Of a DNA stretch of 64,000 bases, positions 1 to 64,000 are shown one piece after another. The notes below the pieces were generated by a model. That model was given only the letters and a program-made list of their open reading frames with translations, had not been told where the DNA came from and did not search any database. A program made the translations under genes and the position numbers. Source of the DNA: Gemmatimonadota bacterium (lineage in GTDB: Bacteria > JAAXHH01); the NCBI GenBank assembly GCA_009838645.1, contig VXRC01000049.1, positions 310,001-374,000 on the forward strand, read 5' to 3'. Positions within the stretch are counted from its first letter, which is position 1, and each line of letters begins with the position of its first letter.

Positions 1-790
1 TGTACACATATCCGCCGTCGACCAGCAGGTCCCGGCCCTCGACCAGGGTCGCCCCGATCTCGTGCGCCAGGTAGATGTGCTCGTAAAACGCCGCATTGTA
101 TACGCCGGGCGTCAGCAGCACCACGCAGGGATCGTCTTCCCCGCGAGGCGCGAGTTCCTTAAGCGTTTCGCGGAGCAGGCGCCCGTACTGCTCGACTTCC
201 CGCACCCGGCAGCTGCGGTAAAGCCGGCGCAGGTTGGCCTTGACCGCTTTCCGGTTGGCGACCATGTAGGATACGCCGGACGGCACGCGCAGGTTGTCCT
301 CGAGCACGTGGAATCCTTCATTCGTGCGGACCAGGTCGGTGCCGCAGACCGCAACATACGTCCCGTGCGGCACGGGCACCCCCCGCATTTCGACGCGGTA
401 CTGGGGACAGCCGCGCACCAGGTCGACCGGGACGACACCGTCTTCGACAATACGGGCGGGACCGTATACATCGGCGAGAAACCGGTTCAACGCCTTCAGC
501 CGCTGGGCAAGTCCGGCTTCGAGCTGCCGCCATTCTTCGGCGGGCAGGATCCGGGGCAGGCAGTCGACGGGCATGATGCGCTCGCCGGCTTCATCTCCGC
601 CGTATACCGTAAACGTGATGCCTTCGCTGGAAAAGGAATGCGTGACCCGTTCCTGCATGCGAACGAGTTCTTCGACGGGAAGCCGGAGCAGTGATTCGTG
701 CAGACTGCGGCAATGAGCGCGCGGCGTACCGTCAGGGAGGAACATCTCGTCGTAGAAAGCGCTATCCAGGTCGTATGCGTCGAAATCCAT
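1..790 (-). CDS. Circularly permuted ATP-grasp type 2 protein (3' end cut by window edge)
   Basis: An open frame runs from the ATG at 788-790 down to the window edge with no stop, giving about 263 residues of the N-terminal part. The start reads MDFDAYDLDSAFYDEMF. Inside are stretches typical of the DUF404/DUF407 circularly permuted ATP-grasp family, such as HSFSSEGITFTVYG, FLADVYGP, EDNLRVPSGVSYM and AFYEHIYLA. Members of this family are often encoded with an alpha-E protein and a transglutaminase-like protein and are thought to form peptide-like bonds, but the substrate is unknown. The downstream partners would lie to the left of the window. The gene is divergent from the metal/SPFH locus. 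The family call is from remembered motifs and is fairly secure; the function is not. Confidence 0.85.
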   Translation of the reverse strand, partial: MDFDAYDLDSAFYDEMFLPDGTPRAHCRSLHESLLRLPVEELVRMQERVTHSFSSEGITFTVYGGDEAGERIMPVDCLPRILPAEEWRQLEAGLAQRLKALNRFLADVYGPARIVEDGVVPVDLVRGCPQYRVEMRGVPVPHGTYVAVCGTDLVRTNEGFHVLEDNLRVPSGVSYMVANRKAVKANLRRLYRSCRVREVEQYGRLLRETLKELAPRGEDDPCVVLLTPGVYNAAFYEHIYLAHEIGATLVEGRDLLVDGGYVY

Positions 791-871
791 TACGAGGGTC
801 TCCGTCTCCGATCGTCGGACCCGTGAAATCCCTGTACTGGAATCGCAAGGCTTGAAGCGGTCTGGGTTTGA

Positions 872-938
872 CCCTCACGCCTTGCTCATGCAATGCTCAT
901 ATCTTGCTCATGCTTTACACCGGCTAACATGTTATATT
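872..938 (+). promoter_or_regulatory. Four 11-bp-spaced direct repeats next to a TATATT -10 box
   Basis: The tetramer CTCA starts at 874, 885, 896 and 907, exactly 11 bp apart. The last three copies extend to TGCTCATG, TGCTCATA and TGCTCATG. Direct repeats at 11-bp spacing are the usual site architecture for OmpR/PhoB-type winged-helix response regulators. A TATATT -10-like box lies at 933-938 with no good -35, which would fit an activator-dependent promoter. On the other strand the array is about 80-120 bp upstream of the ATP-grasp start. No winged-helix regulator is encoded in the window, so the binding protein is unknown. The periodicity is seen directly; the regulatory reading is inference. 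Confidence 0.45.
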
Positions 939-1063
939 GGGTCATGCGGCAGATCAAGGGGAAGTCTGCCGCGTGTTCAACGCCCGGCCGGCATGAATGC
1001 GGAATACGGTGCGGTATTCGGCCGGATCGATCGCGAACCTGCTTTCCGTTATGTACATTTCTA

Positions 1064-1091
1064 TTGCACTTTCAGGTTCTCTCGGTATAAT
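1064..1091 (+). promoter_or_regulatory. Sigma-70-type promoter of the permease/SPFH/CopA locus
   Basis: TTGCAC at 1064-1069, a 16-bp spacer and a perfect TATAAT at 1086-1091. It predicts transcription from about 1098 and a leader of about 125 nt before the ATG at 1224. An inverted repeat, GAACCTG (1035-1041) and CAGGTTC (1073-1079), has one arm inside the spacer, so a repressor or activator could act here. No other plus-strand gene lies between this promoter and 1224. Confidence 0.6.
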
Positions 1092-1223
1092 CACTTTTAC
1101 ACGTATCATCCGCGCGAATCCTTTGATGATATCCGTTGCTTCAGTCTGATCGTCCTGCATTCACGACCTGAGAAATAAGAACCCGAGGTTTCCGCGTCAG
1201 TCAAAACAGCGGGAGATGTATTG

Positions 1224-3548
1224 ATGGGCGTTACGCTGGCGAATTCACTTACCGCGTATTTCGACTTCATCTGGATGTCGTTCCTGTTGCTGGGGCCGAT
1301 GCTGATCCTGGGTCTGCTGCTCTCCGGCCTGATCCACGTGTTCATCTCCCGGGAAGCGATCCTCAAATGGCTCCAGGACGACAGCCTCCGGTCGGTCTCC
1401 GTCAGTTCCGCGGTTGGCGTGCCGGTCCCCCTCTGCAGCTGTTCCGTCGTTCCCGTCGTGGCCGAAATGCGCCGGAAGGGCGCTTCCCGGTCGTCCTGCA
1501 TGGCCTTCCTGATCACCGCGCCGGAAACCGGAGCGGACTCCATCCTCGTCACCAACGCGTTTTTCGGGTTCATCGCCGCCGTGGTACGCCCCGCCATCAG
1601 TTTCATAACGGCCGTCGTGGCGGGCATCTTCTGCATTGGTCTGATCCGGGACGACAGCGGTGAAGTCAAACCGGGCGAGGAAGATCACGACCATCACAGC
1701 CATGATCACGACCACCACGGCCATGACCACGATCACGACCACGATCATGAACACGCGGTCCACGATCCGTTGATATCGGACAAGGACGACTGCTACGTCA
1801 GTCCCGCCGCCATGAAGGTCCTGATGGCGCGATGGATCAAGAGTATAACCACCGTGGCCTCCACCTGGAAGTTCGGATCGTGGATCAAACCCGAATTCTA
1901 CCGCGAAATCGCCGGGGAACAGGCGAAAAAGTCCAGTGAGGCCGTCAAAGTGGACCGGGTGGCGGAGGAATATCCCGGTCTCGATTTCAAGAAGATCGTC
2001 AAACACATCATGCACTACGGCTTTGTAGAGATCGCCGACGATATCCTCTTCGCGCTGCTCGTCGGCATCGCACTGGGCGGCGTGCTCTTTCTCGTCATTC
2101 CGGCCGACCTGATGTCGAACGAGTACGCGCGCTGGCTGTCCTACCCCGTCATGATCATCGTAGGCGTGCCCCTCTACATTTGCGCTTCGGCCAGCACCCC
2201 GATAGCGGCCGCGCTGGTAGCCCGAGGCGTGAGCCCCGGCGCCGCGCTGATATTCCTGATGACCGGACCGGCTACCAACACGAGCACCATCGCCATCATC
2301 ATGAGCCAATTCGGTGCGCGTTTCGCGGCCATCTACGTGACCACCGTCATCGTGGTTACGGCCGTGATCGGCATCGCCATCGATTTCATGCTGCTGGCGA
2401 CGGGCTTCGCGATTTCGGTCAACCTGCTCCCTTCCGAATCCCCCGCGATCCAGTTCATCCAGTGGGGCGGCGCGATCTTATTAATCGCGCTGATCCTCTG
2501 GCGGTACCGCGCGGGCGCCATGCGCAGAGGGTACGAAGACATGATGGTCAACGTCCGTCCGTTGTCCAGGCCCTGGCGCAACGCCTGGAAGCGGCTGACG
2601 CGGGACCGGTCCTTCCGGGGTACGGTCTCGCCCGCCACGCCGCTGGGCATGATGCTCTGGGGCCTGCTGCTGGTCCTGTTCCTCGGCAGCGGGTTCACGA
2701 CCGTGCCGCCCGGGCACGTCGGATACGGCCTGTTGTTCGGACAGGTATACTGGAAAGACCTGCAACCCGGGCTGCACTACCTGGCGCCCCGCCCCCTGGT
2801 GCGGGTGGACAAGTGGCCGGTCAAGGAAGTGAAGTCCATCATGTCCGACACCCCGTACGAGTACGTATCGGGCGACCTGAACATGCTCACGCTCACCCTG
2901 GACGTACAGTACCGCGTGAAAGACCCGTACACTTACCATTATCGTACGATCGACCCGGAGGAGATCATTGAAGACGCGGTCCGCGAGCACCTGCGCACTT
3001 TCATCAATGCCCGCGACCTCGATCGCCTGCTTACCGCATACCGGGCGGACATGGTCGACGAACTGACGAATCTCTTCGTCGTGGACGCCGAGATGCATGG
3101 AGACAAGACCATTCTAAGCACTGTCGATCTCGTGAAGGTAAGCCTGCTGGACATCACTCCGGCCGCGGAAGCGATGAACTCGTTCCGGGAGATCTCCAGC
3201 GCCCAGGAAGACCGGGAGCGGATCATCGTCAACGCGCAGAGGTTCATGGTCTCCCTGGTGCCGCGTGCCTACGGCAACGCCGAGTATGAAAGAGAGCAGG
3301 CCGATGGAGAGGCTTTCAGGAAGGTGGCGACCTCCGCGGCGGAAGCGGATGCCATCCTGGTCATTTCATCGGCGATGCGGACGGCGCCGGAAGTCCTCAG
3401 GAACATGCTCTGGCGCGAGAAGCTGGAAACCGCACTCGCGGGGAACCCCAAGATCATCGTGCCCAACCGACAGAGTTTCAACAAGGTCGCGATCTGGAAG
3501 AAGAGAACGGCGGAGGCCGCCGCCCCGGACGGCCACGACAGGAGGTAA
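1224..3548 (+). CDS. Fusion of a DUF318/ArsP-type metal permease with an HflK-like SPFH domain
   Basis: About 774 residues with two parts that are normally separate proteins. Residues 1-430 are a polytopic permease of the YraQ/ArsP group (closest to the SO_0444 Cu/Zn efflux type). They carry a PLCSCSVVP cysteine motif near residue 70, a repeat-like second half with PLYICASASTPIAAAL near 317, and a cytoplasmic-loop His/Asp cluster at about 156-178, as expected for a metal-handling transporter. After a basic linker, a new membrane helix at about 475-492 leads into a full SPFH/band-7 domain, GFTTVPPGHVGYGLLFGQ onward, whose C-terminal part resembles HflK. ATG 1224 is preferred over the adjacent TTG at 1221 because GGGAG at 1211-1215 is 8 nt upstream. 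The next gene's Shine-Dalgarno overlaps this stop, so the genes are cotranscribed. The transported ion is inferred. Confidence 0.85.
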   Translation: MGVTLANSLTAYFDFIWMSFLLLGPMLILGLLLSGLIHVFISREAILKWLQDDSLRSVSVSSAVGVPVPLCSCSVVPVVAEMRRKGASRSSCMAFLITAPETGADSILVTNAFFGFIAAVVRPAISFITAVVAGIFCIGLIRDDSGEVKPGEEDHDHHSHDHDHHGHDHDHDHDHEHAVHDPLISDKDDCYVSPAAMKVLMARWIKSITTVASTWKFGSWIKPEFYREIAGEQAKKSSEAVKVDRVAEEYPGLDFKKIVKHIMHYGFVEIADDILFALLVGIALGGVLFLVIPADLMSNEYARWLSYPVMIIVGVPLYICASASTPIAAALVARGVSPGAALIFLMTGPATNTSTIAIIMSQFGARFAAIYVTTVIVVTAVIGIAIDFMLLATGFAISVNLLPSESPAIQFIQWGGAILLIALILWRYRAGAMRRGYEDMMVNVRPLSRPWRNAWKRLTRDRSFRGTVSPATPLGMMLWGLLLVLFLGSGFTTVPPGHVGYGLLFGQVYWKDLQPGLHYLAPRPLVRVDKWPVKEVKSIMSDTPYEYVSGDLNMLTLTLDVQYRVKDPYTYHYRTIDPEEIIEDAVREHLRTFINARDLDRLLTAYRADMVDELTNLFVVDAEMHGDKTILSTVDLVKVSLLDITPAAEAMNSFREISSAQEDRERIIVNAQRFMVSLVPRAYGNAEYEREQADGEAFRKVATSAAEADAILVISSAMRTAPEVLRNMLWREKLETALAGNPKIIVPNRQSFNKVAIWKKRTAEAAAPDGHDRR

Positions 3549-3554
3549 AGGCAA

Positions 3555-4448
3555 ATGACCGGTAAAGGACGTGGTATCCGGAGGGCCATTGTCGCGCTCG
3601 TGCTGGCGGCGATCGTCTACGACTGTTTCTACGTGATCAACGAGACCCAGCAAGGGGTCCTGACGAACTTCGGCCGGATTTCTCCTCCGGTGAAGCAGCC
3701 GGGACTGCACGTCAAGTGGCCCCGCCCGATCTCGAAAGTCTACAAGGTAGACCGAAGGCTGCAGACGTTGACCGATGTGTCCCATGAACTGATTACCGAA
3801 GACCAGAAGAATATCCTGATCAGCGGCTACCTGCTCTGGCGTATCGTGGATCCCATTCTCTACGTGGAGGCGATTCGTACCGGCGAAAACGCCACTGAAA
3901 GACTGCGGGACCTCTATCTGTCGAGCAGCGGGATCGTAATCAGCAACAAGGCCCGGGACGCCTTCATCAGCCTCGGGCTGGAACATGAAGACCTGCATGA
4001 AGCGGCCCGTGACATACTCGGCAACGTCGCGCCGATCGCCAGTGCGAACTACGGCATCGAGGTACTGAAAGCCGGGATCATCGAGTATACGCTTCCCGTG
4101 GAGAACCGCCCGGCCGTGATTCAGCGCATGATCTCGGAGCGCGCGCGCATCGCGGCCCGATACCGGAGCGAGGGCGAAGAGATGGCCATACGCATCGAAG
4201 CGCTGGCGATCAACGAACACGAGAAGCTCATGGCGGAAGCCCACGCGGAAGCCACGGCCATTCTCGGCGAGGCCGAGGCGGAAGCGATGGCGCTGCTCGG
4301 CAGGGCCTATCGGAATGACCCGGCTTTCTACCGGTTCATCCGTGCACTCGACAGTTACGACCTGATTATCGACAAGAACACGACCCTCATGCTGCCGGCC
4401 GACAACGAGCTGTTCAGGTACCTGGACAGCCGAACGGTTCCCCGGTAA
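3555..4448 (+). CDS. HflC-like SPFH membrane protein
   Basis: A 297-residue protein with one N-terminal membrane anchor (about residues 9-25), an SPFH/band-7 domain starting NETQQGVLTNFGRI, and an Ala/Glu-rich coiled coil at about 215-255. The end, RNDPAFYRFIRALDSYD followed by LPADNELFRYL, is the typical HflC C-terminus. In E. coli HflC and HflK form a periplasm-facing complex that surrounds and restrains FtsH. A GGAGG at 3541-3545, overlapping the previous stop, sets the start. The gene lies between an SPFH-fused permease and an HflK-like gene, giving three SPFH modules in a row. FtsH is not in the window, so the partner protease is unproven, and a metal-related role is suggested only by the neighbours. 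Confidence 0.85.
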   Translation: MTGKGRGIRRAIVALVLAAIVYDCFYVINETQQGVLTNFGRISPPVKQPGLHVKWPRPISKVYKVDRRLQTLTDVSHELITEDQKNILISGYLLWRIVDPILYVEAIRTGENATERLRDLYLSSSGIVISNKARDAFISLGLEHEDLHEAARDILGNVAPIASANYGIEVLKAGIIEYTLPVENRPAVIQRMISERARIAARYRSEGEEMAIRIEALAINEHEKLMAEAHAEATAILGEAEAEAMALLGRAYRNDPAFYRFIRALDSYDLIIDKNTTLMLPADNELFRYLDSRTVPR

Positions 4449-4464
4449 AACGAGCGCTGATTCC

Positions 4465-5799
4465 ATGACAAACGAAAACCGGCCTCTACCCTATAGCACG
4501 CGCGTCATCTACGCCCTGTTCGATTCGGCCCGGGCCTTCGGCTGGAACCGGCTGTTCTGGAGCCTGGCCGCCCTGGCCGTCGCCGCGGTGATGGCGAGTG
4601 GGTTCTATATCGTCAAAAAAGAAGAACAGGGCGTCCTCGTGCGGTTCGGCAAAGTGGTGGACGAAAACATCGGCCCCGGTATCCATTACTGCGTGCCGTT
4701 CATCTATGAAACCCACATCCGCAAGGTAAAGCGCATCGTCCGCGTGCCCATCGCAAGCGAAGCAACGATGGGGGATACGCACGTCACGTTGTTGTCCGGC
4801 GACACGAACCTGGTCGAGCTGGACGTTGCCGTGCAGTACAAGATCGATAACCTGCGAAGCTACCTCTTCGCGGTTACGGACCCGACGATGCTGATGACCA
4901 TGATCGTGCGGGAGGAAATGGTCAACATCGTGGGGCAGAACTTCATCGACCTGATCCTGACGTCCAACCGGAGTATCATCGAGCGCCACCTCCATGACTA
5001 CCTCGCAGGACGCCTGGAGGCGATCGACATCGGCATCGAGCTGGTCGACCTGAACATCGTGGACATCCGACCCATCGAGGAGACCGTGGAAGCGTTCCGG
5101 GACGTCAATGACGCCATATCAGAACGTATGCAGTCCATCAGCAACGCCAATCAGCGCAGGGAGAAGCTCATCGCCCGGACGAAAGGGCAGACGGAAGCGA
5201 TCATCATGGATGCCCGGGCCACGGCGCGGGAACGGGTCCTCCAGGCCGAGAGCAGCGCCGGCGCTTTCACCATGCTGCTGGCCGAATACCGAAGGCAGCC
5301 GGCCCAGGTCGGTATCACCCGGTACTGGCAGCGCATGCGCACGATCTTTGCCGAGGCGAACCTGGCGGCGGTCAATCCCGGCAACGACGCGAATATCGAG
5401 GTCAATCTCATCGACGAAGGATCGGGACTGACGCCCGCCGACCTGGCTTTCGATTCACCGGGCGCCCTGGCCGCTTCCGGTCCCGACTCCCTGGACAGGC
5501 CGGTTTTTTCAACGCTTCCACCGGATATACACCGTTATGAGAACATCGACCGGGATGGATTCCTCATCGATGGAAGGTTCCATAGCCGCAACACGGAGCG
5601 GGATCATCTTCCGGTGGCCGCGCCTCGATCGCTCATTTTCGACACGCCGTCCATTTTCAGCCACGGCCACGTAACGACCAGCAGCATAGACGAGGCGAGT
5701 CAGACCGGTGAAAAAGCGCTGGCCGAGACCATGCACGAAGATGAAAGCGAAGAAGAAAAAACGGGTACCGAAGGGAGCCAAAGTGATCCAAAGCAATAG
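4465..5799 (+). CDS. HflK-like SPFH membrane protein with long acidic tail
   Basis: A 444-residue protein. It has a cytoplasmic N-terminus, a membrane helix at about residues 29-47 and an SPFH domain beginning VKKEEQGVLVRFGKVVDENI. The C-terminal helix (ARATARERVLQAESSAG, then EYRRQPAQVGITRYWQRM) matches the HflK pattern. About 130 residues follow the usual HflK end, finishing in a Glu/Lys-rich segment; this tail is atypical and its role is not evident. It starts 16 nt after the HflC-like stop. It probably forms hetero-oligomers with the HflC-like protein and perhaps with the SPFH domain of the permease fusion; that is inference from family and operon. Confidence 0.85.
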   Translation: MTNENRPLPYSTRVIYALFDSARAFGWNRLFWSLAALAVAAVMASGFYIVKKEEQGVLVRFGKVVDENIGPGIHYCVPFIYETHIRKVKRIVRVPIASEATMGDTHVTLLSGDTNLVELDVAVQYKIDNLRSYLFAVTDPTMLMTMIVREEMVNIVGQNFIDLILTSNRSIIERHLHDYLAGRLEAIDIGIELVDLNIVDIRPIEETVEAFRDVNDAISERMQSISNANQRREKLIARTKGQTEAIIMDARATARERVLQAESSAGAFTMLLAEYRRQPAQVGITRYWQRMRTIFAEANLAAVNPGNDANIEVNLIDEGSGLTPADLAFDSPGALAASGPDSLDRPVFSTLPPDIHRYENIDRDGFLIDGRFHSRNTERDHLPVAAPRSLIFDTPSIFSHGHVTTSSIDEASQTGEKALAETMHEDESEEEKTGTEGSQSDPKQ

Positions 5800-6964
5800 C
5801 GTGATCCCCGGCAACAGACTGTTCGGCCTTGTGTCACTTGCGGCCGCGCTCGTCATCGCTGCGCTGGCGCATCCTGCGCCGGTCCGGGCGGAGACCGGCG
5901 TAACCTCCGAAGCCATCGTGTTCGGCCAGAGCGCGTGCTTCACAGGTCCCAACCGCAACCTGGGCCTGTACTACCGGGCGGGCATCCTTTCGGCATTCGA
6001 AGAACTGAACCGCGCAGGCGGCATCAACGGAAGAACGCTCAGGCTGCTTTCGCTGGACGATGGGTATGAACCCGAGCAGGCCGCCGCCAACGCCGAGCGG
6101 TTTGCGGCGGAGAACGACGTGTTCGCGGTGATCGGCGGCGTAGGAACGCCGACCGCCAAGCGAATCGCTCCCGTGCTGCGCAGTGCCGACATCCCCTTTG
6201 TCGGGCCCTTCACCGGTGCGGATTTTCTCCGCAATTTCGACCGGTTCCCCAACGTCGTCAACCTGCGGGCGGCGTATCTGGACGAAGTCGTGACCATGGT
6301 CGATTACATCGTAAACGACCTGGGCAAGAACCGGTTCGGCGTGATTTACCAGGACGATTCCTTCGGCCGATCGGTACTGAAGAACTTCCAGATCGCCCTC
6401 GAAGCCCATGACCTCCCGATACTTGCCAAGACCGCCCATTCGCGGAATACCCACGCGGTCCACGCGGGCCTGTTCATGATCTCCAAGGCAGACCTCGACG
6501 CCATATTGATCGTGGGGTCGTACGCCGCGAACTCCGAGATCATCAACCTGTCCCACTCGCTGGGTCACGACTACATCGTGGCAAATCTCTCTTTCGTCCT
6601 TTCCCAGGAACTGAAAATGATGGTGGAAAACCGCAGTGAAAGGATCCTGGTGACCGAGGTGATTCCGGATCCGAACAGCAACAGCAGCCGGATCGCACGA
6701 CGGTTCAGAAACGCGTTGCGGCCGGAATACGGCCAGGCTGAATCCGTGGCAACCCTGGTGAACGAGGTGGCTTTCGAAGGCTACATCCTGGGTAGATACG
6801 TCATCGACGTGCTCGAACGCATGGGCGGCGAATTGACAAGGGAGCATTTCCTGAGTGTCGCGCTGTCGCCCGAAAAAGTCATGCTGGACGACTGGAGCCT
6901 GGAATTTCCGCCGGGTACGAATACCGGATCCACCTATATCCGGCTCACCAACCTGGGCGAATAA
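5783..6964 (+). CDS. Periplasmic branched-chain amino acid-type ligand-binding protein (orphan receptor)
   Basis: A type I periplasmic binding protein of about 393 residues (Leu/Ile/Val-binding fold). The signal peptide is around LFGLVSLAAALVIAALA with cleavage near VRA. The mature part opens TSEAIVFGQSACFTGPNRNLG and has the family segments GGINGRTLRLLSLDDGYEP and FAVIGGVGTPTAKRIAPVL. The GTG at 5783 is chosen because AAGGGAG (5771-5777) sits 5 nt upstream and the signal peptide then begins near the N-terminus; in-frame starts at 5708 and 5741 are possible. It overlaps the HflK-like gene by 17 nt. No ABC permease or ATPase is nearby. It is a clear paralogue of the protein at 12935-14146, which sits beside a histidine kinase, so a sensory role is more likely than uptake. 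Confidence 0.85.
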   Translation: MIQSNSVIPGNRLFGLVSLAAALVIAALAHPAPVRAETGVTSEAIVFGQSACFTGPNRNLGLYYRAGILSAFEELNRAGGINGRTLRLLSLDDGYEPEQAAANAERFAAENDVFAVIGGVGTPTAKRIAPVLRSADIPFVGPFTGADFLRNFDRFPNVVNLRAAYLDEVVTMVDYIVNDLGKNRFGVIYQDDSFGRSVLKNFQIALEAHDLPILAKTAHSRNTHAVHAGLFMISKADLDAILIVGSYAANSEIINLSHSLGHDYIVANLSFVLSQELKMMVENRSERILVTEVIPDPNSNSSRIARRFRNALRPEYGQAESVATLVNEVAFEGYILGRYVIDVLERMGGELTREHFLSVALSPEKVMLDDWSLEFPPGTNTGSTYIRLTNLGE

Positions 6965-6988
6965 CAACCTGCAAGCGAGGTACGGCCA

Positions 6989-7477
6989 TTGAAGAAGGTA
7001 GATGAGTTCACCGTCGAGGAAATCGGCGAGGAGTGGCTGCGCGAGCTATACAAGGTCGTTGCGCTCCGACGCGGCACCATGTTCAGGATGATCACCGAAT
7101 CGGCCCGCCTCCTGTTGTTCGGCAATGCGGGCGGCGCCGCGCTGATCATCGGTTTCATGAGCACGGCGACGGGCGACCAGGGATCCTCCTACCACTGGTT
7201 CAGCCTGTTTTCGCTACTCGCCTTCGCCCTGGGCACCCTGGCCTCCGCCATGACGATGATCCTGGTGGCCGTGGTTTCCGTGAAGGAAACCCACGGCGCC
7301 GAGAAAGGGCTGAAGCGATTCGTCGACGGTGAGATAAACCGGTCGCAGGTCATGTTTACCATCGAAGAACAGACTTTCCGCCTCGCGGATTCGGCCACCG
7401 TTTCCGGGGTCGTAAGCGCGTTGGGGTTCATGGTCGGCGGCCTGATCACCATTGCCCTGCTCATGATTTTCTTCTAG
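6989..7477 (+). CDS. Small multi-pass membrane protein of unknown function
   Basis: A 162-residue protein I do not recognise. A charged N-terminal segment (about 45 residues) is followed by hydrophobic stretches at about 47-60, 68-92 and 140-162, with a hydrophilic section between the last two. It starts at TTG 6989 with GCGAGG at 6975-6980. It lies 24 nt after the ligand-binding protein and ahead of the ZIP transporter, so it is probably in the same operon. It could be an accessory subunit of one of the transporters or of the SPFH assembly; nothing in the sequence decides this. Confidence 0.7.
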   Translation: MKKVDEFTVEEIGEEWLRELYKVVALRRGTMFRMITESARLLLFGNAGGAALIIGFMSTATGDQGSSYHWFSLFSLLAFALGTLASAMTMILVAVVSVKETHGAEKGLKRFVDGEINRSQVMFTIEEQTFRLADSATVSGVVSALGFMVGGLITIALLMIFF

Positions 7478-7557
7478 GACCTTATGGCGCCGTCCCGACA
7501 TCCTCTGTCGTCCAGGTCAATGCCAACTCCGGTCAACGTCAGGACCCGTCCAACGAG

Positions 7558-8430
7558 ATGAACGATATCTTGCTGTTACTCCTCGCGTATTCGACGGCGA
7601 TCCTCGCCGTGTCCCTTCTCGGCGGCAAGCTTTCGGCCATCGTCACCATGACCCACACCCGGACGCAACTGGTCATGAGTCTCGTGGCGGGGTTTCTCCT
7701 GGGCGTCGCCATGTACCATCTGCTGTTGCACAGCCTCGAAGATATCCCCGGTCCGCATGCCGGTGAAATCGCCGTGGGTTGCGCGGTACTGGGCGTCATC
7801 ATGATCATCGTACTGCTGCGTATCTTCCGGTTTCATCAGCACGAACCAGACCAGGAAGCGGTCCGGATACCGGATCACCATGACCACCACGACCACCAGG
7901 GTGCGATGGACGTCAATCCCCGAAGCGTGTTCGGCGTCGCCACGGGCCTCGGCCTGCATACCATCACCGAGGGGATCGCCCTCGGCGCCAGCATGCGCGT
8001 CGGCTTGATGCACGACGGGGGCACGATGCTCGCGGGACTGGGCGTGTTTCTTGCGATCATGCTGCATAAGCCCCTGGACGCGTACTCCATCATCGGACTG
8101 ATGCGGGTATCCGGTTACGGGAACCGGACCTGCACGCTGACCAACATCGGTTTCGCCCTGCTTTGTCCGCTCGTCACCATATTGACCTTTTTCGGCGTCG
8201 GCCTCCTGAGTCAACTCGACGAACTGCACGTCGTGGGTTACGTCATGGCCTTCGCCGCCGGTGTTTTCCTGTGCATTTCACTGAGCGACCTGCTGCCCGA
8301 GATCCAGTTTCACAGCCATGACCGCGGCATTCTCATCCTGGCCTTCCTGATCGGCATCGGTCTCGCGTACGCTCTTTTCCATTTCGAATCCGAGACCATG
8401 CACGGGCTGGACACGTTGCATTCCCACTAG
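7558..8430 (+). CDS. ZIP-family divalent metal transporter
   Basis: A 290-residue polytopic protein. HTITEGIALG matches the HxxxEG motif of transmembrane helix IV of ZIP transporters, and MLHKPLDAYSI matches the following metal-site helix. A His/Asp cluster (HHDHHDHQG) lies in the loop between helices III and IV, as in many zinc or iron ZIP proteins. ZIP proteins usually import zinc, iron or manganese into the cytoplasm; the metal cannot be told here. The Shine-Dalgarno is weak. An 80-nt gap separates it from the small membrane protein. The next gene, copA, follows by 27 nt. Pairing an importer-type carrier with efflux-type genes is notable, and the operon may control more than one metal. Confidence 0.85.
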   Translation: MNDILLLLLAYSTAILAVSLLGGKLSAIVTMTHTRTQLVMSLVAGFLLGVAMYHLLLHSLEDIPGPHAGEIAVGCAVLGVIMIIVLLRIFRFHQHEPDQEAVRIPDHHDHHDHQGAMDVNPRSVFGVATGLGLHTITEGIALGASMRVGLMHDGGTMLAGLGVFLAIMLHKPLDAYSIIGLMRVSGYGNRTCTLTNIGFALLCPLVTILTFFGVGLLSQLDELHVVGYVMAFAAGVFLCISLSDLLPEIQFHSHDRGILILAFLIGIGLAYALFHFESETMHGLDTLHSH

Positions 8431-8457
8431 CATCACCCCGCACCGCGAGCAGCGCCC

Positions 8458-10686
8458 ATGTCGACCTCCACCCAGGGAACGGATTTCGGCGTGGATACCG
8501 AAACCCGTGTATTCCACGTCGAGGGCATGACCTGCAGCGCGTGCTCGGCGCGGGTAGAGAAGGTCCTCTCCCAGGTCCCCGGTGTCGCTGCCGCTCACGT
8601 AAACCTCGCCCTCGAACGAGCGACGCTAACGGTTGCGCCCGGCGTGGAAGGCAACGCGCTGTCCGGCCCCGTGGCCGCCGCGGGGTACCGGCTGAGCGCA
8701 GTTCAGGACGACCGGCACGAGCCCGAAGAGGATCCCGGACAGTCCCGTCGGGACCGTGTCGCCATGGTCGTCGCGATTTGCGTGACGATTCCCTTCCTGC
8801 TGCAGATGCTGGCCGGGCTGCTGCGGAGCTGGACCGGTTTCGACGGGCACATGCCGGTATACGCGGAAGCGACGCTCGCGACCGTGCTGCAGATCGGCAT
8901 CGGTGCCCGTTACTACCGGAGCGCTTTCCACGCGCTGCGCGGCGGCGGTGCGAACATGGACGTCCTGGTGGCCCTGGGAACCACTTCGGCCTACGCGTAC
9001 AGCGCCTACCTTGCTTACAGCCTGGGCGCCGGCGCGGCGGGTCAACTATACTTCGAAGCCTCCGCGATCATCATTACCCTCGTACTCATCGGCAAGCACA
9101 TCGAAAGCCGGGCGCGCCGCAGCGCGAGCCGGGCGATTCGGGAATTGCTGGCGATCCGGCCGGTTACCGCGCGGGTACGTACGGCGGACGGCTCTGAGCG
9201 GGATACGCCGGTACATGCCTTGCAGCCCGGCGACGTCGTCATCTGCCGTCCGGGCGACCGGGTGGCCGCGGACGGCGTCGTGCTCCGGGGCGAAGCCGAA
9301 GTCGACGAAGCGCTCATCACCGGTGAGAGCGTCCCGGCACCCAAACACCCGGACGACACGGTAATCGCCGGATCGATGAACATCAACGGCCTCCTGGAAA
9401 TCGAAGCCCGGGCCGTGGGCAGCGATTCGACGCTAGGGCGGGTGATCCGCCTGGTCGAAAGCTCACAGGCCGCCAAGCCGGCCATCCAGCGTTTGGTGGA
9501 TCGCGTAAGCGCCGTATTCGTACCGGCCGTCGTCGGTCTGGCCCTAATCACCTTCGTCGCGTGGGTTCTTTCGGGGGCCGGCCTGGAACCTGCGTTGATC
9601 AATGCCGTCTCCGTCCTCGTCATCGCCTGCCCCTGCGCACTGGGCCTGGCGACGCCGACGGCCATCGTGGCCGGTGCGGGCGTGGCGGCCCGGGCGGGCA
9701 TTCTGGTCAGGGACATCGAATCCCTGGAACAGGCCAATGACTTGACGCACGTCGTTTTCGACAAGACGGGCACCCTGACCGAAGGCCGGCCCGCCATCGC
9801 ATCCGTTACGCCCCTGGCCGAGCGGAACGAAGGCGATCTGCTTCGCATCGCCGCGTCGCTGCAGCAGGGCAGCGAGCATCCCCTGGCCACCGCGTTTCTG
9901 CGCACGGCCACGGAACGGGACATCGCCCTGGCCGACGTAAGTGGATTCAGGAGCATGGTGGCGAAAGGGGTCCAGGGAGAAATCGAAGGCGCAGGCTACT
10001 TGCTTGGAAACCGGAGGCTCTTCGATGAGTGCTGTCCGGGCATCGAGCCTCCCGACGCATGGGATAGCGGGGGTTCCACCCTGGTCTGGCTGGCGGCCCG
10101 AACTGATGCCGGATGCGCATTCCTCGCACGCTTCGAACTCATCGACGCGTTGCGGCCCGATGCGGCCTTGGCGGTGGATGGTCTCAGGAAGCTGGGGGTC
10201 AAGCCTCTGCTGGTGTCCGGCGACGCGGAGGCCGTCGTGGAGCGTATCGGACGGCAGGCCGGCATAGACGAAACCTACGGTGCTGCTACGCCGGAAGAAA
10301 AGGAGCGTATCGTAAGCCGTTTGATGGAGAGCGGCGCCAAAGTTTGCATGGTCGGAGACGGAATCAACGACGCGCCCGCCCTCGCCCGTGCGTCCGTGGG
10401 GATCGCCATGGGCTCCGGTACGGACGTGGCCATGGAAACGGCCGCGATCACGCTGATGAGACCCGATCCGACCCTGGTGGCCGGGGCGATCGACGTAAGC
10501 CGGAAGACGATTCGGAAAATCAAGCAGAATCTGTTCTGGGCGTTTATCTACAACGTAATCGGACTGCCCCTCGCGGCGCTGGGATTCCTCGTCCCCGCAT
10601 TCGCCGCGGCGATGATGGCGTGCTCCAGCGTCAGCGTCGTCCTGAACTCGTTGACGCTCCGTTCCTGGCGTCCCGGAAACAGGTAG
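8458..10686 (+). CDS. copA: Copper-translocating P1B-type ATPase
   Basis: A 742-residue protein that exports Cu(I) from the cytoplasm using ATP. One heavy-metal-associated domain at the N-terminus carries GMTCSACS (Cys26 and Cys29). The membrane CPC motif is at residues 391-393, the phosphorylated aspartate at 435 in DKTGTLTEG, the HP motif at 474-475 and GDGINDAPA at about 633-641. The last helices contain FIYNVIG and MACSSVSVV, the residues that mark the copper (P1B-1) subgroup. It is the last gene of the plus-strand locus and closes with a post-stop tandem repeat before a convergent histidine kinase gene. Confidence 0.96.
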   Translation: MSTSTQGTDFGVDTETRVFHVEGMTCSACSARVEKVLSQVPGVAAAHVNLALERATLTVAPGVEGNALSGPVAAAGYRLSAVQDDRHEPEEDPGQSRRDRVAMVVAICVTIPFLLQMLAGLLRSWTGFDGHMPVYAEATLATVLQIGIGARYYRSAFHALRGGGANMDVLVALGTTSAYAYSAYLAYSLGAGAAGQLYFEASAIIITLVLIGKHIESRARRSASRAIRELLAIRPVTARVRTADGSERDTPVHALQPGDVVICRPGDRVAADGVVLRGEAEVDEALITGESVPAPKHPDDTVIAGSMNINGLLEIEARAVGSDSTLGRVIRLVESSQAAKPAIQRLVDRVSAVFVPAVVGLALITFVAWVLSGAGLEPALINAVSVLVIACPCALGLATPTAIVAGAGVAARAGILVRDIESLEQANDLTHVVFDKTGTLTEGRPAIASVTPLAERNEGDLLRIAASLQQGSEHPLATAFLRTATERDIALADVSGFRSMVAKGVQGEIEGAGYLLGNRRLFDECCPGIEPPDAWDSGGSTLVWLAARTDAGCAFLARFELIDALRPDAALAVDGLRKLGVKPLLVSGDAEAVVERIGRQAGIDETYGAATPEEKERIVSRLMESGAKVCMVGDGINDAPALARASVGIAMGSGTDVAMETAAITLMRPDPTLVAGAIDVSRKTIRKIKQNLFWAFIYNVIGLPLAALGFLVPAFAAAMMACSSVSVVLNSLTLRSWRPGNR

Positions 10687-10700
10687 GTTCAATGGTATCC

Positions 10701-10730
10701 GGACCACGAGCGGCCGGACCACGAGCGGCC
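10701..10730. repeat. Exact 15-bp tandem duplication after the copA stop
   Basis: GGACCACGAGCGGCC occurs twice back to back (10701-10715 and 10716-10730), 14 bp after the copA stop codon and in the short gap between convergent genes. It continues into GGTCC. It is one of several post-stop duplications in the window. Confidence 0.9.
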
Positions 10731-10754
10731 GGTCCATCGGGGCATCTAACCTGT

Positions 10755-12938
10755 TCAGGCTGATTGGTCGGAAGGGGATGTGGCGGGGGTTTCCGGCCCG
10801 GTCTCGACCGCGGCCATCGGCAGCCTGATGGCCATTTCGGTGTAATGTCCCGGTTCCGAATCCACCACGATCGAACCACCGTGTTCGCGGACGATATCGT
10901 TCGACAGGGCCAGGCCGAGGCCGGTGCCCTGGTCGGTAGGCTTGGTGGTAAAGAAGGGGTTGAAGATCTTGTCGATCACGTGAGGCGGTATTCCCTTGCC
11001 GTTGTCCTTTATCCGGACGACGATCTGATCTTCCTCGCGTCGGGTGGACAACCAGATGCCGGGGACGTAACCGGATTCAGTGTCCGGATCCTCCCGCTTC
11101 TCGTTGGTGGCGTGACAGGCGTTGTTTACCATGTTCAGGAATACCCGGGCCATTTCCTGGGAGACGATCTCGATCTCACCCAGATCGGATTCGAAGTCTT
11201 CGTGGATTTCGAGCTGGAAGTCCGCGTTCGATGCCCGTGCGGCGTGGTAGGCGAGGCGGGCGTGTTCTTCCAGGAGAGCATTGACGTCGGTCGATTGTTT
11301 CTCTCCCGAGCCGCGGCCCATCTGAAGCATATCGCGCACGATGCGGTTGGCCCGTTCGCCATGCTCCCGGATCCGGCGCAGGTTTTCCGTCAGGTCGCCG
11401 CCGATCTCGCGGATCAGCCCGTCCTGCTCCTCGTCGATCGTGCCGCCGGCCGCTGGCAATTCTTCCTTCATTTCATCGAGAAGTTCTTCCGAAGACTCCG
11501 CGAAGTTCTTGACGAAGTTCAACGGGTTCTGGATCTCGTGCGCCACGCCCGCGGTGAGCTCGCCCAGGGCCGCCAGTTTTTCCCGCATGACGATCTGATC
11601 CTGCGCCTTCTGGAGTTCCGCCAGCGTGCTCTCCAGCTCGTCGTTCTTTCCGCGCAGTTCCTCGGCCAGTTTCTCCACGAGGTTCAGCCTTTGCGCTTCG
11701 ATGGAGTGAAGCCTGAAGACTTCCAGCGCGGCGGCCATGTCCGCCACCTCGTCGCGGCCGTCCAGTTCGACTTTCTGCTTCAGATCCCCCCCCGCCATGC
11801 GCCGCATGTGTTCCGATAGAAACTCCAGCCGGCGCAGCAGCACCTTTCCGACGAACAGCCACGCGATCAGCAATGCGCCGGTCAGGCTGACCGCGTTCAA
11901 GGCGAGGAGCAGCTGCCTGCCCACCTGGATCGTCTGTGTCGATGCAATCGTGGCGGCCTCGGTACTCTCCTGTGCCGAATTCACGAGACTTTCCACCTCG
12001 GCCACCAGTTCGACGGACAGATCCCGGTTGTTTTCGATCAAGGCCCGCTGCTGGGCGATCAGGTCGAGATCCTCGCCGCGAATCTCGAAGATCTTTCCCT
12101 GGCCGCTGCCCAGTTCGAAGAGCTGGGTGAATACCGGTTCGAGCCGTTGCCGAAGGGGCGCCGTACCCAGGCCGGCGAGGCTTCTCTCTACGCCGCCGTC
12201 GGCCGACTCGAAGCGCTCCAGCAGGGGTTCCAGCCGATCGGCGTCGGACAGATTGAAGACGTTGGAAAGGATTCGGGTACTGACGGTCGCTTCGGCCTGC
12301 AGATCGGCCAGGTGCCTGTATCGTTGCAGTTCCTCTTCGGAGAGATATTCCTCGCGGGGCGCCACCGGCTGATCAATATCCCGGTATCCCGTTACCGTGT
12401 AGAACAACTGGTTGTCAATCGCCGGGACCAGGATGCTCGTCAGCTCGAATTGCAGCCGTTCCAGTTCAAGACGAAGTTGCCGGCCCTGCGCCTGGAGTTC
12501 GAAGCGCCTGGCTACGGACTCCTCGATCATTTCGATATTCGACATCAGCGTGTTGCCGGCTTCACGGATGCGCAGAAAGCGTTCGTCTTCCATGCCGTAG
12601 CCGGCGATGGCTTCCAGCTGCACCGCGAAACTTTCCCGCTCTTCGGAGATGCTCGCCGTTACGGATTCGAGTGCTTCGGGAGTTTCAGCGGCCGTCAGGC
12701 GCGGCGCGGCCGCCGCCAGCGTTCCGCTCCGCTGGGCTACGCCGAAGGCCGCCGCGATCTCGGGTACGGCGACCTCGTTTACTTCGTGCTGGGCTTCGCC
12801 GACCTCGTTGAAGGCGAACCACGCCACCATACTGGTCATCATGGTCAGCGCTACCGCCGCCCCGATGCCGAGATACAGCTGCCCCGATATGCGGGATGGA
12901 CCCTTGTCGTACAACCACAACAGCCACTGCTTGATCAT
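10755..12938 (-). CDS. Membrane-bound sensor histidine kinase
   Basis: A 727-residue kinase. Helices at about 22-44 and 343-364 bracket a large, mainly helical periplasmic domain. A HAMP region (about 365-415) and a coiled coil lead to the H-box ELTAGVAHEIQNPLNF with the phosphorylated His at 467. The ATPase has the N-box NMVNNACHAT (about 602-611), DNGKGIP (645-651) and GTGLGLALSN (671-680). Its start overlaps the stop of the upstream ligand-binding protein gene by 4 nt, so the two are translationally coupled. The binding protein probably docks on the periplasmic domain. No dedicated DNA-binding response regulator is present; the receiver-PP2C protein encoded upstream in the same operon is the likely partner. 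Confidence 0.93.
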   Translation of the reverse strand: MIKQWLLWLYDKGPSRISGQLYLGIGAAVALTMMTSMVAWFAFNEVGEAQHEVNEVAVPEIAAAFGVAQRSGTLAAAAPRLTAAETPEALESVTASISEERESFAVQLEAIAGYGMEDERFLRIREAGNTLMSNIEMIEESVARRFELQAQGRQLRLELERLQFELTSILVPAIDNQLFYTVTGYRDIDQPVAPREEYLSEEELQRYRHLADLQAEATVSTRILSNVFNLSDADRLEPLLERFESADGGVERSLAGLGTAPLRQRLEPVFTQLFELGSGQGKIFEIRGEDLDLIAQQRALIENNRDLSVELVAEVESLVNSAQESTEAATIASTQTIQVGRQLLLALNAVSLTGALLIAWLFVGKVLLRRLEFLSEHMRRMAGGDLKQKVELDGRDEVADMAAALEVFRLHSIEAQRLNLVEKLAEELRGKNDELESTLAELQKAQDQIVMREKLAALGELTAGVAHEIQNPLNFVKNFAESSEELLDEMKEELPAAGGTIDEEQDGLIREIGGDLTENLRRIREHGERANRIVRDMLQMGRGSGEKQSTDVNALLEEHARLAYHAARASNADFQLEIHEDFESDLGEIEIVSQEMARVFLNMVNNACHATNEKREDPDTESGYVPGIWLSTRREEDQIVVRIKDNGKGIPPHVIDKIFNPFFTTKPTDQGTGLGLALSNDIVREHGGSIVVDSEPGHYTEMAIRLPMAAVETGPETPATSPSDQSA

Positions 12939-14146
12939 GGCATCACGTCCCGGAGGGTACGTATGGGATGGTAACGGCCATCCTGTCCAATCACCGTAAG
13001 GAAGACCGCGTCCGAACCCTGATTGTCCCCTTCGCCGAATTCAAGACGGAGACCGCCCATGTCGATCGTTCCCGCCCGGTTCAGGCTTTCCATGAGACAG
13101 GAGCGCCTTACGTCGGGGCCGCAGCCCTCGAGGGCGTGGATCGTCAGCTTGCCGGCGAGGTATCCTTCGAAGGAAACGAATCCCGGGGTCGTGCCCGGCG
13201 CGTGCGCGGAGAGCGCTCTGCGGTACTGGACGGCGATGGCGATGTTTCCTGCCGCGGGAAAGGGCACGACCTGAGAGACCAGGACACCGCGGCCGTCGGG
13301 GCCCAGTTCACCGGCCAGCGCATTGCTCCCTACAAACGAGATCGTTGCGAAAACGGGATTGAAACCCACGTGCCGAGCCCATGAAATGAGCGTGGCCACC
13401 GGCTGGTAGGCGCCGATCACCACGACAGCGTCCGGTTTTCCCCGCTGCAAATCGAGCAGACCGGCCTTGATCGCGGTAGTGTTCCTGGGATATACGCCGA
13501 TCGCCACGGGATCGAGCTGCCGGCGCTCCAGCGCGCGCCGTACGCCGCGGTATCCGACCCGGCCGAAGGAATCGTTCTGATACATCACGCCGATGCGCGT
13601 GATGCCGAGATCGCGCGAAAGCCGGTCGACGATTTCCTCGGTCTCCTGGAAATAGGAGGCGCGCAGGTTTATGACGCCCGTATCCGTGTTGTCTCGTAAA
13701 AAAATCGCGCCGGTGAATGGCGCGATATAAGGTACGCCGGCCTCCGAGGTAATGGGAACGGCCGAGCGGGAGGTGGGTGTTCCGACGGCGCCGATCAGCG
13801 CGAAGACCCCTTCCTCCTCGATCAGTTTGCGGGTATTTTCGATCGCGGCTTCCGGTTCATAGGCGTCATCGAGCGTGATCAACTCGAGCCGTCTTCCGTG
13901 TACGCCGCCCCGGCGGTTCGCTTCCTGGAAGGCCGCCTCGATCCCGAGGTTCATATTCCGCCCGAGTTCGCGGGCCGGACCGCTGAAGGCCGCGGACTGG
14001 CCGAAGAGTATGCGTTCGGCCGTCACACCGGGCTCTTCAACCTGAGAGGCGTTCGCGCCGCTGTTTTCGGAGGATAGAGCGGGAGAGAACGCCGTCGCAC
14101 AAAGGGCGAGCAGGACGACCGCCCAGTGTTCGCGCGTTCGTCTCAT
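12935..14146 (-). CDS. Periplasmic ligand-binding protein coupled to the histidine kinase
   Basis: A 403-residue type I periplasmic binding protein with a signal peptide (VVLLALCATAFSPALS). The mature part has ERILFGQSAAFSGPARELG, GGVHGRRLELITLDDAYEP and FALIGAVGTPTSRSAVPI, each matching a segment of the protein at 5783-6964. Proteins of this group bind amino acids, amides or similar small molecules. It overlaps the kinase gene (ATGA) and the upstream RsbW-like gene, and there are no transport subunits, so it is most likely the ligand sensor of the kinase. The ligand is unknown. Confidence 0.88.
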   Translation of the reverse strand: MRRTREHWAVVLLALCATAFSPALSSENSGANASQVEEPGVTAERILFGQSAAFSGPARELGRNMNLGIEAAFQEANRRGGVHGRRLELITLDDAYEPEAAIENTRKLIEEEGVFALIGAVGTPTSRSAVPITSEAGVPYIAPFTGAIFLRDNTDTGVINLRASYFQETEEIVDRLSRDLGITRIGVMYQNDSFGRVGYRGVRRALERRQLDPVAIGVYPRNTTAIKAGLLDLQRGKPDAVVVIGAYQPVATLISWARHVGFNPVFATISFVGSNALAGELGPDGRGVLVSQVVPFPAAGNIAIAVQYRRALSAHAPGTTPGFVSFEGYLAGKLTIHALEGCGPDVRRSCLMESLNRAGTIDMGGLRLEFGEGDNQGSDAVFLTVIGQDGRYHPIRTLRDVMP

Positions 14147-14568
14147 CCGTTTTCCTTCCGTTTGACGATCGTGAGTATGTTCCTGTTGTCTTCCCGCCGG
14201 TAGCTCAGTTCATCCATCATGGTCCGGACGAGGTAGATGCCCAGGCCGCCCACGGGCCGATCGTCGAGTCCGGAGTCGACATCCGGTTCCGGCGAGTCGG
14301 TCAGGGGGTTGAATGCCCGCCCTTCGTCGCTCAACTCGATCGTCAGCGCCTCGGAATCCGAGCTCATCACGATTTCGAATTCATGATCGGGATCGCCGCC
14401 GTGGCCGTGCGTGACGATGTTCACGCCCAGTTCCTCGAGGACCAGCTTGACCTGGTAGACCATACCCGGCGGCCATTCTTCGGACTCGCCGAGTTCATCC
14501 ACCGCTTCGTAGATGCGCTCCAGTTGGTCGAGCTTCGTGGGCAGGCTCAGGGACAGTCTTCTGCTCAT
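14143..14568 (-). CDS. RsbW-like anti-sigma/serine kinase (HATPase_c_2)
   Basis: A 141-residue GHKL-fold protein. The N-box region is LVLEELGVNIVTHGHGG, and a G2-like stretch is DDRPVGGLGIYLVRTMMDELSYR. Proteins of this type bind a sigma factor or another target and phosphorylate an STAS-domain antagonist. The matching antagonist is encoded at 15835-16173 and the phosphatase at 14571-15734, so a full partner-switching set is present. No sigma factor gene is in the window, so the final target could lie elsewhere or be a non-sigma effector. The stop overlaps the next start by 4 nt. Confidence 0.88.
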   Translation of the reverse strand: MSRRLSLSLPTKLDQLERIYEAVDELGESEEWPPGMVYQVKLVLEELGVNIVTHGHGGDPDHEFEIVMSSDSEALTIELSDEGRAFNPLTDSPEPDVDSGLDDRPVGGLGIYLVRTMMDELSYRREDNRNILTIVKRKENG

Positions 14569-14570
14569 GA

Positions 14571-15734
14571 TCAGACCTGGCGTTGAAGCACGGTAACACA
14601 GGTAATGTCATCCGATTGCGGCGTTTCTCCGGCGAAATCATGGACCGCCTTGAACACCGCTTTGTTGGCGGCTTCCGTACTGTCGGGAGGGGCATCCGTG
14701 AAAACCGCCTGCAGGCGGTCCATCCCGAATTCCTCCCCATCGGCGTTCATCGCTTCCGTTACGCCGTCGGTATAAAGCAACAGGAGATCGCCCGGGGAGA
14801 GCACAACGACGGACTGGCCGAAATTTACGCCCGGAAAAACCCCGAGCGCCAGGCCGTCCGTACCGGGGAGAAGGGTCGACGAGCCGTCGGAGTGCACCAC
14901 CAGCGGAGGATTGTGCCCTCCGTTGGAAAAGTCCACCTGTCCGGTCTGGGGGTTGTATACCGCGTAGAAAGTCGTGACGAACATGGCCGCTTCGTTTTCC
15001 TCGGTAAGCAGGTCGTTGACCTCCTTGAGCACGGCACCCGGTTCAATGGCGCCGATCGCCGAGCCCTTCAGCAGGGTCCTGCTGGACATCATGAAAAGGG
15101 CGGCGGGAACGCCCTTGTCGGATACATCGGCGATGGCCAGGCCGATTTTGCCGCCGGGCAGGCCGAATACGTCGAAAAAGTCGCCGCCGACCTCCCGGGC
15201 CGGTTCCATGTTCGCGAAAATCTCGCAATGATCGGATTCGGGGAACTCGGTGGGCAGGATAGACTGCTGCATCTTGCTGGCCACGTTCAGTTCGTTCTGC
15301 AGCCGTACAAGCTTGTCCCGCGACTCCAGGGCTTCGCGCCATTCCTCCATGTTCTTCAGCGTACGCTCAATCGTTACCCGCAGGTCCTGGAAATCGATTG
15401 GCTTGGTAATGAAATCGAAGGCGCCCCGGTTCATGGCCGTGCGGATGTTCTTCATGTCCCCGTAGGCGGAAACCACCACGGCGCGGATGTCGGGGGCAAT
15501 GTTCGGTATCTGCGCCAGCAGCGTTAGGCCGTCCATCCGGGGCATGTTGATATCGGAGAGGACCATGTCTATATCGGGCACTTCGTTCAGGCGTTCCAGG
15601 GCTTCTACGCCATTCTGGGCGAAATACAGCGTATACAGGCCGGAACGCACGTCACGGCGCATGCGCTGCCGCATCAGGTGTTCGAGATCCGGCTCGTCGT
15701 CCACAACAAGGATTTTGTACGGAGTCTGCGTCAT
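14571..15734 (-). CDS. Response regulator with PP2C (SpoIIE/RsbU-type) phosphatase domain
   Basis: A 387-residue protein. The receiver domain (about 1-125) has the acidic pair in VVDDEPD, the phosphoacceptor Asp61 in LSDINMPRMDG and Lys111 in ITKPIDF. A coiled-coil linker (about 125-160) leads to a PP2C phosphatase with AREVGGDFFD and IADVSDKGVPAALFM, the metal-binding motifs of RsbU/SpoIIE. It should dephosphorylate the STAS antagonist when its receiver is phosphorylated. The nearby histidine kinase is the obvious phosphodonor. It starts 2 nt upstream of the RsbW-like gene. Confidence 0.93.
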   Translation of the reverse strand: MTQTPYKILVVDDEPDLEHLMRQRMRRDVRSGLYTLYFAQNGVEALERLNEVPDIDMVLSDINMPRMDGLTLLAQIPNIAPDIRAVVVSAYGDMKNIRTAMNRGAFDFITKPIDFQDLRVTIERTLKNMEEWREALESRDKLVRLQNELNVASKMQQSILPTEFPESDHCEIFANMEPAREVGGDFFDVFGLPGGKIGLAIADVSDKGVPAALFMMSSRTLLKGSAIGAIEPGAVLKEVNDLLTEENEAAMFVTTFYAVYNPQTGQVDFSNGGHNPPLVVHSDGSSTLLPGTDGLALGVFPGVNFGQSVVVLSPGDLLLLYTDGVTEAMNADGEEFGMDRLQAVFTDAPPDSTEAANKAVFKAVHDFAGETPQSDDITCVTVLQRQV

Positions 15735-15778
15735 TTCACCCCCGGAAACCGCCGCGGACTATACTGTTTCGCTATACG

Positions 15779-15818
15779 CCACACAGCGCTTTGGAATCAA
15801 CGCTGCGACGCAGTGTGG
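15779..15818 (-). other. Inverted repeat between the STAS and receiver-PP2C genes
   Basis: CCACACAGCG (15779-15788) and CGCAGTGTGG (15809-15818) form a 10-bp stem with one mismatch, with further short pairing (AGCG/CGCT) inside the 20-nt loop. It lies in the 100-bp gap between the two genes. There is no T-tract, so it may be an attenuator, an mRNA-processing structure or an operator rather than a simple terminator. Confidence 0.45.
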
Positions 15819-15834
15819 AAACAGATAGAGGCGT

Positions 15835-16173
15835 TTACCGGCCGATCTTATCCACTGCTTCGGCCTGGGAATCGTGAATGGATATGATCTTGTCGAAACC
15901 GCTGATTTCGAAGACTTCCCGGATCGGATCCGAAAGCGAGCACAATGCGAACGCGGCATTACGCTTCTGGAGCAGTCGCGCGATCAGCAGGATGACCCTC
16001 AGGCCCGCGCTGCTTATGTAGGACAAGGCACTGAAATCCAGCAGCACCTTGCTGTCGTCTTCACCGATGGCGCCGTTGAGCGCGTCTTCGAATTCCCGCG
16101 CGTTGGCGCCGTCGATTCGACCTTCAACCTTCGCAATAAGTACTTCGTTTGCTCGGTCGACACTGATCTCCAT
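15835..16173 (-). CDS. STAS-domain anti-sigma factor antagonist (RsbV-like)
   Basis: A 112-residue single STAS domain. KVLLDFSALSYISSAGLRVIL contains the conserved serine region; Ser55, just before AG, aligns with the phosphorylated serine of RsbV/SpoIIAA. It is the first gene of the signalling cluster and has a GGGGG Shine-Dalgarno about 8 nt upstream. Together with the RsbW-like kinase and PP2C phosphatase it completes a partner switch whose input is the histidine kinase and ligand-binding protein. Confidence 0.92.
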   Translation of the reverse strand: MEISVDRANEVLIAKVEGRIDGANAREFEDALNGAIGEDDSKVLLDFSALSYISSAGLRVILLIARLLQKRNAAFALCSLSDPIREVFEISGFDKIISIHDSQAEAVDKIGR

Positions 16174-16266
16174 GAAACCAACCCCCTTTACAGGTTTATA
16201 ATACTGCCTTGTTCGGCAAAATCAGCAATCTGTACTCCATAGGTTTTCCCTGGTTTCTGTACATCT

Positions 16267-16305
16267 GGACCTGCCTGGCCCGGTCCGGCCAGGATCTGCC
16301 CGGCC
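16267..16305. repeat. Imperfect repeat and hairpin after a PhyH stop
   Basis: GGACCTGCCTGGCC (16267-16280) is repeated as GGATCTGCCCGGCC (16292-16305). Between them CCTGGCC (16274-16280) pairs with GGCCAGG (16287-16293), a 7-bp stem with a 6-nt loop. It is just downstream of the minus-strand PhyH gene and may act as a weak terminator. Confidence 0.6.
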
Positions 16306-16315
16306 ACGCGTCTGC

Positions 16316-17107
16316 TCAACCCGACGCCAGGATGGGATGCAGCGGTCCTCCGAACGGTTCGCCCGGTTTCAGGTTCTGGTCGCCGCCCGCGTCCCATCGG
16401 CCGTTGTAGTTCACGTATTCCGGTATGTAAATGATCGCCAGGGCTCTCCTGGGCGATGCGGTGCGATTCGGCGTAGCGTAATGGAACGTGCATCCATGAT
16501 GAAAAGTCACGCCGCCCGCTTCCATGTCCATCACGACGGGTTCGACTTCGACTTCGACGTCCGTACTCTCGATATCTTTCAGGACGCTAGCACCTTCCGT
16601 GCTCAGCGGCACCGGCGCCAGCCGGCCGTACTTATGCGATCCGGGTATGAACTGCATGCAACCGTTGTCCACCGTTACATCGTCCACGGCGATCCATGCC
16701 GACAGCGCGCCGACCTGTTCCATGGGCCAGTACGGTGCGTCCTGGTGCCAGTTGGTTGCCTTGCTCTGTTCACCGCCGGGCTTGATCAGTCCATGGTCAT
16801 GGTAGATGACCAGGCGCCTGCACTTCGATATCTTCCGGGCGATCTCCGCCAGCCGCGCGTCAAACGAGTATTTCCGGATGACCTCGTAGTCGACCCACAG
16901 GTTGACCATCTGGTTGAATACGCGGTTGTAATCGTCGTCCGACTCGCGTCCACCGCCCAGAATACGTTCTCTCTTCTCGACGACCGTCTTGTCCAGCGCG
17001 TCGGCCAGTTCCGCGATTTCCCGCTTCGAGAAAAACCCCGGAATCTGGAGATAGCCATACTCCTGAAAGAACTCAACCTCATCGGCGCCAATGTGATTTG
17101 GATTCAT
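16316..17107 (-). CDS. Phytanoyl-CoA dioxygenase (PhyH) family Fe(II)/2-oxoglutarate oxygenase
   Basis: A 263-residue protein. NWHQDAPYW carries the HxD iron ligands, GCMQFIPGSHKYGRL is the following conserved strand, and FHHGCTFHYATPN holds the distal His, with an Arg shortly after for 2-oxoglutarate. PhyH-family enzymes hydroxylate varied small molecules; the substrate cannot be told. A promoter-like pair at 17145-17174 is upstream. It is divergent from a second, only distantly similar PhyH gene. Confidence 0.92.
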   Translation of the reverse strand: MNPNHIGADEVEFFQEYGYLQIPGFFSKREIAELADALDKTVVEKRERILGGGRESDDDYNRVFNQMVNLWVDYEVIRKYSFDARLAEIARKISKCRRLVIYHDHGLIKPGGEQSKATNWHQDAPYWPMEQVGALSAWIAVDDVTVDNGCMQFIPGSHKYGRLAPVPLSTEGASVLKDIESTDVEVEVEPVVMDMEAGGVTFHHGCTFHYATPNRTASPRRALAIIYIPEYVNYNGRWDAGGDQNLKPGEPFGGPLHPILASG

Positions 17108-17144
17108 AACGCTGTAGAACCCGGGGACTGGAACGCATAACTCA

Positions 17145-17174
17145 TATATAGTCCAAGCCTATACAAATCAACAA
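17145..17174 (-). promoter_or_regulatory. Probable promoter of the minus-strand PhyH gene
   Basis: On the minus strand TTGTTG (17169-17174), an 18-bp spacer and TATATA (17145-17150) lie in an AT-rich island, with the start codon about 38 nt further on. A near-palindrome at 17211-17226 (CGTAA and TTACG arms) lies upstream and could be an operator shared with the divergent gene. Confidence 0.4.
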
Positions 17175-17275
17175 CAATAAACATTTCAGTGCAGAATTTC
17201 GCACGAATAACGTAAATTAACTTACGAGCAAGAAATTTCAACCCCTTTTCACAACTCGTGGGTTTTATTCGACAT

Positions 17276-17359
17276 TACGGCGCCCGGCCGGAATGTGTAC
17301 GGCGCCGGCCGGAAACGGTACAACACCCGGCCGGAATGTGTACGGCGCCTGGCCGAAAT
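17276..17359 (+). repeat. Four tandem copies of a 21-22-bp unit upstream of a PhyH gene
   Basis: Copies begin TAC at 17276, 17298, 17319 and 17341, each containing a CCGGCCGGAA-like core (the last is degenerate). The array ends about 40 bp before the Shine-Dalgarno of the PhyH gene at 17398. The period is close to two DNA helical turns, so it could be an operator array, or simply an expanded GC-rich repeat like the others in this window. Confidence 0.85.
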
Positions 17360-17397
17360 CGATTCATCCATCATCGTTCAACCAGGAGGACCGCACC

Positions 17398-18375
17398 ATG
17401 TCGACGGACCGATACCGGATCGGCGTCCAGGACTACATCGACTACCACCGCGATGGCTACCTCGTCGTCCGTGGACTCGTATCTGAAGCGGAGGTGGAGG
17501 ACATACGCCGCCATACCGAAGAACTCATGCATGGCCGGATTACCATCGACGAGGTCGATCCGCCGCCGCCCGGACTGACCTCCGAACAAATGGGACAGCA
17601 CTGGCTGCGCATACACATGCTCCACCGTAAGCACGCGCTGCATGAGCGGTTTCTGCTGCAGCCCCGTATCCTGGACGTGCTCGAAGCCCTGATCGGTCCG
17701 GACGTGCTGGCGCTCCAGACCATGTTGTTCCTGAAGCCGCCCGGCCGCGAAGGCCAGGGTTTTCACCAGGACTCGTACTACATTCCCACCTATCCCGACA
17801 CGCTGATCGGTTCCTGGCTGGCCGTGGATCCCGCGGATGAAGAAAACGGTTGCATGATGGTCATACCGGGATCGCATCATGAACCCATTTATCCGGATGA
17901 AAACAAGCTCGGCCAGAACCATGCCGACGGCGCCATCGGAGACCTCGGGATCATCGAGGGCGCCAGTGCGACGGATGAGTCCCTGAACGGATTGGCCCCA
18001 GTGGCCGGGAAGTACACCGGTCGCGAGGTGGCTGCGCGGATGGCGCCGGGGGATGTCCTGTTCTTTCACGGCCATCTCCTGCACCGGTCGCACGAGAACC
18101 GGACCGGGACTCGGTTCCGCCGGGCGTTCGTGGGCCATTACTGCAACGCGAGGTCCTGGGTGCCGTGGAACCATGGCGCCGAATTCGAGGGGCCGACCGC
18201 GAATCACCTTCACATCCTCGCCAGGGGAAACTCCCACCTGCCCTTCGCCAAGCCGAAGTTCGGCACGGCGTGCGACGCCCTCAACCCCAGGGAAACGGCC
18301 GGAGGCGTGCGGCCCGCGCGCATGATGGGCGACATGCCCAAGTCGACCGTGAAGGGCGTCATGGTACCGCGTTGA
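17398..18375 (+). CDS. Phytanoyl-CoA dioxygenase family protein
   Basis: A 325-residue PhyH-type oxygenase. GFHQDSYYIPTYPDTLIGSW supplies the HxD ligands, ENGCMMVIPGSHHEP follows, and FFHGHLLHRSHENRT has the distal His with Arg residues after it. The start at 17398 is fixed by AGGAGG about 8 nt upstream; the frame extends further upstream only through the repeat array. It is divergent from the PhyH gene at 16316-17107. The substrate is unknown. Confidence 0.93.
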   Translation: MSTDRYRIGVQDYIDYHRDGYLVVRGLVSEAEVEDIRRHTEELMHGRITIDEVDPPPPGLTSEQMGQHWLRIHMLHRKHALHERFLLQPRILDVLEALIGPDVLALQTMLFLKPPGREGQGFHQDSYYIPTYPDTLIGSWLAVDPADEENGCMMVIPGSHHEPIYPDENKLGQNHADGAIGDLGIIEGASATDESLNGLAPVAGKYTGREVAARMAPGDVLFFHGHLLHRSHENRTGTRFRRAFVGHYCNARSWVPWNHGAEFEGPTANHLHILARGNSHLPFAKPKFGTACDALNPRETAGGVRPARMMGDMPKSTVKGVMVPR

Positions 18376-18387
18376 CGGATCCGACAT

Positions 18388-18493
18388 CAGGCTGGAAACG
18401 GATCAGGCTGGAAACGGATCAGACGGGAACCGGAGACCGGCCGTATGGACCTAGTACGGCGGGAACCGGAGATCGGCCGGATAGACCAGGTAC
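18388..18493. repeat. Two sets of tandem duplications after a PhyH stop
   Basis: A 16-bp unit (CAGGCTGGAAACGGAT) occurs at 18388-18403 and 18404-18419, followed by a 36-bp unit at 18422-18457 and 18458-18493 whose copies both contain GCGGGAACCGGAGA-like sequence and end in GTAC. The block fills the gap between the convergent PhyH and sufS genes. Confidence 0.88.
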
Positions 18494-18514
18494 GGCGATC
18501 GGACTTCCGGACGA

Positions 18515-19795
18515 TTACGCGCCGAAGAGGTTCCGCGCCCGGTGGATGGCTCCGATCATGGTATCGATTTCTTCGGAGGTGTTGTAGAAATACAGGCTTG
18601 CCCGCGCCGTGGCGCCGTAGGGCGTCCCGATTCGGCGCATGAGGGGCTGCGCGCAGTGGTGCCCGGCGCGGATGGCGATGCCCTGGCGGTCCAGCACCGT
18701 GGACAGATCGCTGGGATGCATGTTGTCCAGGTTGAAGGAGATCGCTCCTCCCCGGTCCGGCGCGTGGCCGTAGACCGTCAGTCCGTCGATTTCCTCGAGC
18801 CGCTCGATCGTGTAGTCCGTCAGTGCTCGTTCGTGGGTGTGTACGTGTTTCATCCCGACGGCGGAGAGGTAGTCCACCACGTCGCCGAAGACGATAGCAT
18901 GGGCGATATTTGGGGTGCCCGCCTCGAATTTCTCCGGGATGTCCGCGCAGGTGAACCCATCGAGGCGGACTTCGTCGATCATCGAACCACCGCCCATGTA
19001 GGGATCCATCGTTTCGAGCAGCTCCTGCCGGCCGTATAGTCCGCCGATGCCGGTCGGACCGCACATCTTGTGGCCGGAAAACGCGAAGAAATCGCAGCCT
19101 AGCCGCGCCACGTCCACCGGCATGTGCGGCACGCTCTGCGCGGCGTCCACGAAGACCAGCGCGCCGGCGGCGTGGGCCCGTTCCACGATGGCTTCGATGG
19201 GATTGACGGTGCCCAGCACGTTCGACATGTGCGCGATGGACACGATGCGCGTCCGCTCCGTGATCAGTTCGTCCGCCTGGTCCATGTCGAGCGACCCGTC
19301 ATCGCGGATGTCGAAATACCGAAGCACGGCGCCGGTTTCCCGCGCAAGCATCTGCCAGGGCACGATGTTGCTGTGGTGCTCCATGACCGAAAGCAGGATT
19401 TCGTCGCCCGCCCCGACGTTCTTCCGGCCCCACGCGCTCGCCACGAGGTTGATGCCCTCGGTCGTATTCCGCACGAAGACCAGGTTCCGGGCCGGCGCGT
19501 TGATGAAGCGCGCCACCCGTTCGCGGGCGGCCTCGTAGGCGTTGGTCGCCTCCTCGCTGAGCGTGTGGAGCCCGCGGTGCACGTTGGCGTTCAACCGCGT
19601 GTAGTAGTCGTCCAGGGCGTCGAGCACGGCCCGGGGTTTCTGCGACGTGGCACTGTTGTCCAGGTAGACCAGCGGCTTGCCGTGCACCTTCCGGTCCAGG
19701 ATGGGGAAATCTCCGCGGTAACGCCGGGCGTGTTCGTCAGACAGGCGTAACGTGTCATCCAGTTTGCGTGGCGTTTCTACCAGTGCTTCTTCCAT
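18515..19795 (-). CDS. sufS: Cysteine desulfurase SufS
   Basis: A 426-residue class V PLP enzyme that takes sulfur from cysteine for Fe-S cluster assembly. FFAFSGHKMCGPTGIGGLYG holds the PLP lysine, NTTEGINLVASAWG is conserved, and RAGHHCAQPLM carries the catalytic cysteine in the SufS (group II) arrangement. It is the last gene of the suf operon, 58 nt after the sufT-like gene. No separate SufE or SufU sulfur acceptor is seen. Confidence 0.95.
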   Translation of the reverse strand: MEEALVETPRKLDDTLRLSDEHARRYRGDFPILDRKVHGKPLVYLDNSATSQKPRAVLDALDDYYTRLNANVHRGLHTLSEEATNAYEAARERVARFINAPARNLVFVRNTTEGINLVASAWGRKNVGAGDEILLSVMEHHSNIVPWQMLARETGAVLRYFDIRDDGSLDMDQADELITERTRIVSIAHMSNVLGTVNPIEAIVERAHAAGALVFVDAAQSVPHMPVDVARLGCDFFAFSGHKMCGPTGIGGLYGRQELLETMDPYMGGGSMIDEVRLDGFTCADIPEKFEAGTPNIAHAIVFGDVVDYLSAVGMKHVHTHERALTDYTIERLEEIDGLTVYGHAPDRGGAISFNLDNMHPSDLSTVLDRQGIAIRAGHHCAQPLMRRIGTPYGATARASLYFYNTSEEIDTMIGAIHRARNLFGA

Positions 19796-19853
19796 GATTC
19801 CCCAACCATTTGCAATGGCTATGGCGACGGCTGCATGCGATAGCCGTCTGCGA

Positions 19854-20168
19854 TCAGTAGTCTATGCCGAGTTCGAGCTTGGCGTCCTCGGTCATCATGT
19901 CGATATGCCAGGGCGGCTCCCAGACGATCTCGATCAGGGCGTCCGACACTTCGTCCAGTTCCTTGACCTTGGTTTCCACCTCGGCGGGCAGCGACTGGGC
20001 GGCCGGGCAGTTCGGCGATGTGAGCGTCATCTTGATGTTGGTCATGCCATCCTGCCGCACGTCGATTTCATAGATGAGTCCCATTTCGTAGATGTTGACC
20101 GGGATCTCGGGGTCGTAGCACGTCTTCAATACGTCCACAATCCGTTCTTTAACAACATCCGTATCCAT
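19854..20168 (-). CDS. sufT: SufT/MIP18-type (DUF59) Fe-S assembly protein
   Basis: A 104-residue DUF59 protein with CYDPEIPVNIYEMGLIYEI and the SPNCPAAQSLP segment bearing the conserved cysteine. Such proteins help mature Fe-S clusters and commonly sit inside suf operons, as here between sufD and sufS. Confidence 0.92.
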   Translation of the reverse strand: MDTDVVKERIVDVLKTCYDPEIPVNIYEMGLIYEIDVRQDGMTNIKMTLTSPNCPAAQSLPAEVETKVKELDEVSDALIEIVWEPPWHIDMMTEDAKLELGIDY

Positions 20169-20200
20169 TCGTCAGCCCCTGTGCGCGTGTAAGGTATCGG

Positions 20201-21598
20201 CTATCTTTCCGTCCGGCCCCGGGCCGTCGAAAGATCCCGGATGGTGGTTTCGAACAGCGTATCCAGCGAGGTACGGACGGCCTCGATCCCGAGCCGCCGG
20301 ATCAGGTCGGCCGCGAACCCGTAGGTAAGGAGGTGGCATGCGCTGTCATGAGACAGGCCGCGGGTCCGCAGGTAGAAGATCTGGTCCTCGTCGAGCTGGC
20401 CCACGGTAGCGCCGTGGGTGCATTTCACCTGGTCCGCGTAGATCTCGAGCTGCGGCTTGGTGTGTATCATCGCGTCTGACGAGAGCATCAGGTTCTTGTT
20501 CAGCTGCTTGGCGTCCGTTTCCTGGGCATCCTGGTGCACGAATACCTTGCCGTTGAAGACGCCGCGGGACCGGCCCTCGAGGATGCCCTTGTACACCTCG
20601 TAGCTGTCGCAGTTCGGCATGGCGTGATCGATGGCGGTGTGGTTGTCCACATGCTGGTTGCCCGCGACCAGGAACAACCCGTTCATGCGCACCACCGCGT
20701 GCTCGCCCGCGAGCCGGGCGTTCGTATCGTTCCGGGTCAACGCGCCGCCCATGCTCATATTGAAGGTGGAGATCCGGCCGTTCCCCTCCAGGTGAAGCTG
20801 GGTGGTGGACAGATGGGCGGCTCCTTCGCCTTCCCGGTTGATCCGGTAGTGTTCCACGTTGCCGTCCCGCCCCACGGAGATCTCCGTTACGGCGTTGGTA
20901 AGGTAGGCCTGATCCGTCATGCCGGAGTAACTCTCGACCACCTTGAGGCTTGCCCCGTCGCCCGCCGCGATGAGCGTTCGCGGCTGTGTGGCCAGGGGCG
21001 CGTCTTGCCCGGTCGTTACGTAGTGCACGTGCACCGGGGTTTCCAGCGCTCCCCCGCGCGGTACGTGGACGAACAGGCCGTTTTCGATCAGTGCCGTGTT
21101 CAATGCCGTCAGCCCGGCGCCTTCGTAATCGGCATAGCGCGCGAGGTGCGGATGGACAAGCTCCGGATGCTCCACGAGGGCATCGGCAAGGCTGCTTGCC
21201 ACGACGCCCCGGGGCAAGTCCGGTCCGTGCGACAACGCGGGTGCGTGCACGCCGTTTACGAATACCAGCCGATGCCAGCCGTCCTGGCCGAACTCGTAAG
21301 GCGCGAGCGCTTCCTCGTCCAGCTTCGCTTCCGCTGGTCCGCCTGGCCGGCCTGGTCCGCCTGGTGCGGCCTGGTAGGAGGTATCCGCGATCTGCCGGAG
21401 ATCGGTGTATATCCAGTCTTCCTTGAGCGGAAAGGAAAGCTCGCGGGCGACCGGCATGCCGAGTTCCCGGAAGCGCTTCATGGCGTCCGAACGGATCCGG
21501 TGCAGCCAGAGCGGCGCATCCAGGGACCGGATGCGGTCGTAAGCGTCGTAAAACGTGGTGTATCTACTGGTCGTCGCCTGCTTCAGTGATTCCGTCAT
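20201..21598 (-). CDS. sufD: Fe-S cluster assembly protein SufD
   Basis: A 465-residue beta-helix protein of the SufB/D family that forms the SufBCD scaffold. Typical segments are HVDNHTAIDHAMPNC, ILEGRSRGVFNGKVFVHQDA and KCTHGATVGQLDEDQIFYLRTRG. An unusual Gly/Pro-rich stretch (GGPGRPGGPAE) near residue 80 comes from a tandem GC-rich repeat at 21334-21369 and looks like an insertion in a surface loop. It lies between sufC and the sufT-like gene. Confidence 0.95.
   Translation of the reverse strand: MTESLKQATTSRYTTFYDAYDRIRSLDAPLWLHRIRSDAMKRFRELGMPVARELSFPLKEDWIYTDLRQIADTSYQAAPGGPGRPGGPAEAKLDEEALAPYEFGQDGWHRLVFVNGVHAPALSHGPDLPRGVVASSLADALVEHPELVHPHLARYADYEGAGLTALNTALIENGLFVHVPRGGALETPVHVHYVTTGQDAPLATQPRTLIAAGDGASLKVVESYSGMTDQAYLTNAVTEISVGRDGNVEHYRINREGEGAAHLSTTQLHLEGNGRISTFNMSMGGALTRNDTNARLAGEHAVVRMNGLFLVAGNQHVDNHTAIDHAMPNCDSYEVYKGILEGRSRGVFNGKVFVHQDAQETDAKQLNKNLMLSSDAMIHTKPQLEIYADQVKCTHGATVGQLDEDQIFYLRTRGLSHDSACHLLTYGFAADLIRRLGIEAVRTSLDTLFETTIRDLSTARGRTER
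21334..21369. repeat. GC-rich repeat inside sufD, nearly identical to one in lptA
   Basis: Two copies of CTGGTCCGCCTG separated by GCCGG-type sequence. A 31-bp segment from 21334 matches 57256-57286 in lptA at all but one position. The two genes read it in different frames: Gly/Pro-rich here, Asp/Gln/Ala-rich in lptA. Confidence 0.85.
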
Positions 21599-21626
21599 TT
21601 CGTTGTTCCATGCTCCCTGGATGAAT

Positions 21627-22391
21627 TCAACCCGCGGCTTCCACTTCTTCCCGTATCCACTCGTAGCCCTTTTCTTCCAGCTCGAAGGCCAGTTCTTTCC
21701 TGCCCGACTTCACGATCCGGCCCTGGTACATGACATGGACGTAGTCCGGCACGACGTAGTCCAGCAGCCGCTGGTAGTGGGTGATGACGATCATCGCGTT
21801 GTCCGCGGTGCGCTGCTGGTTGATCCCGTGGGCCACGATGCGCATGGCATCGATGTCCAACCCGGAATCGGTCTCGTCCAGAATGGAGAGGGTCGGTTCG
21901 AGCACGGCCATGTGGAAGATCTCGTTGCGTTTCTTCTCGCCGCCGGAGAAGTCCTCGTTCACCGGGCGCCGGGCCAGTTCGGGGTCCATGTCGACCTGCT
22001 TCATCTTCTCGTTCAAAAGCCGCCGGAACGCGCCGGCGCTTATCTCGGGCTCGCCACGGTACTTCAAGCGCTCGTTCATCGCCGCCCGGAGGAAGTAGGC
22101 GTTGCTGACGCCGGGGATCTCCACCGGATACTGAAAAGCCAGGAACATGCCCTCGTTGGCCCGTTCCTCGGGGGTGAGCTCGAAGAGATCCTTGTCCTGG
22201 AACCGTACCGTGCCGCCGGTTTCTTCGTATTCCTCGTGGCCGGCCAGGATCTTTCCCAGCGTGCTCTTCCCGGAGCCGTTGGGTCCCATGATCGCATGGA
22301 CCTCCCCCCGGTCTACGGTCAGGTCGATCCCGTTGATGATGTCCTGGTCCTTGATCCCGCCGCGTAGATTCCTGATTTCGAGTAATGCCAT
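21627..22391 (-). CDS. sufC: Fe-S assembly ATPase SufC
   Basis: A 254-residue ABC-type ATPase of the SufBCD complex. Walker A is GPNGSGKSTLGK, the signature is FSGGEKKRNEI, and Walker B ends ILDETDSGLD. The start MALLEIRNLRGGIKD at 22391 is preferred to longer frames because GGAGAG lies upstream and the homology begins there. The frame upstream of it runs through a post-stop repeat of sufB. Confidence 0.96.
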   Translation of the reverse strand: MALLEIRNLRGGIKDQDIINGIDLTVDRGEVHAIMGPNGSGKSTLGKILAGHEEYEETGGTVRFQDKDLFELTPEERANEGMFLAFQYPVEIPGVSNAYFLRAAMNERLKYRGEPEISAGAFRRLLNEKMKQVDMDPELARRPVNEDFSGGEKKRNEIFHMAVLEPTLSILDETDSGLDIDAMRIVAHGINQQRTADNAMIVITHYQRLLDYVVPDYVHVMYQGRIVKSGRKELAFELEEKGYEWIREEVEAAG

Positions 22392-22444
22392 CTCGCTTGC
22401 TCTCTCCTCTTGTGATCCGCGGTTTTGGGCCTGGCCGACCTGGA

Positions 22445-22476
22445 TATGGCCGTCCTTGGGCATGGCCGTCCTTAAG
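22445..22476. repeat. 16-bp tandem duplication after the sufB stop
   Basis: ATGGCCGTCCTTGGGC (22445-22460) is followed directly by ATGGCCGTCCTTAAGC (22461-22476), in the gap between sufB and sufC; a third partial copy (CCGTCCTTG) runs to about 22494. Confidence 0.85.
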
Positions 22477-22494
22477 CCTGTCCGCCCGTCCTTG

Positions 22495-23928
22495 TCAACC
22501 CACGCTGCCTTCCAGGCTGATCCCGAGCAGCTTCTTCGCCTCCACGGCGAATTCCATCGGAAGTTCCTGGAAGACTTCCTTGCAGAACCCGTTGATGATC
22601 ATGGAAATGGCGTCTTCAGTGGATATGCCCCGGGTCTTGCAGTAGAAGAGCTGGTCCTCGCTGATCCGGGCCGTCGACGCTTCGTGTTCCACGTTCGCCG
22701 AGTTGTTTCCCACGTCGATATAGGGAAAGGTATGGGCGCCGCAGCGGTCGCCGATCAGCATCGAATCGCACTGCGTGTAGTTCCGCGCCTCGTCCGCCTT
22801 CTTCAGGACCTGGATCCGTCCCCGGTAGACATTCTGCCCGTTGCCCGCGGATATCCCCTTGGAGACCACGGTGCTGCGCGAGTTCTTCCCCACGTGGATC
22901 ATCTTGGTCCCCGTGTCGGCCACCTGCTTGTTGCGGGTCAGCGCCACGGAATAGAACTCTCCGATGGAATGGTCGCCCTGCAGGATCACGCTTGGATACT
23001 TCCACGTGATGGCCGATCCCGTTTCCACCTGGGTCCAGGAGATCTTGCTGTTATCCCCCTTGCAGGCCCCGCGCTTGGTCACGAAGTTGTAGACGCCGCC
23101 CTTGCCCTGTTCGTCGCCCGGATACCAGTTCTGCACCGTGGAATACTTGATCTGTGCGTCTTTCAGGGCGACCAGTTCCACGACCGCGGCATGCAGCTGG
23201 TTCTCGTCCCGCATGGGCGCGGTGCAGCCTTCCAGGTAGCTCACGTAGGAACCCTCGTCGGCGACGATCAGGGTGCGCTCGAACTGGCCGGTTCCGGCTG
23301 TGTTGATGCGGAAGTAGGTGGAGAGTTCCATGGGACACCGGACGCCGGGCGGGATGTAGCAGAAGGAACCGTCGCTGAAGACGGCCGAGTTCATCGTCGC
23401 GAAGTAGTTGTCGCGGTAAGGCACCACGGTGCCCAGGTACTTCTCTACCAGGTCGGGATGCTCCTGCGCCGCCTCGGAAAAGGAACAGAAGATGATGCCC
23501 AGTTCGGCCAGCTTGTCCTTGAAGGTCGTGTGGACCGATACGCTATCGAAGACCGCGTCCACGGCCACGCCCGCGAGCACCTTCTGCTCTTCCAGCGGGA
23601 TGCCGAGTTTGTCGTAGGTCGCCAGCAGTTCGGGATCCACCTCGTCGAGGCTGTTGTACTGCGGCGTGTTCTTCGGTGCGGCATAGTAGACGATATCCTG
23701 GTAATCGACCGGCGAATAGGTCATGTACTGCCAGTTGGGCTCCTTCATCGTGAGCCAGTGCCGGTAGGCCTTCAAGCGCCATTCCAACAGAAACTCGGGC
23801 TCTTTCTTCTTGGCGGATATGAACCGGATGATATCCTCGTTGAGCCCCGGCGGCGCCGTTTCCATCTCGATGTCGGTCACCCAGCCCTCTTTGTATTCCT
23901 GCTGGGCCAGCGTTTCGATGGCTTCCAT
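22495..23928 (-). CDS. sufB: Fe-S cluster assembly protein SufB
   Basis: A 477-residue scaffold protein, first structural gene of the suf operon. Recognisable segments are [39 protein letters not shown] and [14 protein letters not shown]. It builds nascent Fe-S clusters with SufC and SufD in the cytoplasm. The gene follows the Rrf2 regulator by about 50 nt and is probably cotranscribed with it. Confidence 0.96.
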
Positions 23929-23975
23929 TACGTCTCCTTGAAACGATTATAACCTGTCTTACTGAACCTGCCGTG

Positions 23976-24494
23976 CTAACGGCCTATCTGGATCGTGCCG
24001 CCCATCGCCTGGTCCCGCATGGTATCCTGGGAGACCTGCTCCACCACCTCGAGGACCCGGTGTTCGGTCTGCAGCAGGTCCATGAGGGTAATGTGATCAA
24101 GCACGCCGGACATGTACCGGGCCAGGACCGTCCACACCGGCCGGATGGCGCAGGCGTTCAGGTGCGCGCACGCCTCCAGGTGGCCAGAGAAATGATCGCA
24201 CATGTGGCTGTCCGGGCTGGTAATCACGATCCCCTCTTCCGAACTCAGGGCGCGCATGACTTCGCCCAGCGTTATGCTTCGCGGTTCCCTGGCCAGCGCG
24301 TAACCTCCCCGGATCCCCCGCACGCTTCGGACGAGTTCCGCCCGCCTGAGGATCATCAGCAGCTTGGATACGTAGTCCAGGGAAATGCCTTCCGACTCGG
24401 CAATCTGCCGTCCCGTAACCGGGTCGCGGGAATGGTATCGCGCCAGCTGCAGAATGCACCGGAGGCCGTATTCTTCCTGGGCGGTCACTTTCAT
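23976..24494 (-). CDS. Rrf2-family Fe-S-type regulator of the suf operon
   Basis: A 172-residue Rrf2 protein with an N-terminal winged helix (KVTAQEEYGLRCILQLARYH, SEGISLDYVSKLLMILRRAELV) and a Cys-rich segment CDHFSGHLEACAHLNAC at about 118-134 that could hold an Fe-S cluster, as in IscR or SufR. ATG 24494 is preferred because Rrf2 homology begins at its second residue and GGAGAC is upstream. It probably represses the suf operon and itself when Fe-S clusters are plentiful. Confidence 0.92.
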   Translation of the reverse strand: MKVTAQEEYGLRCILQLARYHSRDPVTGRQIAESEGISLDYVSKLLMILRRAELVRSVRGIRGGYALAREPRSITLGEVMRALSSEEGIVITSPDSHMCDHFSGHLEACAHLNACAIRPVWTVLARYMSGVLDHITLMDLLQTEHRVLEVVEQVSQDTMRDQAMGGTIQIGR

Positions 24495-24517
24495 GAAAAC
24501 GTCTCCTTCGCGGGCTG

Positions 24518-24531
24518 ATTTGACGTCAAAT
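24518..24531. promoter_or_regulatory. Perfect 14-bp palindrome, probable Rrf2 operator
   Basis: ATTTGACGTCAAAT is a perfect palindrome lying just downstream of the -10 and around the predicted transcription start of the Rrf2-suf operon, where a repressor would block initiation. Confidence 0.5.
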
Positions 24532-24541
24532 TGCCTATGTG

Positions 24542-24569
24542 AATATAGCAAACCTGACTTTTATGTCAA
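24542..24569 (-). promoter_or_regulatory. Promoter of the Rrf2-sufBCDTS operon
   Basis: On the minus strand TTGACA (24564-24569), a 16-bp spacer and TATATT (24542-24547), with TG at the extended -10 position. An imperfect inverted repeat, CTTGAC and GTCAGG, overlaps the -35 and resembles an IscR type 1 site with a spacer one base shorter. Confidence 0.7.
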
Positions 24570-24773
24570 GTATTAAATCCGGTGCGTATCGAAGCGATTG
24601 TCGCGTGCGTATTCTGCAGTGCTGAACCGTGCCGGGCGCTCAAGGAGTGACGCCGCCATTACCTGCTCGATCTCCTTGACATCGATGGCAGCCGGCGTTA
24701 CCGTCGGTTCCGAATCCGCTTTGCCGAATCCGCTTTACCGACCGAACGCTCAAACGAAGGAAGCAAAACATCC

Positions 24774-25865
24774 ATGCCCGATAAACTCGATGTACGCCTA
24801 CTCCCCGGTACCCGGACCGTCGACGCGGTGGCGGGACAGGGTTATTTTCCGGTCATTACCCGCCTGGACGGCGATGAATTGCTCATGGCCTACCGCGGCG
24901 GCGCCGCGCACATGGGCCTGGGCGGACGGCTGGACGTGGGACGCTCCACAGACGGAGGGCTGACCTGGTCCGCGCCTGTGACGGTAGCCGACAGCGAACG
25001 AGACGACCGCAACCCCGCACTCGGCCTGGCGCCGGACGGAACGCTGGTGCTCGCCTACCACTGGCAAGGCTCCTATGACGAAAAGGGGGCCTGGAAACCG
25101 GAAATGGGCCGGGCCGATACCCGGGTCGTTTTCTCCACGGACGGCGGCCGGACCTGGAACGGCGACGAACTCATCGATTACACCCCGATCAACGGTGCCT
25201 CGCCCTTCGGCAAGATCTTCACCGCCAGCGGCGTCATGCACATGCTGATCTACGGCGGTTCGCCGTGTTGCGAGCCTGGCGAGGGCACGGTCAGGGTCGG
25301 CCCCGCGACGACGCCGACGTACATACTACGGTCGACGGACAACGGCCGTTCATGGGGGGAACCGACCCTGGTGGCGCTGGGACTGAACGAATCGGACGCA
25401 GCCATCCTGCCGGACGGCCGCTGGCTGTTCGTCGCCCGATCCGAGGAACGCGCGGAGCAGGCGCTGTATTCCTGCGTGTCGGAGGACGGCGGGTACACCT
25501 GGCGCGGGATCGGCCGGGTCACGGACGCAAAGGAACACCCGCCGGACCTCACCCTGTTGTCCAACGGCTGGCTGCTGCTCGTCTTCGGGCGCCGGCATCC
25601 GCCCTTCGGCGTGGAGGGTCTGATAAGCCGGGACGGCGGGACGACCTGGGACGACCAAAGACTGGTGCTCGACGATACCCTGCCCGGCGGCGACATCGGC
25701 TATCCCTCCACGGCCCGCCTCGAAGACGGCCGGCTGGTCACGGCCTACTACACAGCGGGGACGCCGGACCGGCAGTGGGAGATGTTCCGTGCTTCGGACG
25801 TCGCCTGCAAGGTCGTATCTTACGATGAATCCAGCCTGATCCACCACTGGACCAAAAACGCGTAA
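24774..25865 (+). CDS. Sialidase-like (BNR/Asp-box) beta-propeller protein
   Basis: A 363-residue protein with five Asp boxes: STDGGLTW (58-65), STDGGRTW (121-128), STDNGRSW (187-194), SEDGGYTW (236-243) and SRDGGTTW (285-292). This is the six-bladed sialidase fold. There is no clear signal peptide, so a cytoplasmic or non-classically exported enzyme is possible. The AAGGAAG Shine-Dalgarno is about 10 nt upstream. It is followed by a second sialidase-like gene after 39 nt. It could be an exo-sialidase or another glycoside hydrolase; the sugar is not known. Confidence 0.85.
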   Translation: MPDKLDVRLLPGTRTVDAVAGQGYFPVITRLDGDELLMAYRGGAAHMGLGGRLDVGRSTDGGLTWSAPVTVADSERDDRNPALGLAPDGTLVLAYHWQGSYDEKGAWKPEMGRADTRVVFSTDGGRTWNGDELIDYTPINGASPFGKIFTASGVMHMLIYGGSPCCEPGEGTVRVGPATTPTYILRSTDNGRSWGEPTLVALGLNESDAAILPDGRWLFVARSEERAEQALYSCVSEDGGYTWRGIGRVTDAKEHPPDLTLLSNGWLLLVFGRRHPPFGVEGLISRDGGTTWDDQRLVLDDTLPGGDIGYPSTARLEDGRLVTAYYTAGTPDRQWEMFRASDVACKVVSYDESSLIHHWTKNA

Positions 25866-25904
25866 CGACTTGTTCACGAGTGGGTTACGGTTCTGGAGAC
25901 TTGC

Positions 25905-27035
25905 GTGCGAGTCCTGGATTGCGGCACGGTCTGCGACGGCCATCCAATCCCCGATTACCGCAGTATCTGTGCCTTCACCACCATCAACCGGCTGCAAGAA
26001 GGCACGTTGCTCGTGTCGGGACGGTGGGGGTCGGCACGCGATTCGGTGGACGGGCACGCCTGCATATGGGCGTCGCCGGATTGCGGCCGGACCTGGGAAC
26101 TTCGTTATGACGGATACGGGAAGGGATCCTGGGGCGGCACACCGGGCGAAATGAAGGGGCTGACCAGTACGGAGCTTTTACCGGGCAGACTCACGGCCAC
26201 GGCCCTGTGGGTCGACCGTTCCGACCCGGATCTTCCCTTCATCCACCCGGTAACGCAGGGCCTGCTGCCCATGCGCATCCTGCACGTCGAGTCGGCGGAC
26301 GACGGCTGCACCTGGAGCCCGCCGCGGCCCATGGACACCTCGCCCCACCTCGCCACTTCACCCTGTTCGCATGCCGTCATCCAATTGCCCGGCGGCGTCC
26401 TTGCACAGCCCTACGAACAGTGGAAGGAATACGAGGACCCGACACCCGGCCGGCCCGCGGCGCGGCTGCGCTTCTCCCGGGACGGAGGCCGGACCTGGCC
26501 GGAGTTCGTCACCGTGGCACGGCATCCGGACAACGCGCTGGCCTACTGGGACCAGCGGCTGGCCATCCACTCTGTTGACGGGCGCCTCGCCGCCACGTTC
26601 TGGACCCATGATTTCAGGATGGGGTCGGACATCGATATCCATATCGCTTACGGAACCTCGGATGGAAGGTCGTGGACCATCCCTCGGAGTACCGGCCTTC
26701 CCGGCCAGCACTGCCAGCCGCTGTCCCTGGGCGGCGACCGGCTGTTGGCCGTCTATTCGCGGCGGCGGGATCCTCCGGGCATCGTGCTGTCCATCAGTGA
26801 AGATTTCGGGGAGCACTGGGATCGCGAGCGGGATCTCCTGGTCTACGACAGCACCGTTGGCACGGAATCCGGCGCCGGGGGCGGGCGAACCCAGTCGGAA
26901 CTGTGGGGCGACATGGAACGCTGGCGTTTCGGGCACCCCCGGATGGTGCGGCTGCCCGGCAACGAGATCTTCGTCGTCTACTACGCCGGCGATGATGCCG
27001 TCAAGACCGCAAGGTGGGCGCGGGTGGGCGTTTAG
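25905..27035 (+). CDS. Second sialidase-like beta-propeller protein
   Basis: A 376-residue protein beginning at GTG 25905. It has Asp-box-like blades (ASPDCGRTW, SADDGCTW, SRDGGRTW, TSDGRSW, SEDFGEHW), so it shares the fold of the upstream protein but differs clearly in sequence. No signal peptide is evident. It probably acts on the same glycan as its neighbour. Its last 15 codons are duplicated in degenerate form right after the stop. Confidence 0.82.
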   Translation: MRVLDCGTVCDGHPIPDYRSICAFTTINRLQEGTLLVSGRWGSARDSVDGHACIWASPDCGRTWELRYDGYGKGSWGGTPGEMKGLTSTELLPGRLTATALWVDRSDPDLPFIHPVTQGLLPMRILHVESADDGCTWSPPRPMDTSPHLATSPCSHAVIQLPGGVLAQPYEQWKEYEDPTPGRPAARLRFSRDGGRTWPEFVTVARHPDNALAYWDQRLAIHSVDGRLAATFWTHDFRMGSDIDIHIAYGTSDGRSWTIPRSTGLPGQHCQPLSLGGDRLLAVYSRRRDPPGIVLSISEDFGEHWDRERDLLVYDSTVGTESGAGGGRTQSELWGDMERWRFGHPRMVRLPGNEIFVVYYAGDDAVKTARWARVGV

Positions 27036-27085
27036 CAGACGATGATGCACTCAAGACGGCACGTTAAACGCGGGTGCGCGTTTTA
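26991..27085 (+). repeat. Degenerate tandem duplication of a gene tail
   Basis: Bases 26991-27034 (the gene's last codons, GATGATGCCGTCAAGACCGC onward, to the stop) recur at 27041-27085 as GATGATGCACTCAAGACGGC onward. The period is about 50 bp. The second copy lies outside the gene and now contains the hairpin described at 27066-27083. Confidence 0.85.
27066..27083 (+). terminator. Rho-independent terminator between convergent genes
   Basis: AAACGCG (27066-27072), loop GGTG, and CGCGTTT (27077-27083), then TATTGTAT. It lies 30 nt after the sialidase-like stop and just before the convergent dehydratase gene. It falls inside the duplicated copy of the gene tail. Confidence 0.65.
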
Positions 27086-27090
27086 TTGTA

Positions 27091-28281
27091 TCAGCCCCGC
27101 ACATCCCGCCACGGCCGGGCCATGATCTGTTCGAAACCCTCCGGATCGATGTCCACACCGAGTCCCGGTCCCTGGGGCACCGCCACGCAACCTCCCTCAT
27201 CAAGCATAAAAGGCTCGGCGAAGTAGCCCTTGCCGATGAACGTCCTTCCCCCCTCCCGCCAGCAGTTCACCTCGTTGTGTTCCTGGACGAGGAAATTCGA
27301 CGCGCAGGCGTCGATCTGGATGGACGCGGCCAGGGCCAGGGGGCTCAACGGGCAGTGCAGGGCGAGTTTCGCGTAGGCGCTTTCACCCATCACCGCGATC
27401 TTGTGGCACTCGGTGATGCCGCCGGCGTGGCACAGGTCCGGCTGCATCACGGACAGGGCGTTCTTGCGCAGGGCATCGTAGAAGATCCACTTGCCCATCC
27501 ACCGTTCCCCTGCAGCGATGGGGACTTCGCTGTTGCGCGCGATGTCCGCGAGCACGTCGACCCGTTCCACGGGCATGGGTTCCTCGATGAACAGCGGACG
27601 ATGGGGCGTGAGGGCGGAGATCATCTGCTTGGCCATCACGGGGTGGGGATTGTGGATGTCCACGGCCACCTCCACATCGGGACCGGCGCCCTTCCGCACG
27701 GCGGCGTAGGCTTCGGCGATCCGGTCGACTTCGGCGGTAGGCTCCAGCCCGGTGCCCATGCCCACGTGCAGTTTCATACACCGGAAGCCCCATTCTTCGA
27801 CGATGACCCGGGCCGCTTCCTCGTGGCCCTCCGGGAAATTCCAATCCGGTTCCAGGGAGGGATCCCAACCTGCATCGTAGGGCTGTCCGGGTTCCACGCA
27901 CCAGGGCAACTGGCCGCCGACCGCGCGGTACATTCTAATCCGGTCGCGGCAGGCCCCGCCAAGCATGCCGTGGACCGGCAGTCCCGCGGCCTTGCCCGCG
28001 AGATCCCATAGCGCCATGTCGATCCCGCTGATTGCGCTCATCTTCACCGGACCGCCAACGTAGCCGGAACCGCCCTCGTACATGGTATGCCAGAGCGATT
28101 CGACGCGGCAGGGGTCCTTCCCGACGAGCAGCGGCTCCAGGCGCCGCACCTCGGCAATGACGCTTTCGGGGTGGTTTTCCAGGTAGGGCTCGCCCCAGCC
28201 GAACAACTCGGTGTCCGTGTGAATCTTCAGCCACACCCAGCTCGGTGGAACGCGAAGGATTTCAAAATGGGTGATTCGCAT
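27091..28281 (-). CDS. Enolase-superfamily sugar-acid dehydratase (galactonate dehydratase-like)
   Basis: A 396-residue enzyme of the mandelate racemase branch. Metal ligands appear in VAVDIHNPHP, FIEEPMP and AAGERWMGK; LCHAGGITECHKIA and HCPLSPLALAAS are typical of D-galactonate-type dehydratases. It should remove water from a sugar acid to give a 2-keto-3-deoxy acid. The start at 28281 (MRITHFEILRV) is chosen by homology. It follows the mannonate-dehydratase-like gene by 34 nt and shares its promoter. The exact substrate is uncertain. Confidence 0.87.
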   Translation of the reverse strand: MRITHFEILRVPPSWVWLKIHTDTELFGWGEPYLENHPESVIAEVRRLEPLLVGKDPCRVESLWHTMYEGGSGYVGGPVKMSAISGIDMALWDLAGKAAGLPVHGMLGGACRDRIRMYRAVGGQLPWCVEPGQPYDAGWDPSLEPDWNFPEGHEEAARVIVEEWGFRCMKLHVGMGTGLEPTAEVDRIAEAYAAVRKGAGPDVEVAVDIHNPHPVMAKQMISALTPHRPLFIEEPMPVERVDVLADIARNSEVPIAAGERWMGKWIFYDALRKNALSVMQPDLCHAGGITECHKIAVMGESAYAKLALHCPLSPLALAASIQIDACASNFLVQEHNEVNCWREGGRTFIGKGYFAEPFMLDEGGCVAVPQGPGLGVDIDPEGFEQIMARPWRDVRG

Positions 28282-28315
28282 GTTCGATTTGTCTCCCTGT
28301 GGTCGGGTCGTTTGC

Positions 28316-29293
28316 CTACCGGCCGTAGACCGTCTGGATCGTGGCGCGGATGTAGCCGTTCGCAAAGGCCCTGCCCGCCCATCCGGCCCGTGCCTGGGGA
28401 AACCCCGGCGTGTGGTCCATGCCGAAGGGTCCGAAGTACCCGTTATCGCGGTAGGTTTCCATGGCCCGGCGCATATCCACTTCGCCTTCGTCGATGAAGA
28501 CTTCGGCGAACCTCGGTAATTGACCCCGTACGTTCCGGAAGTGGACCAGGGCGATCTTGTTCCGGGAGGCCATCTCGGCAATGATATCGTAAACCCGCTG
28601 AGGACCAGCCAGTTCGGTCATGCAGCCCTGGCAGAAGAGCATCCGGTGATGATCGCTGGGCACCGCGTCGAAGATGCGTCCGAACTGCTCCAGCGTGGAA
28701 CAGATCTGCGCGACGCCGCCCAGTGGTTCGGGAATGGGCGGGTCGTCCGGGTGAAGCGCCAGGTCGACGCCGGCCTTCTCGGCGGCCGGGACCGCGGCGC
28801 CCATGAAGGAGACCATGTTGTCCCACATCACGGTCTCGGAGACGGGCGGTTCGTGGGGCGGAGGACGGTTCCGGTTGAATTCGGCATAGTCGAAGGTGCT
28901 GTACACCGCGCCGCCGCGCCCGATGTCGGAGGTGGTCCGGAAATTGCCCATCGGCTTGAAATTCCAGGCCAGGGTCGGTATCCCCGCCTTCCCCAGGCTT
29001 TCGATGAGCTGCAGGAAGGCGCCCAGTTCCTCGTCCCGGTCCCCTGTGGCCAGGGTGATCCCCTCCAGGACCGGCATGAAGACGGTCTGCAGCTTCAATC
29101 CGTGGGACTCTGACTTCTCCCGGGCCCGTTCGAACAGTTCCGTGCTCTCCTTGCCGGCCCTCACGTGCCGTTCGGCCTCGGATGCTCCCCCCGTCCTGAG
29201 GTCCAGCTGGATCATGTCCACGCTTATCGCGCGATAGAAACTGAGCGTTTCATCATCGAAATCGGTCCAGTTTACGACGTCGTGCAGATACAT
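28316..29293 (-). CDS. uxuA: Mannonate dehydratase-like enzyme
   Basis: A 325-residue TIM-barrel protein. LALHPDDPPIPEP, LFCQGCMTE, LVHFRNVRGQLPRF and FGMDHTPGFP match the metal and substrate residues of UxuA, which converts D-mannonate to 2-keto-3-deoxygluconate. It is somewhat shorter than E. coli UxuA. GGAGG lies 8 nt before the ATG. It is the first gene of a two-gene operon with the galactonate-dehydratase-like gene. Strict substrate identity is not shown. Confidence 0.85.
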   Translation of the reverse strand: MYLHDVVNWTDFDDETLSFYRAISVDMIQLDLRTGGASEAERHVRAGKESTELFERAREKSESHGLKLQTVFMPVLEGITLATGDRDEELGAFLQLIESLGKAGIPTLAWNFKPMGNFRTTSDIGRGGAVYSTFDYAEFNRNRPPPHEPPVSETVMWDNMVSFMGAAVPAAEKAGVDLALHPDDPPIPEPLGGVAQICSTLEQFGRIFDAVPSDHHRMLFCQGCMTELAGPQRVYDIIAEMASRNKIALVHFRNVRGQLPRFAEVFIDEGEVDMRRAMETYRDNGYFGPFGMDHTPGFPQARAGWAGRAFANGYIRATIQTVYGR

Positions 29294-29339
29294 CGGGTTC
29301 CTCCAATGCGGTCATGGCGGACTGGGTACCGGGCCTGCC

Positions 29340-29383
29340 CAGCCTGAACGCCGGGGATGTTCAGCCTGAACTCGGGGATGGCG
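29340..29383. repeat. 22-bp tandem duplication in the divergent intergenic region
   Basis: CAGCCTGAACGCCGGGGATG (29340-29359) recurs at 29362 as CAGCCTGAACTCGGGGATGG. It lies between the mannonate-dehydratase-like start and its promoter, so it would be in the 5' leader of that operon. Confidence 0.8.
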
Positions 29384-29484
29384 GTCTGATGTCAAGATAG
29401 ACCGGCCGGAAGGCTCGGCAACTGCGAAATGGGCAGATGAATGTCCATATCCGCAAATTGGGCTATCGAAAAGGGACATCGCAC

Positions 29485-29514
29485 ATTATAATCGTGGTTG
29501 CCCGGACCGTGCAA
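29485..29514 (-). promoter_or_regulatory. Promoter of the sugar-acid dehydratase operon
   Basis: On the minus strand TTGCAC (29509-29514), an 18-bp spacer and TATAAT (29485-29490). The -10 lies in the symmetric ATTATAAT, so a plus-strand TATAAT (29487-29492) could also serve the divergent aldolase gene, though its -35 is poor. The predicted leader to 29293 is about 185 nt. The rest of 29294-29618 shows only the 22-bp duplication and a CTCTAAT repeat near 29567-29585. Confidence 0.55.
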
Positions 29515-29618
29515 GGACGGTTCAGACGGGACAGGCAGGTCCACAGAACCTTAATACTCCAATGAATTCACTCTAATACACTCTAATGAATGGCAGGCAA
29601 TCAAGACAGGAGAAGCAA

Positions 29619-30344
29619 ATGGCGGAGCGCAACCTGAAACAGCGCATCGGCACGGGCGAGCAGATCATTGGCGCCAATGTGGGCATGGACCATACGCTGG
29701 ACCAGTTGAAAAAGATCGTCGAATCCGGACAGTTCGATTTTCTCTGGGTGGATGGACAGCACAGCGCCTTCAGCGAGGACAGGCTGGTGGAATTCTGCGA
29801 CCGGGCCGATACACTGGACGCCGACGTCATGTTCCGCATCAAGCACACCTATCACAGTTACCTGGTCGGCAACCTGCTCGATCTCGGCCCCGCGGGGATC
29901 GAAGTGCCCCAGGTTGAAACTGAAGCGACGGTCGAGGAAGCGATCGACTTCTTCTACTATCCTCAGCAGGGCATGCGAAGCTGGGGCGGCGGGGCGCGGC
30001 GCAAAGTGAGCGAAGTCGGGGACGACCGGCTGCAGTACGCCGCATGGTGGAACAACTACGGCGTGCTGATGATGCAGCTCGAATCAATCCCGGCGGTGAC
30101 CGGTGCGCGGCGGCTGGCCAGGGCGGGCGTGGACTGCCTGTCCTTTGGCCCGAACGACCTCATGTACAGTATCGAAGCACACCCGCAACACCCTTTCCGG
30201 GACGTGGACGACTGCGTCCGGCACGTGGTCGACCAACTCGGGGATTCGGAAACGATGGTGTGCTTCAGGAATTATGCGCCGGAGAACCGACAGCAATACG
30301 CCGACATGGGGGTCACGGTCTTCCTCGAATCGCCGGTGCTGTAG
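29619..30344 (+). CDS. HpcH/HpaI-type aldolase family protein
   Basis: A 241-residue TIM-barrel protein related to 2-keto-3-deoxy-acid aldolases. FLWVDGQHSAFSED, GPAGIEVPQVETEATVEEAIDFF and VDCLSFGPNDLM match family positions, including the acidic metal ligands. It would cleave 2-keto-3-deoxy acids to pyruvate plus an aldehyde, which would complete a pathway with the neighbouring dehydratases. The ATG at 29619 has AGGAGA 6 nt upstream. The metal and substrate are inferred. Confidence 0.8.
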   Translation: MAERNLKQRIGTGEQIIGANVGMDHTLDQLKKIVESGQFDFLWVDGQHSAFSEDRLVEFCDRADTLDADVMFRIKHTYHSYLVGNLLDLGPAGIEVPQVETEATVEEAIDFFYYPQQGMRSWGGGARRKVSEVGDDRLQYAAWWNNYGVLMMQLESIPAVTGARRLARAGVDCLSFGPNDLMYSIEAHPQHPFRDVDDCVRHVVDQLGDSETMVCFRNYAPENRQQYADMGVTVFLESPVL

Positions 30345-30370
30345 GGAAGACGCCGGCGCTGTAGAGACGG
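30331..30370. repeat. 20-bp tandem duplication spanning a stop codon
   Basis: CGCCGGTGCTGTAGGGAAGA (30331-30350) is followed by CGCCGGCGCTGTAGAGACGG (30351-30370). The first copy contains the end of the aldolase gene with its TAG. Confidence 0.88.
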
Positions 30371-30403
30371 TCTTATGACGCAAAGACCTTGGCGACGGCA
30401 TCT

Positions 30404-32197
30404 CTACTCGAAATCCAGCGACTGGGCCTCGTACATCCTTGCGAACAGGCCACCCTGTTGCACCAATTCCTTCGGCGTGCCCGATTCGGCCAGCCGGCCT
30501 TCGCTGATGACCAGGATGCGGTCCGCGTGCCGGATCGTCGACAGGCGGTGGGCGATGACCAGGACGGTTCGGCCGGCCCTCGCCTGTTCGACGGCGATGC
30601 GGATCTCCTCTTCCGCCAGGGCGTCCAGGGCCGAAGTGGCCTCGTCCAGCACCAGTATCCCGGCCGAAGTTCGCATGAGGACCCGGGCCATGGCGATGCG
30701 TTGCTTCTCGCCACCGGAAAGTGCGACTCCACCCTCACCCGTCGTGGTCGCGTACCCCTCCGGCTGTTTCTCAACGAACGCGTGCAGCGCAGAAGAACGC
30801 GCGGACTGCTCCACCGCCTCCATATCGTATTTCTCATTGGGGTAGGCAATGTTGTCTGCCAGAGAATCGTTCCAGATGAAGACATCCTGAGGTACGACGG
30901 CGATTCGCGACCGGAGCGATGTGAGCGTCATTTCGCGGATATCCGTTCCCCCGATCGAAATGCTCCCCCTTTCGGGTTCCTGAATGCGAGTCAGCAGGTC
31001 GATGATCGTGGTCTTTCCGCCGCCGCTCGGTCCCACGATGCCGACAAACTCTCCCCCGTTGACCGTAAATGACAGATCCTTTACCTCGTATCCCCGATCA
31101 TAACTGAACCATATGTTGGAAAACGCGATTACCGGAGGTTCGAGGTCGATTCGTTCGGGCTCGCGTCCACGGCCGAATCCGGCCTCCGGGGGAAGTGCGA
31201 ACAGACCGTCGAGACTCTTCACGGAGACGTCGATGAGCTTCGTACCGGTATAGGTCATGAGCACAGACCGCAACGCGGCTGAGGCTCGCGGCGTGTAGGC
31301 CATGACGGCCACGAGACTGCCTATGGTGATTTCCCCGTCTATGACCTGGAAAGCGCCATAACCGAGAAGGGCGCCCAGGACCAATCCGTTGATTACTTCG
31401 TTTGGGAAATTGAGCACCAGATCGTGGAGAGCCGATCCCCGCATCTTAAGCCGGGTGTGTCTTTCAAACAGACCTCCGCTTTTCCGCCTTGCATGGGCCT
31501 CCCCGTTAAACAGGCGTATCGTTCGAAACGCGCTGACCATCTCGTAGAGAAAACTCTCAGCGGCTTTGCTCTGTTCGTTCGATTGACGGTCCATCTCCTT
31601 CGAGTACCTGGACAGGAATCGCGTGGCGAGATACGTCGATGGCAGGGCGACACAGAAAATCACCGCGAGTTCGACATTCAGCAGGAATACCATGGCCAGC
31701 GTTCCCGTCAGCATGATCGAACTTGAAAAGACCGGGAGCAGTTCCTGTGCGATGTAGAGCTCTCCAATCCTGCCGGTATCTCTCGTCACGCGAAAAACGA
31801 TGTTCCCCCTGGGAACTCTTTCCAGGGCGTCCAGCCTGACATGCAACAGATGGGCAAGGACCGCCTTGCGCAGGGCAAGGGTTACCCACGCTCCGATGCG
31901 GACCCGCAGATGTCCCTGGAAGTAGGTGAAACCAATTGCCACCAGGGGCGTGGCGACCATGGCCGCCAGCAGTCTCCACGCCAGCGTCGTATCGGACTCC
32001 GGAATCGCCGTGTCGAAGAGCATCTTGAAGAACAAAGGCTGGATCAGCATGACGGCCGACCCCGCGAGCATCAGGGCAACCACCGCGACGATGGCGTATT
32101 TGCGATGAAGCAGCGCTTCCCGCACGAAATGGGATGTACGTCTCCCTGAATCGGATACCCGGTCTGCCCGTATGTTTTCCCGATCGTTCGAAACCAT
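30404..32197 (-). CDS. ABC transporter, fused permease and ATPase (MsbA/lipid-exporter-like)
   Basis: A 597-residue half-transporter. Six membrane helices span about 35-320. The ATPase has Walker A VGPSGGGKTTIIDLL, signature ALSGGEKQRIAMAR and Walker B ILVLDEATSALD. It would work as a homodimer in the inner membrane. The start at 32197 has GGAGAG upstream. It follows the Tat-exported aminotransferase gene by 155 nt. The substrate is unknown. Confidence 0.9.
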   Translation of the reverse strand: MVSNDRENIRADRVSDSGRRTSHFVREALLHRKYAIVAVVALMLAGSAVMLIQPLFFKMLFDTAIPESDTTLAWRLLAAMVATPLVAIGFTYFQGHLRVRIGAWVTLALRKAVLAHLLHVRLDALERVPRGNIVFRVTRDTGRIGELYIAQELLPVFSSSIMLTGTLAMVFLLNVELAVIFCVALPSTYLATRFLSRYSKEMDRQSNEQSKAAESFLYEMVSAFRTIRLFNGEAHARRKSGGLFERHTRLKMRGSALHDLVLNFPNEVINGLVLGALLGYGAFQVIDGEITIGSLVAVMAYTPRASAALRSVLMTYTGTKLIDVSVKSLDGLFALPPEAGFGRGREPERIDLEPPVIAFSNIWFSYDRGYEVKDLSFTVNGGEFVGIVGPSGGGKTTIIDLLTRIQEPERGSISIGGTDIREMTLTSLRSRIAVVPQDVFIWNDSLADNIAYPNEKYDMEAVEQSARSSALHAFVEKQPEGYATTTGEGGVALSGGEKQRIAMARVLMRTSAGILVLDEATSALDALAEEEIRIAVEQARAGRTVLVIAHRLSTIRHADRILVISEGRLAESGTPKELVQQGGLFARMYEAQSLDFE

Positions 32198-32288
32198 GTT
32201 TTCGCTCTCCGCTGGTCGACGTTGGGTTCGGAATGCCTCGCTTCTTGTACTAGACGATGTTCCATTCCCGGCGGCACACAAACAGGCA

Positions 32289-32320
32289 AAGCCCCCGGCA
32301 GCAGGAACCACCAGGGGCTT
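32289..32320 (-). terminator. Hairpin after the aminotransferase gene
   Basis: AAGCCCC (32289-32295) pairs with GGGGCTT (32314-32320) across an 18-nt loop, followed on the minus strand by TGCCTGTTTG. It lies between the aminotransferase stop and the ABC transporter start; a partial terminator is likely. Confidence 0.45.
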
Positions 32321-32351
32321 GGTCTTGTTTATTTCGAAACCGATCGCGCAG

Positions 32352-33623
32352 CTAGCCCTGACCCGATCCTCCCAGAATGTCCTCGAGTTCATTCACGAAG
32401 ACCTCGAGTTCATCGGGCTTGCCGATGGTCACCCGCAGGTGATTGGCGAGGAGATCGACCTCCCGGGTGCGGTATCCGGAACCACCCCGAACCATGACGC
32501 CGCGCCTGAACAGTTCACCGGACATCCGGCGGCTGTCCCGCCCGACGTTCACGATCATGTAATTGCCGTGACTCGGCGTGTATTCCAGTCCCAGACGGTC
32601 GAACTCGGCGGACAGGTAGTCCTTGCCGTCGTTCACGACCTTCAGCGTACGGTCGACGAATTCAACGTCGTCAATGGCCGCAAGCGCCGCGTGCATGCCC
32701 AGCGTGCTCAACCCTCCGCCGAAGAATCCCATGTGCGCCATCAGCATATTCATCATGCGCTGGCCGCCGACGGCGTAACCGATGCGCATGCCGGCCAGGC
32801 CGTAGATCTTGGAGAAGGTACGGGCGACCACCACGTTTTCCCGCTCCAGGGCGAGTTTGACGGCATCCTGGTAGTTCGGGTCGCGAACGAAGTGGATATA
32901 GGCTTCGTCGATGAGCACGATGGCCTGCTCGGGCGCCGCATCCACCAGGGAAACGAGTTGATCGTAGGGCACGATCGTTCCGGTGGGGTTGTTGGGATTG
33001 GTGACGACGATCAGGGATGTCGTCGGGGTGATGGCAGCTTTCATGGCGCCGAGATCATGCACGAAATCACCCGTGGTCGGCACGCGGACGACACTGACGT
33101 CTTTCCCCATCATCTGAAAACTCTGAAAGCCCCGGGCGACCGATCCATATCCCGGTACCGCCTCGATGCATTCCCCGCCGTTCCCAGCGGCGATGACAGC
33201 GAGCGCCTGAAGAATGGGACCGGAACCCGGCGTGACCATGACCCGGTTCAGCTCACGAAAACGCATGAACGACCGCATGTCTTCAAAACTCAGTTCGAAA
33301 CCCTCTACGCCCGGGACGTCGTGCATCTTGTTGAGGCGGACGGGCAGGTCCACACCGAAATCGTACCGGTTGATTTTGTGCAGGTTCTCGGCGATGGCCG
33401 CCACAGCACGAGGGGACGCGCCGAGGGGGTTCTCATTGGAACCTATATTTACCCGGCCCGGCTCGACGCCGTATCCGCGGACGTCGCCGGCCTTCTTTCC
33501 GGTCGCCATCGCCTGCGCGATCTCCCACGCAGAGCCGGTTGCCACGGCGCCGGCACCCAAAAGAGCACCCTTCATGAACCGCCGCCGCGTAAAGCCGTTC
33601 TTCAGTACACTCGCGAAACCCAT
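32352..33623 (-). CDS. Tat-exported PLP aminotransferase (histidinol-phosphate aminotransferase-like)
   Basis: A 423-residue class I/II aminotransferase. The N-terminus has a twin-arginine signal (TRRRFMKGALLGAGAVATG) ahead of the HisC-like fold. VVTNPNNPTG, IDEAYIHF and VVARTFSKIYGLAGMRIGY (with the PLP lysine) are intact, so the enzyme should be active. Tat export would deliver it folded with its cofactor to the periplasm, which is unusual for this enzyme class. GGAGG lies upstream of the ATG. The neighbours are also Tat or oxidoreductase genes. The substrate is unknown. Confidence 0.88.
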   Translation of the reverse strand: MGFASVLKNGFTRRRFMKGALLGAGAVATGSAWEIAQAMATGKKAGDVRGYGVEPGRVNIGSNENPLGASPRAVAAIAENLHKINRYDFGVDLPVRLNKMHDVPGVEGFELSFEDMRSFMRFRELNRVMVTPGSGPILQALAVIAAGNGGECIEAVPGYGSVARGFQSFQMMGKDVSVVRVPTTGDFVHDLGAMKAAITPTTSLIVVTNPNNPTGTIVPYDQLVSLVDAAPEQAIVLIDEAYIHFVRDPNYQDAVKLALERENVVVARTFSKIYGLAGMRIGYAVGGQRMMNMLMAHMGFFGGGLSTLGMHAALAAIDDVEFVDRTLKVVNDGKDYLSAEFDRLGLEYTPSHGNYMIVNVGRDSRRMSGELFRRGVMVRGGSGYRTREVDLLANHLRVTIGKPDELEVFVNELEDILGGSGQG

Positions 33624-33677
33624 GATCTTGCCTCCACAGTTAAAGTGATTTAAACACGTTTTAAAAGCCCGATCCCG

Positions 33678-35342
33678 CTACCTGATATTGAGCCTTGCCA
33701 TCTGGGTGACGATGTAATCCGCGCAGCGGAAGGCCAGCGCCTGAATCGTCAGCGTCGGGTTGCTCTTGCCGCTGGTTACGAAGGACGATCCGTCCACGAT
33801 GAACAGGTTGTCCACGTCGTGGGCCTGGTTGAACTTGTTGACCACCGACGTCGCCGGATCGTTGCCCATGCGGCAGGTGCCCATGAGATGGGCGTCGCCG
33901 CGGGGTACGAAGTTCGGTGAGGCCACGACCCCGTGGGCGCCGGCTGCATCGAGCAGTTCCCGGGCGCGTTCGCGGAAGAAGTCCCCGAGTTTATGTTCAT
34001 TGGGATGCACATTGTAGGTCACGCGCGGGACGGGCAGGCCCCACTTGTCGTTGACGTCGGGGTCGAGGTCGATCGTATTGGACTCCTGGGACATGGACTG
34101 CATGCTGGTGAGGGCGACCATGTACCGGGTGTAGTTGTCCATGATCCACTTCTTGCGCCGGGCGCCCCACCTGCGCAGGCGCGGCATGTTCAGGTTGGCG
34201 AAAGAGATGGTCTCGCCGTCCCCCCGCGGTTCGAGCACGCCCCCGCCGAAGAAACCATACTTGTCCGGGTCCGGGTCGTAGAAATCCTGTATGATCCGGG
34301 TATCCATGACGCCCTTGTACTCGTTCAGGTCCTTCTCGAAGAAACCCCGCGCGGACTGGTAGTAGTTGAACATCAGATGCTTGCCCACCTTGCCGCTGCT
34401 GTTGGCCAGGCCGTCCGGGAAGAGATTGGATTTCGACATGAGTAGCAGGCGGGGAGTATGGACGCCGTTGCAGCACACGATGACCGCGCGGGCTTCCAGC
34501 CGGTGCTCGCGCAGATCCTTGTCCAAATAGATGACCCCTTCCGCCCTGCCGTCCTCGTCGACCACGATCTCCCGCACGCAGGCGTCGGCCCGGATCTGGC
34601 AGTTGCCCGTACGCAGTGCCTGCGGAATCATGGTGACCAGCATGCTGGACCGCGCCTGGATGGTACAGACGTAGCTTTCGCAGAATCCGCAATTCATGAC
34701 CGGCGATCTTCCGCCGTATTCCCGGGAGTTGATGGCCAGGGGCGCCGGGTAGGAATGCCAGCCGAGTTTCCGGGCGGCCAGGTCGGACAGGGCGCCCGAA
34801 CTGGTCCGCGGCACCGGGGGCATGGGATAGGGGCGGCGGCGCGGCGGATCGAAGGGATTGGCGCCGGCCAGGCCCGAAATACCGATCTCGTACTCGGCCT
34901 TCTCGTAGTAATGTTCCAGGTCCCAGTAGTCGATGGGCCAGTCCTGCACGTCGGCGCCGTCCAGGTCGCCGAAGAGGCTTCGCTCTTTGAAATCGTTCTC
35001 GTGAAGCCGCCATGAAATGCCGGTGTAGTGGAGCGTGCTTCCGCCGACGGTGCTATGCATGTGGATCCCGTGGTCTTCGGTGGCCTGCACGTCCGCCGAC
35101 TGCCGGTACGTATTGGGCTGGTCGTGGCGGTAGATGTTGGGATGGTCCGGATTGTTGCTGGCTGGATGCATGGCCTGAAGCTCGTCCTGGTCGAAATGGC
35201 GGGTCTTAAGAAAAGATCCCATTTCCATGGCGACCACGCGCAGCCCCTTCGTACTCAATTCCTTCGCCAGGACCGCGCCCGCGGCACCGGTGCCGATGAT
35301 GATTACGTCCGGCCGTCGTATGTTGGGATTGGGTAGGGACAT
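33678..35342 (-). CDS. GMC-family FAD oxidoreductase (gluconate 2-dehydrogenase large-subunit-like)
   Basis: A 554-residue flavoprotein. The FAD-binding motif IIGTGAAGAVLAKELSTKG is at the N-terminus, and the C-terminus has LFIVDGSSFVTSGKSNPTLT with the GMC C-terminal signature. It begins 13 nt downstream of a Tat-exported small subunit, the usual arrangement for periplasmic sugar or polyol dehydrogenases. The large subunit lacks its own signal and would be exported with the small one. No cytochrome c subunit gene is next to it. The substrate is unknown. Confidence 0.9.
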   Translation of the reverse strand: MSLPNPNIRRPDVIIIGTGAAGAVLAKELSTKGLRVVAMEMGSFLKTRHFDQDELQAMHPASNNPDHPNIYRHDQPNTYRQSADVQATEDHGIHMHSTVGGSTLHYTGISWRLHENDFKERSLFGDLDGADVQDWPIDYWDLEHYYEKAEYEIGISGLAGANPFDPPRRRPYPMPPVPRTSSGALSDLAARKLGWHSYPAPLAINSREYGGRSPVMNCGFCESYVCTIQARSSMLVTMIPQALRTGNCQIRADACVREIVVDEDGRAEGVIYLDKDLREHRLEARAVIVCCNGVHTPRLLLMSKSNLFPDGLANSSGKVGKHLMFNYYQSARGFFEKDLNEYKGVMDTRIIQDFYDPDPDKYGFFGGGVLEPRGDGETISFANLNMPRLRRWGARRKKWIMDNYTRYMVALTSMQSMSQESNTIDLDPDVNDKWGLPVPRVTYNVHPNEHKLGDFFRERARELLDAAGAHGVVASPNFVPRGDAHLMGTCRMGNDPATSVVNKFNQAHDVDNLFIVDGSSFVTSGKSNPTLTIQALAFRCADYIVTQMARLNIR

Positions 35343-35355
35343 GGAGGCTTCGGAA

Positions 35356-36036
35356 TTACTCCTCGCCGATAATCCGGCTCTTCATGGGACCGTCGTAAGG
35401 TTTCCATTCGGGATATTCGATTTCCGGAATGGTCATGTCGAATTCGCTGAAGGGGGGATCGTAGCCGAACGGCGCCCTGCCCGGAAACCGGATCAGCTTC
35501 CAGCCGGTCTCGCGGTAGTTGCCCCCGTAGGACGGATCGCTGAACATGCCCTCCATGGTATGGGTAACCACCATGCGCAGGAAGTCCCGGGCGCCCATGG
35601 GGGCGTCCTCCGGCCAGGTCCCGGGAGACCTCGGTCGGTCTATGCCCATCAGCGCCCGACGTTGTGTCCTGGCGTCCAGTTCCAGGAAAGGCGCTTCGTG
35701 CGCATTCAGGCAGTACTGATCGAAGACGGCCAGGCCCGATTCATACGTCTCCCTGTATTCGGCCCGGTGTGCGCCCAGCGCCCGGTCGATATAGACGACT
35801 ACCCGGGCTTCCGCCGCGCCCGGACCGTTGTCGTCGGACGGCATGATCATCCGGGTCAGCGCGTCGACGGTACGTCCCTGGTGCGCGTCCAGGTGCTGCC
35901 ACGCGTGTTCGAAGGGCGGCGCTTCCTGGGCATCCAGCGCGCCGGTACGGGACAGCACGCCGAGGGTGATCACGCCCCCGGTCGCCTGCGCGGTGCTGGC
36001 GATAAACGAACGGCGGGAAAAGCGCTTCTTCGTCAT
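35356..36036 (-). CDS. Gluconate 2-dehydrogenase subunit 3 family protein with Tat signal
   Basis: A 226-residue protein starting MTKKRFSRRSFIASTAQATG, a classic twin-arginine signal. The rest matches the small-subunit family that chaperones and exports a GMC partner. ATG 36036 is used because GGAGCC is upstream and the RR motif is then near the N-terminus; a start at 36081 is possible. Cotranscribed with the GMC gene. Confidence 0.87.
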   Translation of the reverse strand: MTKKRFSRRSFIASTAQATGGVITLGVLSRTGALDAQEAPPFEHAWQHLDAHQGRTVDALTRMIMPSDDNGPGAAEARVVVYIDRALGAHRAEYRETYESGLAVFDQYCLNAHEAPFLELDARTQRRALMGIDRPRSPGTWPEDAPMGARDFLRMVVTHTMEGMFSDPSYGGNYRETGWKLIRFPGRAPFGYDPPFSEFDMTIPEIEYPEWKPYDGPMKSRIIGEE

Positions 36037-36089
36037 GGTTTCAAGGCTCCGGAATCCGGCGTTTTTCAGGTCCGTACGCACATCAGGAA

Positions 36090-36119
36090 TGTATACACGA
36101 TTTAGCCCGGTTTATTCAA
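36090..36119 (-). promoter_or_regulatory. Possible promoter of the GMC oxidoreductase operon
   Basis: On the minus strand TTGAAT (36114-36119), an 18-bp spacer and TATACA (36090-36095); each box matches 4 of 6 consensus bases. It lies about 54 nt before the start codon. Confidence 0.4.
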
Positions 36120-36197
36120 ACTATCCGCTCCAAAAATACGGATGGACACCGGGTTGACAACAGAATTCGACCACGCACAAACCGGCGGGCAAAGAAG

Positions 36198-36225
36198 TTG
36201 ACGGCGATACCCGCGAATCTATATT
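36198..36225 (+). promoter_or_regulatory. Promoter giving a likely leaderless mRNA for the LD-carboxypeptidase
   Basis: TTGACG (36198-36203), a 16-bp spacer and TATATT (36220-36225). The ATG at 36234 begins 8 nt after the -10, so transcription would start at or within a base or two of the start codon. No Shine-Dalgarno is present. Confidence 0.6.
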
Positions 36226-36233
36226 CATTTAGC

Positions 36234-37190
36234 ATGGATATTCTGAAACCGCCGGCATTGAAACCGGGCGATACCATCGGGATCGTCGCACCGGCCAGCC
36301 GCTCCGCCCTACCGAGTGCCCTGAAGAACGGCCGCCGGTCGATCGAAGCCCTCGGATTCCGCACGGAGACCGCCCCGCACCTTTCGGACCGGCACGGATT
36401 CCTCGCCGGCAGGGACGCCGACCGCCTGGCCGATCTCCGGGCCATGTTCGCCGACCCGGAAATCAAGGGCATCGCATGCCTGCGCGGAGGATACGGGTCC
36501 GTCCGCATGCTGCCCGACCTGGATTACGACGTCATCCGCGCCCATCCGAAGGTATTTGTCGGCTACAGCGACATCACGGCCCTCCACGGGGCGATTAAAC
36601 GGCATGCCGGACTGGTCACCTTCTGGGGTCCCATGGTCTCTTCCGACATGAGCCCCGTGTTTCAACCGTATAATCGGGATGCCTTCGTGAAGGCGGTTGC
36701 GGGAACCGATCCCATCGGTGAGATTCCACACCCCGACGACATGCCGCCGGTGCAGACCATACAGGGCGGCCGGGCCAGCGGACCGCTGATCGGGGGCACG
36801 CTTTCGTTGCTCGCGGCCGCGGTGGGAACGCCCTACGAGTTCGATTACGACGGCGCCATCCTTTTCTTCGAGGACGTGGGCGAAGAGCCCCACCGGATCG
36901 ACCGGATGCTCACGCAACTGCTCCAGTCGGGCCGGCTGGCCCGCGCCTCCGGCATCGTGATCGGCGAATGCGCCGGGTGCGGCAGTGCGCCGCACAACCC
37001 CGCGTTCCCTTACGGCAGTTTCAGTATCGAGGAAGTGTTCATCGACCGGCTGAAACCACTGGGGATTCCGGTAGTCTACGGTCTGGGAATCGGCCACGGC
37101 ACGTACAAGGCGACGCTGCCCCTGGGCGTGCGGGCCACCCTCGACGGGGATGCCTGCACCCTCACGATCGACGAGCCGGGCGTCGTTTAG
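36234..37190 (+). CDS. LD-carboxypeptidase (peptidase family S66)
   Basis: A 318-residue serine peptidase that trims the terminal D-alanine from murein tetrapeptides in the cytoplasm. CLRGGYGSVRML carries the nucleophile serine, VIGECAGCG the glutamate and GLGIGHGTYKATLPLG the histidine of the S66 catalytic set. ATG 36234 is chosen over an upstream TTG because the promoter -10 ends 8 nt before it. Confidence 0.92.
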   Translation: MDILKPPALKPGDTIGIVAPASRSALPSALKNGRRSIEALGFRTETAPHLSDRHGFLAGRDADRLADLRAMFADPEIKGIACLRGGYGSVRMLPDLDYDVIRAHPKVFVGYSDITALHGAIKRHAGLVTFWGPMVSSDMSPVFQPYNRDAFVKAVAGTDPIGEIPHPDDMPPVQTIQGGRASGPLIGGTLSLLAAAVGTPYEFDYDGAILFFEDVGEEPHRIDRMLTQLLQSGRLARASGIVIGECAGCGSAPHNPAFPYGSFSIEEVFIDRLKPLGIPVVYGLGIGHGTYKATLPLGVRATLDGDACTLTIDEPGVV

Positions 37191-37260
37191 GCACATCGTT
37201 AGCCAAACCGCCCGGTCCGGACGCCCGTCGTATCCCGGTTCGGCATGAGCAGGAACCTCC

Positions 37261-38202
37261 ATGGGCATTCACATACTACTGGACGTACCCCTGCCGGACT
37301 CGGTTATGGAACTCTTCGATGACGGAGACCGTTTCCATATGCTCGACGACCTGGCCGACGGTGACGAACGGTGGCATCTCGTCGACGCCTATCTCACCTA
37401 TGGCCATCCCCCCACGGACGGGGAAGTGATGGACCGCATGCCGAACCTGAAGGTCATCAGCAATTTCGGGGTAGGCGTCGATCATATCGACACGGAAGCG
37501 GCCCGCGAGCGCGGGATTCCCGTGGGCAACACGCCCCACATGCTCGACGGCGCCACGGCGGATATGACCTTTACCCTCCTCATGGCGGCGGCACGGCGCG
37601 TCGTCGTGGGCGACCGGTTCGCCCGAAGCCCGGGGTTCACCCATTACGACCCCAGCATCCTTCATGGATACGAAGTGCATGGGAGCACCGTCGGCATCAT
37701 CGGCATGGGCAGCATCGGGAAGCAGGTAGCCCGCCGGGCGAGCGGTTTCGACATGGAGATCGTCTATCACAACCGGAAGCCGGACCCGGATGACCATCTT
37801 TACCGGGCCCGGTACGTCTCGCTGGAGTCGCTGCTCGAGGTCTCGGATTTCGTGACGCTGAACTGTCCGCTCACGGAGGAAACGCGGGGACTGATCAACA
37901 AAGCCGCGTTGCGACGCATGAAAAAGACCGCTATCCTCATCAATCTGGCCCGGGGCGCCGTCGTGGATCATGACGCCCTTCACCATGCCCTGAGCAACGG
38001 CTGGATCGCCGCGGCGGCGGTGGACGTCACCGAACCGGAGCCTCTGCCGCGGGACCACCCCCTGCTCAAACTGGACAACCTGGTGATCGCGCCGCATCTG
38101 GGCAGCGCGACCACGCGCACACGCGACGCGATGGCTCGAAGGACGGTCGAGAACCTCAAGGCGGGACTCGCCGGACGGCCCCTCGCGAGCTCCGTCGTAT
38201 GA
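37261..38202 (+). CDS. D-isomer-specific 2-hydroxyacid dehydrogenase
   Basis: A 313-residue NAD(P)-dependent reductase, nearest to glyoxylate/hydroxypyruvate reductases. GIIGMGSIGKQVA is the dinucleotide motif. The catalytic Arg, Glu and His are in NLARGAVVDHDAL, VDVTEPEPLP and IAPHLGSATT. AGGA lies 8 nt before the ATG. The substrate is not certain. It precedes the Ppx/GppA gene by 7 nt. Confidence 0.9.
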   Translation: MGIHILLDVPLPDSVMELFDDGDRFHMLDDLADGDERWHLVDAYLTYGHPPTDGEVMDRMPNLKVISNFGVGVDHIDTEAARERGIPVGNTPHMLDGATADMTFTLLMAAARRVVVGDRFARSPGFTHYDPSILHGYEVHGSTVGIIGMGSIGKQVARRASGFDMEIVYHNRKPDPDDHLYRARYVSLESLLEVSDFVTLNCPLTEETRGLINKAALRRMKKTAILINLARGAVVDHDALHHALSNGWIAAAAVDVTEPEPLPRDHPLLKLDNLVIAPHLGSATTRTRDAMARRTVENLKAGLAGRPLASSVV

Positions 38203-38209
38203 GGCCCCA

Positions 38210-39793
38210 TTGTATTCCTTCGCGCCGCTCGATCGACGGGTCGCCATAATCGATCTGGGTTCCAATACGGCCCGGCTCATGATCGCCCAGTACACGCAAG
38301 ACCGGGTTTTCAAGATCACCGACGAAGTCAGCAGGCGGGTCCGCCTGGGTGAAGGCATCGCTGTGGACGGGCGGCTTCGCTCCGCGGCGCGGTCCCGGGC
38401 GCTGGACGCCGTCCGCATGTTCAAGTCGTTCTGCGACGCGCAGGACATAGACCATATACTGCCCGTGGCCACCGCGGCGGTGCGGGACGCCGGGAACGGC
38501 GTCGGCTTCCTCGAGGAGATCGCCCGCGGCACCGGGTTGAACTTCCGGCTGATCAGCGGCGAAGAGGAGGCGTTCTACAGCACCGTGGGCGTGATCAACA
38601 GTCTGGGTCTCTTCGACGGGATCATCCTGGACGTCGGTGGCGGCAGCGCGGAAATCGGGTTGGTCCGGGACGGCGCGTTCGCGAAGGGAGCATCCACGCC
38701 CTTCGGTACGGTCAGGACCACCGAGACCTACTTTCCCGGACCGGAGGTTACCACCGGACAGACGAAGCGGCTCGATGCGGACATCGACCAGGCGCTGGAG
38801 GATATCGACTGGCTCAAGGCCCGCGGAACGGTACCGATCGCCGGCGTAGGGGGCGTCGTCCGCGCCCTGGTCCGCATCGACCGGATGGAACGCAAGTACC
38901 CCCTCGGACTCGTGCACGGTTACGAACTGAAACGGCGACGGTTGGAAAAGCTGATTGGGCGCATCGCGTCCATGCCCGTCTCCGAGCGGTCGCGGCGGAT
39001 CCCCGGGTTGCAGAAGGAAAGAGAGGACATCATCCTGGCCGGCGCCATGATCGTGGCCTCCGTCATGCGGAAGACCGGCGCGCGAAAACTGACCGTGAGC
39101 GGCCAGGGCCTGCGCGAGGGGCTGTTCTTCGAAGAGGCGTTCAAGCCCTCGTCGAGACCGAACAGCATCGGCAGGTTGCGCCGGTTCACAATCCTGAACC
39201 TGGCGCGGCTGTACGGCTACGAGGGCGCTCACACCGGCCACGTCGCCCGTTTGTCGCTCTCCATGTACGATCAGCTCCAGGAAACGCACGGTTACGGCAA
39301 GAGCGAACGGGAGTACCTGTGGGCCGCGGCCATGCTGCACGACATCGGCACGGTGATCGACTACTACGATCATCACAAGCACTCGGCCTATATCATCCTG
39401 AACGCCGGCCTGCCCGGATTCGACCACCGTGAAATCGTGATCATCGCCTGGCTCTGCCTCAATCACCGGCGGGGCAAGCCGGACTTCTCCCGGTACCAGA
39501 CCCTGTTGAAGAAGGAAGACCGGAGCATGGTGTACCGGCTGTCTTCGCTGCTCAGGCTGTCCGAGTACCTGGACAGAAGCCGGTCGCAGATCGTCGAGGA
39601 CGTCAGGCTGGAGACCGGTAGCAGGAAGGTGCGCATGAAGGTCGTTCCACGGGACGGCCGGGACGTCACCGTCGAGTTGTCGGAAGCAAGAAACCGCGTG
39701 CAACTCTTTGAAGAATGCTTCGGCAGGCGGCTCGCTATCGAGCTGGACCGTACGGGCTACCCAGACCGCCCGGACCGGAACGGAGGCCCATGA
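38210..39793 (+). CDS. Exopolyphosphatase / pppGpp phosphohydrolase (Ppx/GppA) with HD domain
   Basis: A 527-residue protein. The N-terminal sugar-kinase-like fold has IDLGSNTARLMI and LDVGGGSAEIG. A C-terminal HD-type domain is seen at about 330-480 (HTGHVARLSLSMY, AAMLHDIGTVIDYYDHHKHSAYI). It hydrolyses polyphosphate or pppGpp in stress control. The TTG start at 38210 has GAGG 5 nt upstream. Which activity dominates is not clear from sequence. Confidence 0.92.
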   Translation: MYSFAPLDRRVAIIDLGSNTARLMIAQYTQDRVFKITDEVSRRVRLGEGIAVDGRLRSAARSRALDAVRMFKSFCDAQDIDHILPVATAAVRDAGNGVGFLEEIARGTGLNFRLISGEEEAFYSTVGVINSLGLFDGIILDVGGGSAEIGLVRDGAFAKGASTPFGTVRTTETYFPGPEVTTGQTKRLDADIDQALEDIDWLKARGTVPIAGVGGVVRALVRIDRMERKYPLGLVHGYELKRRRLEKLIGRIASMPVSERSRRIPGLQKEREDIILAGAMIVASVMRKTGARKLTVSGQGLREGLFFEEAFKPSSRPNSIGRLRRFTILNLARLYGYEGAHTGHVARLSLSMYDQLQETHGYGKSEREYLWAAAMLHDIGTVIDYYDHHKHSAYIILNAGLPGFDHREIVIIAWLCLNHRRGKPDFSRYQTLLKKEDRSMVYRLSSLLRLSEYLDRSRSQIVEDVRLETGSRKVRMKVVPRDGRDVTVELSEARNRVQLFEECFGRRLAIELDRTGYPDRPDRNGGP

Positions 39794-39794
39794 T

Positions 39795-40523
39795 ATGATA
39801 CTGAACGACGGGCAACAGCGGTTTTTCAGCGATTTCGGTTACCTGGTCCTTCCGGGCCTCCTGCGCGAGGAGATTCCCTGGATCTCCGAGGAATTCGAAC
39901 GGGTGTTCCGTGAGGCCGGGATCGTGCACGACGGTACCGCCCGGTCGAGCGTGGGGCGCTTTATCGAACGCAGCGAACGACTCTGTACGTTGCTCGACCA
40001 CCCCGGTGTCGACGGCTTGCTGTCGGGCCTTCTGGGGGAGGACTACAACTATCTGGGCAGCGGCGGCGAGCTGTACGTCGGTGACGGCATGTGGCATCCG
40101 GACTGCCATGGTGACCCGGTTGTCCAGGTCAAATGGGCGATGTATCTCGATCCCCTGACCCCTGAGACCGGCGCCCTTCGATTCGTACCGGGTTCTCACC
40201 GGCAGGGATGGCAGGGCAATCTCGATACCCAGGCACTCTGGGGCATGGGCATGGAGGAAGTACCCTGCGTCGCTCCGGATAACCAGCCCGGCGACGTCGT
40301 CGTGTTCAACCAGATGACCCTGCACAATGCTCTTGGCGGCGGAAACCGCCGTCGCATGCTGAACATGACGGCCTGTTCGTCCTGCCGTTCGGAGGCCGAA
40401 CTCGCCTTTCTTCGGCGCAGGCTCCCTGCCGACCGGAGCGAACTGCGATGGGACCTGATGCGCAGGACGGCGACGCCGGAGCGGATGCGCCACCTGGAAC
40501 AGCCATGGCAAATACTGGCATAA
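39795..40523 (+). CDS. Phytanoyl-CoA dioxygenase family protein
   Basis: A 242-residue, compact PhyH protein. GMWHPDCHGDPVVQVKWAMYL holds the HxD pair, GALRFVPGSHRQGW follows, and MTLHNALGGGNRRRML has the distal His and basic residues. The start at 39795 has GGAGG 8 nt upstream. Its end overlaps the next gene by 19 nt, suggesting coupled translation with the IlvD/Edd dehydratase. Confidence 0.9.
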   Translation: MILNDGQQRFFSDFGYLVLPGLLREEIPWISEEFERVFREAGIVHDGTARSSVGRFIERSERLCTLLDHPGVDGLLSGLLGEDYNYLGSGGELYVGDGMWHPDCHGDPVVQVKWAMYLDPLTPETGALRFVPGSHRQGWQGNLDTQALWGMGMEEVPCVAPDNQPGDVVVFNQMTLHNALGGGNRRRMLNMTACSSCRSEAELAFLRRRLPADRSELRWDLMRRTATPERMRHLEQPWQILA

Positions 40524-42193
40524 AGGGAATAGACCTTAACCTGACCCGGTACGGCGACACGGAATTCAGCCGATATCTGCGGCGGGCGTTCCTGTCTTCC
40601 GCGGGCTATGATGGCGAAGACCTCAACCGCCCGATCATCGGCGTCGCGGACACGTCATCGGATTACAACACCTGTCACCGGGACATGCCGGCTCTCGTGG
40701 AAGGCGTCCGGCGCGGGATCGCCCAGGCCGGCGGTCTCGCCCTGGCCTTCCCCACCATCTCGCTGGCCGAAACGCTGCTTTCGCCCACTTCCATGCTCTT
40801 TCGCAACCTGATGGCCATGGGCACGGAGGAAATGATCCGGTCGCAGCCGATGGACGGCGTCGTGCTGCTGGGGGGCTGCGACAAGACCGTGCCGGCCCAG
40901 TTGATGGCCGCCGCTTCGGCCGGCCTGCCGGCGATCTCGCTGGTGACCGGCGCCATGCGCACGGGGAGCTGGCAGGGCGAACGTCTCGGCGCCTGCACGG
41001 ACTGCCGGCGGTATTGGCTTCGGCATCGGGCGGGTGAAATCGACCGGGAAGAAATCGAAGAAATCGAACAGTCCCTGTGCCCCACGGGCGGAACGTGCAT
41101 GGTCATGGGAACGGCCTCGACCATGGCCTGCCTCACGGCGACGCTGGGGCTGATGCTGCCCGGCGGCGCCACGCCGCTCTCCGGATCGGGCGACCGGCTT
41201 CGGCAGGCGGTGATGTCGGGCCGGCGCATCGTGGATCTGGCCCGGTGCGGCGCGGTTCCGCGCAAGTTCCTCACCCGGGCGTCGTTCCACAACGCGTCGG
41301 TCGTGCTCGCGGCGCTGGGCGGGTCCACCAACGCGGTGATTCACCTCATCGCCATTGCCCGCCGCGCCGGCGTCCCCCTTACGCTGGAAGACCTCCACGA
41401 GGCGGCGCGGGAAACGCCCGTGCTGGTGAACTGCAAACCCGTGGGTACGGGATACATGGAGGATTTCCACAAGGCGGGTGGCCTCCCCGTACTGTGGAAG
41501 GCCCTGGAATCCAGGCTGGACCTCGATGCCATGAACGTGAACGGCGTGTCCCTGGGGGATATCCTGCAGGACACGCCCCCGCCTTCCGACTGGCAGGATA
41601 CCATAGGCACCCTTGCAGCACCCATCGGTCCACCCGGCGCCCTGGTCGTCCTGCGTGGCAGCCTGGCGCCCGACGGGGCCTTGATCAAACGGGCCGCCGC
41701 CGCGCCGGACCGCCAGCGCCACCGGGGCCCGGCCGCCGTATTCGAATCCCCCGACGACGTGGCAGCGCGTATCGACGACCCGAAACTGGGACTGACCCCC
41801 GATCACGTGCTCGTCCTGCGAAACGCCGGTCCTGTGGCCATGGGGATGCCCGAAGCCGGTTCGCTGCCCATTCCGGCTTACCTGGCGAAAGAGGGGGTCA
41901 TGGACATGGTGCGCGTCTCCGATGCGCGGATGAGCGGTACGGCCTACGGTACGGTCGTGCTGCACTGTTGCCCCGAGGCTGCTGCCGGCGGTCCGTTGGC
42001 GCTCGTCCGGGACGGCGATCCGATCGAACTGGACGTGGAGGACCGGCGGCTCGACCTGTGCGTGCCCGCGGAGGAGCTGGCCCGCCGGAAGGCCGGACAC
42101 GTCCCTCCCCCGCCGCCCGACCGGGGTTGGCGCCGGCTGTACGCCGAACACGTCCAGCCCGCCCACCTGGGGGCCGACCTGGATTTTCTATGA
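40505..42193 (+). CDS. IlvD/Edd-family dehydratase
   Basis: A 562-residue Fe-S dehydratase. Cluster cysteines appear in SSDYNTCHRDMPALVE, VLLGGCDKTVPAQLMAA and TGGTCMVMGTASTMAC. It could be dihydroxyacid dehydratase, but the context (sugar-acid enzymes, PhyH, PfkB kinase) fits a pentonate/hexonate dehydratase of the arabonate/xylonate type equally well. ATG 40505 is chosen by homology; an earlier in-frame start is at 40448. Confidence 0.88.
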   Translation: MANTGIKGIDLNLTRYGDTEFSRYLRRAFLSSAGYDGEDLNRPIIGVADTSSDYNTCHRDMPALVEGVRRGIAQAGGLALAFPTISLAETLLSPTSMLFRNLMAMGTEEMIRSQPMDGVVLLGGCDKTVPAQLMAAASAGLPAISLVTGAMRTGSWQGERLGACTDCRRYWLRHRAGEIDREEIEEIEQSLCPTGGTCMVMGTASTMACLTATLGLMLPGGATPLSGSGDRLRQAVMSGRRIVDLARCGAVPRKFLTRASFHNASVVLAALGGSTNAVIHLIAIARRAGVPLTLEDLHEAARETPVLVNCKPVGTGYMEDFHKAGGLPVLWKALESRLDLDAMNVNGVSLGDILQDTPPPSDWQDTIGTLAAPIGPPGALVVLRGSLAPDGALIKRAAAAPDRQRHRGPAAVFESPDDVAARIDDPKLGLTPDHVLVLRNAGPVAMGMPEAGSLPIPAYLAKEGVMDMVRVSDARMSGTAYGTVVLHCCPEAAAGGPLALVRDGDPIELDVEDRRLDLCVPAEELARRKAGHVPPPPPDRGWRRLYAEHVQPAHLGADLDFL

Positions 42194-42259
42194 GTCAGAT
42201 TCGTTAGCAACCAGTTTGCGATGCGCTCTGCGCCGTTCGATCGAGAAAGGAATGCTGTC

Positions 42260-43006
42260 ATGGCAGATAACGGGATTGACCTGAAGCTGCGCCGCCAGGA
42301 GCTGGCGCGCGACAACGGCTTCGCAACGTGGAACACGATCACGACCGAAACCCGCTGGGAGCCGGAACGCACCGCGCTCGTACTGTGCGACATCTGGGAC
42401 GCCCACTGGTGCCGCGGTGCGGTCGAGCGGCTGAACGCGTTGACCCCCCGGATGAACGAGGTCGCGGCCGCCTGCCGGTCCCGGGGCGTCCTGATCGTGC
42501 ACGCCCCGTCCGATACCCTGGATTTCTACCGGGATACGCCCGTGGTGAAAAGAACCGAATCCGTGCCGTCCGTGGATACGCCGCCGGACCTGGACCTCCC
42601 GGACCCGCCGCTCCCCGTGGATGCGTCCGACGAAGGCGCGGACACGGGCGAAACGGAGACCTTCAGCGCCTGGTCCCGGCAGCATCCGGACATCGTCATC
42701 GACCAGGAAAGGGACCTCATGTCCGACAGCGGCGCGCAGGTCTACGCCTGTTTCCGGCACTACGGAATCCGCAACATGTTGATGATGGGCGTGCACACCA
42801 ACATGTGCATCCTGCACCGGACCTTCGGCATAAAGCAGATGGTCCGCTGGGGCGTTCCCGTGGCGCTGGTCCGCGATCTCACCGACGCCATGTACAATCC
42901 CGCCATGCCGCCCTACGTCAGCCATGATGAGGGCACCCGCCTGGTGGTCGCTTTCATCGAGAAGCACTGGTGTCCCACCGTGCACAGTTCGGACATGCTC
43001 TCGTAA
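42260..43006 (+). CDS. Isochorismatase-family cysteine hydrolase-like protein
   Basis: A 248-residue protein with the isochorismatase fold. LVLCDIWDAHW holds the catalytic Asp region and MGVHTNMCILHRTFG the nucleophile Cys. The lysine of the usual Asp-Lys-Cys triad is not evident: the aligned stretch reads IVIDQERDLM. It may be a divergent hydrolase subfamily. The start at 42260 has AAGGA upstream. Confidence 0.85.
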   Translation: MADNGIDLKLRRQELARDNGFATWNTITTETRWEPERTALVLCDIWDAHWCRGAVERLNALTPRMNEVAAACRSRGVLIVHAPSDTLDFYRDTPVVKRTESVPSVDTPPDLDLPDPPLPVDASDEGADTGETETFSAWSRQHPDIVIDQERDLMSDSGAQVYACFRHYGIRNMLMMGVHTNMCILHRTFGIKQMVRWGVPVALVRDLTDAMYNPAMPPYVSHDEGTRLVVAFIEKHWCPTVHSSDMLS

Positions 43007-43096
43007 CGACGGGAAGGGCAAGACCGTGACCAGACGGAAGGACCGTCACCTCGTAGAATCGTGTCGTTCCGTGCGGCGGGGTTTCGGGGACAGCCA

Positions 43097-44056
43097 ATGA
43101 ATCGTGCGCTGGACGTGTTGGCGGTCGGGGACGGCAACCTCGACGTGTGGATGCGTGTGCCGCGCCATCCGGACCGGCACCGTGGAGGCGTTCGGGGATC
43201 CGGCGTGGTCGGTGAGGCCTGTCAGGTCGGACCGGGCGGGGCGGCAGCGAACGTGGCCATGGGCATGGCTCGGCTGGGCGCCAGTGCGGCCTTTGTCGGC
43301 GCGATCGGCGACGACGCGCCCGGTTCCCAATTCGTGAAGGGCATGCGGGCCGTCGGCGTAGACACGTCCCATCTCCACGTCATGGAGAGACGGGCGACTT
43401 CGCTGGCCTGTATGTTCGAGACGCCGGACGGCGAGTACGCGTTCTACGTGTGCCCGGGTTCCCGGACCATACCCTCCCACTGCCTGGCCGGCGACTTCGT
43501 CCGGTCGGCGCGCATCCTCTATGTCACCGGCCATGTGCTGACCGAAGACGAATCGACCTGCGCGGTCATCCTCGACGCGATGGCCACGGCCCGCGACGCC
43601 GGCGTTACGGTGGCCCTCGATCCGGGAAAGTACTGGCTCAATCCCGCGTTGGAATCCCGCGTGCACGAGGCCGTGAAGTATACGGACATCATCCTGCCCA
43701 ACCAGGAGGAAGCGGAACAGCTCACGGGCCGGCATGCTCCCCGTGACGCCGCCGCCGACCTGCTGGAGGCGGGCGTCGGCATCGTATCGGTGACGCTGGG
43801 TGGCCGTGGTTGCCTGGTGGCCACTGAAGACCGCATGGTCGAACAGCCTGCCTTCCGCGTCCGGACCGGGTCCACGGTCGGCGCGGGCGACGCGTTCGCC
43901 AGCGGACTGCTTTACAGTTTTCTATTGAAGGAGAACCTGGAGGAAATGGCGGCTTTCGCCAATGCCGCGGCGGCCATCAAGATCGGTACGCCCGGCGCGT
44001 CGGAGGGTCTGCCCGGGTCGGATGAGGTAAGGGCCTTCCTTCGGGAAAACGCATAG
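43097..44056 (+). CDS. PfkB-family carbohydrate kinase
   Basis: A 319-residue sugar kinase. GPGGAAANVAMGMARLG near the N-terminus and GSTVGAGDAFASGLLYSFL (GAGD catalytic motif) near the C-terminus are typical of ribokinase/PfkB. The sugar is unknown; 2-keto-3-deoxygluconate or ribose-type substrates would fit the neighbours. ATG 43097 is preferred to GTG 43061. Confidence 0.9.
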   Translation: MNRALDVLAVGDGNLDVWMRVPRHPDRHRGGVRGSGVVGEACQVGPGGAAANVAMGMARLGASAAFVGAIGDDAPGSQFVKGMRAVGVDTSHLHVMERRATSLACMFETPDGEYAFYVCPGSRTIPSHCLAGDFVRSARILYVTGHVLTEDESTCAVILDAMATARDAGVTVALDPGKYWLNPALESRVHEAVKYTDIILPNQEEAEQLTGRHAPRDAAADLLEAGVGIVSVTLGGRGCLVATEDRMVEQPAFRVRTGSTVGAGDAFASGLLYSFLLKENLEEMAAFANAAAAIKIGTPGASEGLPGSDEVRAFLRENA

Positions 44057-44075
44057 CGTGATTCGGCCGGTCGAC

Positions 44076-45173
44076 CTACTTCCGGCTCCCCGTATAGAAG
44101 GGAAGTGTCACCACTTCGGCGGCGATGTGCCTGCCTCGGATGCCGATGGCCAGGCCCGTTCCGGGTTCCGCCAGTCCGACGGGCACGAAACCCGTGCCAA
44201 TCCCCAGCCCCAGCGTGGGTGAAATCGCTCCACTGACGACCCGGCCAACCGGAACCCGGTCATGGAGGATCTCATAGCCCTGCCGGGGTATCCCCCGTTC
44301 CAGCAACTTCAGTCCGACCAGCTTTCTTTTGACGCCTTCACTACGAACTCCCAGCAGGGCATCCCGGCCGATGAAGTCCGGTTTCTTCAGCTTGACCGTC
44401 CATCCCAGGCCGGCTTCGATGGGATTGATCGATTCGTCGATCTCGTGCCCGTAGAGCGCGAGTCCGGCTTCCAGACGCAGGGTATCTCTTGCCCCGAGTC
44501 CGCAGGGCTTCAAGCCCCTGGAAGCGCCGGATTCCAGCAGGAGGTCCCATAGCGCGGCCGCATGCTCCGCCGGATACCAGATCTCGAAGCCGTCCTCGCC
44601 CGTGTATCCGGTTCGAAAAATCCGGGCATCGATGCCTCCGACCCGGGTTTCGACAAACCCCTGAAACCTGAGCGCATCCAGTCCGGCCTCCGCCAGCGGA
44701 TCTAGTATCTGCTCGCTGCGGGGGCCCTGCAACGCGATGAGCATGCTCTCCTGGCTCAGGTCACGGATTTCGACGTTGTACGCGACGGCATGGCCGCGGA
44801 ACCAGTCCAGGTCCTTTTCCCGGTTGCCCGCGTTGGGAACGACCAGCAGCCGGTCCGGCATTCGATATACCAGGAAGTCATCGATGACGCCGCCGTCGGT
44901 CCGGCAGGCCAGGGTATACTGGGACCGATAAGGCTTAAGCCGTTCGACGTCATTCACCGTGATGTGGTTTGCGAAGGGAACGGCATCCGGTCCGGATATC
45001 TCTACGCGGCCCATGTGAGAGACATCGAAGAGACCGGCCGTCGTGCGGACCGCGTGGTGTTCAGCCAGAATCCCCTCGTATTGGACCGGCATCTCCCAGC
45101 CGCTGAAAGGCACCAACCTCGCGCCCAACGCCACGTGGCGGTCATAGAGCGCGGTTTTTCGGAGTTCCGCCAT
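44076..45173 (-). CDS. gcvT: Aminomethyltransferase (glycine cleavage T protein)
   Basis: A 365-residue tetrahydrofolate-dependent protein of glycine cleavage. [43 protein letters not shown] and [18 protein letters not shown] are diagnostic. The other gcv genes (H, P) are not in the window. ATG 45173 has GGGAG 6 nt upstream, and a promoter is at 45214-45243. Confidence 0.95.
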
Positions 45174-45213
45174 GCAACGCTCCCCCTGCAAGGTCCCGGT
45201 TACCACCCATCGC

Positions 45214-45243
45214 ATTTAACGCAAGGGCTTCCCGCGGTGTCAA
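45214..45243 (-). promoter_or_regulatory. Promoter of gcvT
   Basis: On the minus strand a perfect TTGACA (45238-45243), an 18-bp spacer and TTAAAT (45214-45219), with a leader of about 35 nt to the gcvT start. Confidence 0.5.
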
Positions 45244-45343
45244 CACAAAAACGAGATTCATGACAGGGCTTCGACTGATATGAACAGGCGGGCATCGAGG
45301 GTCAAGTCACGCGAATCACCATCATCAAAAGGAGTTCCTTATC

Positions 45344-47203
45344 ATGATACGTAAACACCATCTCGCCATCACCGTTCTATGCCTCTGTTTCGCGGGGAAG
45401 GCCGCGGGCTCGGGCATCGTCATTTCAGAGGTACTGGCCGATCCCCATTCGGAATCCAAAGGAGAGTTTGTCGAGCTTTACAACATGGGGGACGAACCGG
45501 TGGATCTCGAAGGCTGGCCACTCGGCGATTCGCGGGACGTGAACGACACGATTACGGACTTCACCGGCCCCCATGACTTCGGCCTGGCGGGTACGGTGCT
45601 GGCACCGGGCGCATACGCGCTGGTCGTAGATCCGGATTACGAAGGCGAATACAACGAGCGAGTTGCCGCGGCAGGCGATCCCGTCAGTCTACTGATGCTG
45701 ACCATCAAGGGAGACCGGACACTGGGCAACGGGCTCGGGAACAGTGGAGACCTGGTCTTCATCAAAAGAGACGAGGTTACGATCGACCAGTTCGCGTGGA
45801 CCGAATCGGCCGGCGGGAACGGCATCTCGTGGGAGCGGCCCCGATTCGACCTTCCCGCGGACGAGTCCAACCGTTCGCCGTCCACACATCCCGGCGGATC
45901 CACTCCGGGGTTCCGAAACAGCACGGCGAGCGATCCTCCCGTCATGCCCGGACCGGAGGAGCCCGAGGAACCCACGGAACCCGCGCAGCCGGAGGAGCCG
46001 GAGGAACCGGAGGCACCCGCACAGCCTGAGGAACCCGCACAGCCTGAGGAACCCGAAGAACCGGTGGAACCCAGTGAACCCGAGGAACCCGAGCAGCCGA
46101 TAGAACCCTCAGAGCCGGAAGAGCCAGCGACACCCGAGGAACCGGAGGAGACAGCGACACCCGAGGAACCCGCGGAGCCAGAAAAGCCCACCGATCCCGA
46201 GGTACCCGCGCAGCCAGAAGAGCCAGCAACGCCCGAGGAACCGGAGGAGCCCGCGCAGCCCGAGGAACCCGCGCAGCCAGAAGAGCCAGCAACGCCCGAG
46301 GAACCGGAGGAGCCCGCGCAGCCCGAGGAACCCGCGCAGCCGGAAGAGCCAGCGACGCCCGAGGAACCCATGGCGCCTGTAGACACCGGGCGCTCGATGG
46401 AAAACGTGGTCATCAATGAAATCATGTTCAACCCGGGTCCCAACCGGACCGAATGGATTGAATTGTACAACAAGGGGAGCGGTGCGGTTGATCTTGCCGG
46501 CAGCGCGTTGCGGCTGGATCACTTGGAACGGGTGCGCCTCATTTCCTCGGGCGGCTTGTCGATCGAGGGCCAGGGCTACGTCGTCATTGCCCATGATGTC
46601 GCCCTGTTCCGGGAAACGCATCCCGGCTTCGGCGGTATCGTGGTGGAAGCGATGGGCGGCTGGGAAAGGCTACGGAACAGCGGTGCGACGATATGGCTGC
46701 TGGACGCGGTGGGAAAACCCGTCCATGGCGCGGAATACGACGAGGCCTCGAATCCCGACCCGGGTCGTTCCGTGGAATTGGTGAACCCGGACTTCGATCC
46801 ACCGGTCTGGGGACCATCGGCCGACACGGGCGGCGGTACTCCGGGACGGCGAAACGCACTCTATGTTTCCCGAATACCGGACGGCGTCTCCGTGCATTTC
46901 AGCAACAATCCGTTCTCCCCGGATGGCGACAACTTCGAAGACGTCTGCCTGGTGACAATCGACCTGCCCGCACCCCACGGTATTCTGCACGCCATGGTGT
47001 TCGATATCCAGGGCCGTTTCCTCAGGACGCTCATCGATCAGACGACGGTAGCCAGCCGACATGTCTTTACCTGGGACGGAACGGATCAGCACGGACGCGG
47101 GCTGCCTGCAGGTCCGTACATCCTATACGTGGAACAGATGCTGCCCACACTCGACAGGTTGACGGCTTCCAAGCATCTGGTCGTGATCGCCGCTTCGCCG
47201 TGA
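45344..47203 (+). CDS. Secreted lamin-tail-domain protein with Pro/Glu repeats and FlgD-like C-terminus
   Basis: A 619-residue exported protein. The signal peptide is MIRKHHLAITVLCLCFAGKAAG. A first LTD domain (about 24-190: VISEVLADPHSESKGEFVEL) is followed by a Pro/Glu/Ala repeat stalk (201-345), a second LTD domain (about 350-510: VVINEIMFNPGPNRTEWIEL), and a FlgD Ig-like end (NPFSPDGDNFEDVCLVT to AGPYILYVEQ). The last resembles C-terminal domains of secreted proteins in FCB-group bacteria. It is probably a surface or matrix protein with a stiff stalk. AAGGAG lies before the ATG. Confidence 0.85.
   Translation: MIRKHHLAITVLCLCFAGKAAGSGIVISEVLADPHSESKGEFVELYNMGDEPVDLEGWPLGDSRDVNDTITDFTGPHDFGLAGTVLAPGAYALVVDPDYEGEYNERVAAAGDPVSLLMLTIKGDRTLGNGLGNSGDLVFIKRDEVTIDQFAWTESAGGNGISWERPRFDLPADESNRSPSTHPGGSTPGFRNSTASDPPVMPGPEEPEEPTEPAQPEEPEEPEAPAQPEEPAQPEEPEEPVEPSEPEEPEQPIEPSEPEEPATPEEPEETATPEEPAEPEKPTDPEVPAQPEEPATPEEPEEPAQPEEPAQPEEPATPEEPEEPAQPEEPAQPEEPATPEEPMAPVDTGRSMENVVINEIMFNPGPNRTEWIELYNKGSGAVDLAGSALRLDHLERVRLISSGGLSIEGQGYVVIAHDVALFRETHPGFGGIVVEAMGGWERLRNSGATIWLLDAVGKPVHGAEYDEASNPDPGRSVELVNPDFDPPVWGPSADTGGGTPGRRNALYVSRIPDGVSVHFSNNPFSPDGDNFEDVCLVTIDLPAPHGILHAMVFDIQGRFLRTLIDQTTVASRHVFTWDGTDQHGRGLPAGPYILYVEQMLPTLDRLTASKHLVVIAASP
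45946..46377 (+). repeat. In-frame Pro/Glu/Ala coding repeat array
   Basis: Degenerate repeats of 9, 15 and 24 bases coding EEP, EEPAQP and EEPATP-type units, codons about 201-345 of the LTD protein. The last part has a near-exact longer duplication (around 46210-46290 and 46270-46350), so the array is probably prone to length change. Confidence 0.9.
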
Positions 47204-47235
47204 ACGGCCTGATTACGCCGTGAACGGCCGGATAT
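47196..47235. repeat. 20-bp tandem duplication spanning a stop codon
   Basis: CGCCGTGAACGGCCTGATTA (47196-47215) then CGCCGTGAACGGCCGGATAT (47216-47235). The first copy contains the TGA stop of the LTD protein gene. Confidence 0.88.
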
Positions 47236-47342
47236 TGTACTTGACACGAGACCCTGGTTTCCCTTGATTGACGGTGGCTTCAAGCAGCATCGTTCCAGGC
47301 CGCCCGGAGCTTGAATCGGGTCGCGCGTACAGAGACGGATAC

Positions 47343-48290
47343 ATGAACAGTATCGTGGTATTCAGCGGCTCTTCCCATCCCGCGCTGTCGGAAGAGGTCT
47401 GCCACTATCTGAACGTGCCGCTGAGAGCCAGTGCCCTGACGCGATTCAGCAACGACTGCCTCCAGGTCCAGTTGAATGCGAACTGCCGGGAAGGCGATGT
47501 CTACATCATTCAGCCACTGGGTCCTCCGGTGCAGGAGAACCTGGTTGAACTGCTGTTGATGCTGGATGCCGCCCGCGGGGCGTCGGCGGCGCGCACCACC
47601 GCCGTGCTGCCCTATTACTCTTATTCGAGATCCGACAAGAAGGACGCTCCCCGTATTTCGATCGCCGGTCGCCTTGTCGCCGATCTGCTGGGAACGGCCG
47701 GCGCCAATCGCATACTCACCCTGCAAATGCACCAACCGCAGGTGCACGGTTTTTTCAGTATCCCGGTAGATCATCTGAACGCGATCAAGGTACTGGCCCA
47801 GCACTTCCAACAGCGGGATCTGAGCAATACGGTGGTGGTTTCTCCGGACCTGGGCAACGCTAAGAACGCGGCCCATTTCGCGAGGCAGCTGATGTTGCCG
47901 GTGGCGGCTGGCAACAAGCGCCGCATCTCGGATGAAAAGGTCGTTATCGACATGATCGTGGGGGACGTTACCGGCAAGAACGCGATCATCATGGACGATG
48001 AGATTGCAACCGGCGGCAGCATCATCGAACTGATCCAGCGGTTGGAAGAACGCAATGTACAGCGGGTTTCCGTCGTTTGTACGCACGGCATATTCAGCGG
48101 AGGAGCCATAGAACGGTTCAGGCAGTGTTCCCGGATCGACGAGATCGTCACGACGAACACGGTACCCATCGGTGAAGACAAGCGGCTTTCCCACATGGTC
48201 ATCCTTTCCGTCGCTTCGCTGCTGGCGGAGACGATTCGAAGGATCCACAACGGAGAATCGGTGAGCAGCCTGTTTGCCGATACGATGTAG
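47343..48290 (+). CDS. prs: Ribose-phosphate pyrophosphokinase (PRPP synthetase)
   Basis: A 315-residue enzyme making PRPP from ribose 5-phosphate and ATP. DVYIIQPLGPPVQENLVELL, YYSYSRSDKKDAPRISI, LQMHQPQVHGFF and the PRPP-binding AIIMDDEIATGGSI are conserved. ATG 47343 gives the usual family length; the frame upstream is not conserved. A TTGACA at 47241-47246 with a weak -10 may be its promoter. Confidence 0.95.
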   Translation: MNSIVVFSGSSHPALSEEVCHYLNVPLRASALTRFSNDCLQVQLNANCREGDVYIIQPLGPPVQENLVELLLMLDAARGASAARTTAVLPYYSYSRSDKKDAPRISIAGRLVADLLGTAGANRILTLQMHQPQVHGFFSIPVDHLNAIKVLAQHFQQRDLSNTVVVSPDLGNAKNAAHFARQLMLPVAAGNKRRISDEKVVIDMIVGDVTGKNAIIMDDEIATGGSIIELIQRLEERNVQRVSVVCTHGIFSGGAIERFRQCSRIDEIVTTNTVPIGEDKRLSHMVILSVASLLAETIRRIHNGESVSSLFADTM

Positions 48291-48296
48291 GGTACG

Positions 48297-48341
48297 GCCG
48301 GGCGGGCTGCTTCCGGCCGGGCGGGCTGCTCCCGCCCGGCT
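48297..48341 (+). terminator. Tandem 19-bp duplication forming a strong hairpin after prs
   Basis: GGCCGGGCGGGCTGCTTCC (48297-48315) is repeated at 48316-48334. The second copy pairs with the following bases: GCCGGGCGGG (48317-48326) and CCCGCCCGGC (48332-48341) form a perfect 10-bp stem with a 5-nt loop. There is no T-tract, so termination efficiency is uncertain. Confidence 0.6.
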
Positions 48342-48405
48342 GCACGACGCGGGACGACATTTTAAAACCAAACGCGGGACTAACCCGATTCATGGAGGAA
48401 TGAGG

Positions 48406-49524
48406 ATGGACAAGTTAAAGCGGCGCGAGTTTCTGAAGACGGCATCCACGGCCGGGTTGGCCGGTGGGGCCGCACTGATGGCGGGTTGCGGATCCGGGCA
48501 GGAAAGCAGTGGTCCCGCCATCCGCACGGACAGGACCTATGAGTGGAAGATGGTCACCACCTGGACGCCGAATCTGCCCATATTGCAGGAGAGTGCGCGA
48601 CTCCTTTCCCAATGGGTGGAGGAAATGTCAGAGGGGAGGATGAAGATCACGGTGTATGCGGGCGGCGAGTTGATTCCGGCCCTAGAGGGATTCGAAGCGG
48701 TCAGCCAGGGTGTGGCGGAAATGGGCCACGGCGCCGCGTACTACTGGGCGGGGAAAGCGCCCGCCACGCAGTTCTTCTCTTCGGTACCCTTCGGGATGAA
48801 CGCGCAACAGGTCACCGCCTGGCTCTACAGCGGCGGCGGGCTGGAATTATGGGAGGAAATCTACGCCCCATTCAACCTGATCCCCATGCCCGCGGGCAAT
48901 ACCGGCTTCCAGATGGGGGGCTGGTTCAGGAAGGAAATCAACACCGCCGACGACCTCCAGGGACTGAAGATGCGGATACCGGGCCTGGGGGGCGACGTGA
49001 TCAAGCGGGCGGGCGGCTCGGCCATACTGTCCCCCGTCGGCGAGATCTACACCAACCTCGAACGCGGCGTTATCGACGCGACCGAATGGATCGGTCCGTA
49101 CCACGATTACCTCATGGGCTTCTATCGGGCGGCCCAGTACTACTACTATCCGGGTTGGCATGAGCCGGGCACCGTGACGGAACTCATGGTCAACAAGAGC
49201 GCCTTCGAGGAACTACCGGCCTATCTGCAGACGGTGATCCGGACCGCGGCGGCGCGGTCGACGCACTGGGTGCTGTCCGAATTCGACGCCCGGAACAACG
49301 AGTACCTCCAGAAGCTGGTCAATGAAGAAGGGGTACAGCTCAGGCGCTTTCCGGATTCCGTGCTCACGACGCTCAAGGAATACTCGGAGGAAGTCATCGC
49401 CCAGTTGGTCGAAACGGACGAAGACAGCAGGCGGGTGTACGAATCCTTCACGTCTTTCCGGAACACGGTTGCCGGATGGACGGACCTGGGAGAGAAGATC
49501 TACTACTCGGGCGCCATGGGATAG
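48406..49524 (+). CDS. TRAP-type solute-binding lipoprotein (DctP-like), no TRAP permease nearby
   Basis: A 372-residue protein. The N-terminus has a twin-arginine motif (RREFLK) and a lipobox (LMAGC), so it is likely exported by Tat and anchored as a lipoprotein. The body matches DctP-type binding proteins of the alpha-keto acid/carboxylate group (EWKMVTTWTPNLPILQESA, MRIPGLGGDVIKRAGGSA, GVIDATEWIGPYHDY). The DctQ and DctM membrane subunits are absent from the window. ATG 48406 has GGAGG 7 nt upstream. Confidence 0.88.
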   Translation: MDKLKRREFLKTASTAGLAGGAALMAGCGSGQESSGPAIRTDRTYEWKMVTTWTPNLPILQESARLLSQWVEEMSEGRMKITVYAGGELIPALEGFEAVSQGVAEMGHGAAYYWAGKAPATQFFSSVPFGMNAQQVTAWLYSGGGLELWEEIYAPFNLIPMPAGNTGFQMGGWFRKEINTADDLQGLKMRIPGLGGDVIKRAGGSAILSPVGEIYTNLERGVIDATEWIGPYHDYLMGFYRAAQYYYYPGWHEPGTVTELMVNKSAFEELPAYLQTVIRTAAARSTHWVLSEFDARNNEYLQKLVNEEGVQLRRFPDSVLTTLKEYSEEVIAQLVETDEDSRRVYESFTSFRNTVAGWTDLGEKIYYSGAMG

Positions 49525-49544
49525 AGCGGTAAGACGGCAAGACG

Positions 49545-50261
49545 CTATCCGGTGAAAACGCCTTCGATACGGGCGATCCAGCCCGTCATCGCGTCGCAGT
49601 ACAGCAGGTCGTCTCCGCAACGCGCCAGGCCGTGCGGTTCCGGATGATCAGGGCCGATACGGATCTCGTCGCGCACGTCGCCTGTCTCGACGTCCATCTT
49701 CGCGATGACGCGGTCCACCTTGAACACCATCCACAGTGCGCCGTCACCGGTCCTCACGACTCCGTGGCCGGCGTCGTAAGGCAATGGAATGACGCGCTTT
49801 ACCGACCAGTCCGAAATGTGGACCTGCGTGAGCGTCTTCTCATGGAGCGTGCTCAGCCAGATCGTGCCCGTTTCCACGAAATCGTAGTCCAAGCCATGGG
49901 TGCCGCCGGGTGCGGGTAGCGGACGGCGTAGCAAGTTAGCGCCTGTCCGCGGGTCGACCTTGAGGATCTCGCCCGTCCCGGGCGGCGCGTCGGTCTCCCT
50001 CGAAAATCGCCACCGTTCGCCCGGACCGTTCGCGGCCAGCCACAGCCCGCCTTCGCCATAGGACATCCCGCTCGTGTTGGAGGATTCCGTCGGCAATTCG
50101 CGCAGTATCCTGCTGACCCCGTACTCGTGGGGAGCTTCCAGGGCGAGGAGCGCGATGCGATCGGTGAATTGATCGACAACCCACAGGCCTTCGTCGGTGA
50201 CCTGCAGGCCGTTGGGTGCACTGTAAGGCGCCCGCATATACCGGGTGATCCGTGGGTTCAT
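49545..50261 (-). CDS. SMP-30/NHL-like beta-propeller protein
   Basis: A 238-residue protein with repeated propeller strands (APNGLQVTDEGLWVVDQFTDRI, GLDYDFVETGTIWLSTLHEK, GDGALWMVFKVDRVIAKMD). This resembles SMP-30/gluconolactonase or virginiamycin-lyase-like propellers. No signal peptide is evident. Its start overlaps the upstream PhyH gene by 4 nt, so the two are coupled. A lactonase role would fit the sugar-acid theme but is not shown. Confidence 0.75.
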   Translation of the reverse strand: MNPRITRYMRAPYSAPNGLQVTDEGLWVVDQFTDRIALLALEAPHEYGVSRILRELPTESSNTSGMSYGEGGLWLAANGPGERWRFSRETDAPPGTGEILKVDPRTGANLLRRPLPAPGGTHGLDYDFVETGTIWLSTLHEKTLTQVHISDWSVKRVIPLPYDAGHGVVRTGDGALWMVFKVDRVIAKMDVETGDVRDEIRIGPDHPEPHGLARCGDDLLYCDAMTGWIARIEGVFTG

Positions 50262-51232
50262 GCCTCTTTCCTGTCCTTGAGACGGGTCCAGCCCCTGCCC
50301 GGGTTGTAGGGCTTCGCCTCGTGGTAGCGGTCACGCAGTTCCCTGAAGGCTTCCGGCGTCGTGACCTCCCGCTCGGGATGACTCGAATCCCGGATCACGA
50401 AATCGGCCTCGCTCGGATAGCAGGCCATGGTGACCGGGTCCCGTTCCGGCGTGTAGGTCGCCGGGTCCTCCTCCGAGTTGTTCGGCGCGTCCATGGACTG
50501 GTACCTCAGGTCGATACTCCAGCGAACGATCCCGGTATGGTTCACGAAGGAGGCGTGAGGGGTCAGATTGGTCATGAACAGGACGTCGCCCCGTTTCATT
50601 TCCAGGGGAATGGGCCGGTTCTCAGGCAATTCGTCCCCGGGGATCTCCAGGTAGCCGCCGTGCCCGCCCGTGTAGTGCCGGAACACGCCGCCCTTGTGGA
50701 CTCCGGGAATCACGTGCAGGCAACCGTTTTCCACGGTCGTGTCGACCAGCGGGATCCAGCAGGTCACGATCAGGTGCCGGTCGCAGTGGGGCAGGAAGTA
50801 GCCGGAATCCTGGTGCCAGGGCACTTCCGTCCGCGTATGCCCCGGTAGCTTCGGTCGGATTCGATAGGCGGAAGCGCCCACGATGTCCGGACCGATCAGG
50901 TCTGAAACACAGTCGACCAGGTCCGTATTCCGCAGCAACTCCAGCATCGACTCGCCGTTGAACTGCCCTCCGCCCCGGCCCATAATCATCGCAAGGACGG
51001 CCTCGCCGGCTTCTTCGGACTCCCTGTAGATATGTGCCAACCGGGTCTCGAATCCCTCTTCCTCGTAGGGGCTGGCCAGTTTTCCTTCGACGTGCAGCCG
51101 GCGCGCGCCTTCGTCCACGATGCCGCTCAGGGCGAGGATCAGCGGCCGCAACGCGGCTTCGGAAAGCAGTCCGGCTTTGACCAGGTATCCCCGCGTATCG
51201 AATTGCGTGGTTTCTGCCTGAGATAAACCCAT
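50258..51232 (-). CDS. Phytanoyl-CoA dioxygenase family protein
   Basis: A 324-residue PhyH-type oxygenase. EVPWHQDSGYFLPHCDRHL carries the HxD ligands, NGCLHVIPGVHKGGVF follows, and NLTPHASFVNHTGIVRWSIDLRY supplies the distal His and Arg. This is the fourth PhyH gene in the window. GAGAGG lies upstream of the start. Confidence 0.92.
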   Translation of the reverse strand: MGLSQAETTQFDTRGYLVKAGLLSEAALRPLILALSGIVDEGARRLHVEGKLASPYEEEGFETRLAHIYRESEEAGEAVLAMIMGRGGGQFNGESMLELLRNTDLVDCVSDLIGPDIVGASAYRIRPKLPGHTRTEVPWHQDSGYFLPHCDRHLIVTCWIPLVDTTVENGCLHVIPGVHKGGVFRHYTGGHGGYLEIPGDELPENRPIPLEMKRGDVLFMTNLTPHASFVNHTGIVRWSIDLRYQSMDAPNNSEEDPATYTPERDPVTMACYPSEADFVIRDSSHPEREVTTPEAFRELRDRYHEAKPYNPGRGWTRLKDRKEA

Positions 51233-51290
51233 TTACGCCTCTCTTGTTCCCTGGTCCGCGCCGGCGCGCCGGGATGTCCCGGTGACGGCA

Positions 51291-51324
51291 GGCCGGCCAG
51301 GCTGACCGGGCCGGCCAGGCTGAC
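51291..51324. repeat. 16-bp duplication after the ptsI stop
   Basis: GGCCGGCCAGGCTGAC occurs at 51291-51306 and 51309-51324, directly after the minus-strand ptsI stop (51327-51329). Confidence 0.88.
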
Positions 51325-51326
51325 TG

Positions 51327-53087
51327 TCAGATGCGCATCATGTCTGATACGTCCAGCTCGGTCTTCGGCTGGTAGGGTTTCAGGAAACGCATGATCTCTT
51401 CCGACGTGGACAGGTCCAGCGCCTCCCGGGTGATGGCCTTGAGTTCCTGGTAATCCGCCGAGCGGATCAGGCTCTTGATCTCGGGTATGTCGATGGGGCT
51501 CATGCTGAGCTCGTCAACGCCGAGGCCAAGCAGTATGCAGGCCGCCAGGGGATGCGCGGCCATGGCGCCGCACACGCCGACCCAGATATCGTTGTCGTGC
51601 GCGGCGTCGATCACCGACGCGACCAGGCGGAGCACGGCCGGGTGGCACGGATTGTACAGGGAGGCGATGCTCGGATTGCCCCGGTCGGCCGCCACGGTGT
51701 ACTGGATCAGGTCGTTCGTGCCGATGCTGAAGAAGTCCACCTCCTTCGCCAGGTCGTGGGCCGTCAGTGCGGCCGAAGGGATTTCGACCATGATGCCGGT
51801 CGACATCGACGGGTCGACGGGCACCCCGTCCTCCAGCAGTTCATTCCGCGCCTCTTCAAGAAGCGCCTTCGCCCTCCGAAGCTCCTGCAATCCCGATATC
51901 ATGGGGAACATAAGACGCACGTTTCCCTCCGCACCGGCCCTCAGGATTGCGCGCAACTGGACCTTGAACATTTCCGGCCGGTCCAGGCAGAGCCGGATAC
52001 CCCGCTGGCCCAGGGCGGGATTGGCTTCGTCCGGCATCTGCTTCGGCATCTTGTCCGCCCCGAGGTCCAGCGTCCGAATGATCACCTGGTTCGGCGCCAT
52101 GCGCCGCGCTATGCGCTGATACGTCAGGGTCTGATCATCTTCAGAAGGCAATTCGTTGCGAACCAGGTAGAGGAACTCGGTACGGTACAGGCCGATACCG
52201 TCCGCGCCGTGGTTCAGGACGTCTTCCAGTTCAGCCGGCAGTTCGATATTGGCCGACAGTTCGATGCGCCTTCCGTCCCGCGTCTCCGCGGGCAGGTCGT
52301 GGAGTTCCTGAAGCTCATGCTCCAGCACCGACAACTGGGACTTCGTTTCCCGGTACCGCCCGATCGTATCGGCATCCGGATCGAGATGGACCATCCCGCT
52401 GTTGCCGTCGATGATGATCATCATGCCGTCCGAAATGGCCTGAGTGGCGATATTGGTCCCGACCACCGCCGGCACGGCCAGACCGCGGGCGACAATCGCC
52501 GTATGCGACGTCTGACCTCCGGCATCGGTGATAAAGCCGCAGACCGCATCCCGGTCCAATTCCGCAGTATCCGACGGGGACAGGCTGTGCGCCACGAGTA
52601 CGATCTCCCCGTCCGTGGCCTCGATCCCGGAATGCGCGCTGCCGGTGAGCTTCGCCAGCACCCGGTAATGCACGTCTTCGAAATCGGCTGTCCGTTCCCG
52701 GAAGAATGGATTCTCTATCGAAGAGTAATTGGCGATCCATCCTCTCATCACATCATCGAAGATATACTCCGCGTTGGTCCGTTCACGCCGGATGCGCACG
52801 ATGGTGACATCCACCACTTCCGGATCTTCGAGTACGGCCTGGTGCGCGCGGAAGATCTTCCCGACGTCCTGGTCGAAATCCACTGCGATGCGGCGCTGCA
52901 ACCGGGTGAGGTCGTCCAACGCCTCGTCGACGGCGGTGCGGAATCGGCGGATTTCCGTCTCCACGCCGTCGGCGGGGATCGGACGCTGGTTTATGGCGGC
53001 GAAGCGGCGATTGTAGACAAAAGCGCGTCCTATGGCGATACCCGGCGATGCCGGTATGCCGTTCAGTACGCGACGCTCTTCGCTCAT
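51327..53087 (-). CDS. ptsI: PTS Enzyme I
   Basis: A 586-residue phosphotransferase that passes phosphate from phosphoenolpyruvate to HPr. The active His195 is in GGQTSHTAIVARG; the PEP-binding barrel has RTEFLYL, LDLGADKMPK and GTNDLIQYTVAADRGN. It begins 1 nt after ptsH. No sugar-specific EIIC is in the window, so this set may be regulatory or serve EII proteins encoded elsewhere. Confidence 0.95.
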   Translation of the reverse strand: MSEERRVLNGIPASPGIAIGRAFVYNRRFAAINQRPIPADGVETEIRRFRTAVDEALDDLTRLQRRIAVDFDQDVGKIFRAHQAVLEDPEVVDVTIVRIRRERTNAEYIFDDVMRGWIANYSSIENPFFRERTADFEDVHYRVLAKLTGSAHSGIEATDGEIVLVAHSLSPSDTAELDRDAVCGFITDAGGQTSHTAIVARGLAVPAVVGTNIATQAISDGMMIIIDGNSGMVHLDPDADTIGRYRETKSQLSVLEHELQELHDLPAETRDGRRIELSANIELPAELEDVLNHGADGIGLYRTEFLYLVRNELPSEDDQTLTYQRIARRMAPNQVIIRTLDLGADKMPKQMPDEANPALGQRGIRLCLDRPEMFKVQLRAILRAGAEGNVRLMFPMISGLQELRRAKALLEEARNELLEDGVPVDPSMSTGIMVEIPSAALTAHDLAKEVDFFSIGTNDLIQYTVAADRGNPSIASLYNPCHPAVLRLVASVIDAAHDNDIWVGVCGAMAAHPLAACILLGLGVDELSMSPIDIPEIKSLIRSADYQELKAITREALDLSTSEEIMRFLKPYQPKTELDVSDMMRI

Positions 53088-53088
53088 G

Positions 53089-53352
53089 CTACGCCTCCTG
53101 ATCCTGGTCGAACATGTCGGTAATCGCCTTCAGGGCATCCGTTTCGTCCGGTCCATCGATCTCCACCGTAATCGAACTGCCGTGCTCGGCGGCCAGCATC
53201 ATGACCCCCAGGATGCTCTTTCCATTCACCGGCATGTCGTCCTTGACCAGCGTGACTTCCGACTTGAATCTGGACGCCGTGCGAACCAGTTGCTCGGCGG
53301 GTCGCATGTGCAACCCCTTCCTGTTCTTTACGGAAACGGTTTTCCTTATCAA
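53089..53352 (-). CDS. ptsH: Phosphocarrier protein HPr
   Basis: An 87-residue protein. NRKGLHMRPAEQLV has the active His15, and NGKSILGVMML has the Ser46 target of HprK. Both sites are intact, matching the hprK gene just upstream. Confidence 0.95.
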   Translation of the reverse strand: MIRKTVSVKNRKGLHMRPAEQLVRTASRFKSEVTLVKDDMPVNGKSILGVMMLAAEHGSSITVEIDGPDETDALKAITDMFDQDQEA

Positions 53353-53390
53353 GTCGCTGCCCGATCCATTCAGAACTGCGTGACATGATT

Positions 53391-54374
53391 CTACTCGTAG
53401 TCTTCCCTGCGATACCGGATCTTTTCGCCTTCCTTCATGACCTCCAGCACCCGCTGATTCAATATGGACGCCGGGTTGATCCCGACGACTTTCAGGAGAT
53501 GCCGGAGTGCGACGACCTCGGAAATGACCGTCAGGTTCTTGCCCGGGTTGATGGGAATCCGGACATAGGGCAGTTCCGCGTCGAGCAACGTCGTGGTCTT
53601 CTCGTCGAGCGCCGTACGTTCGTATACCACTTCGCTGTTCCAGTCCTCCAGGTTGACGACGACTTCGATCCGCTTGCGCACACGGATGCTGCGTATGCCG
53701 AACATGCTGGTGACGTCGATAATGCCCACGCCGCGTATTTCCATGAAATGCTGCGTGATCGTGTTGCTCGTCCCCATGATGACGCCGCGCCGCATCCGGT
53801 ATGCGGTAACCACGTCGTCCGCTACCAGCCTGTGTCCCCGTTCCACCAGGTCGAGGGCCGTTTCGCTTTTGCCGATTCCGCTGCGTCCCGTGAACAGTAG
53901 ACCCACGCCGTACACGTCTACCAGGGCGCCGTGCACGGTTGTCATCGGTGCGAAGTAGGGTTCCAGGTACTCGATCAGGGACTGCGCGAAGGCATCCGTC
54001 GTCAGTGAAGTACCCAGGACGGCGGTATCGAACCGCTCGGCGGTCTCGGTCAATTCCAGCGGCGGATCCATGCCCTTCGTTATCACCATGCAGGGAAAGC
54101 CGAGGTCGAACAGCCGATCCAGCGACGCAAGCCGCTGGTCCGAGGACAGGCTCTTCAGGTAGGATAACTCGGTCTCCCCCAGGATCTGGATCCGGTTGCT
54201 GGAAAACCGCTCGACAAATCCTGCCAGCGCGAGTCCGGGGCGGTTCGTCTCCGCGTTCGTTATCTTCCTGGACAGCCCCGTTTCACCCGTCAGCGGGGAC
54301 AGTTTCAGGTCGACCTGCTCTACCAGGTTATTGATCAGCAGGACGCGCGATTTCAGGGGCGATGTCTTGGCCAT
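53391..54374 (-). CDS. hprK: HPr kinase/phosphorylase
   Basis: A 327-residue protein that phosphorylates and dephosphorylates HPr on serine. The P-loop is GRSGIGKSETALDL, preceded by the conserved VHGALVDVYGVGLL, and VEVVVNLEDW is the downstream signature. The N-terminal DRTGG-like domain is full length. Confidence 0.95.
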   Translation of the reverse strand: MAKTSPLKSRVLLINNLVEQVDLKLSPLTGETGLSRKITNAETNRPGLALAGFVERFSSNRIQILGETELSYLKSLSSDQRLASLDRLFDLGFPCMVITKGMDPPLELTETAERFDTAVLGTSLTTDAFAQSLIEYLEPYFAPMTTVHGALVDVYGVGLLFTGRSGIGKSETALDLVERGHRLVADDVVTAYRMRRGVIMGTSNTITQHFMEIRGVGIIDVTSMFGIRSIRVRKRIEVVVNLEDWNSEVVYERTALDEKTTTLLDAELPYVRIPINPGKNLTVISEVVALRHLLKVVGINPASILNQRVLEVMKEGEKIRYRREDYE

Positions 54375-54384
54375 CGTCCATTAC

Positions 54385-54687
54385 CTAGTGACGCCGGGTT
54401 CTGTGATCGTGCAGCTTGCCATTGTGCTTCTTCAACTGGGTTTCCATCTTGTTGACCGCCTGGTCGAGCGCCGTGTAGGCTTCGGCGTTCTCCTCTTTGC
54501 TGGTCAGGACGTGCCCTCCGACGTGCACGTTCAGTTCAACCATGTACCGGTATTTTTCCTGCGAGACGATAAGGTCCGCACTCAGGATGTTGTCGCTGTA
54601 TCTGTTCAAACGGTCGATCTCTCTGTCCGCATGCTCCTTGTAAGCGTCTGCCAGTTCGCAGTGTCGGGCCGTCATGGATTTCTGCAC
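54385..54687 (-). CDS. hpf: Ribosome hibernation-promoting factor (short HPF/RaiA)
   Basis: A 100-residue S30AE-domain protein (ARHCELADAYKEHADREIDRL, YMVELNVHVGGHVLTSKEE, AYTALDQAVNKMETQLKKHNGK). It lacks the C-terminal dimerisation domain, so it is the short form. hpf directly downstream of rpoN is a conserved arrangement in Gram-negative bacteria. Confidence 0.92.
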   Translation of the reverse strand: MQKSMTARHCELADAYKEHADREIDRLNRYSDNILSADLIVSQEKYRYMVELNVHVGGHVLTSKEENAEAYTALDQAVNKMETQLKKHNGKLHDHRTRRH

Positions 54688-54700
54688 GTTCGCCTCCCTT

Positions 54701-54732
54701 CGCCGTGTGGCTGATTCGCTGTATGGCTGATC
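54701..54732. repeat. 16-bp duplication after the rpoN stop
   Basis: CGCCGTGTGGCTGATT (54701-54716) then CGCTGTATGGCTGATC (54717-54732), directly after the minus-strand rpoN stop and in the leader of hpf. Confidence 0.82.
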
Positions 54733-54735
54733 GGG

Positions 54736-56199
54736 TCAGATCCTTCTGCGCATCCGCGCAATGGGTATTCCCAGGTTCTCGCGGTACTTCGCCACCGTCC
54801 GCCGCTTGATCTGCACGCCTTCCTTCGTGCGGAGAATCTCCTCTATCGCCTGGTCGCTCAACGGCGCGCGCGCGTCTTCCTCTTCGATGATCCGCGCGAT
54901 GCGGTCTTTGACCGTCTTGGTCGCCAACTGGCCCGCCGCGGCTTCCCCAGTCTCCGCGTCCGCCTTTTTCTTCAATCGCCCGTCGAAGAAGAACCTCAGC
55001 GCGAAAATCCCCCGGGGCGTCTGTACGTACTTGCCTTGCGTGGCCCGGCTGACGGTCGTTACATGCAGCCCCACCTGGTTGGCCACTTCCTGCAGAATCA
55101 TCGGCTTGAGACCGGAAAGGCCCGCATCCAGGAACTCGCGCTGGGCCCTGACGATGCAGTTCGTCACCTTCAACAGGGTCGACCGCCGCTGTTCGATCGA
55201 GTTGACGAAGTGGTTCGCCTCGGTCAGCTTACGTCTCACGTAATGCCGGTCTTCTTCAGAGGATTGCGCGTTCCGGTTCAGGATGGCCTGGTAGGCATGG
55301 CTGACACGCACCCTGGGCAGGTTGCGATCGTTGAGGTAAACGAGGTATTCGCCGTCCACTTTCTCGACGATCAGGTCGGGATGTATGGCGATAACGGATG
55401 AATCGCTGACGGCCAGCCCCGGGTGGGGATTGAGTCCGGCGATCACGTTCAGGGCGTCGCCGATTTCCTGCTCGGACGCCCTTATCTTCTTTCGAATCGA
55501 AGCGATGCGCCGCAACTTGACGTCGCGCCAATGTTCCGATACCAACCGGTATGCAAGCGTATCGCTCAAGTTCAACGCTTCCAGTTGAAGCATGAGACAC
55601 TCTCGCAGGTCCCGCGCGCCGACGCCGGTAGGCTCGAGGGTCTGCACGACCTTCAGCACCCGTTCCGCCTCGTCGAACGGCACGCTGGATTCCAGCGACA
55701 GGTCCAGCAGCGGCACGTCGAGGAGACCGCTGTCATTCAGGTTTCCGATCAGGTATTCGCCGATTTCGCGGTCCTGGACGGAGAGGTCGAGAAGCCGCAA
55801 TTGCTCGTTCAAGTACTCGGTGAGTGTCGTATCCGACTTTCCTTCCCGTTCCAGTATGTGCTGATCTTCCCTTTTTTCCGTCTCTTCACGGGCATCCATC
55901 TGGTTGTGCATGCCGTCCTGAATGTAGGCGTCCCAATCGATTCGGTCCCGTTCGGACGCGGGGTCCCCAGGATCGTCCTCGCGCGCCGCATCCGGCTCCT
56001 CGCGCGCCGCATCCGGCTCCTCGCGCGCCGCATCCGCCGCCTCGCCCGCCTCTTCCTCGAGTTCCAGCAGCGGATTCTCCTCGATTTTCTCCTTGATCTC
56101 CTGCTCGAGTTCCAGCGTGGTGTACTGCAACAACTTGAGCGAGTACATCAACTGGGGAGAAAACTGCTGTCTGGTCTGGGGCTGAAGTTGAAATTCCAT
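54736..56199 (-). CDS. rpoN: RNA polymerase sigma-54 factor
   Basis: A 487-residue sigma-54. Region I is the Gln/Leu-rich activator-binding start (TRQQFSPQLMYSLKLLQYTT); the core-binding domain follows; the C-terminal RpoN box region reads IKRRTVAKYRENLGIPIARM. The acidic region II is expanded by three in-frame 21-bp repeats (AREEPDA units). Sigma-54 promoters need an activator ATPase; none is encoded in the window. Confidence 0.96.
   Translation of the reverse strand: MEFQLQPQTRQQFSPQLMYSLKLLQYTTLELEQEIKEKIEENPLLELEEEAGEAADAAREEPDAAREEPDAAREDDPGDPASERDRIDWDAYIQDGMHNQMDAREETEKREDQHILEREGKSDTTLTEYLNEQLRLLDLSVQDREIGEYLIGNLNDSGLLDVPLLDLSLESSVPFDEAERVLKVVQTLEPTGVGARDLRECLMLQLEALNLSDTLAYRLVSEHWRDVKLRRIASIRKKIRASEQEIGDALNVIAGLNPHPGLAVSDSSVIAIHPDLIVEKVDGEYLVYLNDRNLPRVRVSHAYQAILNRNAQSSEEDRHYVRRKLTEANHFVNSIEQRRSTLLKVTNCIVRAQREFLDAGLSGLKPMILQEVANQVGLHVTTVSRATQGKYVQTPRGIFALRFFFDGRLKKKADAETGEAAAGQLATKTVKDRIARIIEEEDARAPLSDQAIEEILRTKEGVQIKRRTVAKYRENLGIPIARMRRRI
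55980..56042 (-). repeat. Three in-frame 21-bp repeats in rpoN region II
   Basis: Units at 55980-56000, 56001-56021 and 56022-56042, the first two identical (core CGCGCCGCATCCGGCTCCT), coding AREEPDA-type heptads in the acidic, poorly conserved linker. Confidence 0.92.
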
Positions 56200-56214
56200 G
56201 GGCGTGCCTTCCGG

Positions 56215-56958
56215 TTACTCCAGGCGGAACCGCTCGCCGAGGTAGATACGGCGCGCTTCGGGGTCCTCGGCCAGGTCTTTGGCCGTTCCCGATATATAGA
56301 TCCGGCCGTCGGCCATGATATAGGACCGGTCCGTGATCTGCAACGTTTCCCGTACCATGTGATCCGTCACCAGGATGCCCAGTTTACGTTCCTTCAGGCG
56401 TCCGATGACTTCCTGTATGTCCTCAACGGCAATGGGATCGATGCCTGCGAAAGGCTCATCGAGCAGAATGAACTTCGGTTCGGTCACCAGGGCGCGGCTG
56501 ATCTCGGTTCTTCGCCGCTCGCCGCCCGAGAGGGTATAGGCTTTGTGCTTGGCCAGATGCGCGATGCCGAAATCCTCCAGCAGATCTTCCATCTTTCTGC
56601 GCCTCGCCTTGCGGGTCATGGGCAAAGTCTGGAGAATGGACATCAGGTTCTGTTCCACCGTCATCCTGCGGAAGATCGACGGTTCCTGGGCCAGATAGCC
56701 GATCCCCACGCGTGCCCTGCGGTACATCGGCCACCGCGTGATGTTCCGGCTTTCCCCGGATTCGCGGTCATCTATGAGCACCCGTCCCGACCCTGGCTTG
56801 ATCATGCCGACGATCATATAGAACGAGGTGGTCTTCCCCGCCCCGTTCGGCCCGAGCAGTCCGACCACCTCACCCTGGTCTACACGCAGGCTCACATCAT
56901 CGACGACGCGGTGATTCTGGTAGGACTTCACCAGGTTCTCAGCTCGCAGGCACTGCAC
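56215..56958 (-). CDS. lptB: Lipopolysaccharide export ATPase LptB
   Basis: A 247-residue ABC ATPase. Walker A is [14 protein letters not shown], signature [15 protein letters not shown], Walker [14 protein letters not shown]. It powers LPS extraction with LptF and LptG (not in the window). It is between lptA and rpoN. Confidence 0.95.
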
Positions 56959-56970
56959 GGATCCTCCGAT

Positions 56971-58398
56971 TCAACGTTTGCCGTCTTCGTCTTCCGGGTT
57001 GAGATAGGACCCGTCCACACCGCCATCCGCGTTCACCTTGACCGGTTCGCCTTCATTCAGTTCGATCACGATTTCCTTCGCCCGGACCACGTTGTGGCCG
57101 GTCGGGCCACTTTCGAGCGCAGACGGATTGTAGGTACTTACCGCGTTCCCTTGCGCGGTAATCATCCTCACCGATTCGCCCTCGAAGTCCACGACCATAC
57201 TGCGGCCTTCAATGGTACTGCGGCCCGCCTGGTCAGCCTGGCCCGCCTGGTCGGTCTGGTCCGCCTGGCCGGTCTGGTCCGCCTGATCGGTCTGGATGTC
57301 TGCCTGGCCGGCCGGCCGGTCCGCCATATCGTCCGTCCGATTCGTCCCTTCTTGCTCTTCCGCGGTATAGGAACCCCGGGCGTTGCCCGTAACCCGGGCG
57401 CGTGCGACCTCGCCGTCCTCCATTTCAAGGATGATCTCATCCCCGGTGATCTCGCTGTGAACGCTGCGTATCACCGGATTGCCGAGGAGATCGATCTGCT
57501 GGCCTTCGCTGTCGAAGCGCAACGTATCGCAAATCCCCTCCAGCGTTCCCTTCACGACGCTGACCGAATCGAACACGTCGGCGGTCCGGTCTTCGAAGGC
57601 GTAGGTCATGCCCTTCCCGGTCGCCACGATCTCGCCTTCATCGCCTTCCAGTCGCTTGACCAACTTGGGCTCCCCGCTGAATCGAGCGCTGTCCGTCGCC
57701 TTGAAATACTCCGCGTGTTCACAATAGATCGTCACGCCTTCGCCCTCGTCCACCACGATGACGGATTCCTTGGCCAGCGCTTTCAGCAGGGAGCTGGTTT
57801 CGGTGAAATAGTACTCAAGACGAAAGCCCTCGATGTTGACCTTGCTTTCGTTTTGCCCCCAGGTCATGTTCGGCTTGCCCGTCGCCACGGCGAGGTGGGG
57901 ATCCTGGGTGAATACCATACGATCGCCCGTCAGCACCACGCCGTCCAGCGCGTCGTCGAGCCTCACCCTCCCCGTTCCGATGGCACGCTGGTCCTCCTCG
58001 AAGTATTCCGCGTAGTCGGCGGTGAGCGTGGTGGTCCCGCGGATCATGCGTACGTTTCCGAAAAGACGTACGAAGCCGTTCAAGCGATCATAGATCACCC
58101 GGTCACTCGTCAGGACGGTATTTCCGTGCTTGAGCCGCACAGACTCGAACAGGTCGAAAACCTCGTCGCCACCGGTTGCCTCGAAGCTGCCCGCTTCCTC
58201 GATTTGCACCGGTTCGCGGCGTTCCTGGCCCTTCGCCTGAGCAGCGGAAAGCACGATGAAACAGCAGACCGAAACCAGCCACGTGACGGACCCTGTTCCG
58301 TGATACAATATACCGGAATCTACGTTGGACGTCAAGGATGCGTGCCCCCCGTGACGGCGGTCGAAATACTGCTCTGCGAAGGGGTCATTGCGGTTGCG
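56971..58398 (-). CDS. lptA: LptA/OstA-like LPS transport protein, unusually long
   Basis: About 475 residues, more than twice a typical LptA, with two OstA-like beta-jellyroll stretches (about 60-250 and 330-470: DYAEYFEEDQRAIGTGRVRL, GRSMVVDFEGESVRMITAQG) separated by a low-complexity Asp/Gln/Ala/Thr tract coded by GC-rich repeats. A signal-like segment (TWLVSVCCFIVLSAAQA) begins some 38 residues in, so the ATG at 58398 (overlapping lptC by 14 nt) may not be the true start; a TTG closer to the signal is possible. Neighbours lptB and lptC support the call. Confidence 0.8.
   Translation of the reverse strand, partial: RNRNDPFAEQYFDRRHGGHASLTSNVDSGILYHGTGSVTWLVSVCCFIVLSAAQAKGQERREPVQIEEAGSFEATGGDEVFDLFESVRLKHGNTVLTSDRVIYDRLNGFVRLFGNVRMIRGTTTLTADYAEYFEEDQRAIGTGRVRLDDALDGVVLTGDRMVFTQDPHLAVATGKPNMTWGQNESKVNIEGFRLEYYFTETSSLLKALAKESVIVVDEGEGVTIYCEHAEYFKATDSARFSGEPKLVKRLEGDEGEIVATGKGMTYAFEDRTADVFDSVSVVKGTLEGICDTLRFDSEGQQIDLLGNPVIRSVHSEITGDEIILEMEDGEVARARVTGNARGSYTAEEQEGTNRTDDMADRPAGQADIQTDQADQTGQADQTDQAGQADQAGRSTIEGRSMVVDFEGESVRMITAQGNAVSTYNPSALESGPTGHNVVRAKEIVIELNEGEPVKVNADGGVDGSYLNPEDEDGKR
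57224..57309. repeat. GC-rich coding repeat inside lptA
   Basis: Repeated GGTCYGCCTGG-type units coding a DQADQTGQ-like linker. The segment 57256-57286 matches 21334-21364 in sufD at all but one of 31 bases. Confidence 0.85.
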
Positions 58399-58996
58399 CA
58401 TCCGGCAGAAAACGGCCTTTGATGTTGCGCTGGATGATATACCGGCGCATGCCCGGATCGGCTTCAAACCCATCGCCCGCAATAACATCCGTGTCCCCGG
58501 TCAAGCGTACGGCGGCATCCGTTACGATGAGATTCGCCGCGTTCAACCAGGTCAGGGAATCGGTTTCGAGGATGCCCCGCTCCGTGCTGTGGACCGTTAC
58601 GCCGCCCCGGACGCGCAGGTCGTGGGTCTGCCCGTCGATTTCGCCCCAATCCGCTTCGAGCGTGGAGGCCAGGCTGCCGTCTTCTTCAAAGAACTCGACG
58701 TAGATGCCCTCATCAATGACCGTGATGTTGGTTTCCGAGAAATAAAGGCGGTGCCCCGCCCGGATCGTGGCTTCCTGCCGGCCGTCCCGGCTCAGGTATA
58801 TGGTCGTGTTCCACGCTTCCTGGTCCGGCAGCACATCCTGCGCGCCTTCCTCCGGAACCGGCGGATCGACGGGTTGACACGCGGCCGCGCACAGGACGAC
58901 AGCCATGGCCAGGTGCCACGGCCGGAAGCGGGCGTGCCTATTGGATGCATGGTCATTCAGGCGGGACGGAACATGCGGATCGCGGGTAGTCGGCAT
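58385..58996 (-). CDS. lptC: LPS export protein LptC-like lipoprotein
   Basis: A 203-residue protein with an N-terminal membrane or lipoprotein signal (LAMAVVLCAAAC) and the LptC jellyroll (EATIRAGHRLYFSETNITVI, HDLRVRGGVTVHSTERG, LTWLNAANLIVTDAAVRL). It links LptB2FG to LptA. The promoter -10 ends only 5 nt before the ATG, so the message is probably leaderless. Confidence 0.87.
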   Translation of the reverse strand: MPTTRDPHVPSRLNDHASNRHARFRPWHLAMAVVLCAAACQPVDPPVPEEGAQDVLPDQEAWNTTIYLSRDGRQEATIRAGHRLYFSETNITVIDEGIYVEFFEEDGSLASTLEADWGEIDGQTHDLRVRGGVTVHSTERGILETDSLTWLNAANLIVTDAAVRLTGDTDVIAGDGFEADPGMRRYIIQRNIKGRFLPDAQPQ

Positions 58997-59001
58997 GACT
59001 G

Positions 59002-59030
59002 AATATACCTGATTTCATCCGTACCTGCAA
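59002..59030 (-). promoter_or_regulatory. Promoter of lptC and downstream genes, probably leaderless
   Basis: On the minus strand TTGCAG (59025-59030), a 17-bp spacer and TATATT (59002-59007), 5 nt before the lptC ATG. No Shine-Dalgarno could fit. Confidence 0.6.
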
Positions 59031-59062
59031 GATCAAGTTGGGCCGTTGACGCCGGATCAAAC

Positions 59063-59121
59063 CTACTTGGACACCTTGTCAGTTCTCCATGGACGCAGCG
59101 TCAGGCCTCCTTGGACACCTT
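59063..59121. repeat. Repeat of a gene tail after the LpxL-like stop
   Basis: CTTGGACACCTT near the 3' end of the acyltransferase gene (59109-59121 region) recurs at about 59065-59077 beyond its stop. The period is about 43 bp. Confidence 0.65.
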
Positions 59122-59976
59122 CCATCGGTCATGCATCCATACCCACTGCGCCGGCGCTTTCCTGATGAACCGTTCCAGTTCCCCGGTATACGCCCTCGTC
59201 GTTGTTTCCACGTCTTCCGGCGTCCGTCCGGTGGGCCGGATCGGCGGCCGGACCGTCACGAGATGCGTGTCGTCCGGCAAACGGTGAATGGCCATGGGCA
59301 CGATGGGCGCGCCCGTCCGGTCCGCCAGCACCGCGGGGCCGGTCGGAGTACGCGCCGGGTGGCCGAAGAAGGGTACCGCGATGCCGGCCCCCCGGGTATC
59401 CTGGTCCACCAGGAGCCCCACCACATGCCCCTTTCTCAGCGCGCGAAGTATGGCGGTAGTGGCCCGGTCGCGGGGCACTACTTCCAGTCCGCTCCGCACC
59501 CGGTTCTCCCGCAGGAGCGCGTCCAACCTGGCGTCGTAAAGCGGGGCCGCCACCACGGTTACCGCGAATCCCTTGAGCGCCAGGAACGCGCCCATCAGTT
59601 CGAAGTTGCCCAGGTGGGCGCTCACCGCTACCACGCCCTTCCCCTCGCCATAGGCCGATTCCAGTTGGGACAGGCCTTCGGCCTTGACCAGTCCGTCCAC
59701 GTTCTCCGCCGTGACCCGGGGCAGCCGGGCGACATCCACGACATTCCGTCCCAGCTCCCGGAAGACAGTCCGGCCCAGCCGCCTGATCTGCCCGTGCGAC
59801 TGCGCTTCGCCGTAGGCCAGCGTCAGATTGGAAAGGGCAAGGCGCCGGGGACCGCGGGCGGCCAGGTACGCCAGTCCGCCGATCCACCCACCGACGGACA
59901 ACGCCTGCTGCCTCGGCAACGCATTCATCAGGCCGATAATCGCGCACACCGCCTGATAGATCACGGCATTTCGCAT
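59101..59976 (-). CDS. LpxL/HtrB-type lipid A acyltransferase
   Basis: About 291 residues of the lysophospholipid acyltransferase family. SAHLGNFELMGAFLALKG has the HxxxxE catalytic motif, and GLLVDQDTRGAGIAVPFFG is conserved. It adds a secondary acyl chain to lipid A at the inner membrane. The ATG at 59976 gives normal length; a TTG at about 60000 is possible. It follows kdsA by 40 nt. Confidence 0.9.
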   Translation of the reverse strand: MRNAVIYQAVCAIIGLMNALPRQQALSVGGWIGGLAYLAARGPRRLALSNLTLAYGEAQSHGQIRRLGRTVFRELGRNVVDVARLPRVTAENVDGLVKAEGLSQLESAYGEGKGVVAVSAHLGNFELMGAFLALKGFAVTVVAAPLYDARLDALLRENRVRSGLEVVPRDRATTAILRALRKGHVVGLLVDQDTRGAGIAVPFFGHPARTPTGPAVLADRTGAPIVPMAIHRLPDDTHLVTVRPPIRPTGRTPEDVETTTRAYTGELERFIRKAPAQWVWMHDRWKVSKEA

Positions 59977-60016
59977 GCGCTTGATCAGAGAGGCCAAGAG
60001 TGCACTCGCATGGAAG

Positions 60017-60847
60017 TCAATCCACGGTGTGGGGCCGCACGACTTCGTCGATCGCCTTGAGGCTTTCCAGCAGAGGCTCCAGGCGGTCGAGCGGCAACAT
60101 GCTCGCGGCGTCGCACAGCGCCTCGGAAACCCGGGGATGGGTCTCGATGAATACCGCTTCGCATCCCGCGGCCACCGCGGCACGGGCGAGGGGTTCGATG
60201 AATTCGGGGGTGCCGCCGCTCGCGTCGCTGCTCGGACGGCCGTATAGCCTCACCACGTGGGTGGCATCGAATACTACGGGGTATCCCGTCCGGCGCATGA
60301 TGGCCAGCGACCGCATGTCGGCGACCAGATCGTGATATCCGAAAGAGACGCCCCGTTCGGTCAGGAGGATGCTCCTGTTGCCCGCGCTTTCGATCTTGGA
60401 CACGACCGACGCCACGTCTTCCGGCGCCAGGAACTGTCCCTTCTTCACGTTGACGGGCTTTCCGGTCCGGGCCAGGGCGAGGGTAAGTTCCGTCTGCATG
60501 GACAGGTGCGCGGGAAGCTGCAGAACGTCCAGGACCTCCGCGGCCTCGTCTACCTCAGGCAACGCGTGAACGTCCGAAAGCACGGGCACGCCCAGGTCCC
60601 TGACTTTCCGGAGTACGCGCAACCCCTCGTGCAGCCCGGGCCCCGCGTAATAGGCCGCCGAAGAACGGTTCGCCTTCGCATAGGATGATTTGAACACGAG
60701 CGGGATGCCCAGCTGCCCGGTTGTGGCGATCAGGCGTTCCGCGGTCTCCATGACCACGGCCTCGCTCTCGATCACGCAAGGCCCCGCGATCAGCGCCAGC
60801 GGCCGTCCGCCGCCTATGGCCACGTCTCCCACGAAGACTTCTTTCAC
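60017..60847 (-). CDS. kdsA: 3-deoxy-D-manno-octulosonate 8-phosphate synthase
   Basis: A 276-residue aldolase-fold synthase that condenses PEP and arabinose 5-phosphate for KDO. LIAGPCVIESE, FKSSYAKANRSS, NVKKGQFLAPEDV and ILLTERGVSFGY are diagnostic. Asn in NVKKGQ marks the metal-independent type. The start overlaps kdsB by 4 nt. Confidence 0.96.
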   Translation of the reverse strand: MKEVFVGDVAIGGGRPLALIAGPCVIESEAVVMETAERLIATTGQLGIPLVFKSSYAKANRSSAAYYAGPGLHEGLRVLRKVRDLGVPVLSDVHALPEVDEAAEVLDVLQLPAHLSMQTELTLALARTGKPVNVKKGQFLAPEDVASVVSKIESAGNRSILLTERGVSFGYHDLVADMRSLAIMRRTGYPVVFDATHVVRLYGRPSSDASGGTPEFIEPLARAAVAAGCEAVFIETHPRVSEALCDAASMLPLDRLEPLLESLKAIDEVVRPHTVD

Positions 60848-61614
60848 GACGCATCTTCCTCCCCGGCCAGCCTGCGTTCCGCTTTTAACAGATCTTCGGG
60901 CACATCGACGCCAAGGGGGGCGTAGTCGGTTTGCCGCACGGTGATGCGGTATCCGTTTTCCAGGGCCCGCAACTGTTCCAGCCGTTCGATCCGCTCCAGG
61001 GGTGTCGGTTCAAGCCCGGCGAACGTGAGCAGGAACGATCGCCGGTACCCATAGAGACCCACGGTGTTGTAGAACCGGTGTTCGTGCAGGTATTCCCCGT
61101 CCGGCCGTTCCCCCGGCCAGGGCAGTGGCGAGCGGGAAAAGTACAGCGCCAGACCCCGTCTGTCGAAGACCACCTTGCCCATATGGGGATTGAGCAGGTC
61201 CTCCGTCCTGGTGATCCGGTGCGCGAGGGTCGTCATGGGCAGGTCCGGATCGTCGACCAGGGGCTGCACCACCGTTTCGATGGCTTCAGGCGTGATCAGC
61301 GGCTCGTCTCCCTGGATGTTGACGACCACGTCCGTATCCATCTCCCGTACGGCCGCGGCCAGCCGGTCCGTACCGCTCGGGTGATCCGGCGCGGTCATGA
61401 TGGGTTCGCCGCCGAACCCGCGGACCGCGTCCGCTATGCGCCGGTCGTCGGTCACGACGTACAGATCAGTGAGGCAACGCGCCCGGCTGGACCGCTCATA
61501 GGTATGCTGTATCATCGGTTTGCCCCGCAAGGGCGCCAGCGCCTTGCCGGGGAAACGCGTCGAAGCGTAGCGGGCCGGTATGAGGCCCGTGATTCTCGGG
61601 ATATCGGATCCCAT
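60844..61614 (-). CDS. kdsB: CMP-KDO synthetase
   Basis: A 256-residue nucleotidyltransferase (LIPARYASTRFPGKAL, NIQGDEPLITPEAIE, HRFYNTVGLYGYRRSFL) that activates KDO with CTP. It overlaps kdsA by 4 nt and starts 7 nt after gatC. Confidence 0.96.
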   Translation of the reverse strand: MGSDIPRITGLIPARYASTRFPGKALAPLRGKPMIQHTYERSSRARCLTDLYVVTDDRRIADAVRGFGGEPIMTAPDHPSGTDRLAAAVREMDTDVVVNIQGDEPLITPEAIETVVQPLVDDPDLPMTTLAHRITRTEDLLNPHMGKVVFDRRGLALYFSRSPLPWPGERPDGEYLHEHRFYNTVGLYGYRRSFLLTFAGLEPTPLERIERLEQLRALENGYRITVRQTDYAPLGVDVPEDLLKAERRLAGEEDAS

Positions 61615-61621
61615 ATCGTCT

Positions 61622-61906
61622 TCAGATTACCTTGGGCACCGTGAAATGGCCGCGATCGGACGCCGGAGCGTTCCGCAACGATTCTTCCTGGCTCAGCGAC
61701 TTTCCGGCTTCGTCATCGCGGAAGACGTTCTTCAGCTGCAGCACGTGGGAAGTCGGACCTACGGCCGTCGTGTCGAGCGTATTGAGCTTCTCCATGTACG
61801 CGAGTATGGCGTTCAACTGATCCACCAGCTGTTCCCGTTCTTCATCCGAGAACTTCAGGTGGGCCAGTGCCGCGACATGGTCGACGTCCTTGACGGTTAC
61901 CGTCAT
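61622..61906 (-). CDS. gatC: Asp-tRNA(Asn)/Glu-tRNA(Gln) amidotransferase subunit C
   Basis: A 94-residue protein (DHVAALAHLKFSDEEREQLVDQL, PTSHVLQLKNVFRDDEAGKSL) that supports the GatAB amidotransferase. The start at 61906 has AGGGG 8 nt upstream. gatA and gatB are not in the window. Confidence 0.93.
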   Translation of the reverse strand: MTVTVKDVDHVAALAHLKFSDEEREQLVDQLNAILAYMEKLNTLDTTAVGPTSHVLQLKNVFRDDEAGKSLSQEESLRNAPASDRGHFTVPKVI

Positions 61907-61976
61907 GGTTTGTTGCCCCTTCGCATGCACCGGATCGACCGGCGCTTATTCAATATATCAACACATCGATTTATCA

Positions 61977-64000
<2,024 letters not shown>

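Follow-up and report, generated by a model that had tools for sequence, protein, structure and literature searches.

A single gene in a Gemmatimonadota bacterium encodes a predicted copper/zinc efflux permease joined to a complete HflK-like SPFH protein, and the genes directly downstream encode an HflC-type and an HflK-type protein. It was identified in the window, by which we mean the whole stretch of 64,000 nt of contig VXRC01000049.1 that was analyzed. We propose, with a probability of roughly 0.6, that the C-terminus of the exporter became an HflK-type subunit, and that the fusion, HflC and HflK would co-assemble into a hybrid HflKC-type cage. A search of the open-licence PMC literature found no description of a transporter-HflK fusion.

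A metal permease and a complete HflK-like protein share one reading frame

The preliminary description of this region, made from the DNA letters, held that one frame encodes a metal permease, a fresh membrane helix and a full HflK-like SPFH domain, and this was borne out by the intact ORF, by Pfam and by a profile match. The single frame is open from 1221 (TTG) or from 1224 (ATG, preceded by GGGAG), and its stop codon ends at 3548 (Table 1). Pfam placed ArsP_1 at residues 24-387 (147.8 bits) and Band_7 at residues 493-671 (50.1 bits).

Table 1. Features of the fusion gene and of the genes downstream of it in the 64,000-nt window
Feature	Position	Strand	Remarks
Fusion gene, predicted SO_0444-type Cu/Zn efflux permease plus HflK-like SPFH protein	1224-3548	+	774 aa
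Permease part	1224-2507	+	Residues 1-428; about 10 predicted helices
CSCS motif of permease	1434-1445	+	Residues 71-74
His-rich loop of permease	about 1677-1769	+	Residues about 152-182
Linker	2508-2648	+	Residues 429-475; positively charged; predicted cytosolic
Predicted membrane helix, HflK-like part	2649-2705	+	Residues 476-494
HflK-like SPFH domain, coiled coil, C-terminal strand	2700-3548	+	Predicted periplasmic
HflC-type protein	3555-4448	+	297 aa; TIGR01932 156.5 bits, above the cut-off of 134.4
HflK-type protein	4465-5799	+	444 aa; C-terminal extension; TIGR01933 160.0 bits, barely above the cut-off of 159.4
Periplasmic solute-binding protein (Peripla_BP_6)	5708-6964	+	True start uncertain, overlaps end of HflK gene
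Small protein	6989-7477	+	Three predicted helices; no confident family; last cassette gene
ZIP-family metal transporter	7558-8430	+	Stays beside the permease after cassette loss
Heavy-metal P-type ATPase	8458-10686	+	Assigned by CPC, DKTGT and GDGIND motifs

The permease had been described as DUF318/ArsP-type with a CSCS motif and a His-rich loop; both elements were located, and the ArsP_1 match upholds the type, which can be given more exactly as the SO_0444 Cu/Zn efflux family (NCBIfam NF033936), to which residues 19-425 score 314.6 bits against a cut-off of 300, with relatives scoring 356-366. In the ten permease fusions that could be aligned over their entire length, PLCSC (residues 69-73) is invariant (10/10), and the residue that follows is S, except in loci L080 and L081, where it is G. 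By score and motif the permease is thus of the SO_0444-family Cu/Zn efflux type, with efflux activity as a prediction; Shewanella requires SO_0444 to grow when stressed by zinc or copper (PMC3219624). No relative of the permease part with a solved structure was found by sequence.

A profile built from sixteen fused SPFH parts matched residues 80-346 of Escherichia coli HflK in the cage structure 7vhp with 220 bits. This stretch takes in the membrane helix and the C-terminal strand as well as the SPFH domain and the coiled coil, so an entire HflK-like protein, and not a fragment, has been fused to the permease. The predicted helix at residues 476-494 of the window protein aligns with the membrane helix that opens the matched HflK stretch. 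With the NCBIfam model for HflK (TIGR01933), residues 499-751 score 121.9 bits, below the equivalog cut-off of 159.4, and we therefore call the fused part HflK-like and do not file it as HflK. The fused parts of loci L080, L093, L212, L221 and L223 pass this cut-off, with that of L084 just under it. The linker ahead of the SPFH helix carries 12 K/R and 3 D/E in the window protein (49-residue stretch counted), and K/R exceed D/E in the linkers of all 11 fusions counted, including L081, where the helix was misplaced by the helix caller. From this excess, the tail of the exporter probably lies in the cytosol and the SPFH part in the periplasm, the arrangement known from HflK. The dN/dS of the linker (0.05-0.21) is similar to that of the flanking domains (SPFH part, 0.05-0.13), i.e., permease, linker and SPFH part are alike under purifying selection.

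The next two genes in the window, which the preliminary description had missed as SPFH proteins, encode HflC and HflK; the gene at 3555-4448 matches E. coli HflC (7vhp) with E=3e-34. Four further SPFH genes are present elsewhere in the genome of the window, and the three that were scored all fall under the HflK and HflC cut-offs. ABC partner genes for the Peripla_BP_6 protein (5708-6964) are absent among its immediate neighbours.

The fusion is conserved within the genus and the SPFH cassette can be lost

The whole fusion is present in four other genomes of the genus, at 97, 95, 89 and 82% identity, and the junction is spanned in a fifth. Examination of 12 genomes of the genus demonstrated that in 7 of them the permease is followed by a cassette of five genes, SPFH1-HflC-HflK-PBP-small membrane protein, and that in 4 it is followed directly by ZIP; in the remaining genome (G007), no permease was found. 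The fusion runs unbroken through the junction in 6 of the 7 cassette genomes. A frameshift at the junction, which we looked for, is absent from the window and was seen only in the relative G004 (L041, G004:C140), where a 1-base deletion splits the fusion; further 1-base deletions are present across the fusion and HflC of this genome, and the interruption is better explained by sequencing error or decay than by an originally separate pair of genes. HflC proteins above the cut-off occur in these 12 genomes only at the fusion locus: the cassette-less genomes contain none, and the frameshifted copy of G004 is also under the cut-off. The P-type ATPase adjoins ZIP in most related genomes.

Two observations bear on the loss of the cassette. 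G006 (L044, G006:C128, about 2584-2768) contains a scar in which a frame-shifted start of the linker is joined to the final bases of the gene for the small membrane protein, i.e., by its sequence this locus is one from which the cassette was deleted while the permease was retained. In addition, the permeases of G003, G009 and G010 cluster together inside the genus, among the fused ones, a grouping that points to a second loss. By these sequence traces the SPFH cassette has been lost by deletion at least once in the genus, and retention of the permease without it means that the SPFH part modifies the permease and is not required by it. Beyond the genus, G323, from the same domain, contains a fused permease at 66% identity with the same binding-protein and small-membrane-protein genes, so that the cassette either predates the genus or has passed from one lineage to another.

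Other features of these loci were also recorded. In the genus and in G323, the genes for the binding protein and the three-helix protein (5708-7477) accompany the SPFH cassette. Another binding protein, which shares about 40% identity with that of the cassette, is encoded on the opposite strand a few kb off in L035, L037 and L040-L043, and it is present also where the cassette is absent. In L037 (G011:C58, about 5750-6040), long C runs and N lie between the fusion and HflC genes and represent an assembly flaw.

The same HflK-like module is fused to unrelated heavy-metal exporters

We looked for the combination of ArsP_1 and Band_7 elsewhere and found it in several genomes of the genus and in other phyla. 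In total, five more genomes of the genus carry the permease fusion, as do eight other families from at least four other small phyla. Searches by phylum assigned the first relatives to four small phyla, each distinct from the others and from the phylum of the window, and a profile of the fusion run on 288 genomes of the domain recovered the same architecture in other families; relatives in other phyla are about 30% identical. Pfam confirmed both domains in one ORF in G140, G277, G256, G121, G089, G230 and G108, and later in G300, G299, G296 (second copy), G363, G323 and G410. A contig scan with the window protein returned mostly distant permease-only matches, plus a triad in Pedosphaera sp. (Lake Baikal, Verrucomicrobiota; L009, 5107-6996), the first protein of which has six predicted N-terminal helices with no Pfam match. 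Among plasmid records, no fusion was found, only ordinary hflK. One candidate was rejected: in L089 (G048), the reading frame simply stays open ahead of the start of an ordinary HflK, giving 649 aa.

Using the SPFH part of the fusions alone as a query revealed a wider class, in which a transporter bearing an HflK-like part (HflK′) precedes HflC and HflK. This class comprises 50 loci in 49 genomes and 19 families, where the profiles used for counting were built from few sequences, Pfam was run singly on about half of the fusions, with the profiles covering the rest, the family count follows group codes, and most of the genomes appear to be fragmented MAGs. HflC and then HflK lie directly downstream on the same strand in 47 of the 50 loci, and the other 3 end at a contig or locus boundary. 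The preliminary description had suggested that the fusion would physically tie a metal transporter to a membrane-scaffold or FtsH-control assembly. The fusion recurs and is conserved, and the HflC and HflK genes that follow it at once at all untruncated loci support a physical tie to an HflKC-type assembly, with FtsH control as one of several possible consequences. The transporter is a CDF protein in 26 loci, SO_0444/ArsP in 21, and a P1B ATPase, an EamA protein and an unrecognised six-helix protein in one each. ZIP is found in the same gene run at 12 of the 21 ArsP-type loci. Four more P1B fusions were identified beyond the 50, and all five genomes with such fusions, G287 (L221) and G413, G414, G416 and G415 (L251-L254), belong to one small phylum; the fusion of G415 is cut off at the contig end. 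The P1B ATPase of L221 has SEHLL in place of the usual SEHPL. A neighbour group first taken for P-type ATPases (cl1) turned out to consist of unrelated surface and other proteins. The EamA/DMT-type fusion (L149, G140:C137, 6430-8871, minus strand), also followed by HflC and HflK, is a single case. All other recognised partners are heavy-metal exporters, and the EamA fusion suggests that attachment to the module is not restricted to metal exporters. EamA excepted, the identities of the exporters (SO_0444, CDF and P1B) indicate heavy-metal efflux as the common task.

The window permease scores above the SO_0444-family cut-off (NF033936, ArsP_1/DUF318) with the CSCS motif kept, but carries a C-terminal HflK-like protein, whereas described members such as Shewanella SO_0444 (PMC3219624) and Nitratiruptor NIS_RS04910 (PMC10092412) are not reported as fused. 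In fusions with CDF proteins (TIGR01297, PF01545), the commonest partners of the class, the membrane part is recognisable, but the match stops at about position 206 of 285, and the HflK-like part replaces the usual cytosolic C-terminal domain. The fused P1B heavy-metal ATPases (TIGR01525) keep a complete core with CPC, DKTGT and GDGxND motifs; they differ from other members in the HflK-like part at the C-terminus, and no N-terminal metal-binding domain was matched in L221.

The triad is distinct from canonical HflKC

Canonical pairs are arranged as HflK then HflC, and triads as fusion-HflC-HflK. In a tree of 130 SPFH rows, made by a quick method and with some long branches that leave its inner order unsure, canonical HflC forms one group (99% support), and the triad HflK proteins form another (95% support) with the exception of two long-branched sequences. 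The fused parts branch among HflK-type proteins, separately from the group of triad HflK, and one CDF pair lies near canonical HflK. The window locus has neither the gene order nor the grouping of a canonical HflKC operon, and canonical HflKC and the triad coexist in several genomes. Separate groups in the tree, together with this coexistence, lead us to regard the triad as an old paralogous system, and not as the canonical FtsH modulator with a chance fusion. The triad resembles the HflK-HflC complex of the solved structures (7vhp, 7wi3, 9cz1 and 9cz2) in its full-length HflK-like part, adjacent HflC and HflK genes and predicted topology; it differs in that a single HflK-type gene is replaced by a pair, of which the first encodes a transporter at the N-terminus. 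An FtsH contact has been published for Arg191 of HflK; that residue number corresponds to no Arg in the sequence aligned here. An additional HflC-like gene is present near the triad in L080 (4958-5896), L081 (9766-10713) and L151 (10682-11620), and those of L080 and L081 form their own pair in the tree.

The exporter as a candidate subunit of a hybrid cage

The HflKC cage has 24 subunits, in which HflK alternates with HflC (PMC12048511). A locus with two HflK-type genes and a single HflC gene would most simply be read as encoding a mixed cage in which some HflK positions bear an exporter. In such a cage, the exporter would sit in the inner membrane, with its C-terminal tail, the positive linker, in the cytosol; the fresh helix would cross the membrane to the periplasm, where the HflK-like part would assemble with the HflC and HflK encoded by the next two genes; and the hybrid cage would carry several exporters in or around the membrane patch that it covers. 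The single frame, the domains, the complete HflK-like part, the fixed gene order, the recurrence with at least four transporter families and the distance from canonical HflKC are read from the sequences; co-assembly, topology and how many exporters a cage holds are what we infer. The finding that three unrelated types of heavy-metal exporter (SO_0444, CDF and P1B) carry the same module supports this model. Weighing against it, several species of the genus without the cassette keep the permease, ZIP and P-type ATPase, so the permease can be useful without a cage; the HflK score of the window's fused part, below the equivalog cut-off, and the EamA fusion also count against it. The consequence that we favour, although we rate it below an even chance, is that the cage would bring exporters together and retain the ion that they release within a restricted periplasmic space. 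More tentatively still, exporter-bearing HflKC-type cages may be an undescribed class of transport machine, in which the unrelated SO_0444, CDF and P1B pumps discharge into a protein-walled periplasmic chamber rather than the open periplasm and HflK′ serves as an exchangeable adaptor.

Several other explanations were weighed against the hybrid cage. An artefact of assembly or annotation might be suspected from the fragmented state of most of the genomes involved, but the architecture recurs in dozens of genomes, including the one-contig genomes G118 and G256 and a 2.87-Mb contig of G005; the window junction is therefore no assembly join, the chance of an artefact is close to nil, and for the class it is refuted. 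It is also very unlikely that a lost stop codon simply joined a neighbouring exporter gene to an HflK-like gene and that the product persists because it is harmless. The separate frames of the two halves in G004, and the fact that the cassette can be lost, would fit such an event; the G004 split is, however, a single-base deletion amid other single-base deletions, and unrelated exporters bear the same fusion, purifying selection acts on the linker and junction, the fusion has been kept in several phyla, and none of the loci examined had the exporter and HflK′ as separate, intact genes in this order.

The remaining explanations grant the SPFH part a function other than enclosure. It may only cluster exporters, gathering them in a microdomain or array that raises their density or co-locates exporter, ZIP and ATPase, with no chamber formed. 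This is a doubtful account of the data: SPFH proteins are commonly credited with organising membrane domains (PMC12624060, PMC10434171), and the ZIP genes in 12 of the 21 ArsP-type gene runs would suit co-location, but a dedicated HflC and HflK kept in fixed order favour a defined hetero-oligomer over a generic raft tag, and ZIP stays with the permease after cassette loss, i.e., it is untied to the SPFH part. We consider it unlikely that the fusion serves turnover control, with the exporter delivered to FtsH in or beside an HflKC-type complex so that proteolysis sets its level or quality; the fusion would build this substrate into the protease modulator, so as either to expose or to shield it. 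HflKC binds and encloses FtsH and alters the levels of membrane-protein substrates (PMC12048511), and E. coli without HflKC destabilises proteins including TonB (PMC12005517), as this explanation would have it. Against it, the triads form a lineage apart from canonical HflKC, a coexisting canonical HflKC could already serve FtsH, and the one published HflK-FtsH contact residue is not confidently placed on the alignment.

Implications for metal homeostasis

The layout described here, present in about 50 genomes, suggests that some bacteria build metal exporters into a membrane protein cage. The fusion makes it testable what SPFH cages contain and which roles they have beyond FtsH modulation, since here the genome itself names the cargo of an SPFH cage by covalent fusion, and this cargo is repeatedly a heavy-metal exporter of an unrelated family. 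The class is also a case of different transporters repeatedly attached to one assembly module. If true, exporter-bearing cages would represent a new layer of bacterial metal homeostasis across many little-studied phyla.
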